The notes under the pieces are model-generated. The model saw nothing but the letters and a program-made list of their open reading frames with translations. It was not told the DNA's origin and made no database searches. A stretch of 23,399 nt of DNA from a virus. This document shows positions 1-23,399 of the stretch, piece by piece; the first letter of the stretch is position 1; every line of letters begins with the position of its first letter. The position numbers and the translations under genes were made by a program. Location of the stretch: positions 1-23,399 of IMG/VR virus record IMGVR_UViG_3300025466_000181; one strand, 5' to 3'.

Positions 1-34
1 CTAACCGATTGATCTATTGGATCTTGAATTGGCA

Positions 35-63
35 ATTCTATCATAAAAAAATGTGTAAATCAA
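35..63 (-). promoter_or_regulatory. Possible sigma-70-type promoter for a gene left of the window
   Basis: On the minus strand TTGATT (63 to 58), a 17-base spacer and TAGAAT (40 to 35) form a reasonable -35/-10 pair reading out of the left edge. It sits downstream of repeat module A, the same order seen at other early unit boundaries. Unlike the other early promoters here it lacks TGTCAG at -26. No start codon for its gene lies inside the window. Confidence 0.35.
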
Positions 64-70
64 ATCCAAA

Positions 71-160
71 TCCCGATAAATCCCAGAGATTTAAATCACA
101 TTCGTAACACGGTGTGTTGACTTGACAATTGCGCACCATTTTTCCAGCTTTGTCAAGTTG
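71..160. repeat. Intergenic inverted-repeat module A
   Basis: This copy has, in order, GATAAATCC, a TTTAAATCACA half-palindrome (90-100), a GTGTGTTGA block, the left arm CTTGACAA (121-128), the centre TGCGCA (130-135) and the right arm TTGTCAAG (150-157). The right arm lies 14-15 bases from TGCGCA in all five copies. It follows the terminator of the DUF932 gene. Function is unknown. Confidence 0.65.
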
Positions 161-168
161 AAAAAATG

Positions 169-188
169 GTGGGGGCTTTCGCCCCCAC
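169..188. terminator. Rho-independent terminator, possibly bidirectional
   Basis: A perfect 8-bp GC-rich stem (GTGGGGGC/GCCCCCAC) with a TTTC loop. It is flanked by TTTT on the plus strand and by CCATTTTTTC on the minus strand. It lies 7 bases past the stop of the minus-strand DUF932 gene, so it probably ends that transcript. Confidence 0.78.
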
Positions 189-194
189 TTTTAA

Positions 195-1232
195 TTATTT
201 AGCAAGTGCCAAAACTTGCTTAACAATTTTATTTTTTTCAGCAGTTAGCACAGGGTCAAAACCACTAGCACCAGCCATGAGTGAATCGCCAGCCTTGCGA
301 GCAGTACGATAATAATCAAGGCGTTCTGTCAGAGCATTTACAACACCCCACGCAGTTCCTTTAATGTTAGCGTTAGTAGGTGAGTTATGATAAAGTTCAT
401 CAAGCATGACAACTTTATTTTCCCACTTTTTAATTGAACCCTTTTTATCGGCTTCAGGCTTTGGATACATTTTGTTAATAATTTCGCTAAACTTAGCGTT
501 ATTAACTTCAATAGCAAACAACTCTTGTGCTTGCTTCTCAAACTCATCAGCGTATGCGAATGTCAAGCCTAGAGCCTCACGAGCAGCCGCAATTTTTCCG
601 TCTACTGTCTGAGTGTGACGAATCTTGAAAGACTGCTTAGCCTTACGCATAGCAAGGTTAAGTGTATTCTGACACATAACACGAACGGGGGTAATTGCAG
701 ACTGAACAGCAACAGAACCATCATGTGAGGTATAAACTACGAGATACAACTTAGTTTCATCATTGACACCATTAGGGTCAAGAACGATTGTGCGTGGAAT
801 AGACATTGTACCGAATACAACACGACCATTCTTTAGAGAACCAGCAGATTCCCAATACACATCTGAATTGCCGTCATGTAGATTGTCAGCGAATGAAAAC
901 AATTCTTCATTCTGAACAGTCTTATAGCGTGAACCTACAACAGAGAGAACATCTTTCTGTCCTGCTGTATAAGGATTATCACGGGTAACGAGAAAGTTCT
1001 CGCCAACTTGATTATAGTTATCACCTAGCAAGTCAGCGACAGGCTCAAGTGCAACATTCCAATTTGAGAGTTTAGCACCCTCAAGCATTTTAGCAGTTGT
1101 TACTTCATCCTCTTTAGAGAATGTAGCATTAGCAAAACTATGCCAAGCGGGATTAGAGCGTAGAGATACAGCGAGTGAAACTTCACCAGACTCAACTTCT
1201 GAGCGATGAACTTGCGACATGACATTTGTCAT
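195..1232 (-). CDS. DUF932 / TIGR03299-type phage-plasmid protein
   Basis: A 345-aa protein that I recognise as a DUF932-family (phage/plasmid-like TIGR03299) protein. The typical central block TPVRVMCQNTLNLAM is present near residue 205, as are an N-terminal region with the conserved W-N pattern and a C-terminal segment in which NIKGTAWGVVNALTE precedes a TARKAGD stretch. The family is widespread in actinophages and plasmids and has no firmly established biochemical role; a link to replication or recombination is often assumed. I chose the ATG at 1232 because AAAGGA lies just upstream and because the -10 box of promoter P1 (1258-1263) would otherwise lie inside the coding sequence. The gene is a single-gene transcription unit closed by the terminator at 169-188. 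Confidence 0.9.
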   Translation of the reverse strand: MTNVMSQVHRSEVESGEVSLAVSLRSNPAWHSFANATFSKEDEVTTAKMLEGAKLSNWNVALEPVADLLGDNYNQVGENFLVTRDNPYTAGQKDVLSVVGSRYKTVQNEELFSFADNLHDGNSDVYWESAGSLKNGRVVFGTMSIPRTIVLDPNGVNDETKLYLVVYTSHDGSVAVQSAITPVRVMCQNTLNLAMRKAKQSFKIRHTQTVDGKIAAAREALGLTFAYADEFEKQAQELFAIEVNNAKFSEIINKMYPKPEADKKGSIKKWENKVVMLDELYHNSPTNANIKGTAWGVVNALTERLDYYRTARKAGDSLMAGASGFDPVLTAEKNKIVKQVLALAK

Positions 1233-1257
1233 TATTTTCCTTTCGTTAAGTAGCCTT

Positions 1258-1287
1258 AGTCTATCATAAGCAACTGACACTTGTCCA
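1258..1287 (-). promoter_or_regulatory. Early promoter P1 with TGTCAG -26 element
   Basis: On the minus strand: TGGACA (1287-1282), TGTCAG (1279-1274), ten bases, then TAGACT (1263-1258) preceded by TGA. It is the most divergent of the eight copies but keeps the exact TGTCAG-N10-TANNNT spacing. It drives the DUF932 gene, leaving a leader of about 20 bases. Confidence 0.65.
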
Positions 1288-1312
1288 CTTCGTAAACTAA
1301 AGTTAAAATACA

Positions 1313-1413
1313 TTTGTCCGATTTGTCCGATTCAGCTCCAGGTGATTAAAATCACATTCGTAACTCGGCGTGTCAGCTTGACACGCTGCGCATTTTTATT
1401 GCATTTTGTCAAG
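1313..1413. repeat. Intergenic inverted-repeat module B
   Basis: This copy holds two tandem TTGTCCGATT blocks (1314-1332), a near-perfect palindrome GTGATTAAAATCAC (about 1342-1355), TTCGTAACTCGGCGTGT, the left arm CTTGACA (1377-1383), TGCGCA (1387-1392) and the right arm TTGTCAAG (1406-1413). It occupies almost the whole gap between the 27-aa ORF and promoter P1. Confidence 0.65.
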
Positions 1414-1414
1414 C

Positions 1415-1498
1415 CTATTTTTTAAATTGTTGAATGACATATGCAACAAGGCCCACAACAATTGTTATGGACCATTGCATAAATATTTTATTCATCAT
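1415..1498 (-). CDS. 27-aa single-pass membrane mini-protein (putative)
   Basis: The ORF begins with ATG overlapping the stop of the upstream Gp88-like gene (ATGA), a typical translational-coupling arrangement. It encodes a hydrophobic core (ITIVVGLVAYVI) between a short N-terminus and a QQFKK tail, so a single transmembrane helix with a positive C-terminus is likely. It is too short for family recognition. A regulator, holin-like or membrane-anchoring role cannot be separated. The stop lies directly beside repeat module B. Confidence rests on the coupling and the clear membrane segment. Confidence 0.5.
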   Translation of the reverse strand: MMNKIFMQWSITIVVGLVAYVIQQFKK

Positions 1499-2235
1499 TT
1501 TTTAGTTGCACTGAAACGGATATCTGCTTTACCAAACACACATAACCCGCATGACACGCAAGCAGAACCATTAGTAGAAATAAGCGGGATAGACTTATTA
1601 TTCTCAGGACACTTAGCCCCTACCTTACCCGTTAATTCTTTCATCTTAGATTCTGTAGCCTTGAAAGTTGTACCTAGATATGCAAGGCGTACATTATGAT
1701 TAGTTTTAAGCCCCGCCCCAATTTCTGCGTTATCATCATCCGTTGAATAATACAGTGAAAGATTCTTTACATCTTTCAAAATAATTGCAGACTCTTCAAC
1801 ACGAGTATAAACCCAAAATTGAACAGAAGGGCGGGATTCAATTACAGTTTTCCACGCATGAGTATAGGTATCATTAAAGAAATCACCATCCCAGTGAATA
1901 CGAAATAACTTAGGTGCATTCTTTTTATCACTATCAATAATGAATTCATCTATCATTACAGTTAGCAATGACACCATAGTATCAAAATCAGCGTCTTTCA
2001 ACAATTCCCAATTATGCAGGAGATTAGCACGAACGCCCTTGAATAACTTTTCAAGTTTTCCCGCATAGCAAACAGATTCACACACACTAGTAGCACCAGG
2101 ACATGAGAATGCTTTACCAGCGGGAAGGCCGAAAGTATTAGCAATAGTAGCAGTCTTTCCATTAGGAGAGACAGCGTTAGCAACTTTTCTATCATTAGAG
2201 CGTTTTAATTTCATAGGCGTTATTGTATCACTCAT
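1495..2235 (-). CDS. Gp88-like Cys-rich phage protein
   Basis: A 246-aa protein resembling the mycobacteriophage 'gene product 88' family. The hallmark LPAGKAFSCPGATSVCESVCYAGK lies near the N-terminus with Cys45, Cys52 and Cys56. A second cluster, Cys209 then Cys226-x2-Cys229-x2-Cys232, lies at the C-terminus. The two clusters could bind zinc or an iron-sulphur centre. The family's activity is unknown to me. The start at 2235 overlaps the previous gene's stop by eight bases (ATGAGTGA). The alternative ATG seven codons later has no better ribosome-binding site, and the open frame extends further upstream only through the overlapping small gene. It belongs to the P2 unit with two other Cys-rich mini-proteins. 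Confidence 0.85.
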   Translation of the reverse strand: MSDTITPMKLKRSNDRKVANAVSPNGKTATIANTFGLPAGKAFSCPGATSVCESVCYAGKLEKLFKGVRANLLHNWELLKDADFDTMVSLLTVMIDEFIIDSDKKNAPKLFRIHWDGDFFNDTYTHAWKTVIESRPSVQFWVYTRVEESAIILKDVKNLSLYYSTDDDNAEIGAGLKTNHNVRLAYLGTTFKATESKMKELTGKVGAKCPENNKSIPLISTNGSACVSCGLCVFGKADIRFSATKK

Positions 2236-2401
2236 CACTGACACCCGCCCAACCAAACATAAACATATCTTGTTGATCATAACACTCATGACACATCCAG
2301 TCGTCACCATAGACATTATACTCAGATTCATCCATCTGAATACTAGCCCCGCAAATTTCATAGAATAGGCAGGCTACTTCAAAGATAGTTTCATCATTCA
2401 T
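2228..2401 (-). CDS. 57-aa Cys-rich mini-protein
   Basis: This short ORF starts at ATG 2401, overlapping the TAA of the upstream gene (TAATG), with an excellent AGAGGAGA ribosome-binding site. It encodes two Cys pairs, Cys11/Cys17 and Cys37-x2-Cys40 (MCHEC), in an acidic protein, which suggests a small zinc-binding fold. Its end overlaps the Gp88-like start. No family is recognised. Operon position between two Cys-rich proteins suggests a shared role, but that is inference. Confidence 0.72.
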   Translation of the reverse strand: MNDETIFEVACLFYEICGASIQMDESEYNVYGDDWMCHECYDQQDMFMFGWAGVSDE

Positions 2402-2628
2402 TATTTAATCTCCTCTAGTGTTAGGCATAGTGGGTTACACTCGCAATAGTCAAAATCAAAATCACCATCAGGAGATACCCAACCAGTAAATCCTTGACCG
2501 TTACAATTATCGCAAGCCTTGAAAATACAAGCCCAGCAAGTAGGTTCGCCAGCATAAGGCAAATCATAGATAGAGATTTCAGAACACTCAACGCCACACG
2601 ACTGGCAGAAGGTTTTTACAGTAGGCAT
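2401..2628 (-). CDS. 75-aa zinc-finger-like protein (DnaJ-type CxxCxGxG)
   Basis: First gene of the P2 unit. It has ten cysteines: C8, C11, C15, C31, C34, C39, C42, C62, C64 and C68. The segment CDNCNGQGFTGW (39-50) matches the CxxCxGxG repeat of the DnaJ central zinc finger, paired with CWAC or the C-terminal CEC. It is therefore a small zinc-binding protein, possibly a chaperone-like adaptor or nucleic-acid binder. I chose ATG 2628 because AAAGGGGC lies 5-6 bases upstream. The in-frame ATG five codons earlier has no ribosome-binding site. Confidence 0.83.
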   Translation of the reverse strand: MPTVKTFCQSCGVECSEISIYDLPYAGEPTCWACIFKACDNCNGQGFTGWVSPDGDFDFDYCECNPLCLTLEEIK

Positions 2629-2658
2629 TTTTGCCCCTTTCATTTTGTTGATAATGGA

Positions 2659-2687
2659 ATTATAGCATAGTGGACTGACACTATCAA
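2659..2687 (-). promoter_or_regulatory. Early promoter P2 with TGTCAG -26 element
   Basis: On the minus strand: TTGATA (2687-2682), a 17-base spacer containing TGTCAGTCC (from 2680), and TATAAT (2664-2659) preceded by TGC. It drives the unit 2628 to 1415. Confidence 0.82.
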
Positions 2688-2695
2688 GTTAATTT

Positions 2696-2793
2696 AAGAT
2701 AAATCGCAGAGATATAAATCACACGCCGTAAACGGCGTGTCGTATTGACAAAGTTACAAAAAATTGCGCACACTTTCAGTTAATTGTCAAGTC
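2696..2793. repeat. Intergenic inverted-repeat module C
   Basis: GATAAATCGCAGAGATATAA is followed by TCACACGCCG and a perfect 7-bp hairpin (CACGCCG/CGGCGTG, 2722-2739). Then come the left arm TTGACAA (2745-2751), the centre TGCGCA (2765-2770) and the right arm TTGTCAAG (2784-2791). It is closest in sequence to module A. The right arm also encodes the last codons of the 37-aa basic ORF. Confidence 0.65.
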
Positions 2794-2893
2794 TATTTTT
2801 ATATTTTTCTTTGCGTGTATATTTCTTTTTATTACGCAGAGGCGTAGCTGCATTGCTACGCCTTAACTCTTGAATTCTCTTTACTTTTTCCAT
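2780..2893 (-). CDS. 37-aa highly basic mini-protein
   Basis: The ORF starts at ATG 2893, four bases after the previous stop, with GAGGAA upstream inside that gene. About 40% of residues are Lys or Arg, especially NKKKYTRKEKYKNR near the C-terminus, so RNA, DNA or ribosome contact is plausible. Codons 10-18 contain a perfect 9-bp inverted repeat (2840-2848/2855-2863) that could form an mRNA hairpin. The C-terminus overlaps repeat module C. Family unknown; last gene of the P3 unit. Confidence 0.6.
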   Translation of the reverse strand: MEKVKRIQELRRSNAATPLRNKKKYTRKEKYKNRLDN

Positions 2894-2897
2894 GATC

Positions 2898-3017
2898 TTA
2901 TTCCTCATCGCTTCCATCGCAAAATTCACAAGTATGATTATCTTCAATATAAATTTCATTATTTTCACCCACAAATTCATTGCAGTTATAAATTCTAGGC
3001 GACTTATAAATTGTCAT
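2898..3017 (-). CDS. 39-aa mini-protein with CxxC pair
   Basis: ATG 3017 lies two bases past the upstream stop, with GAGGAG as ribosome-binding site, one of the best in the window. The protein is acidic and carries Cys12 and the pair Cys30-x2-Cys33 (TCEFC), enough for a small metal site, perhaps as a dimer. No family recognised. Fourth gene of the P3 unit. Confidence 0.7.
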   Translation of the reverse strand: MTIYKSPRIYNCNEFVGENNEIYIEDNHTCEFCDGSDEE

Positions 3018-3019
3018 TG

Positions 3020-3301
3020 TTACTCCTCATATTCATCTGACTCGCACCAAGCATATAGGTGGTGTCCTACAATAATTGCATGAGCGGGTGCAGTTGTCTG
3101 TCCCCGCCAAGTTACTGGTTCAGGTAATTCAATTAGTCGGTCACTATCACTTTCCCAATACGCTTCAATTGCTTCTATGCAAGGTTGCACCATTGATAAC
3201 GGGACGGGTGGATAGTGATTACTTTGCAATTGAATTGCAATAGCATTTTCTAAAGACAAATCTTTCATGTCTGCTAAATCAGTAGCGAAGTTATTTCCCA
3301 T
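3020..3301 (-). CDS. 93-aa conserved phage hypothetical protein
   Basis: The block SNHYPPVPLSMVQPCIEA followed by ELPEPVTWRGQTTAPAHAI resembles a hypothetical protein I associate with actinophage early regions; its function is unknown. The protein is mostly helical-looking with an acidic C-terminus (ESDEYEE). ATG 3301 sits two bases after the previous stop with AAGGTGAG upstream. Its last codons supply the ribosome-binding site of the next gene, so translation is probably coupled. Confidence 0.83.
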   Translation of the reverse strand: MGNNFATDLADMKDLSLENAIAIQLQSNHYPPVPLSMVQPCIEAIEAYWESDSDRLIELPEPVTWRGQTTAPAHAIIVGHHLYAWCESDEYEE

Positions 3302-3303
3302 TA

Positions 3304-3513
3304 TTATTTACTCACCTTCAATAGTGCGAAAGAATTATTTTCATTTAATTCATCTAGGATAGGTTGAATTGCTGGTGCCACTAAAGACTTTAGCATTGAC
3401 TCTAACAATTCAACTTGAGTTTCATATGGGTGGGATAGCAAACTTTTAGCAGTTGGGTGATTCTCATCTAATTCAGTTACAAATTCAAGGCTATGCTTAA
3501 TTAAAATAGTCAT
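3304..3513 (-). CDS. 69-aa hypothetical protein
   Basis: A small, mildly acidic, probably all-helical protein with leucine-rich stretches (VELLESMLKSLVAP, ILDELNENNSFALL). It starts at ATG 3513 inside the stop of the upstream gene (TAATG) with AGAGGAGA in front. No recognised family. Second gene of the P3 unit, co-translated with its neighbours. Confidence 0.82.
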   Translation of the reverse strand: MTILIKHSLEFVTELDENHPTAKSLLSHPYETQVELLESMLKSLVAPAIQPILDELNENNSFALLKVSK

Positions 3514-3797
3514 TAGTTATTCTCCTCTAGGATATTTTGGGTTAGGTTGTCATATTCACGAATTTCATTAGCCATTGTATCAATTTCAGATTCAGATAGC
3601 AAGGCGAAAGTTACATTGGTAGCAGTAATGCTGGCAAGTGTAGCAGAATACTTATACATTAAGTCTGCGATATGATTAAGTTTAGATATATCACCATCAC
3701 ACAATTCAATAGCGATATTACGGGCAGATTCAATTACTTCAGGAAAGATTAGGGCTTCACCCGTTGCTTGCTTAACTTTAAGGGCGGTTACTATCAT
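3513..3797 (-). CDS. 94-aa hypothetical protein
   Basis: First gene of the P3 unit, a soluble, acidic, probably helical protein with no family I recognise. The 3797 start gives a leader of about 30 bases from P3, although no strong ribosome-binding site is seen (AAATGAGAAATA precedes the ATG). A start a few codons downstream is unlikely because no other Met occurs before residue 47. Confidence 0.8.
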   Translation of the reverse strand: MIVTALKVKQATGEALIFPEVIESARNIAIELCDGDISKLNHIADLMYKYSATLASITATNVTFALLSESEIDTMANEIREYDNLTQNILEENN

Positions 3798-3832
3798 TTA
3801 TTTCTCATTTCTTTTGTTGGGTTAATAGTTGA

Positions 3833-3861
3833 ATTATAGCAGGTTGGACTGACATTATCGG
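3833..3861 (-). promoter_or_regulatory. Early promoter P3 with TGTCAG -26 element
   Basis: On the minus strand: CCGATA (3861-3856), a 17-base spacer containing TGTCAGTCC (from 3854), and TATAAT (3838-3833) with TGC in front. The weak -35 hexamer overlaps the stop codon of the preceding gene at 3855-3857. Confidence 0.8.
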
Positions 3862-4061
3862 GTTACGACACGCCTGCCTTCACGATAGAAAGTTTTTGTG
3901 TACATCTTACCATCAGGCAGTGACAAATTGTAGGTGGCATATTCTTTAGCCTCTCCCCAGTCTTTAATATCAAGATATACAGTGAAGGCTGCTAGAGCGT
4001 CACTGAATTGAAAACTATGAAACGGCTTTTCTCCGTCATAGGCAGTTGTGAGTGTATACAT
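3855..4061 (-). CDS. 68-aa hypothetical protein
   Basis: A small, probably beta-rich protein (YTLTTAYDGEKPFHSFQF near the N-terminus, a basic YREGRRVVTR tail). I chose ATG 4061 because AGAAGGAGA lies nine bases upstream, inside the end of the preceding gene. The in-frame ATG at 4070 would sit directly on the ribosome-binding site. It follows the upstream stop by one base (TAATATG). Its stop overlaps the -35 of promoter P3. Family unknown. Confidence 0.8.
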   Translation of the reverse strand: MYTLTTAYDGEKPFHSFQFSDALAAFTVYLDIKDWGEAKEYATYNLSLPDGKMYTKTFYREGRRVVTR

Positions 4062-4062
4062 A

Positions 4063-4302
4063 TTATTCATCTCCTTCTGTGAATACGGCAACAGTAGCAT
4101 AAAAATCCTCAGAGGCAAGGCGATTGCCTACAACAGTAGCAGGGCGAACACGCACGAGATAGGCGTTGCCATTAGTAAAACTGGTATCCTTGCGGAGTTC
4201 AGCAGATTGGATAATTCCCTTACGGGCGGGATTAGAGCGAGATTGGTAAAACTTACCTTCTAGCAAATCCACTATGGAATAAGCACGAGCAGTTGAAATC
4301 AT
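4063..4302 (-). CDS. 79-aa hypothetical protein
   Basis: First gene of the P4 unit. A small beta-rich-looking protein with an N-terminal ARAYSIVDLLEGKFYQSRSN segment and an acidic tail (TEGDE). ATG 4302 is preceded by AAAGGAAG at good spacing. The longer open frame to 4365 would run through the promoter and is rejected. No family recognised. Confidence 0.82.
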   Translation of the reverse strand: MISTARAYSIVDLLEGKFYQSRSNPARKGIIQSAELRKDTSFTNGNAYLVRVRPATVVGNRLASEDFYATVAVFTEGDE

Positions 4303-4330
4303 TTTGACTTCCTTTCTTTGTAATAGTAGG

Positions 4331-4359
4331 AGTATACCATTTTGGACTGACATTATCAA
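4331..4359 (-). promoter_or_regulatory. Early promoter P4 with TGTCAG -26 element
   Basis: On the minus strand: TTGATA (4359-4354), a 17-base spacer containing TGTCAGTCC (from 4352), and TATACT (4336-4331) with TGG in front. An AAATCGGACAT box beside an A/T tract lies 15 bases upstream (4375-4385), the same spacing as at P8. Confidence 0.82.
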
Positions 4360-4370
4360 ATCCAAATTCA

Positions 4371-4502
4371 GGATAAATCGGACATTTTGAAAAATATTTT
4401 TGTGATTAAAATCACATCTGACTGGTCAAAGGTAAATTATGACCATTCTTAATGGCGTGTTGACTTGACAAATTTTGCGCAAAAATTTGGGATCTTGTCA
4501 AG
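4371..4502. repeat. Intergenic inverted-repeat module D
   Basis: GATAAATCGGACAT is followed by an A/T tract, the palindrome GTGATTAAAATCAC (about 4402-4415), an inverted GGTCA/TGACC pair 11 bases apart, GGCGTGTTGA, the left arm CTTGACAA (4464-4471), TGCGCA (4476-4481) inside a longer A/T palindrome, and the right arm TTGTCAAG (4495-4502). It fills the gap between the P5 and P4 units. Confidence 0.65.
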
Positions 4503-4523
4503 CGGGACACGCTGTGTCCCGCT
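4501..4523. terminator. Strong hairpin after the 59-aa gene, likely terminator
   Basis: AGCGGGACAC and GTGTCCCGCT form a perfect 10-bp stem with a 3-base loop, 20 bases past the stop of the minus-strand gene at 4543. On the minus strand it is followed by TTGACAAG rather than a T-run. On the plus strand a long T-rich tract follows. Termination or transcript-end protection are both possible. Confidence 0.5.
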
Positions 4524-4542
4524 AACAATTTATTTTTTTTAT

Positions 4543-4722
4543 TTAGACATTTAGATTTTTGAAACACTCTTCAAAAAATCTGTCAGCATCAAATCGTTCA
4601 TTATCCTCTGCGAACATTACAGAAAAATCATGAACCAAATCCTCAAAAACTTCTAGCTTCATGTCTGCACCATAACTGTTTAGGATTTCTGCAGTTGACA
4701 CATAGTCTTTTCTTGTCATCAT
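4543..4722 (-). CDS. 59-aa conserved phage mini-protein (RKDY...RF family)
   Basis: Begins MTRKDYVSTAEIL after a leading Met and ends FDADRFFEECFKNL. This pattern resembles a small phage and plasmid protein I know only as hypothetical (R-D-Y near the start, RFD..RF..AC near the end). It is acidic and helical. AAGGAG lies about ten bases before ATG 4722. The next codon is also ATG, so either could initiate. It is the last gene of the P5 unit, separated from its upstream neighbour by a perfect hairpin (4747-4771). Confidence 0.8.
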   Translation of the reverse strand: MMTRKDYVSTAEILNSYGADMKLEVFEDLVHDFSVMFAEDNERFDADRFFEECFKNLNV

Positions 4723-4746
4723 TTGATTTTCTCTCCTTGTTATTAG

Positions 4747-4771
4747 GGGCGGGAATTATTTATTCCCGCCC
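4747..4771. other. Perfect 10-bp intercistronic hairpin
   Basis: GGGCGGGAAT pairs with ATTCCCGCCC across a 5-base loop, between two genes of the P5 unit. It is not followed by a T-run in the minus direction and ends about five bases before the next ribosome-binding site. It may act as an attenuator, RNase processing site or mRNA stabiliser. Both arms contain the over-represented GGCGGG word. Confidence 0.6.
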
Positions 4772-4789
4772 AGTTATTATAGCAGTTTT

Positions 4790-4945
4790 TTACTTTGCTC
4801 GCTTGTAACTATAAGTAAGAAAATCCTTTTTATACTTTGCGTTACGATTAGCAGTCTGAACAAGTTGGTGAACCTTTACGGCGTTAGTGTCATTGATTGA
4901 CATTAGTTCACGCTTGTTTTGTGAGATTGTGAAAGTGTATAGCAT
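4790..4945 (-). CDS. 51-aa basic mini-protein
   Basis: Starts at ATG 4945 with AAAGGAT upstream. Begins MLYTFTISQNKRELMS and ends in a basic KYKKDFLTYSYKRAK tail. A net positive charge suggests nucleic-acid contact, but no family is recognised. Second gene of the P5 unit, separated by about 140 bases from the first, a gap that holds an imperfect long hairpin. Confidence 0.72.
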   Translation of the reverse strand: MLYTFTISQNKRELMSINDTNAVKVHQLVQTANRNAKYKKDFLTYSYKRAK

Positions 4946-5001
4946 TTTATTTTTATCCTTTTTGTTAGTTGGGTTAGTGTGAGCAGTTTTGACGAGTCAT
5001 A

Positions 5002-5046
5002 CTCAGGACTCAACTAGTAGATAAACTACTAGCGGTGAGTTGTGAG
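5002..5046 (-). ncRNA. Structured intercistronic RNA element (imperfect long hairpin)
   Basis: On the minus strand three stacked stems, CTCA, ACTCA and CTAGTAG, pair with their complements across a TTTAT loop, with small internal loops between them. It lies in the roughly 140-base gap between the 54-aa and 51-aa genes of the P5 unit, much longer than other gaps within early units. No T-run follows on the minus strand. A regulatory leader or processing site is my guess. Confidence 0.4.
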
Positions 5047-5088
5047 CCTTTTTATAACTTGCTCAGGTTATTTAGCGATTTGCTAAAC

Positions 5089-5253
5089 TTACTTGATTGT
5101 TACAGTTGTCCAACGGTCTGAACCGTCTACTGACAACTTCACACGAGTTGTGCGAGCATTTACGGGTACGATTTCCTTAATTGTTCCCGTTACCTTTGAG
5201 CGTTGTGTTGTGAACAAGTCTCCTACTTGATAAGTACGATTTTCTAGTGTCAT
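5089..5253 (-). CDS. 54-aa mini-protein, probable small beta-barrel
   Basis: First gene of the P5 unit. The sequence YQVGDLFTTQRSKVTGTIKE followed by a strand-rich VKLSVDGSDRWTTVTIK looks like a small SH3-like or KOW-type barrel, a fold common in nucleic-acid-binding mini-proteins. This is inferred from pattern only. ATG 5253 is preceded by AAAAGGAT. It is too short for most gene finders. The P5 -10 box lies about 40 bases upstream. Confidence 0.78.
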   Translation of the reverse strand: MTLENRTYQVGDLFTTQRSKVTGTIKEIVPVNARTTRVKLSVDGSDRWTTVTIK

Positions 5254-5292
5254 TATTTTTTATCCTTTTCTTTTGTTGTTGTTGATAGTTGT

Positions 5293-5321
5293 ATTATAGC
5301 ACAAGGGACTGACATTGTGCT
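5293..5321 (-). promoter_or_regulatory. Early promoter P5 with TGTCAG -26 element
   Basis: On the minus strand: AGCACA (5321-5316), a 17-base spacer containing TGTCAGTCC (from 5314), and TATAAT (5298-5293) with TGC in front. The poor -35 touches the stop codon of the upstream 46-aa gene. Drives 5253 to 4543. Confidence 0.8.
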
Positions 5322-5460
5322 AATGTTTTTTGTGTGTAAAAAAATTATAGTGAACGGTATAGCCTTTGATTTTGTGAGAGTGTGCTACGAAAGTTTTAGC
5401 ATTAGAAATTGACGGGGCAAGGGCAAGAATAATTGCCAGTGTAATTATTTTAGTTTTCAT
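5320..5460 (-). CDS. 46-aa secreted mini-protein with signal peptide
   Basis: The N-terminus has a short basic stretch (MKTK), a hydrophobic core (IITLAIILALAP) and a likely cleavage site after SISNA, a textbook signal peptide. It leaves a mature peptide of about 25 residues rich in His and Lys. ATG 5460 overlaps the stop of the upstream gene (TAATG), with AAGGA nine bases upstream. An in-frame ATG two codons earlier is possible. Role unknown; superinfection exclusion or envelope action are possibilities only. Last gene of the P6 unit. Confidence 0.65.
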   Translation of the reverse strand: MKTKIITLAIILALAPSISNAKTFVAHSHKIKGYTVHYNFFTHKKH

Positions 5461-5570
5461 TACCATTGTTCCTTATCTAAAATCTGCTTGCCCATAGCAT
5501 AGCATAATGGAATTGCCATTGTCAAAATACCCAGCAAAATTAGGCGGGTTATGATTGTTAGAATAATCAT
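5460..5570 (-). CDS. 36-aa single-pass membrane mini-protein
   Basis: A hydrophobic segment spanning roughly residues 2-25 (MIILTIITRL...AIPLCYAM) precedes a short charged tail (GKQILDKEQW), so a single transmembrane helix is expected. ATG 5570 directly follows the upstream stop (TAAATG), with AAAGGTGG in front. It is coupled to the secreted mini-protein downstream, so the pair may work together at the membrane. Family unknown. Confidence 0.65.
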   Translation of the reverse strand: MIILTIITRLILLGILTMAIPLCYAMGKQILDKEQW

Positions 5571-5765
5571 TTATTTAACCACCTTTTCAAGAAACTCAGA
5601 ATAAGAACCTGTGAAGATTGTAAAATCCGCTTCGCTATCTGTTAGCCAGACTGAGATAATCTCTTTTTCGTCATCTAGTTCACGGATTTCATTTACGAGA
5701 AAGTTCTCGCCATTGTGAATAAATAGGCAACCCTTATAGAGTTTTGTAATTAGTGATTTTGACAT
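5571..5765 (-). CDS. 64-aa hypothetical protein
   Basis: First gene of the P6 unit. It alternates short beta-like stretches (CLFIHNGENFLVNEI, EIISVWLTDSEADFTIF) and ends in a helix (YSEFLEKVVK). It looks like a compact soluble domain similar in pattern to small barrel proteins such as the 54-aa neighbour, without a family I can name. The ATG at 5765 has AAAGGAAAT upstream. Confidence 0.8.
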   Translation of the reverse strand: MSKSLITKLYKGCLFIHNGENFLVNEIRELDDEKEIISVWLTDSEADFTIFTGSYSEFLEKVVK

Positions 5766-5795
5766 TTTAATTTCCTTTTCTTTTTTGTTAATTGA

Positions 5796-5824
5796 ATTAT
5801 AGCATAGGGCACTGACATTATTTA
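5796..5824 (-). promoter_or_regulatory. Early promoter P6, exact match to TGTCRGTG-N8-TANNNT
   Basis: On the minus strand: TAAATA (5824-5819), a 17-base spacer containing TGTCAGTG (from 5817), eight bases, then TATAAT (5801-5796) with TGC in front. This copy fits every position of the mycobacterial RecA-independent damage promoter consensus as I remember it. The -35 overlaps the preceding stop codon. Confidence 0.82.
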
Positions 5825-5991
5825 GTCAGGTGCCACCTTGACCATTTGTAGCCATCATAGTCTACACGCTGAATGTTTTGTTCACATTCTTCACAGAATG
5901 TGACTTCAAAATCCATGAAGTTTTCTTGATAGAAGGATACAGCCTCTAGGTGAGGTGTGTGCTTAACGCACTCTTTTGTTAATGTAGTCAT
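5818..5991 (-). CDS. 57-aa Cys/His mini-protein, possible zinc ribbon
   Basis: Single gene of the P7 unit. Cys8 with a nearby His (ECVKHTPH) and the later pair Cys36-x2-Cys39 (FCEECEQN) suggest a four-ligand metal site. The C-terminus is aromatic and basic (YKWSRWHLTK). ATG 5991 has AAAGGTGG at good spacing. The upstream GTG at 6000 overlaps that ribosome-binding site and is rejected. No family assigned. Confidence 0.78.
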   Translation of the reverse strand: MTTLTKECVKHTPHLEAVSFYQENFMDFEVTFCEECEQNIQRVDYDGYKWSRWHLTK

Positions 5992-6023
5992 TTTGACCAC
6001 CTTTCTTTTGTTCTAATAATGGA

Positions 6024-6052
6024 ATTATAGCATAGGGGTCTGACATTCACTC
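6024..6052 (-). promoter_or_regulatory. Early promoter P7 with TGTCAG -26 element
   Basis: On the minus strand: a very poor -35 (GAGTGA, 6052-6047), TGTCAGACC (from 6045), ten bases after TGTCAG, then TATAAT (6029-6024) with TGC in front. The combination of a perfect -26 element with a poor -35 favours an activator-dependent promoter. Confidence 0.8.
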
Positions 6053-6066
6053 ACATTATGTCAAGT
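6039..6066. other. dif-like half-site (XerD arm), tentative
   Basis: ACATTATGTCAAGT at 6053-6066 equals the right half of the actinobacterial chromosomal dif consensus as I remember it. The left (XerC) arm is poorly matched, about 5 of 11. It overlaps the P7 -35 region and sits near module E, which itself contains ATGTCAAG, so it could be a by-product of that repeat family. Confidence 0.25.
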
Positions 6067-6069
6067 AAA

Positions 6070-6244
6070 TATCGGTACAAATCGGACATCTCAAAAAAAT
6101 ATTTTTTGTTTGACTGGTCATAAAAAAAATATGACCAAAATTATCAGCGTGTCGTATTGACAATGTATTTTAACTTAATGTCTTAAATGTCCAAATTGTC
6201 CGATTTTGCGCAAAAAATCGGCGGGATGTCAAGTCAACACGCCG
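6070..6244. repeat. Intergenic inverted-repeat module E (longest copy)
   Basis: AAATCGGACAT beside an A/T tract is followed by the inverted pair GGTCA/TGACC, CAGCGTGTCGTATTGACA (6146-6162), an internal spacer with TGTCCGATT, TGCGCA (6207-6212), and ATGTCAAG (6226-6233) running into TCAACACGCCG. The outer arms form an almost perfect inverted repeat of about 18 bases. It separates the P8 and P7 units. Confidence 0.65.
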
Positions 6245-6356
6245 AATTATTTATTAAATTTAAAATTTTTTTATCTAAGTTTATACAACAATGACAACCA
6301 CAACTAGACATCCATGAATGAATGTCTAGCAGTTCATCTAATTCTTTTTTATTCAT
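6234..6356 (-). CDS. 40-aa Cys-rich mini-protein (putative)
   Basis: The ORF starts at ATG 6356 overlapping the end of the preceding gene. It encodes MNKKELDELLDIHSWM, a CGCHCC cluster (residues 19-24), a hydrophobic helix and a terminal Cys. The stop codon falls inside the right arm of module E. GAGGA is only a few bases before the ATG, so initiation would rely on coupling. The dense Cys cluster argues for a real small metal-binding peptide, but evidence is limited. Confidence 0.42.
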   Translation of the reverse strand: MNKKELDELLDIHSWMSSCGCHCCINLDKKILNLINNSAC

Positions 6357-6549
6357 CTTCCTCATCTTCTTCATCTTGTTCTAGTTGGCTCTCATAGTCT
6401 GATAACCCTACACGGTAGGCGATAGGGTCTAACTCATAGAGTGCCCTGCTAGTGTCATACTCATAGCCTGCTATCATCACAGTTCCGTAAACATCATCTA
6501 ACATCATCTTGTATGACTCTTCAATTTCATAGTCTGTCATCTTTGACAT
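6349..6549 (-). CDS. 66-aa very acidic protein
   Basis: A strongly acidic protein ending in QDEEDEEDE, with a Tyr-rich middle (AGYEYDTSRALYELDPIAYR). ATG 6549 follows the previous stop directly (TAAATG), with GAGGTG upstream. Such acidic small phage proteins can mimic DNA or bind basic host proteins, but nothing here proves it. Third gene of the P8 unit, next to another acidic gene. Confidence 0.8.
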   Translation of the reverse strand: MSKMTDYEIEESYKMMLDDVYGTVMIAGYEYDTSRALYELDPIAYRVGLSDYESQLEQDEEDEEDE

Positions 6550-6699
6550 TTATAGCACCTCATCTAAATCAAAATCGGGGACGGATAGAAACACATCTTG
6601 TGTGTCATCTTCTTCTAGTTCTTCTAGGTACACATCCATAGTGTCTGCTACGGTAGCCCACTTGTCATAGTGGCGGTCTTGTGTGTATTGGTAAGTCAT
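6550..6699 (-). CDS. 49-aa acidic mini-protein
   Basis: MTYQYTQDRHYDKWATVADT is followed by an acidic helix (LEELEEDD) and an acidic tail ending PDFDLDEVL. It lies between two genes of the P8 unit with direct stop-start contact downstream. The ribosome-binding site is weak (AAAAGAGAA). Family unknown. Its charge pattern resembles its 66-aa neighbour, so the pair may share a role. Confidence 0.74.
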   Translation of the reverse strand: MTYQYTQDRHYDKWATVADTMDVYLEELEEDDTQDVFLSVPDFDLDEVL

Positions 6700-6718
6700 T
6701 TTTTAATTCTCTTTTCTT

Positions 6719-6931
6719 TTAGTTGCTTAGTGTTGCATAGTGGTATTGGCATACTGACATTGTAGCGTCATCAACTGACACTAGATAAGTGGAGATAGTG
6801 CTATCACACCCAGCCACATCGCAGCCCATACGGGCGTATGAATCATGAATCTCACAGCCATAGCCGTCACACCACTCATCTCCACAGTCAAGGTCAAAAT
6901 CTACTGCTGGGGTGATGTTCTTTACTGACAT
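6719..6931 (-). CDS. 70-aa Cys-rich zinc-binding-like protein
   Basis: First gene of the P8 unit. Six cysteines (C16, C21, C26, C37, C42, C61) plus His29 and His64 are arranged as CGDEWCDGYGCEIH, GCDVAGCD and CQYHY, compatible with one or two zinc sites. It is overall acidic. ATG 6931 has only a modest AAAAGAGAA upstream. No family recognised. It adds to the set of Cys-rich mini-proteins in this early block. Confidence 0.82.
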   Translation of the reverse strand: MSVKNITPAVDFDLDCGDEWCDGYGCEIHDSYARMGCDVAGCDSTISTYLVSVDDATMSVCQYHYATLSN

Positions 6932-6984
6932 TTTAATTCTCTTTTCTTTTAAGATTTAACACCTTGTTAATTTCTTATAGTGTA

Positions 6985-7013
6985 ACTATAACACGGGGGT
7001 CTGACATTCTCAA
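6985..7013 (-). promoter_or_regulatory. Early promoter P8 with TGTCAG -26 element
   Basis: On the minus strand: TTGAGA (7013-7008), a 17-base spacer containing TGTCAGACC (from 7006), and TATAGT (6990-6985) with TGT in front. AAATCGGACAT with an A/T tract lies 15 bases upstream (7029-7039). Confidence 0.8.
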
Positions 7014-7210
7014 CTTATAAATCACCACAAATCGGACATTTAAAAAAATTATTTTTTCTTTTACCAGTCATTTTATCATGACAAATCATGACAAATCGGA
7101 CATTTCGGGCGGACTATAATTTTTTAATTTTTTGATTGCGGATATGCATCATCCATCCGAAATACCTAATAACATTTCATTCAAATTTAAAACTGTGAAA
7201 ATGCTGAGAA
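7014..7210. other. Non-coding upstream region with AAATCGGACAT boxes
   Basis: About 200 bases without a credible gene. It contains two AAATCGGACAT boxes (7029-7039, 7093-7103), the first beside an A/T tract, a tandem ATGACAAATC repeat (about 7078-7098), and a weak inverted repeat (CGGAT/ATCCG, about 7139-7161) past the stop of the gene at 7211. It resembles the upstream half of modules D and E but lacks the TTGACAA/TTGTCAAG arms. Confidence 0.5.
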
Positions 7211-7906
7211 TTATATATCCAGATCAATATCGGTAATTTTGTACTCTTTATAGAAATTATTAAGAATTCTACGCTTTAAAATACAATATAAAGCTCGGCG
7301 GGATACAGATAATCTATCCCAATCTTGTTCATCTAGGTAATCAATAGCAATTTGAGCATCTTCAACATTAATAGCATGTTTTCCTTGTAGTGGACTAGCT
7401 GATATTTTATCAAATACCTTATTTACAAGGCTAATATCTCTTAAAATTTTGTCGGAAGACCAAGAATCTTCTCCCCTATCAGTAAATGCAGGATAAATAT
7501 GACAAGGAGAGATAGAAAATGAACCTTTTGTCCATTTTACATCTAAAAATACTGATTTAATATAGGATTCTTCTTCAGCATAGTACTCTATGAGTCTCAA
7601 AACATCAGAATTTTCATTTTTTATAGCTTTTTTCCATCTAGAGTCAGCAATGTGCTGTTTTCCATTGCGATTTCTTGATTGTGAGAAAACGGGAAGGCGG
7701 GAAGTGAGATCTGATGCTGCAATATATTTACCAATAAAGTCTTTTCTCTCTAATTGATACTCTATTTCAGCCATAAAATCCCTTTTAGGACGTTTTTTCT
7801 GCAATATAAGTAGATCCTCATCAGAGAATGATTCTAAAAGCTCTGTTTGCCTAAAATGGGCTTCTAGACCATATTTAAGATGCTCTAAACCATTGGTAGG
7901 AATCAT
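7211..7906 (-). CDS. 231-aa protein of unknown function, start uncertain
   Basis: A soluble, charged protein with a helical N-terminal part (DEDLLILQKKRPKRDFMAEI) and a conserved-looking middle (WTKGSFSISPCHIYPAFTD); I do not recognise a family. The ATG at 7906 has no ribosome-binding site. The frame stays open for 34 more codons to 8008 and reads protein-like, for example SSDIAHIYTDRYAF just before the Met. No ATG, GTG or TTG occurs there, but AGGAG (8013-8009) lies six bases before an ATC codon. A non-standard start, a frameshift from the overlapping 39-aa gene, or a sequence error are all possible. Confidence 0.78.
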   Translation of the reverse strand: MIPTNGLEHLKYGLEAHFRQTELLESFSDEDLLILQKKRPKRDFMAEIEYQLERKDFIGKYIAASDLTSRLPVFSQSRNRNGKQHIADSRWKKAIKNENSDVLRLIEYYAEEESYIKSVFLDVKWTKGSFSISPCHIYPAFTDRGEDSWSSDKILRDISLVNKVFDKISASPLQGKHAINVEDAQIAIDYLDEQDWDRLSVSRRALYCILKRRILNNFYKEYKITDIDLDI

Positions 7907-7986
7907 AAAAGCATATCTATCAGTATAAATATGAGCGATATCACTACTTTTCTCTATTTTATAGAATATAGAGTTGCATGTATCAC

Positions 7987-8106
7987 TTAGCGGAATAAGG
8001 ATAGCAATCTCCTAAATAGGTTGGGTTTCTTATGTTTTTGAAAACGTGGAAGATCTCTAAACAATCTTTTTCCATAAACATGTGTAGCAAAATATCTTCT
8101 AGGCAT
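7987..8106 (-). CDS. 39-aa highly basic mini-protein
   Basis: ATG 8106 is preceded by AAGGAGAT at ideal spacing. The product, beginning MPRRYFATHVYGKRLFRD and ending FRRLLSLFR, is very rich in Arg and Lys with an amphipathic C-terminus. RNA/DNA binding or membrane interaction is possible; no family is recognised. It is the first gene after the minus-strand promoter at 8128-8157. Its 3' end overlaps the extended frame of the 231-aa gene in the -1 frame. Confidence 0.66.
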   Translation of the reverse strand: MPRRYFATHVYGKRLFRDLPRFQKHKKPNLFRRLLSLFR

Positions 8107-8127
8107 TTTTATCTCCTTACACTATTC

Positions 8128-8157
8128 ATTATACTATATAATGAGAATATGAATCAA
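8128..8157 (-). promoter_or_regulatory. Minus-strand promoter, overlapping a divergent plus-strand one
   Basis: On the minus strand TTGATT (8157-8152), 18 bases, TATAAT (8133-8128). It drives the 39-aa gene. Its -35 lies inside the first codons of the plus-strand glycosyltransferase, and the plus-strand -10 (8137-8142) falls in its spacer, so the two promoters should exclude each other. Confidence 0.6.
8137..8142 (+). promoter_or_regulatory. Plus-strand -10 box for a leaderless transcript
   Basis: TATAAT ends seven bases before the A of ATG 8149, the usual distance to a transcription start, and there is no Shine-Dalgarno sequence. The mRNA of the glycosyltransferase is therefore probably leaderless. 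No convincing -35 is seen. Confidence 0.5.
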
Positions 8158-9066
8158 ATAAAGTATAATATCATGAGCCAAAAAGTAGATTATTTTGAAG
8201 GGCTACCACTACATTTTTTAAAAAATGTAGAAGTTATATCAAAAGATGGCGGTGTAGATAGGTATTTCACTGGAACATATTTTCCAATACCTTATGGAAA
8301 GCATTACTATCATTTAATGATTGATTACTTATCAGGATATTTACTTTTAAAAAAGATCTATCCAGATTTAAAGATAATTTTTGTAAAAACTGGAGTAAAA
8401 AAAGAAAGATCTGGTACTTTTACAGCTTGCGATGATTTAGCAGAAATATACAATGCTGAAATTATAGATTTTTGTGAAGAAAATTATTTTTTTGAAGAGT
8501 TACTATTGTTACATGTTGATGTTCATGTAATTCCTCATCAATATTATGCTACTAGAGATACCTATACAGATGATGGTTCACCAGAATATGTTAATTTTAT
8601 TAAACAAGCAATACCTTTACTTGTAGAAAAAATAAAACCTTTAACAAAATTGAACGGGACTCAAGACAAGGTATGGATATCTAGAAAGAAGGGAAGTAGA
8701 AGAATAGAATCTACTAACTTTGAACATGAAAAAACTAGAAGAGTTCATCCATATATATATAATGAAGAATTAGAGGAAGAAATTAAAAAGCTGGGATGGA
8801 AGGTCTATGATTTTGAAGATATGTCCTTTTATGACCAAATCAATATTGTTTATAATGCTACAAAAATTGGCGGGTTTGAAGGAACATGCTTAATTAACAC
8901 TTTATTCTCTGATTCACCTATGCTTGTAGTACAAACCAATAAACCTTGGGATTTTCAATTTATACAAAAAATACTATTTGATAAGAACAATATAACTATT
9001 CTAGATATTATGGAAGATTCTCCTGAGATTGGTTTTCAGAAAATTCTGACTCATCTTCAAATATAA
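8149..9066 (+). CDS. Family 61-like glycosyltransferase (DUF563)
   Basis: A 305-aa protein with the layout of GT61/DUF563 transferases. The N-terminal part has GKHYYHLMIDYLSGYLLLKK (an N/H-rich motif typical of the family). The middle has KVWISRKKGSRR, the 'isRk..srR' signature, and the C-terminal part has NEEELEEEIKKLGW, then FEDMSFYDQINI and GFEGTCLINTLF in place of the usual G-HGAGLTN motif. Such enzymes transfer sugars in capsule or glycan synthesis; a phage copy could modify virion or host surface glycans. I prefer ATG 8149 over the open frame at 8032 because of the -10 box seven bases upstream. The last 59 bases overlap the convergent gene at 9008. Confidence 0.83.
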   Translation: MNQIKYNIMSQKVDYFEGLPLHFLKNVEVISKDGGVDRYFTGTYFPIPYGKHYYHLMIDYLSGYLLLKKIYPDLKIIFVKTGVKKERSGTFTACDDLAEIYNAEIIDFCEENYFFEELLLLHVDVHVIPHQYYATRDTYTDDGSPEYVNFIKQAIPLLVEKIKPLTKLNGTQDKVWISRKKGSRRIESTNFEHEKTRRVHPYIYNEELEEEIKKLGWKVYDFEDMSFYDQINIVYNATKIGGFEGTCLINTLFSDSPMLVVQTNKPWDFQFIQKILFDKNNITILDIMEDSPEIGFQKILTHLQI

Positions 9067-9268
9067 AGGAAGGGGCGGGAGCAAGGACTTGTCCTTCTGC
9101 ATGAAGCTTTATTAGAGAATCAGTATCTCCTCCTAGCTTATCTGCAATCATGATAAGAACATCATAATTACGCTGGGACTGGATAAAGATAGCACCCAAT
9201 AATTCTCTTAAATTCTCTTGTATATCTAGAATTGGATCGGTATTCTCTAAACCCTTTAAATCACTCAT
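9008..9268 (-). CDS. 86-aa conserved phage hypothetical protein
   Basis: The block NLRELLGAIFIQSQRNYDVLIMI is followed by KLHAEGQVLAPAPSF and an acidic tail. This pattern recalls small actinophage proteins annotated only as hypothetical, often near lysis genes. It is helical in the first half. It overlaps its upstream neighbour by eight bases, and its 3' end overlaps the convergent glycosyltransferase gene by 59 bases. Last gene of the minus-strand unit from 11893. Confidence 0.8.
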   Translation of the reverse strand: MSDLKGLENTDPILDIQENLRELLGAIFIQSQRNYDVLIMIADKLGGDTDSLIKLHAEGQVLAPAPSFIFEDESEFSENQSQENLP

Positions 9269-9512
9269 CTTCTATCCTTACTATTTCTCTTGTTATATGA
9301 TCCCATTTGTTATCTTCCATTCCCGCCGAGTTGTTGATCAGTAAATCTCCATTTTCGGCGGTGTCTAGATGTATCCAAGGAATATCTCTATCTAACTCTA
9401 TTTTACCAGCAAATATATGTTCATTACCTTGTTTCACGTGAAACAATATTTGATGGGACTCCGACTCATCATAATCTTCTATATATGAGCGTTCAATGTA
9501 TATTTTAGCCAT
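9261..9512 (-). CDS. 83-aa hypothetical protein carrying a parS site in its coding sequence
   Basis: A small, acidic, beta-rich-looking protein (MAKIYIERSYIEDYDESESH at the start, IPWIHLDTAENGDLLINNSAG in the middle) with no family I recognise. Codons 23-28 (LFHVKQ) are written so that the DNA forms the perfect 16-bp parS palindrome at 9430-9445. ATG 9512 overlaps a TAA of a possible 24-aa upstream ORF (TAATG). It belongs to the operon led by the secreted lysozyme-like gene. Confidence 0.8.
   Translation of the reverse strand: MAKIYIERSYIEDYDESESHQILFHVKQGNEHIFAGKIELDRDIPWIHLDTAENGDLLINNSAGMEDNKWDHITREIVRIEDE
9430..9445. other. Perfect consensus parS (ParB/Spo0J-binding) site
   Basis: TGTTTCACGTGAAACA is a perfect 16-bp palindrome identical to the consensus bacterial chromosomal parS bound by ParB/Spo0J. 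Actinobacterial chromosomes use the same GTTTCACGTGAAAC core. Chance occurrence of a given 16-mer in this window is of the order of one in 100,000. No parA or parB gene is visible in the window, so host ParB is the likely partner. It lies inside a coding gene and is the only exact copy found. Confidence 0.85.
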
Positions 9513-9586
9513 TATACATTAATTTGATAGTTTTCATCAATTTGGGGGTGTTCCTTACTACCGCTCAATCTAAGCCCTGCCTTCAA
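9512..9586 (-). CDS. Possible 24-aa ORF with TTG start
   Basis: TTG 9586 is preceded by GAGGG. The 24-residue product (KAGLRLSGSKEHPQIDENYQ in its core) ends in TAATG overlap with the next gene, which is why I list it. Against it: very short, non-ATG start, close ribosome-binding site. It could simply be a leader used for translational coupling. Confidence 0.28.
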   Translation of the reverse strand: MKAGLRLSGSKEHPQIDENYQINV

Positions 9587-9594
9587 ATCGCCCT

Positions 9595-10443
9595 CTATTC
9601 CAAGACATATATATCTATATCTTCATTATACAGTTTAACCTTTGAAACAAAGCCAAACATTTTAAGCACATGATCTGCCATGTAATTATTATTATACAAT
9701 ATAACTGACTTATTCCTACGAATATTCTCTATATTATTTTCTAAAAATTTAACAAGCACTGAATTGCTAAAAGGACAGAAAAAGTATATGTGAGCTTTTT
9801 TATCAGGCAATATATAGCTATCTGCACTTTTAATTAAAAGATTTAAATTGTTTAATCTGCCTTCTAAGTTATCTTTACAAATTTTCATTGTAATATGATC
9901 AATATCTATGCCAACAAATTCATTATAATAACCTGATTGATTTGCTATGTATAGAGGTAGACCTTTTCCACATCCTATATCAATAAATAGATCTGCTTGA
10001 CTTATTCCTTGAGAAACTTCAGTCATTTCTCTAACTACACTCCATAATGAAGGGTGATGACCGACTTCATCTCTATGTATTGATGATGCCCACCCATCAA
10101 AATTAAGACCTTCTATATTTTGAGAGTTATTTTCCTCCAGGGCGTTTTCTAAAACTTTCGGGTTTAAAAAATCAAGTTCATTACCATTTGAAAGCTTAAA
10201 GCTGGGAGCTTTTAATACGTGAACAATACATCCAGTTTTTATTTTCCATTGCATATCGTACCCGTATTTTACCCAATTTTTGATACCACGAATATTCTTA
10301 TATTTTTCATCTTTATAATCTACATAAATTTGTTTTGACGGTATTGGTAATATAATTCCATCCCCGCAATAATCATCATAGACATCTAATGAAAATATTC
10401 TTCTTGCTAAACCAAAGGCAAACCATTCATCATAGTCTATCAT
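9595..10443 (-). CDS. Class I SAM-dependent methyltransferase
   Basis: A 282-aa protein with a Rossmann-type methyltransferase core. Motif I DIGCGKG is at residues 155-161, the acidic end of strand 2 VGIDID at 177-182, and IYFFCPF at 219-225 takes the motif IV position. The first 150 residues form a separate N-terminal domain rich in Asp and Tyr. The substrate is unknown. The motif IV sequence is not the DPPY/NPPY of DNA adenine or cytosine-N4 enzymes, so a small molecule, protein or glycan target is as likely as DNA. It overlaps the upstream papain-like gene by 14 bases, implying co-translation. Confidence 0.8.
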   Translation of the reverse strand: MIDYDEWFAFGLARRIFSLDVYDDYCGDGIILPIPSKQIYVDYKDEKYKNIRGIKNWVKYGYDMQWKIKTGCIVHVLKAPSFKLSNGNELDFLNPKVLENALEENNSQNIEGLNFDGWASSIHRDEVGHHPSLWSVVREMTEVSQGISQADLFIDIGCGKGLPLYIANQSGYYNEFVGIDIDHITMKICKDNLEGRLNNLNLLIKSADSYILPDKKAHIYFFCPFSNSVLVKFLENNIENIRRNKSVILYNNNYMADHVLKMFGFVSKVKLYNEDIDIYVLE

Positions 10444-10927
10444 TATTTGATATTCTTTTTGCCAAATCTTTTGGTCTTACAAGAGAATGTTTCTTGTGAG
10501 ATACTCTTCTTCCCATATGAGACCAAACCCAAGCAACCAATTGTGAACAAATAACGCTATTCTCCTTTTCCGCAAACCAGTCTGCAGGAATCAAAGGAAT
10601 GCCAAATGTTAGACATTTAAAGCCTAATGCGATAATTGACCAAATGCCATATGAATCTCCAACAAAAGTTAGAGCAAATCTGCGTAGTTCTTCCGCTTCC
10701 GCCTCAGTAAATGGTGAATCATGACTCGTACTCCATAAAATAGGTTTATCCTCATATTTATGAATATTGCTAATACTTACTCCAGTAGGGCGGGCTTCAA
10801 TAATTAAATCATCACCAATATATATTCCAGCATGATTCCATTTTGACCAGTTACCCAGTTGAATTAATCTTGCTGCAATTCCTGTCGTATGAACTACAAA
10901 ATAATCTCCAATGTTAGGTTTGTTCAT
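10430..10927 (-). CDS. Permuted papain-fold (YiiX/NlpC-P60-like) hydrolase
   Basis: A 165-aa protein with the circularly permuted papain-like order. His32 in WNHAGIYIGD comes first, Glu44 in IIEARP follows, and the candidate nucleophile Cys127 sits in SVICSQLVAW near the C-terminus. Relatives cleave peptide or amide bonds in peptidoglycan or act on lipids. Next to a secreted lysozyme-like gene, a peptidoglycan endopeptidase role is the most economical guess. There is no signal peptide, so it would act in the cytoplasm, in the virion, or after membrane lesion. It overlaps the upstream 80-aa gene by 14 bases. Confidence 0.8.
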   Translation of the reverse strand: MNKPNIGDYFVVHTTGIAARLIQLGNWSKWNHAGIYIGDDLIIEARPTGVSISNIHKYEDKPILWSTSHDSPFTEAEAEELRRFALTFVGDSYGIWSIIALGFKCLTFGIPLIPADWFAEKENSVICSQLVAWVWSHMGRRVSHKKHSLVRPKDLAKRISNNDRL

Positions 10928-11156
10928 TTTCTATCCCCTTAATCTTTTTTAGTATATTTTCATATAATTGCAATCCAGCAGTCTGAGAATACCCGCATGC
11001 TGTGCAGTACAAGATTATTGTATCATCTTCTTCTTTATGTGTAAGCCAATAGACTACATTGAAAGAATAATCATCCTTATGATTAGGACAGGCGAGAGGT
11101 TCTACCCTACCCGCCTGTGCTAGATTGTAATACTGGGAAAATACTTGAATTTTCAT
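10914..11156 (-). CDS. 80-aa zinc-finger-like protein
   Basis: Ligands Cys23-x2-His26 (ACPNH) and Cys51-x2-Cys54 (YCTACGYSQ), 24 residues apart, form a likely CCHC-type zinc ribbon. The domain ends in a basic helix (YENILKKIKG). It may bind nucleic acid or a partner protein. The start ATG overlaps the stop of the lysozyme-like gene (ATGA). No named family. Confidence 0.8.
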   Translation of the reverse strand: MKIQVFSQYYNLAQAGRVEPLACPNHKDDYSFNVVYWLTHKEEDDTIILYCTACGYSQTAGLQLYENILKKIKGIENEQT

Positions 11157-11833
11157 CAGTACGCTATGTTCGCCTTCTGAAATACAGATGTGACATATTG
11201 GAAGACACTAGGATTACCTGGAACTGGTCTGAACCAAGTATTCATGTTGCCTGCTCTAACAGGGTACAAATGGGCTGCGACAGCTTTTCTCCAGTCATGG
11301 TACTTATTGTATGAAGCTTCAAGTTCATTAATCATGCGCTGATCCTGTACCCATTCTGGTGCATCACATGCACTCTTGTATCCCATAAAGTTATTCCACG
11401 ATGTTGACATGTACTGATACGCACCACATGCACTACTGGAATAAGACTTGCGATAGTATGCTCCTGCTCCGCCAGTTTCCTGACTAAGAATAGCATTAGC
11501 TAGTCTTGATATTATTACCCTTTTGTCTACTCTTGATTTTAAATTTAGCAATTTGCTATATGAGGGCATTGTAAAAGAACTATTAGTAGCCAGATCATTA
11601 ACTAAATAAACTGTGCCACTACTTTTCTTTTTAATATCAATGTTAATAACATTTTTAATGTTAACTAGGTTAACATATTTATCAACATATAATACTTCTT
11701 TGCTGTACACTACTGCTTCTTGCACTTTAACCTGAGCTTCAGCATGACTGCTTAAGCCAAAAATCAACATCAGTATTGTTGTACTGATTGTCAACCAAGT
11801 TGTTCTTATCCTTGCTTTGTTCATATTATTCAT
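11156..11833 (-). CDS. Secreted lysozyme / transglycosylase-like protein
   Basis: A 225-aa protein with a clear signal peptide: a basic N-terminus, a hydrophobic core (LTISTTILMLIFGLSS) and cleavage after HAEA at about residue 33. The C-terminal half is SLT-like, with catalytic candidate Glu119 in AILSQETGG, the GAYQYM motif at 137-142 and TSWNNF following. Cys136 and Cys156 could form a disulphide in the exported enzyme. It should cleave the glycan strands of peptidoglycan outside the membrane, as an endolysin that needs no holin for export or as a host-wall modifier. ATG 11833 has AGGAGGT upstream, nearly perfect. Confidence 0.83.
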   Translation of the reverse strand: MNNMNKARIRTTWLTISTTILMLIFGLSSHAEAQVKVQEAVVYSKEVLYVDKYVNLVNIKNVINIDIKKKSSGTVYLVNDLATNSSFTMPSYSKLLNLKSRVDKRVIISRLANAILSQETGGAGAYYRKSYSSSACGAYQYMSTSWNNFMGYKSACDAPEWVQDQRMINELEASYNKYHDWRKAVAAHLYPVRAGNMNTWFRPVPGNPSVFQYVTSVFQKANIAY

Positions 11834-11864
11834 ATGTACCTCCTGGGGTAAAGAGTAGAACTTA

Positions 11865-11893
11865 ATAGTACCACGTAGTAACTTTGGAGTCAA
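11865..11893 (-). promoter_or_regulatory. Promoter of the lysozyme-papain-methyltransferase operon
   Basis: On the minus strand TTGACT (11893-11888), 17 bases, TACTAT (11870-11865) preceded by TGG. It lacks the TGTCAG element, so this operon is probably controlled differently from the early units. Confidence 0.72.
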
Positions 11894-11906
11894 TCCCGCC
11901 GTTCAG

Positions 11907-11936
11907 TAGACAGTCTAATAATCCTTGTGATACAAT
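11907..11936 (+). promoter_or_regulatory. Possible divergent plus-strand promoter
   Basis: TAGACA (11907-11912), 18 bases, TACAAT (11931-11936) with TGA in front (extended -10). It would transcribe the non-coding stretch before the glycosyltransferase gene, as a long leader or a separate RNA. Confidence 0.38.
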
Positions 11937-12182
11937 CAGAATCCTGAGTAGTTTTGGAGATAGTATCAAGGGTTAAACTTCAGGTGCGGGAATGACGGAA
12001 GTGTTTACTTTCAGATTGCAGCAGAGCTTAGACCGATGAATTGCGGATTTATAACCTGACAATTTCGGGGTTCTTTATTCAATTTAGAATAAGGGTATAG
12101 GGTTCTCATGCAAAAAATCTGGAAGTTATACCAAGTAAAACAAATTAATAATATATATAATATATAGCAAATAATTTATTAA
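11937..12182 (+). other. Gene-free stretch, possible leader or non-coding RNA
   Basis: No open frame with a start and ribosome-binding site is seen. The first 130 bases are less AT-rich than the rest and include an imperfect hairpin (GTTAAACTTC against GAAGTGTTTAC, about 11972-12014). A weak AACC/GGTT hairpin with CTTTATTC follows (about 12053-12080). The last 80 bases are a nearly pure A/T tract. No tRNA or known riboswitch pattern was recognised. Confidence 0.4.
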
Positions 12183-12191
12183 TGATACAAT
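12183..12191 (+). promoter_or_regulatory. Extended -10 promoter for the GT-B glycosyltransferase
   Basis: TGATACAAT (TGN plus TACAAT) sits 22 bases before the TTG start, with GGAAGG between. The -35 region is an A/T tract with no recognisable hexamer. Confidence 0.5.
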
Positions 12192-12213
12192 TGTGTTGTC
12201 GGAAGGTTTTCTA

Positions 12214-13212
12214 TTGAAAGTTTCATTTACAGGTGCTCCAGAATTTATGGACAGAAATGTTGGTTATGGAGAAGCTTCATGGCATATTTTTCAAGAATTT
12301 AAAAAACAAGGTATTGAATGTTTAATAGGATCACCTAAAACTAAAATAGGAATTTCTTTTGTGCAGCCCGACCAATATAAATTTGGAAGAAAGCAGTACA
12401 AGATTGGTTATACCCCTTGGGAGTCAACTGGAATTTTTGATAGTTGGAAAGATCCTTTATCAAAGGATATTGATGAATTATGGACCACATCACCTTGGTG
12501 TGGAGAAATGTTTAAAGCACATACAGATAAACCAGTATTTGTTTATGAACATGGAATTCAAGATGATTGGGTTCCTATAAAAAGAAATATTAGCCCAGAC
12601 CGCCCCTTTAGATTTTTACACATTGGAGAACCAGCATTTAGAAAAGATGCACAAATGGTTGTTAATGCATTTGTAGAATTATTTGGTGATGATCCAAACT
12701 TTGAGTTAGTTTTAAAATGTAGCAGAATAAATACTACTGCAATTTTTGATCCAATTAATGGCGGAGTTAAAGGTTCTCCTGGTGCTTTCTATCCAAACAT
12801 AAAAACTATAGAATCATTTTTATCTGTAGAACAAATGAATGGTTTATACGATCTTTGTGATGTATTTGTTTATCCATCATGGGGCGAGGGGTTTGGTTTT
12901 AATCCACTTCAATCTATGGCTAAAGGTATACCAACAATTTGTACAGCAGAATGGGCAAGTTATGCAAGATATATAACAGCACCATTAAACTCACAAAAAG
13001 TTTCTTCACATTGGCCTCAGACCCATCCTGGAGATATGTATAGACCAAATTATGAACAAGTAGTTTTTTATATGAAAGATATTTATGAAAATTATCAAAA
13101 GTATAGTGAACTTGCTTATAAAAATGCTTTCTTAATCCATAAAGATTATAATTGGGAAAAAGTTACCAAACCTGCAATTCAAAGGTTGCAAGAAATTAAC
13201 AAAAATCTTTAA
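12214..13212 (+). CDS. GT-B fold glycosyltransferase (GT1/GT4-like)
   Basis: A 332-aa protein with a two-domain GT-B pattern. The N-terminus MKVSFTGAPEFMDRNVGYGE has the early glycine-rich loop and YTPWESTG follows. Mid-protein DELWTTSPWCGEMFKA and EHGIQDDW precede the linker. The C-terminal nucleotide-sugar domain starts at RFLHIGEPAFRKDAQM and carries VYPSWGEGFGFNPLQSMAKG, the E-x7-E-like donor-binding motif, then PTICTAEWASYA. It transfers a sugar, target unknown. I chose the TTG at 12214, with GGAAGG seven bases upstream, because homologous proteins typically begin at this strand; the GTG at 12193 lacks a ribosome-binding site. It is adjacent to nrdJ but has its own promoter. Confidence 0.84.
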   Translation: MKVSFTGAPEFMDRNVGYGEASWHIFQEFKKQGIECLIGSPKTKIGISFVQPDQYKFGRKQYKIGYTPWESTGIFDSWKDPLSKDIDELWTTSPWCGEMFKAHTDKPVFVYEHGIQDDWVPIKRNISPDRPFRFLHIGEPAFRKDAQMVVNAFVELFGDDPNFELVLKCSRINTTAIFDPINGGVKGSPGAFYPNIKTIESFLSVEQMNGLYDLCDVFVYPSWGEGFGFNPLQSMAKGIPTICTAEWASYARYITAPLNSQKVSSHWPQTHPGDMYRPNYEQVVFYMKDIYENYQKYSELAYKNAFLIHKDYNWEKVTKPAIQRLQEINKNL

Positions 13213-13215
13213 AAC

Positions 13216-13245
13216 TTGATTTTCTAAAAATCGCTGTGGTACACT
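13216..13245 (+). promoter_or_regulatory. Promoter of nrdJ
   Basis: TTGATT (13216-13221), 18 bases, TACACT (13240-13245) preceded by TGG. Transcription would start about 25 bases before the nrdJ ATG, leaving AAGGAG in the leader. No cobalamin riboswitch or NrdR-box pair was recognised in the short leader. Confidence 0.65.
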
Positions 13246-13277
13246 TAAGTTCTAAATCTAAAAATCCAAGGAGTAAC

Positions 13278-15209
13278 ATGTCTAATACTATTGAAAACCC
13301 GTATGAAAATTTTATCGCTTTATCTCGTTATGCGAGATGGCTTGAAAATGAAAATCGTCGTGAAACATGGGGTGAAACAGTAGACCGTTACTTTAGCTTT
13401 ATGCTTAATCAGTTAAAAACAAAACATAATTATGTTCCAGATGAAAATCTTGTTGAAGAACTTCGTAGTGCAGTGTTTAATCGCAATGTAATGCCATCAA
13501 TGCGTTCTGTAATGACCGCAGGACCTGCACTTGAGAGAGAAAATGTTTCTGGATATAACTGTGCATTTCTTCCAGTAGACAATGCTCGTTCATTTGATGA
13601 AGCAATGTATATTCTTATGTGTGGTACTGGTGTTGGATTCTCTGTTGAGTATAAATACATCAATAAACTTCCCGCCCTTCCAGAAACGCTTGAGAAGTCT
13701 TCTACAACTGTTATAGTCGGAGACTCTAAGGAAGGTTGGGCAAAGGCTTACAGAGAGCTTCTAGGGCTATTGTGGGCTGGACAGATTCCTCAGATTGACA
13801 TTAGCAAGGTTCGTCCTTCAGGTGCTCGTCTTAAAACAATGGGTGGAAGATCATCAGGACCTCAGCCTCTAGTAAATCTATTTGATTTTACAATTCAAGT
13901 ATTCAAAGGAGCACTTGGTCGTCAACTAAAGCCAATTGAATGTCATGACATTATGTGTAAGATTGGTGAAGTTGTTGTTGTTGGTGGTGTTCGTCGTTCA
14001 GCAATGATTTCACTTTCAAACATCAACGATATTGAAATGGCACAGGCTAAGGCAGGTAATTGGTGGGAGAAGAATTCTCAACGTGCATTATCTAATAACT
14101 CTGTAGCATATTCACGTAAGCCAGAGATGCAGCAGTTTATTGCAGAGTGGAAATCTCTTTATGATTCAAAGTCTGGTGAGCGTGGTATTTATAACGTTGC
14201 TGCTGCTCAAAAGCAAGCTGCAAAGTATGGTCGTAGAAACCCAGATATTCATTATGGAACAAACCCATGCTCTGAAATTATTCTTCGTCCATACCAATTC
14301 TGTAATTTGTCAGAGGTTGTTCTTCGTGAACATGATACAGTACAAGATGTTGAACGTAAAGTCATCCTAGCGTCTATCTTGGGAACTTGGCAGTCAACCC
14401 TTACAGACTTTAAGTATATTCGTAAAATTTGGAAAGATAATACAGAAGAAGAGCGTTTGCTAGGAGTTTCACTTACTGGTCAATTTGGACATAAGTTCTT
14501 CTCGGGTCAGGAGGGCTTGGAAAAGCTTTCTTTGGTTTTAGATGACCTCAGATCAATCGCAGTTATTACAAACATTGGAGAAGCAGAGAAAATTGGGATT
14601 CCCGCTTCAGCAGCAGTAACTTGCGTTAAGCCTTCAGGAACAGTATCCCAATTGGTCGGGGTGTCTTCAGGAATGCATGCATGGCATTCAGATTACTATA
14701 TTCGCACAGTTCGTGGAGATAAAAAGGATCCAATTACACAATTTCTTAAGGATACGGGTATTCCTGCCGAAGATGATGTAATGAAGCCAAATGATACAAC
14801 CGTATTTTCATTTCCAGTAAAGGCACCAAAGCATGCCATTACTAGAGATAAGCTTTCTGCAATTCAGCAGCTTGAGGTATGGCTTGTATACCAACGCCAC
14901 TGGTGTGAGCATAAGCCTTCTATTACAGTATCTGTAAAAGAAGATGAGTGGATGGAAGTAGGTGCTTGGGTATATAAAAATTTTGATGAAGTGTCAGGAA
15001 TTTCTTTTCTACCAAAGTCTAACCATTCTTATGTTCAAGCTCCCTACCAAGAGATAACAAAAGAAGAATATGAAGAAGCACACTCTAAAATGCCAAAAAA
15101 TATTGATTGGTCAGCATTATCTTTATATGAATATGAAGACAATACAACAGGATCTCAAAATTATGCCTGTATTTCTGGAGAATGCGATATTGTGGATATT
15201 GGTAAATAA
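13278..15209 (+). CDS. nrdJ: Adenosylcobalamin-dependent (class II) ribonucleotide reductase
   Basis: A 643-aa monomer-type class II reductase that makes deoxyribonucleotides from ribonucleotides using vitamin B12 coenzyme. All catalytic cysteines are visible. Cys95 (GYNCAF) and Cys342 (FCNLSE) form the active-site redox pair. Cys331 in NPCSEI is the thiyl radical site, with the Glu two residues on. Cys631 and Cys636 (ACISGECD) form the C-terminal shuttle pair, spaced as in the Lactobacillus leichmannii enzyme. No intein or truncation is seen; GVSLTGQF and VTCVKPSGTVSQLVG lie in the expected places. ATG 13278 has AAGGAG seven bases upstream; the longer frame at 13236 covers the promoter. It supplies precursors for phage replication. 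Confidence 0.97.
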   Translation: MSNTIENPYENFIALSRYARWLENENRRETWGETVDRYFSFMLNQLKTKHNYVPDENLVEELRSAVFNRNVMPSMRSVMTAGPALERENVSGYNCAFLPVDNARSFDEAMYILMCGTGVGFSVEYKYINKLPALPETLEKSSTTVIVGDSKEGWAKAYRELLGLLWAGQIPQIDISKVRPSGARLKTMGGRSSGPQPLVNLFDFTIQVFKGALGRQLKPIECHDIMCKIGEVVVVGGVRRSAMISLSNINDIEMAQAKAGNWWEKNSQRALSNNSVAYSRKPEMQQFIAEWKSLYDSKSGERGIYNVAAAQKQAAKYGRRNPDIHYGTNPCSEIILRPYQFCNLSEVVLREHDTVQDVERKVILASILGTWQSTLTDFKYIRKIWKDNTEEERLLGVSLTGQFGHKFFSGQEGLEKLSLVLDDLRSIAVITNIGEAEKIGIPASAAVTCVKPSGTVSQLVGVSSGMHAWHSDYYIRTVRGDKKDPITQFLKDTGIPAEDDVMKPNDTTVFSFPVKAPKHAITRDKLSAIQQLEVWLVYQRHWCEHKPSITVSVKEDEWMEVGAWVYKNFDEVSGISFLPKSNHSYVQAPYQEITKEEYEEAHSKMPKNIDWSALSLYEYEDNTTGSQNYACISGECDIVDIGK

Positions 15210-15231
15210 TACTTCTGTATTCTGATAATTA

Positions 15232-15240
15232 TGCTATAAT
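15232..15240 (+). promoter_or_regulatory. Extended -10 promoter, leaderless HNH gene
   Basis: TGCTATAAT (TGN plus TATAAT) ends seven bases before the A of the HNH start codon, with no Shine-Dalgarno sequence, so transcription probably begins at the ATG itself. No -35 is visible. Confidence 0.55.
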
Positions 15241-15246
15241 TGTTAT

Positions 15247-15840
15247 ATGGTAATAAAAGCATACAAAGGTAACACTAAGCCTATTTACAAAGGAATAGAT
15301 TATACTGGTAAAAAAATTGCTGGCTGGTTAATTCTAGGTCCAATAGAATGTGTTAAATCAAAAACTGGTAAAACATATCATACCAAATGGTTATGTCAGT
15401 GTGATTGCGGATCTAAGCCTAAAAAGATAATTAAGGAGAATCTTTTTAGGGGTATTACATCTGGTTGTACGGAATGCACAGGTTCAAGGCATAAGGGAAA
15501 TAAAAATAATAACTGGAAAGGCTTTGGAGAAGTTTCTGGTTCTATTTTTAATAGAATAAGGTCTGGTGCAAAGGTAAGGGATTTAGATCTATTTGTAAGT
15601 CCTGAATTTTTAAATGAATTATGGATCAAATCAAATGGAATTTGTGCCCTATCTGGTATAAAATTAGATTTAAATAGTACAGCAAGTCTTGACAGAATTG
15701 ATAGTTCAATTGGCTATATTGAAGGAAATGTTCAATGGGTTCATAAAGATATTAATAAGATGAAAAATGATCTTGATGAACAGTATTTTAAGGATTTATG
15801 TAGATTAGTAGCTAATGTTGTAGATATTGGTCAAAACTGA
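15247..15840 (+). CDS. HNH homing-type endonuclease with Zn-ribbon
   Basis: A 197-aa protein with two parts. The N-terminal AP2/zinc-ribbon-like DNA-binding region has Cys50, Cys52, Cys54, Cys74 and Cys77 (WLCQCDCGS ... GCTEC). The C-terminal HNH nuclease has Cys133 (CALSG), LDRID at 148-152 and GNVQWVHKDINKMK at 160-173, the layout of freestanding phage HNH enzymes. It likely cuts phage DNA at a specific site and promotes its own spread. Its last codons (VVDIGQN) resemble the end of nrdJ (IVDIGK), with 11 of 12 identical bases in the underlying DNA (15192-15203 against 15820-15831). Expressed from its own leaderless promoter. Confidence 0.85.
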   Translation: MVIKAYKGNTKPIYKGIDYTGKKIAGWLILGPIECVKSKTGKTYHTKWLCQCDCGSKPKKIIKENLFRGITSGCTECTGSRHKGNKNNNWKGFGEVSGSIFNRIRSGAKVRDLDLFVSPEFLNELWIKSNGICALSGIKLDLNSTASLDRIDSSIGYIEGNVQWVHKDINKMKNDLDEQYFKDLCRLVANVVDIGQN

Positions 15841-15869
15841 TAAAATATAAGTACCGTAGAGATCCGTTT

Positions 15870-15893
15870 AACCCGCTCCTAACAGGGCGGGTT
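15870..15893 (+). terminator. Rho-independent terminator after the HNH gene
   Basis: AACCCGC and GCGGGTT form the outer stem, with CCT/AGG extending it inside, followed by ATTCTATAT. It closes the glycosyltransferase-nrdJ-HNH region before the fibre genes. The stem contains one of the GGCGGG words. Confidence 0.75.
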
Positions 15894-15930
15894 ATTCTAT
15901 ATCTATTTAATTTGTGTTTTTCTTATTAAA

Positions 15931-15939
15931 TGCTACAAT
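15931..15939 (+). promoter_or_regulatory. Extended -10 promoter of the fibre/baseplate region
   Basis: TGCTACAAT (TGN plus TACAAT) lies 20 bases before ATG 15960. A TTGTGT at 15912-15917 could serve as a weak -35 with a 16-base spacer. Like other plus-strand promoters here it lacks TGTCAG. Confidence 0.55.
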
Positions 15940-15959
15940 TTACCTAGAAGTAGGTGACT

Positions 15960-16298
15960 ATGCAAGATACAAACTTTAAAATTATTCAAGGCGATACACT
16001 CGTCCTTTCAGTCATCTATAAAGATAATTCAGGAAATCCTATCAATATAACTGGATATACAGCTGAATTTCAAGTAAGAGATATGCCAGGAGGTAAAACT
16101 GTTTGTGCAACAGTTGATACCACAAATGGTATTGTTATTGATGGTCCAAATGGAAAAGTTACAGTTACTGTTTCATCAGATTTAACTAAAAAGTTTTCAG
16201 TTCCAAAATCTGCATATCAATTACAAATAAATTCAGGAACAGTTAAGACAACTTTGGCAACAGGTTGGTTTGAGGTAAGTAAGGGGATAATTCAATGA
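15960..16298 (+). CDS. 112-aa tail/baseplate-type beta-sandwich protein
   Basis: MQDTNFKIIQGDTLVLSVIY and GNPINITGYTAEFQVRD follow the pattern of the small beta-sandwich domain seen in phage baseplate or fibre attachment proteins (BppU-like N-terminal domain): a Q/K-G-D-T start, an ITGYTA middle, and a strand-rich end with AYQLQINSG and GWFEV. It probably links fibres to the baseplate. I chose ATG 15960 because TAGGTGA lies just upstream; the GTG two codons earlier lies within that site. The stop overlaps the next start (ATGA). Confidence 0.78.
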   Translation: MQDTNFKIIQGDTLVLSVIYKDNSGNPINITGYTAEFQVRDMPGGKTVCATVDTTNGIVIDGPNGKVTVTVSSDLTKKFSVPKSAYQLQINSGTVKTTLATGWFEVSKGIIQ

Positions 16299-16660
16299 GT
16301 GATAACATTATAATTGAACCCGTTTATTATAATATTGAAGTAACAAAACAAGATAATGAAGTTTTGATTGCATCTTCAGGTCCACAAGGACCAAAAGGAG
16401 ATACTGGTGCTACTGGTGAACAAGGTAGCCCTGGAAAAGACGGTGTAACAATTCTTGATCTATCAAAAGTAAGTTTTTCTTATGAACAACAATCAGCTTC
16501 AACAACATGGTCAGTAACACATAATCTAGGTTATCGTCCAGCAGTTTTTACAACAGATTATTTTAAAAATACATTAGAAGGGGATATATCACATACTGAC
16601 ATAAATAATTTAGTAATAACATTTACTGATGCAGTTGTCGGATACGTATATCTTACATAA
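16295..16660 (+). CDS. 121-aa protein with short collagen-like segment
   Basis: An N-terminal strand region is followed by a short Gly-X-Y run (residues about 29-49: GPQGPKGDTGATGEQGSPGK in the middle), then a C-terminal beta domain (TWSVTHNLGYRPAVFTTDYF...VGYVYLT) of a type common at the ends of phage fibres. It should trimerise through the collagen-like rod. The start overlaps the previous stop and AAGGGGAT precedes it, so both proteins are made together as virion parts. Confidence 0.8.
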   Translation: MSDNIIIEPVYYNIEVTKQDNEVLIASSGPQGPKGDTGATGEQGSPGKDGVTILDLSKVSFSYEQQSASTTWSVTHNLGYRPAVFTTDYFKNTLEGDISHTDINNLVITFTDAVVGYVYLT

Positions 16661-16673
16661 GGGGGATAAATAA

Positions 16674-19466
16674 ATGTCAAAAAAGTTTTTAGTTAATATT
16701 AATATGGGTGGCAATCAAATTGTTAGCCCAGTATTGAATAATCCAGTAATCTTTGGATACTCAGCAAATCAGGCAAACGTAACTGGTGCAATGTACTACA
16801 ACACCACTACAAACATGCTTAATTATTATAACGGAACTTCTTGGGTAGCACTTACAACAGGTAGTAGTGCAGTAACAGCATTGAATTCATTTACTGGATC
16901 AGTCACAATTGCTGGGACATCTAACCAAATTGCTGTATCAAGTGCAACAAATACAATTACCCTTTCTCTTCCTTCAAATGTAACTCTTCCAGGAAAGACA
17001 ACTCTTACTGCTTCTACAACTTCTGGATCATCTCTTAATATCCCAGCAGCAACTTCTGCACCTTCTTCACCAGCAGTTGGAGATATTTGGACAACTGCAT
17101 CAACAGGTGCAAATATTCTTTATTACAATGGTGCTACAAAGACTGTAGCATTCACAGATTCTAATATAACAGGATCAGCAGGAAGCGTAGCTAATTCACT
17201 TACTATTGGCAATGGATTAACAGTAGCAGGTCCATATAACGGTTCTGCAGCAGTGACTGTTAGCTTGCCTTCAACAATTACGGCGGGATCAGTAGGTTCT
17301 TCCTCTGCAATTCCAGTAATTACTTATGATACTTATGGTCGTATTACTGCTGTATCTACAGCATCAATTAGCTCTTCAATTTCACTTGCTGGTCAAACAG
17401 GAACTGGTTCTGTTTCAACTGGAGGAACACTTACAATTACAAATGGAAGTGGAATTACAACATCTGCTTCTGGTTCTACATTTACTATTACAAACTCAGG
17501 TGTTCTTTCTGTTAATGGTTCAACAGGTGCAGTAACAGGTATTGCAACTTTGGCATCACCAACATTTACTGGAACTGTAACAGCACCATCATCAGGTATT
17601 GTTTATCCAGGATCAACTTCTGGTCAGTCAATTCTTGCAGCTCCAGCTACAGCAGGAACAAATACTGCAATTACATTGCCTTCATCTGCAGGTACACTTG
17701 CACTAAATAATCAAACATTTTATATTGGTTCAACTGCAATTACAATAAATCAAGGAACAGGAACTATATCATCAATTTCTGGTCTTTCAATTACTGGAAA
17801 TGCGGGAACTGCAACAACGCTAGCAACAAATAGAAATATTAATGGTGTAAGCTTTAATGGTTCAGCAGATATTACTGTAAAAGCCTCTACAACATATGCT
17901 TTGACAATTGGAACAGGACTTTCAGGAACATCATTTGACGGCTCTAGTGCAGTTACAATTGCAAATACTGGCGTATTAAGTATTGCGGGTACTACAAACC
18001 AGGTGGTTGCATCAGCATCAACTGGGGCGGTTACACTAAGTCTTCCACAGTCAATTGCAACAACATCTTCTCCAACATTTTCAATGATTACAATTAGTGG
18101 AACAACTACTAATGCTACAGATGTTGCTACAAAGGCTTATGTTGATTCTATTAAATCAGGATTTAATTTACACACTGCAGCTGAAGCAGCATCAACAACA
18201 GACCTTACTACTTTGGGAACTTGGGGAACTGTAACATATGCAAATGGTACTTCAGGTGTAGGAGCAACACTTACTCCAGCAAATAATGGAACATTTGTTC
18301 TTGATAATTACACTCCAGATCAATATGATCGTGTGCTTATTAAAAATCAAACTACTGCTACACAAAACGGTATTTATATTTTAACAGCCACTGGTTCTGG
18401 TTCTTCTAAATGGACACTTACTCGTGCATCTGATTATGATAACAGCGTTGCTGGAGAAATTCAGCCAGGAGACCTAGTTTATATTGCAGTAAATACTTCT
18501 GAATACACAATAACTCCAGTAAACAATAATACTTCATGGGTAATGAATAATCAGGGAACTGGAACAAATCAGTCAATTGTAATTGGAACAGATTCTATTA
18601 CATTTGCTCAGTTCTCAGGTCCAGGAACAATAACAGGCGGAACTGGAATTACTGTTTCAGGTAATACAGTATCAATTACTGCAATTAACCCAACATCTAC
18701 AACAGATACTTCAACAAAAGGTATTGTTTCAGGACTTACTGTTAATACTCAAGGTCAAGTAACTGCACAAACTACAACAACGCTTGGAACTGAATTTACA
18801 AATGCTTCAGGAACAATTAATATTGCAAGTGCAGGAATTTCTGATAGTAAATTGGCTACAATTACCACATCAGGTAAAGTTGCTAACTCTGCTACAACAG
18901 CAACATCTGCAAATACAGCATCAGCAATTGTTGCAAGAGACTCATCAGGTAACTTTGTAGCTGGAACAATTACGGCAGCATTAACTGGAAATGCTTCAAC
19001 TGCAACAACGCTAGCTACACCAAGAGCAATAAATGGTGTTAACTTTGATGGTTCTGCAGGAATTACAATTACTGCAAATACTACAAATGCTCTGTCGTTT
19101 GGAACTGGACTTGCCCTATCAACTGGAACAACATTTAATGGTGGAACTGCTTCACAGACACTAAACTATTCAACTGGAACAACTACTCAAACTGGTTCGG
19201 GAGTTTCTGGTGGAACTTATTCTTATGCCACACAAAAGCAAGTTGCAACCATTACTGGAAATGGATCTCTAACTTCATTCGCAGTAAACCACAACCTAAA
19301 TTCACAAGATATTCAAATTCAAGTTTATCAAACATCTGCAACTCCAGATACTCAGTATTCTGAGGTTGAAGTTGATATTGTAAGGACTTCTACATCTGTT
19401 GTAACAGTTACATTTGCAACTGCTCCAGCATCTGGCGTTACTTATAACGTAGTTATGGTTGGATAA
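16674..19466 (+). CDS. 930-aa tail fibre protein
   Basis: A long, Ser/Thr/Gly-rich fibre. The N-terminus NINMGGNQIVSPVLNNPV resembles virion-attachment ends of other fibres. Repeated beta segments follow, including two copies of a T-L-A-T-x-R-x-I-N-G-V-x-F block (residues about 380 and 780). Near residues 480-650 a globular insert starts at ATDVATKAYVDSI and continues with NGIYILTATGSGSSKWTLTR and GDLVYIAV, a domain met in many phage fibres. The C-terminal 75 residues (TITGNGSLTSFAVNHNLNSQ...SGVTYNVVMVG) form a terminal beta domain likely for trimer tip or receptor contact. AGGGGGAT precedes the ATG. Confidence 0.87.
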   Translation: MSKKFLVNINMGGNQIVSPVLNNPVIFGYSANQANVTGAMYYNTTTNMLNYYNGTSWVALTTGSSAVTALNSFTGSVTIAGTSNQIAVSSATNTITLSLPSNVTLPGKTTLTASTTSGSSLNIPAATSAPSSPAVGDIWTTASTGANILYYNGATKTVAFTDSNITGSAGSVANSLTIGNGLTVAGPYNGSAAVTVSLPSTITAGSVGSSSAIPVITYDTYGRITAVSTASISSSISLAGQTGTGSVSTGGTLTITNGSGITTSASGSTFTITNSGVLSVNGSTGAVTGIATLASPTFTGTVTAPSSGIVYPGSTSGQSILAAPATAGTNTAITLPSSAGTLALNNQTFYIGSTAITINQGTGTISSISGLSITGNAGTATTLATNRNINGVSFNGSADITVKASTTYALTIGTGLSGTSFDGSSAVTIANTGVLSIAGTTNQVVASASTGAVTLSLPQSIATTSSPTFSMITISGTTTNATDVATKAYVDSIKSGFNLHTAAEAASTTDLTTLGTWGTVTYANGTSGVGATLTPANNGTFVLDNYTPDQYDRVLIKNQTTATQNGIYILTATGSGSSKWTLTRASDYDNSVAGEIQPGDLVYIAVNTSEYTITPVNNNTSWVMNNQGTGTNQSIVIGTDSITFAQFSGPGTITGGTGITVSGNTVSITAINPTSTTDTSTKGIVSGLTVNTQGQVTAQTTTTLGTEFTNASGTINIASAGISDSKLATITTSGKVANSATTATSANTASAIVARDSSGNFVAGTITAALTGNASTATTLATPRAINGVNFDGSAGITITANTTNALSFGTGLALSTGTTFNGGTASQTLNYSTGTTTQTGSGVSGGTYSYATQKQVATITGNGSLTSFAVNHNLNSQDIQIQVYQTSATPDTQYSEVEVDIVRTSTSVVTVTFATAPASGVTYNVVMVG
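17792..17870 (+). repeat. Fibre repeat, copy 1 (pairs with 18982-19060)
   Basis: About 75 bases encoding a TGNAGTATTLATNRNINGVSF-type segment are repeated at about 18982-19060 within the same gene. Copy 2 reads TGNASTATTLATPRAINGVN. The two copies differ mostly at third codon positions, consistent with an old internal duplication that could recombine and shorten or lengthen the fibre. Confidence 0.7.
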
Positions 19467-19490
19467 CTAATTAAATAGTTTAAAATCGGG

Positions 19491-19520
19491 GGATTAGGGT
19501 AAATCCTAGTTCCCTTGATT
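19491..19520 (+). terminator. Weak terminator-like hairpin after the 930-aa fibre
   Basis: GGATT (19491-19495) pairs with AATCC (19502-19506), followed by TAGTTCCCTTGATTTTT. The stem is only 5 bp, so this is tentative. Confidence 0.28.
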
Positions 19521-19532
19521 TTTCCCTAGTGA

Positions 19533-19538
19533 TATAAT
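19533..19538 (+). promoter_or_regulatory. -10 box before the 434-aa fibre gene
   Basis: TATAAT sits ten bases before ATG 19548, with AGGAG in between. If transcription starts seven bases past the box, most of that ribosome-binding site would be outside the mRNA, so either the start is unusual or read-through from upstream is used. No -35 seen. Confidence 0.4.
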
Positions 19539-19547
19539 AGGAGTAAT

Positions 19548-20852
19548 ATGACAAAAGTATTTAGAGCCAATGCCACCCTACCAATAGTTATTGCAACTGG
19601 AGGAGATGGAAGCAACTCAAGTATACAAGCCACTGGATATAATCAGCGTGGTGGGGTTGGATATCACGGCTTTCTTCAGGCTACAAATACATACTCATCA
19701 GCTACAAACCCAAATAAGTATTTTAGAATAAATTCAACTGGAAACTTGCAAATTATAAATAGTGGATATACTGCTACATTATTTGATCTAACAGATGCAG
19801 GTGCTTTAACAGTTCCATCAACAGTAACTGCTTCAGGTTTTGCAATCCCTGGTGGTACATCAGCTCAGTATTTATTGGCAAACGGAACAACAGGTTCTGT
19901 ATCCACTTACACCCCTCCGCTTACTTTCACTGCCCTTTCAACAGGATTTTCTATTGCTGGAGGAACAACTTCTAAAACTTTAACTATAAATAATACATTG
20001 ACATTAGCAGGTACAGATAGTACAACAATGACATTCCCTGCAACTTCTGATACTTTGGCAGGATTAGGAACAACGCAAACTTTTACAGCAGCGCAAACAA
20101 TCGCGCCAACATCCACAAGTGTTGTTCCACTTACCATAAATTTACCTTCTGGTTCATCTCAAAACCTAATAAACTTACAAAATCAAGGGTCAACATATTT
20201 TTCTGTTGCAGCTTTTGGTTATACAACCATTGTTGGTGGATTTAGTTCTGGAAGCTCCAGCGCAGTAAACTCTACCAACGCAACTACGCCAATTTTTAAG
20301 GTAAAAAATGCAGCATCTCAAACTGCCGATATTCAACAAAATCTGAACTCATCAAATACAGTCCTTTCAGGAACAAATGCCGCTGGACAGATATACGCAG
20401 GAACAAATGCCGCTGTCGTTGGCAATACCTCTACCAACCTCACCTCTGCCGCATACACATCTGCCACAGTCGCAGTCTTTACCTATGGCGGAACTTCACT
20501 TATAGCAGCAGGTCAGACCGTGACGGTGGCTGGTGTAACTGGCGGAACTTACAATGGAACATGGCAAGTTCAATCACAAACAACAACAACTTTTACAGTT
20601 TATTCAAGCACATCTGCATTTACTAACGTTGCAGGTACAGGCGGAACTGTTCAAATTTCTCCTACCCTATCTGCTACAGCAAATACCTCTGCAACTACCC
20701 CAGTTATTGTAAAAGCAGCAACATCTCAAACAGCCAACCTTACAGAATGGCAAAGTCCATCAGGCTCAGTGCTTTCAGCAATTGATAGCTCAGGGAATTT
20801 TACAAAGGGCGACGGTGCTCAACTAATAATAGCAAGTCAGATGTTTAGTTAA
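19548..20852 (+). CDS. 434-aa mosaic tail fibre protein
   Basis: A beta-rich, Thr/Ser-rich fibre. Residues about 245-290 and 383-428 are two related repeats (TTPIFKVKNAASQTAD and TTPVIVKAATSQTANL, each followed by a Q/S-rich stretch). Between them lies a separate beta-sandwich module (about 295-375; TYGGTSLIAAGQTVTVAGV, then YNGTWQVQSQTTTTFTVYSS) of a type common in phage fibres. The DNA of that module uses more C- and G-ending codons than its flanks and is preceded by an 18-base direct repeat (20368-20385, 20398-20415), which suggests domain insertion. AGGAG precedes the ATG. Confidence 0.85.
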   Translation: MTKVFRANATLPIVIATGGDGSNSSIQATGYNQRGGVGYHGFLQATNTYSSATNPNKYFRINSTGNLQIINSGYTATLFDLTDAGALTVPSTVTASGFAIPGGTSAQYLLANGTTGSVSTYTPPLTFTALSTGFSIAGGTTSKTLTINNTLTLAGTDSTTMTFPATSDTLAGLGTTQTFTAAQTIAPTSTSVVPLTINLPSGSSQNLINLQNQGSTYFSVAAFGYTTIVGGFSSGSSSAVNSTNATTPIFKVKNAASQTADIQQNLNSSNTVLSGTNAAGQIYAGTNAAVVGNTSTNLTSAAYTSATVAVFTYGGTSLIAAGQTVTVAGVTGGTYNGTWQVQSQTTTTFTVYSSTSAFTNVAGTGGTVQISPTLSATANTSATTPVIVKAATSQTANLTEWQSPSGSVLSAIDSSGNFTKGDGAQLIIASQMFS

Positions 20853-20857
20853 AGGTA

Positions 20858-20866
20858 TGGTATAAT
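20858..20866 (+). promoter_or_regulatory. Extended -10 promoter, leaderless small structural gene
   Basis: TGGTATAAT (TGN plus TATAAT) ends eight bases before ATG 20874 and six bases after the previous stop, with no Shine-Dalgarno sequence, again fitting a leaderless transcript. Confidence 0.52.
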
Positions 20867-20873
20867 ATAAAAC

Positions 20874-21248
20874 ATGGCAACTTATAGCAAACAAACATTA
20901 CAGCCAACATCAGGAACTTCAACTTCTGGTATTCCAATTCCTGTGGCGGGAACTACTTCAGCATCCCCTACAACTATTCATACTACACAGAATTCAGCTA
21001 CAGCATTTGATGAAGTTTGGTTATATGCTACAAATATAGATACTGTTGCTAGAACTTTAACAATTCAAATTGGTGGGTCTTCTGTTGTAAATCAGATTCA
21101 ACAAACAATTCCCGCCAACTCTGGGTTAACTCTTATAATTCCAGGGCTTATTCTTGCGGGGACGGGATCTGCTGGAAATACAGTAACAGCATACGCGTCA
21201 GTAACAAACGTTGTAAACATCTCAGGCTATGTAAACCGAGTCGCATAA
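20874..21248 (+). CDS. 124-aa small virion structural protein (putative)
   Basis: After a flexible Thr/Ser/Pro-rich N-terminus, the sequence FDEVWLYATNIDTVARTLTI, then NSGLTLIIPGLILAG and NISGYVNRVA, looks like a compact beta-sandwich found near fibre genes in several phages. A virion accessory or fibre-tip protein is likely, but I cannot name the family. The stop overlaps the next ATG (TAATG), so it is coupled to the glycine-rich adhesin gene. Confidence 0.75.
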   Translation: MATYSKQTLQPTSGTSTSGIPIPVAGTTSASPTTIHTTQNSATAFDEVWLYATNIDTVARTLTIQIGGSSVVNQIQQTIPANSGLTLIIPGLILAGTGSAGNTVTAYASVTNVVNISGYVNRVA

Positions 21249-22177
21249 TGGCAGAGGGATTTAAGCGCGGAGAAGTTGGCTCACAGGTCAATTCATGGAT
21301 GCCATCTACTAACACAGTTACACCAAGCGGATTCACTTCTTCAATCGCGCCCTTTGGCTTACAATTACAACAAACAATCAACGCTGGAACTACCTCAGTC
21401 ACAATCCCTGCTGGTATCACATTTGTTTATGCCATCGCAGTTGGTGGTGGCGGTGGTGGTGGAACTTACGGCGGTGGTTCATCTTCAGGTGGCGGTGCTG
21501 GCGGTATTTCTTGGGGCTGGACTATTGCCACATCTTCTTGTGTTGTCGGTTCTGGTGGCGCGGCTAACGCTATTGGTGGATACACACGCTATGGAAATGT
21601 TATTGCAGGTGGCGGCGGTGGTGGCAGTACAGCAGGTGGCGTTGCTGGAACGGTTGGTTCAGGCGCATCAGGCGGTGGATTCAATACGGCTTCTGGTGGT
21701 GCTTTAGGTGCAACAAATTATTGGGGATTACCTGGCGGTTCATCAACTTCTGGATTTGCAAGTGGCGGGGCAGGTGGAACAGGAAGCACTACTGGAACTG
21801 CAACAAACGGTGGTAACGGAATTTCTGGCGGTGGTGGTGGCGGTTCACAAAATGCTTCTGCAACTGTTGTTGGCGGTAATGGCGGTTCAGGATTTATTGG
21901 CGGTGGTGGTGGTGGTGCTGGTACTTCAACTGGTTCTCGCACGGGCGGCAATGGTGGTTCTGGTGTAAACATTTTTACAGGAGCTTCATATACTGGCGGC
22001 AATGGCTCTAGTGGAACAAATGCTAACGGTGCTGCTGGTGGTGGTGCAGGCATTTTAGGAAATGGCAATGCCGCATCAGGAACTACTGGTGGGGCTGGTG
22101 GACTTGGTGGCGGAGGCGGTGGCGGTGGAGTTACTGGTGGTGCTGGTGGCAACGGAATCCTTTACCTTTACTATTAG
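21248..22177 (+). CDS. 309-aa glycine-rich adhesin (tail tip), copy 1
   Basis: Residues 1-70 are a beta-rich base with GLQLQQTINAGTTSVTIPAG then VYAIAVGGGGGGG. The remaining 240 residues consist largely of glycine runs broken by short variable loops, ending GGNGILYLYY. This architecture recalls polyglycine-II sandwich adhesins such as Salmonella phage S16 gp38, where the loops between Gly runs contact the receptor. It is paralogous to the next gene (same base motif and -YLYY/-FLYY end). Initiation is coupled to the previous gene. The long antisense proline-rich frame here is a shadow. Confidence 0.84.
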   Translation: MAEGFKRGEVGSQVNSWMPSTNTVTPSGFTSSIAPFGLQLQQTINAGTTSVTIPAGITFVYAIAVGGGGGGGTYGGGSSSGGGAGGISWGWTIATSSCVVGSGGAANAIGGYTRYGNVIAGGGGGGSTAGGVAGTVGSGASGGGFNTASGGALGATNYWGLPGGSSTSGFASGGAGGTGSTTGTATNGGNGISGGGGGGSQNASATVVGGNGGSGFIGGGGGGAGTSTGSRTGGNGGSGVNIFTGASYTGGNGSSGTNANGAAGGGAGILGNGNAASGTTGGAGGLGGGGGGGGVTGGAGGNGILYLYY

Positions 22178-22185
22178 GAGATAAA

Positions 22186-23025
22186 ATGACAACATCTATT
22201 TATAACAACTCATCATTTAGTGATTCTCCTTATGGACTAAAACTACAACAAACCTTTTCTAGTGCTGGTACTTTCTCAGTAACAATCCCAACTGGAATTC
22301 TACGAGTCTATGCAGTCTGCATTGGTGGCGGCGGTGCTGGTTCTACTCAAACTACTGGCGGTGGCGGTGGCGGTGGAGCAGGTGGGTATTCCGCAGGGTG
22401 GACTTACATCTCTAACACGGTAACTGTCGGAGCAGGTGGAGCAGGAACTTCAACTGCTGGTGCAGGAAATAACGGCAATCCAAGTATTTATGGAATGGTA
22501 TTTGCTGGCGGTGGTTCAGGTGGCTTGAATGGAACTGGTGGCGGTGCTGGTGGCGGTGCAACAACTCCAACTGGTAACACTTCTGCTATTTCTTACACTG
22601 GCGCACCTATTGCAACCGCAGGTGTTACTGGCTATGCAGGCGGTGGTGGTAATTCAGGTACTGCTGGTTCAGCAGGTGTTTCACAAGGCGGCGGTGGCGG
22701 TCTTGCAGGTGCTACAGGTACTCAAACTGCTAATGGTGGCGGCAGAGGACTTATCTGCGGCGGTGGCGGTGCAGTAGGAACGGCAGGTACAGGCACAGGT
22801 GGAGCAGGTGGAACTGGTGATTTTTACGCAGGCGGAAATGGCTCAACTGGAACTGGTACAACTTTTGGTGGTGGCGGAGGCGGTGCTGGTTACACAGGCG
22901 CAGGAGCCAATGCTTCAGCAAATAACGGCGGTAACGGCGGCTCTGGCGGAGGTGGTGGAGGCGGTGCTTCTACTAACGGAACTGCTGGCAATGGCGGTAA
23001 CGGCGTTGTCTTTCTTTACTACTAA
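22186..23025 (+). CDS. 279-aa glycine-rich adhesin (tail tip), copy 2
   Basis: Same plan as the upstream gene: PYGLKLQQTFSSAGTFSVTI base, then VYAVCIGGGGAGS, long Gly runs with variable loops (for example NTSAISYTGAPIATAGVTGY) and the end GGNGVVFLYY. The bases of the two proteins align closely while the loops differ, the pattern expected of duplicated receptor-binding proteins under diversifying selection. TTAGGAGAT lies upstream of ATG 22186, eight bases past the previous stop. Confidence 0.84.
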   Translation: MTTSIYNNSSFSDSPYGLKLQQTFSSAGTFSVTIPTGILRVYAVCIGGGGAGSTQTTGGGGGGGAGGYSAGWTYISNTVTVGAGGAGTSTAGAGNNGNPSIYGMVFAGGGSGGLNGTGGGAGGGATTPTGNTSAISYTGAPIATAGVTGYAGGGGNSGTAGSAGVSQGGGGGLAGATGTQTANGGGRGLICGGGGAVGTAGTGTGGAGGTGDFYAGGNGSTGTGTTFGGGGGGAGYTGAGANASANNGGNGGSGGGGGGGASTNGTAGNGGNGVVFLYY

Positions 23026-23034
23026 GGAGCAATA

Positions 23035-23187
23035 ATGAATTACAGATACGAATATCTTTCAACCTGTTGTAATACAGGCTACATGGAGACACGCAATGAA
23101 AATGACCCACAGGTTAATACCGTATGCGTTCAATGTGGGCAGGGCGGTTACGAGCTAGTCAATCAAACTCTTATTTCAGGAGAATAA
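23035..23187 (+). CDS. 50-aa Zn-ribbon-like mini-protein
   Basis: MNYRYEYLSTCCNTGYMETR followed by VCVQCGQGGYELV: Cys11/Cys12 and Cys31-x2-Cys34 give a plausible zinc ribbon. AAGGAGC precedes ATG 23035 by six bases, and the next gene starts immediately after its TAA (TAAATG). It is wedged between fibre genes, so it may be a chaperone or assembly factor for them; this is inference from position. Confidence 0.72.
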   Translation: MNYRYEYLSTCCNTGYMETRNENDPQVNTVCVQCGQGGYELVNQTLISGE

Positions 23188-23399
23188 ATGTCACAGTTAA
23201 TGTATTACGACACAGTTTCAGGGCAGTGGTTGCCTGTCGTAGTTGGGGCGCAAGGATTAACTGGCACACAGGGTACATCTGGGCTACAAGGAGCTCAAGG
23301 CACTAGTGGTCTTCAAGGTACAGCTGGTAGCCAAGGAACTACAGGTTTACAGGGCGTACAGGGCATACAGGGCGTACAGGGAACAACTGGTGCGACAGG
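23188..23399 (+). CDS. Collagen-like fibre protein, truncated at the window end
   Basis: MSQLMYYDTVSGQWLPVVVG is followed by Gly-X-Q/T triplets (GAQGLTGTQGTSGLQGAQGT and onward) that continue to the last base. Only the first 70 residues are present. Gln is common in the Y position, as in other phage collagen-like repeats. It should form a trimeric rod linking a virion anchor to a distal domain beyond the window. CAGGAGAAT provides the ribosome-binding site. Confidence 0.82.
   Translation, partial: MSQLMYYDTVSGQWLPVVVGAQGLTGTQGTSGLQGAQGTSGLQGTAGSQGTTGLQGVQGIQGVQGTTGAT

Follow-up and report, generated by a model that had tools for sequence, protein, structure and literature searches.

The leftward genes of this virus are preceded by a series of promoters of unusual and very uniform layout, which raises the question of which activator would read them. 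The DNA analysed here, called the window, corresponds to a single virus record in IMG/VR and is 23,399 bases long. Based on gene order, its leftward genes (the DUF932 gene, GP88 and a set of small genes) are presumed to be early. Eight minus-strand promoters with the hexamer TGTCAG were listed in the initial annotation, which proposed that they are of the type activated by PafBC after DNA damage and that the activator belongs to the host or to the phage itself.

The published motif of RecA-independent damage promoters (RecA-NDp) is tTGTCRgtg-8-TannnT (PMC5656591), and in M. tuberculosis it takes the directional form TGTCGG or TGTCAG (or TGTCAC)-N10-TA-N3-T (PMC8151990). PafBC enables RNA polymerase with SigA at such promoters: it takes up a place between the promoter and SigA domain 4, with PafB reading the -26 motif and PafC contacting SigA domain 4, and it is triggered by ssDNA in its WYL domains (PMC11804915). 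No paper on phage promoters of this type was found in the searchable open literature.

Promoter sites in the window

The pattern TGTCAG-N10-TANNNT matches ten times in the window, always on the minus strand and never on the plus strand, with 0.35 +/- 0.59 matches expected by chance on both strands together. All eight sites of the initial annotation (P1 to P8) are present with a gap of exactly 10 bases between hexamer and TANNNT, and in 8/8 a TGN abuts the -10 box, making it an extended -10. Two further matches complete the set (Table 1).

Table 1. Matches to TGTCAG-N10-TANNNT in the window and the gene block that they serve
Feature	Position	Strand	Sequence	Context
P1	1258..1279	-	TGTCAGTTGCTTATGATAGACT	upstream of DUF932 gene (195-1232; start inferred from ribosome-binding sequence)
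P2	2659..2680	-	TGTCAGTCCACTATGCTATAAT	good -35-like TTGATA; operon with GP88
P3	3833..3854	-	TGTCAGTCCAACCTGCTATAAT	upstream of ORF 3513-3797
P4	4331..4352	-	TGTCAGTCCAAAATGGTATACT	-35-like TTGATA; upstream of ORF with end at 4063
P5	5293..5314	-	TGTCAGTCCCTTGTGCTATAAT	without -35; upstream of ORF 5089-5253
P6	5796..5817	-	TGTCAGTG-N8-TATAAT	upstream of ORF 5571-5765
P7	6024..6045	-	TGTCAGACCCCTATGCTATAAT	without -35; upstream of ORF with end at 5818
P8	6985..7006	-	TGTCAGACCCCCGTGTTATAGT	TTGAGA present; upstream of ORF 6719-6931
Ninth site, absent from the first list	6759..6780	-	TGTCAGTTGATGACGCTACAAT	near ORF 6550-6699; plausible promoter of this ORF
Tenth match	2222..2243	-	TGTCAGTGATGAGTGATACAAT	overlaps stop/start junction ahead of GP88; probably a coincidence
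Leftward block	195..6931	-		small genes, DUF932, GP88; presumed early

The bases directly after the hexamer vary. A count of five named sites with CC or GC in place of the published TG had to be corrected to six, all with CC, as the triplet is TCC in P2-P5, ACC in P7 and P8, TGC in P6 and TTG in P1. The hexamer is thus followed by TG in 1/8 named sites and in 2/10 window matches, and P6 is the only one of the eight noted as the full published RecA-NDp form. On its own, TGTCAG occurs 23 times in the window versus 11.7 expected. When the 10 promoter copies are subtracted, 13 are left versus 11.7 expected overall, which is background and indicates that the hexamer is not a free-standing operator. 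SOS boxes, when searched for in the window, did not exceed chance.

The element in related and unrelated phages

Next, 80 related viral contigs were collected through GP88. They contain 933 early-strand matches to the motif and 2 opposite-strand ones, with around 16 expected. Where relatives are near-complete (100-116 kb), almost all of the matches listed sit within about 12 kb, and a phage early arm has the motif 9 to ~18 times.

Both the spacing and the sequence of the element are sharply defined. The gap between the hexamer and a consensus-like -10 box is 10 bases in 353 unique sites, while none of the gaps of 6-9 and 11-15 bases occurs more than three times. In an unbiased count of the hexamers located 10 bases before TANNNT, TGTCAG leads with 382 unique sites, followed by TGTCGG with 75. 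Apart from TGTCGG, the one-base variants of TGTCAG (18 in all) stay at background with at most 11 sites each, so the element is best written as TGTCRG. Among 276 non-redundant TGTCAG sites, the following triplet is TGG in 78, ACC in 61, TCC in 31 and TGC in 24, and for TGTCGG the next two bases are TG in at least 50 of its 75 sites. As TGG is the commonest continuation family-wide, a related activator, once suggested because TG is absent at some sites, is not needed.

A -35 box matching TTGACA in at least five of six positions, at a spacer of 16-18, is found in ~17% of the 276 sites versus 3% in the control, a count that gauges the presence of a -35 and not the need for one. The family promoters mostly have no canonical -35, and their -10 boxes are of the extended type and close to consensus. 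Across this large family of viruses of freshwater actinobacteria, nearly every presumed early gene begins at a promoter bearing the very signature with which their putative hosts turn on DNA-repair genes such as recA, which suggests that the damage alarm of the host may serve as the viral start signal.

At megablast sensitivity, no DNA similarity to named phages was detected. By ribonucleotide reductase (RNR), DnaE and DUF932, the nearest named relatives are Streptomyces phages of the Stanwilliamsviridae, with identities of 66% for RNR and 53% for DUF932 in the window, and 57% for DnaE in relative G030. GP88 is closest to its counterparts in Mycobacterium and Streptomyces phages. The gene order of the leftward block is the same in Karimac and Evy; glycosyltransferase, RNR and a leftward arm containing GP88 as well as genes of the DUF932/DUF945 type follow in the order seen in the Stanwilliamsviridae, and many short leftward transcription units are likewise common to both groups. 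The promoters differ. Neither the Karimac nor the Daubenski early arm contains TGTCRG-N10, which was searched for in both, whereas Karimac, Daubenski, Evy, Yaboi and Coruscant, when pooled, display a -35 box (TTGACA, TAGACA) at 17 bases instead. The freshwater branch thus differs from these Streptomyces members in promoter type.

An independent scan for the pattern led mainly back to this family, and also to contigs whose DNA resembles it little or not at all. One of these, L129, is a piece of a 68.8-kb WhiB-bearing phage and has seven minus-strand matches in 13.6 kb, the majority immediately ahead of short genes; its proteins gave no match to those of the family. Another, L191, has a GC content of 45% and weak protein similarity to the family (29-31%). 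It carries five matches of the TGTCRG type without the extended -10, four of them ahead of genes.

A candidate host order with PafBC

Actinobacteria in general have PafBC. WhiB is encoded in 19/29 phage records, including every record longer than 90 kb, which identifies these phages as actinophages. The candidate host order, reached through a freshwater Actinomycetota MAG and with genomes mostly of 1.0-2.2 Mb, is probably 'Ca. Nanopelagicales'. Assigning a host via phage contigs inside MAGs was tried and rejected: just one genome of the candidate order was found to have a GP88 relative (51% identity), and the most similar GP88 relative (84%) lies in a MAG labelled as a cyanobacterium, which has no WYL protein and is probably misbinned.

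WYL matches are present in 149/151 genomes of the candidate order, most often three, which where examined correspond to a tandem pair and a large multi-domain protein. In the two genomes whose locus was read, pafB and pafC lie in tandem. The NCBIfam models for PafB and PafC gave no hit among the candidate-host proteins, so PafB was compared with PDB entries instead; the protein of one genome matches the solved PafBC (6SJ9/7P5X) at 1e-45 to 1e-46. The PafB recognition helix has two strictly conserved arginines (PMC6789036), and RMFERDK, conserved in this candidate-order PafB, is the segment to which that study assigns the helix.

The element itself is found ahead of recA. YGTCRG-N10-TANNNT lies upstream of this gene in all 28 readable regions of the candidate order, 27 of them with the YGTCRGTG form, and an SOS box is present in 28/28. 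TGTC occurs in 13 of these regions and CGTC only in the other 15, unlike the phages, in which CGTCAG is at background. In complete genomes of the order, YGTCRGTG is likewise located ahead of carD and of a LysM gene (both named from their translations), the latter with an SOS box beside it, an arrangement like that of rv2719c in M. tuberculosis (PMC8151990). One of the three candidate-order genomes searched, G063, has no YGTCRGTG site. The host -10 is TACCTT, unlike the near-consensus extended -10 of the phages, and sites of the extended phage type are few in the order (4 hits in 8 genomes).

Taken by hexamer, degeneracy, spacing and direction, the phage promoters match the RecA-NDp/PafBC type, with a variable TG after the hexamer. 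The PafBC-like class proposed at the outset is borne out by the 10-base spacing, the strand bias, the R degeneracy, the usual absence of a -35 and the recA element of the candidate host order. The phage promoters differ from the known ones in their near-consensus extended -10, the lack of SOS boxes nearby, the frequent ACC or TCC behind the hexamer and the repetition of the element along the early arm.

Which activator would read the element

An activator encoded by the phage could be of the PafBC kind, as the initial annotation had allowed. This candidate was rejected, as neither the window nor any of 34 relatives (35 records in all), several of them longer than 100 kb, gave a WYL domain. A phage sigma factor was rejected as well: all hits to sigma region 4 were below the cut-off and short (47-69 aa), and that of one phage was read as a small helix-turn-helix (HTH) protein beside RuvC. 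Phages with WhiB, without WYL and without a clear sigma factor suggest that the activator would be the host's.

Host PafBC driving early transcription from RecA-NDp-type promoters of a freshwater actinophage is, judged from sequence, the likely explanation. The TGTCRG box is placed where the PafB helix-turn-helix would read the -26 element. Host PafBC, once bound to ssDNA, would enter between the DNA and region 4 of sigma-A, and by this sigma adaptation the host RNA polymerase would initiate at the leftward genes although a proper -35 is lacking. Possible sources of the ssDNA are the linear genome, if it is processed on entry, replication, and host DNA that has been damaged. Here we infer that PafBC binds, that ssDNA is the trigger, that the genes are early and which host is involved. 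Since the phage -10 boxes are strong, PafBC may boost these promoters rather than be essential, and the near-consensus extended -10, together with -35-like sequences in about 1/6 of the sites, may give a PafBC-independent basal activity. Several points count against the PafBC reading: the Streptomyces relatives do without the motif although PafBC is general among actinobacteria, the GP88 link to the candidate order is a single genome, and 15 of its 28 recA regions have CGTC, whereas CGTCAG is at background in the phages.

Alternatively, a phage activator unrelated to WYL proteins, such as WhiB, the small HTH protein by RuvC or another early protein, might read TGTCRG beside sigma-A region 4. 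The phages do encode WhiB, one has a 48-aa HTH-like protein with a weak match to sigma region 4, and many early proteins belong to no known family. Such a protein would nevertheless have had to arrive independently at precisely the TGTCRG degeneracy and the N10 spacing that PafBC requires, and which the candidate host order itself has at recA. The first promoters to fire would be left unexplained unless the activator were packaged, and the element is shared by phages whose DNA shows no detectable similarity. This explanation is considered unlikely.

It is quite improbable that these are ordinary extended -10 sigma-A promoters whose TGTCRG belongs to the spacer or forms a superposed, stoperator-like repressor operator. 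The TGN before a strong -10 in every named window site and the 5/6 match to a -35 at about one in six family sites would fit ordinary promoters. The repressor site of mycobacteriophage L5 contains TGTCAAG, and the phage sites resemble cluster A (L5) stoperators as a short asymmetric TGTCA-containing repeat in an arm with gp88-like genes. In contrast to stoperators, they have a fixed spacing to the -10 and no free-standing copies, the 13 non-promoter hexamers being at the expected number, and no repressor was seen, so an L5-type stoperator was rejected. The hexamer is also more conserved, at a single spacing, than any -35, and the unrelated phage L191 retains TGTCRG without the extended -10. 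As the extended form is rare in the eight candidate-host genomes, it is not a general housekeeping feature, and a housekeeping promoter of the candidate host was likewise rejected.

That a different sigma-adaptor of the host, nearly identical to PafBC in specificity (another WYL protein or ClgR), drives these promoters is highly improbable: ClgR is reported, in work cited in PMC5656591, to recognise the recA P1 region of M. smegmatis, and about one third of the sites have ACC or TCC in place of TGG, but the regulator of the RecA-NDp motif has since been assigned to PafBC (PMC8223512) and the candidate hosts usually have just the three WYL matches described above.

For host PafBC as the activator, the broader picture would be as follows. 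Lytic phages normally begin with strong housekeeping promoters; here, the whole early arm seems to need, or gain from, the DNA-damage activator of the host. It appears somewhat probable that a widespread group of freshwater actinophages, spanning two or three lineages at the least that share no detectable DNA similarity, has put its early programme under the ssDNA-sensing PafBC of the host, so that the damage alarm would fire the early genes. If true, sigma adaptation would be exploited by a virus, the timing of early genes in phages of streamlined freshwater actinobacteria would be explained, and UV or the pafBC status of the host would be predicted to govern infection. TGTCRG-N10 would then serve as a sequence marker for actinophages using the PafBC system, and the role of PafBC in freshwater actinobacteria would appear to be broad.

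Motif-bearing phage contigs

The family-member contig L198 (109.9 kb; 84% identity in GP88) carries 12 sites of the motif in the 19.8 kb read. The MAG containing it is labelled as a cyanobacterium, in which the contig was probably misbinned. A TGTCRG array is also found on L191, a 14.9-kb contig with no DNA similarity to the family; its -10 boxes are of the non-extended type, and its products include an AAA ATPase as well as a protein of the Mom family. Weak sigma region 4-like matches, similar in size to the small helix-turn-helix-like protein of phage locus L303, occur in 8 of 18 phage records.

Intergenic elements of the window

Counted over the window, CRP-like palindromes are no more numerous than expected by chance. 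Three lie upstream of the minus-strand promoters P1, P2 and P4, and another precedes what may be a promoter near the window's left end; the exact form, TGTGATTAAAATCACA, is found at 4401. In the larger intergenic stretches, TTGACA is repeatedly paired with TGTCAAG, in most cases separated by a stretch containing TGCGCA, and TTGTCCGATTT repeats occur there as well.

Positions of the features discussed
Feature	Sequence	Positions	Remark
CRP-like palindromes	window	85-100, 1341-1356, 2708-2723, 4401-4416	intergenic
TTGACA ... TGTCAAG elements and TTGTCCGATTT repeats	window	118-157, 1372-1413, 2742-2791, 4459-4503, 6150-6234	
pafB-pafC locus	L225	231-2977	candidate host
Helix-turn-helix-like protein, 48 aa	L303	1480-1626	phage; adjoins RuvC-like gene

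Candidate-host loci

In L225, pafB-pafC is immediately preceded by a tRNA methyltransferase-like gene, with no proteasome genes in between. TGTCRGTGATGGCTGGTAGAAT is present in two candidate-order genomes, G041 and G048 (loci L286 and L313), one having A where the other has G; in L286 it is directly followed by a carD-like gene.
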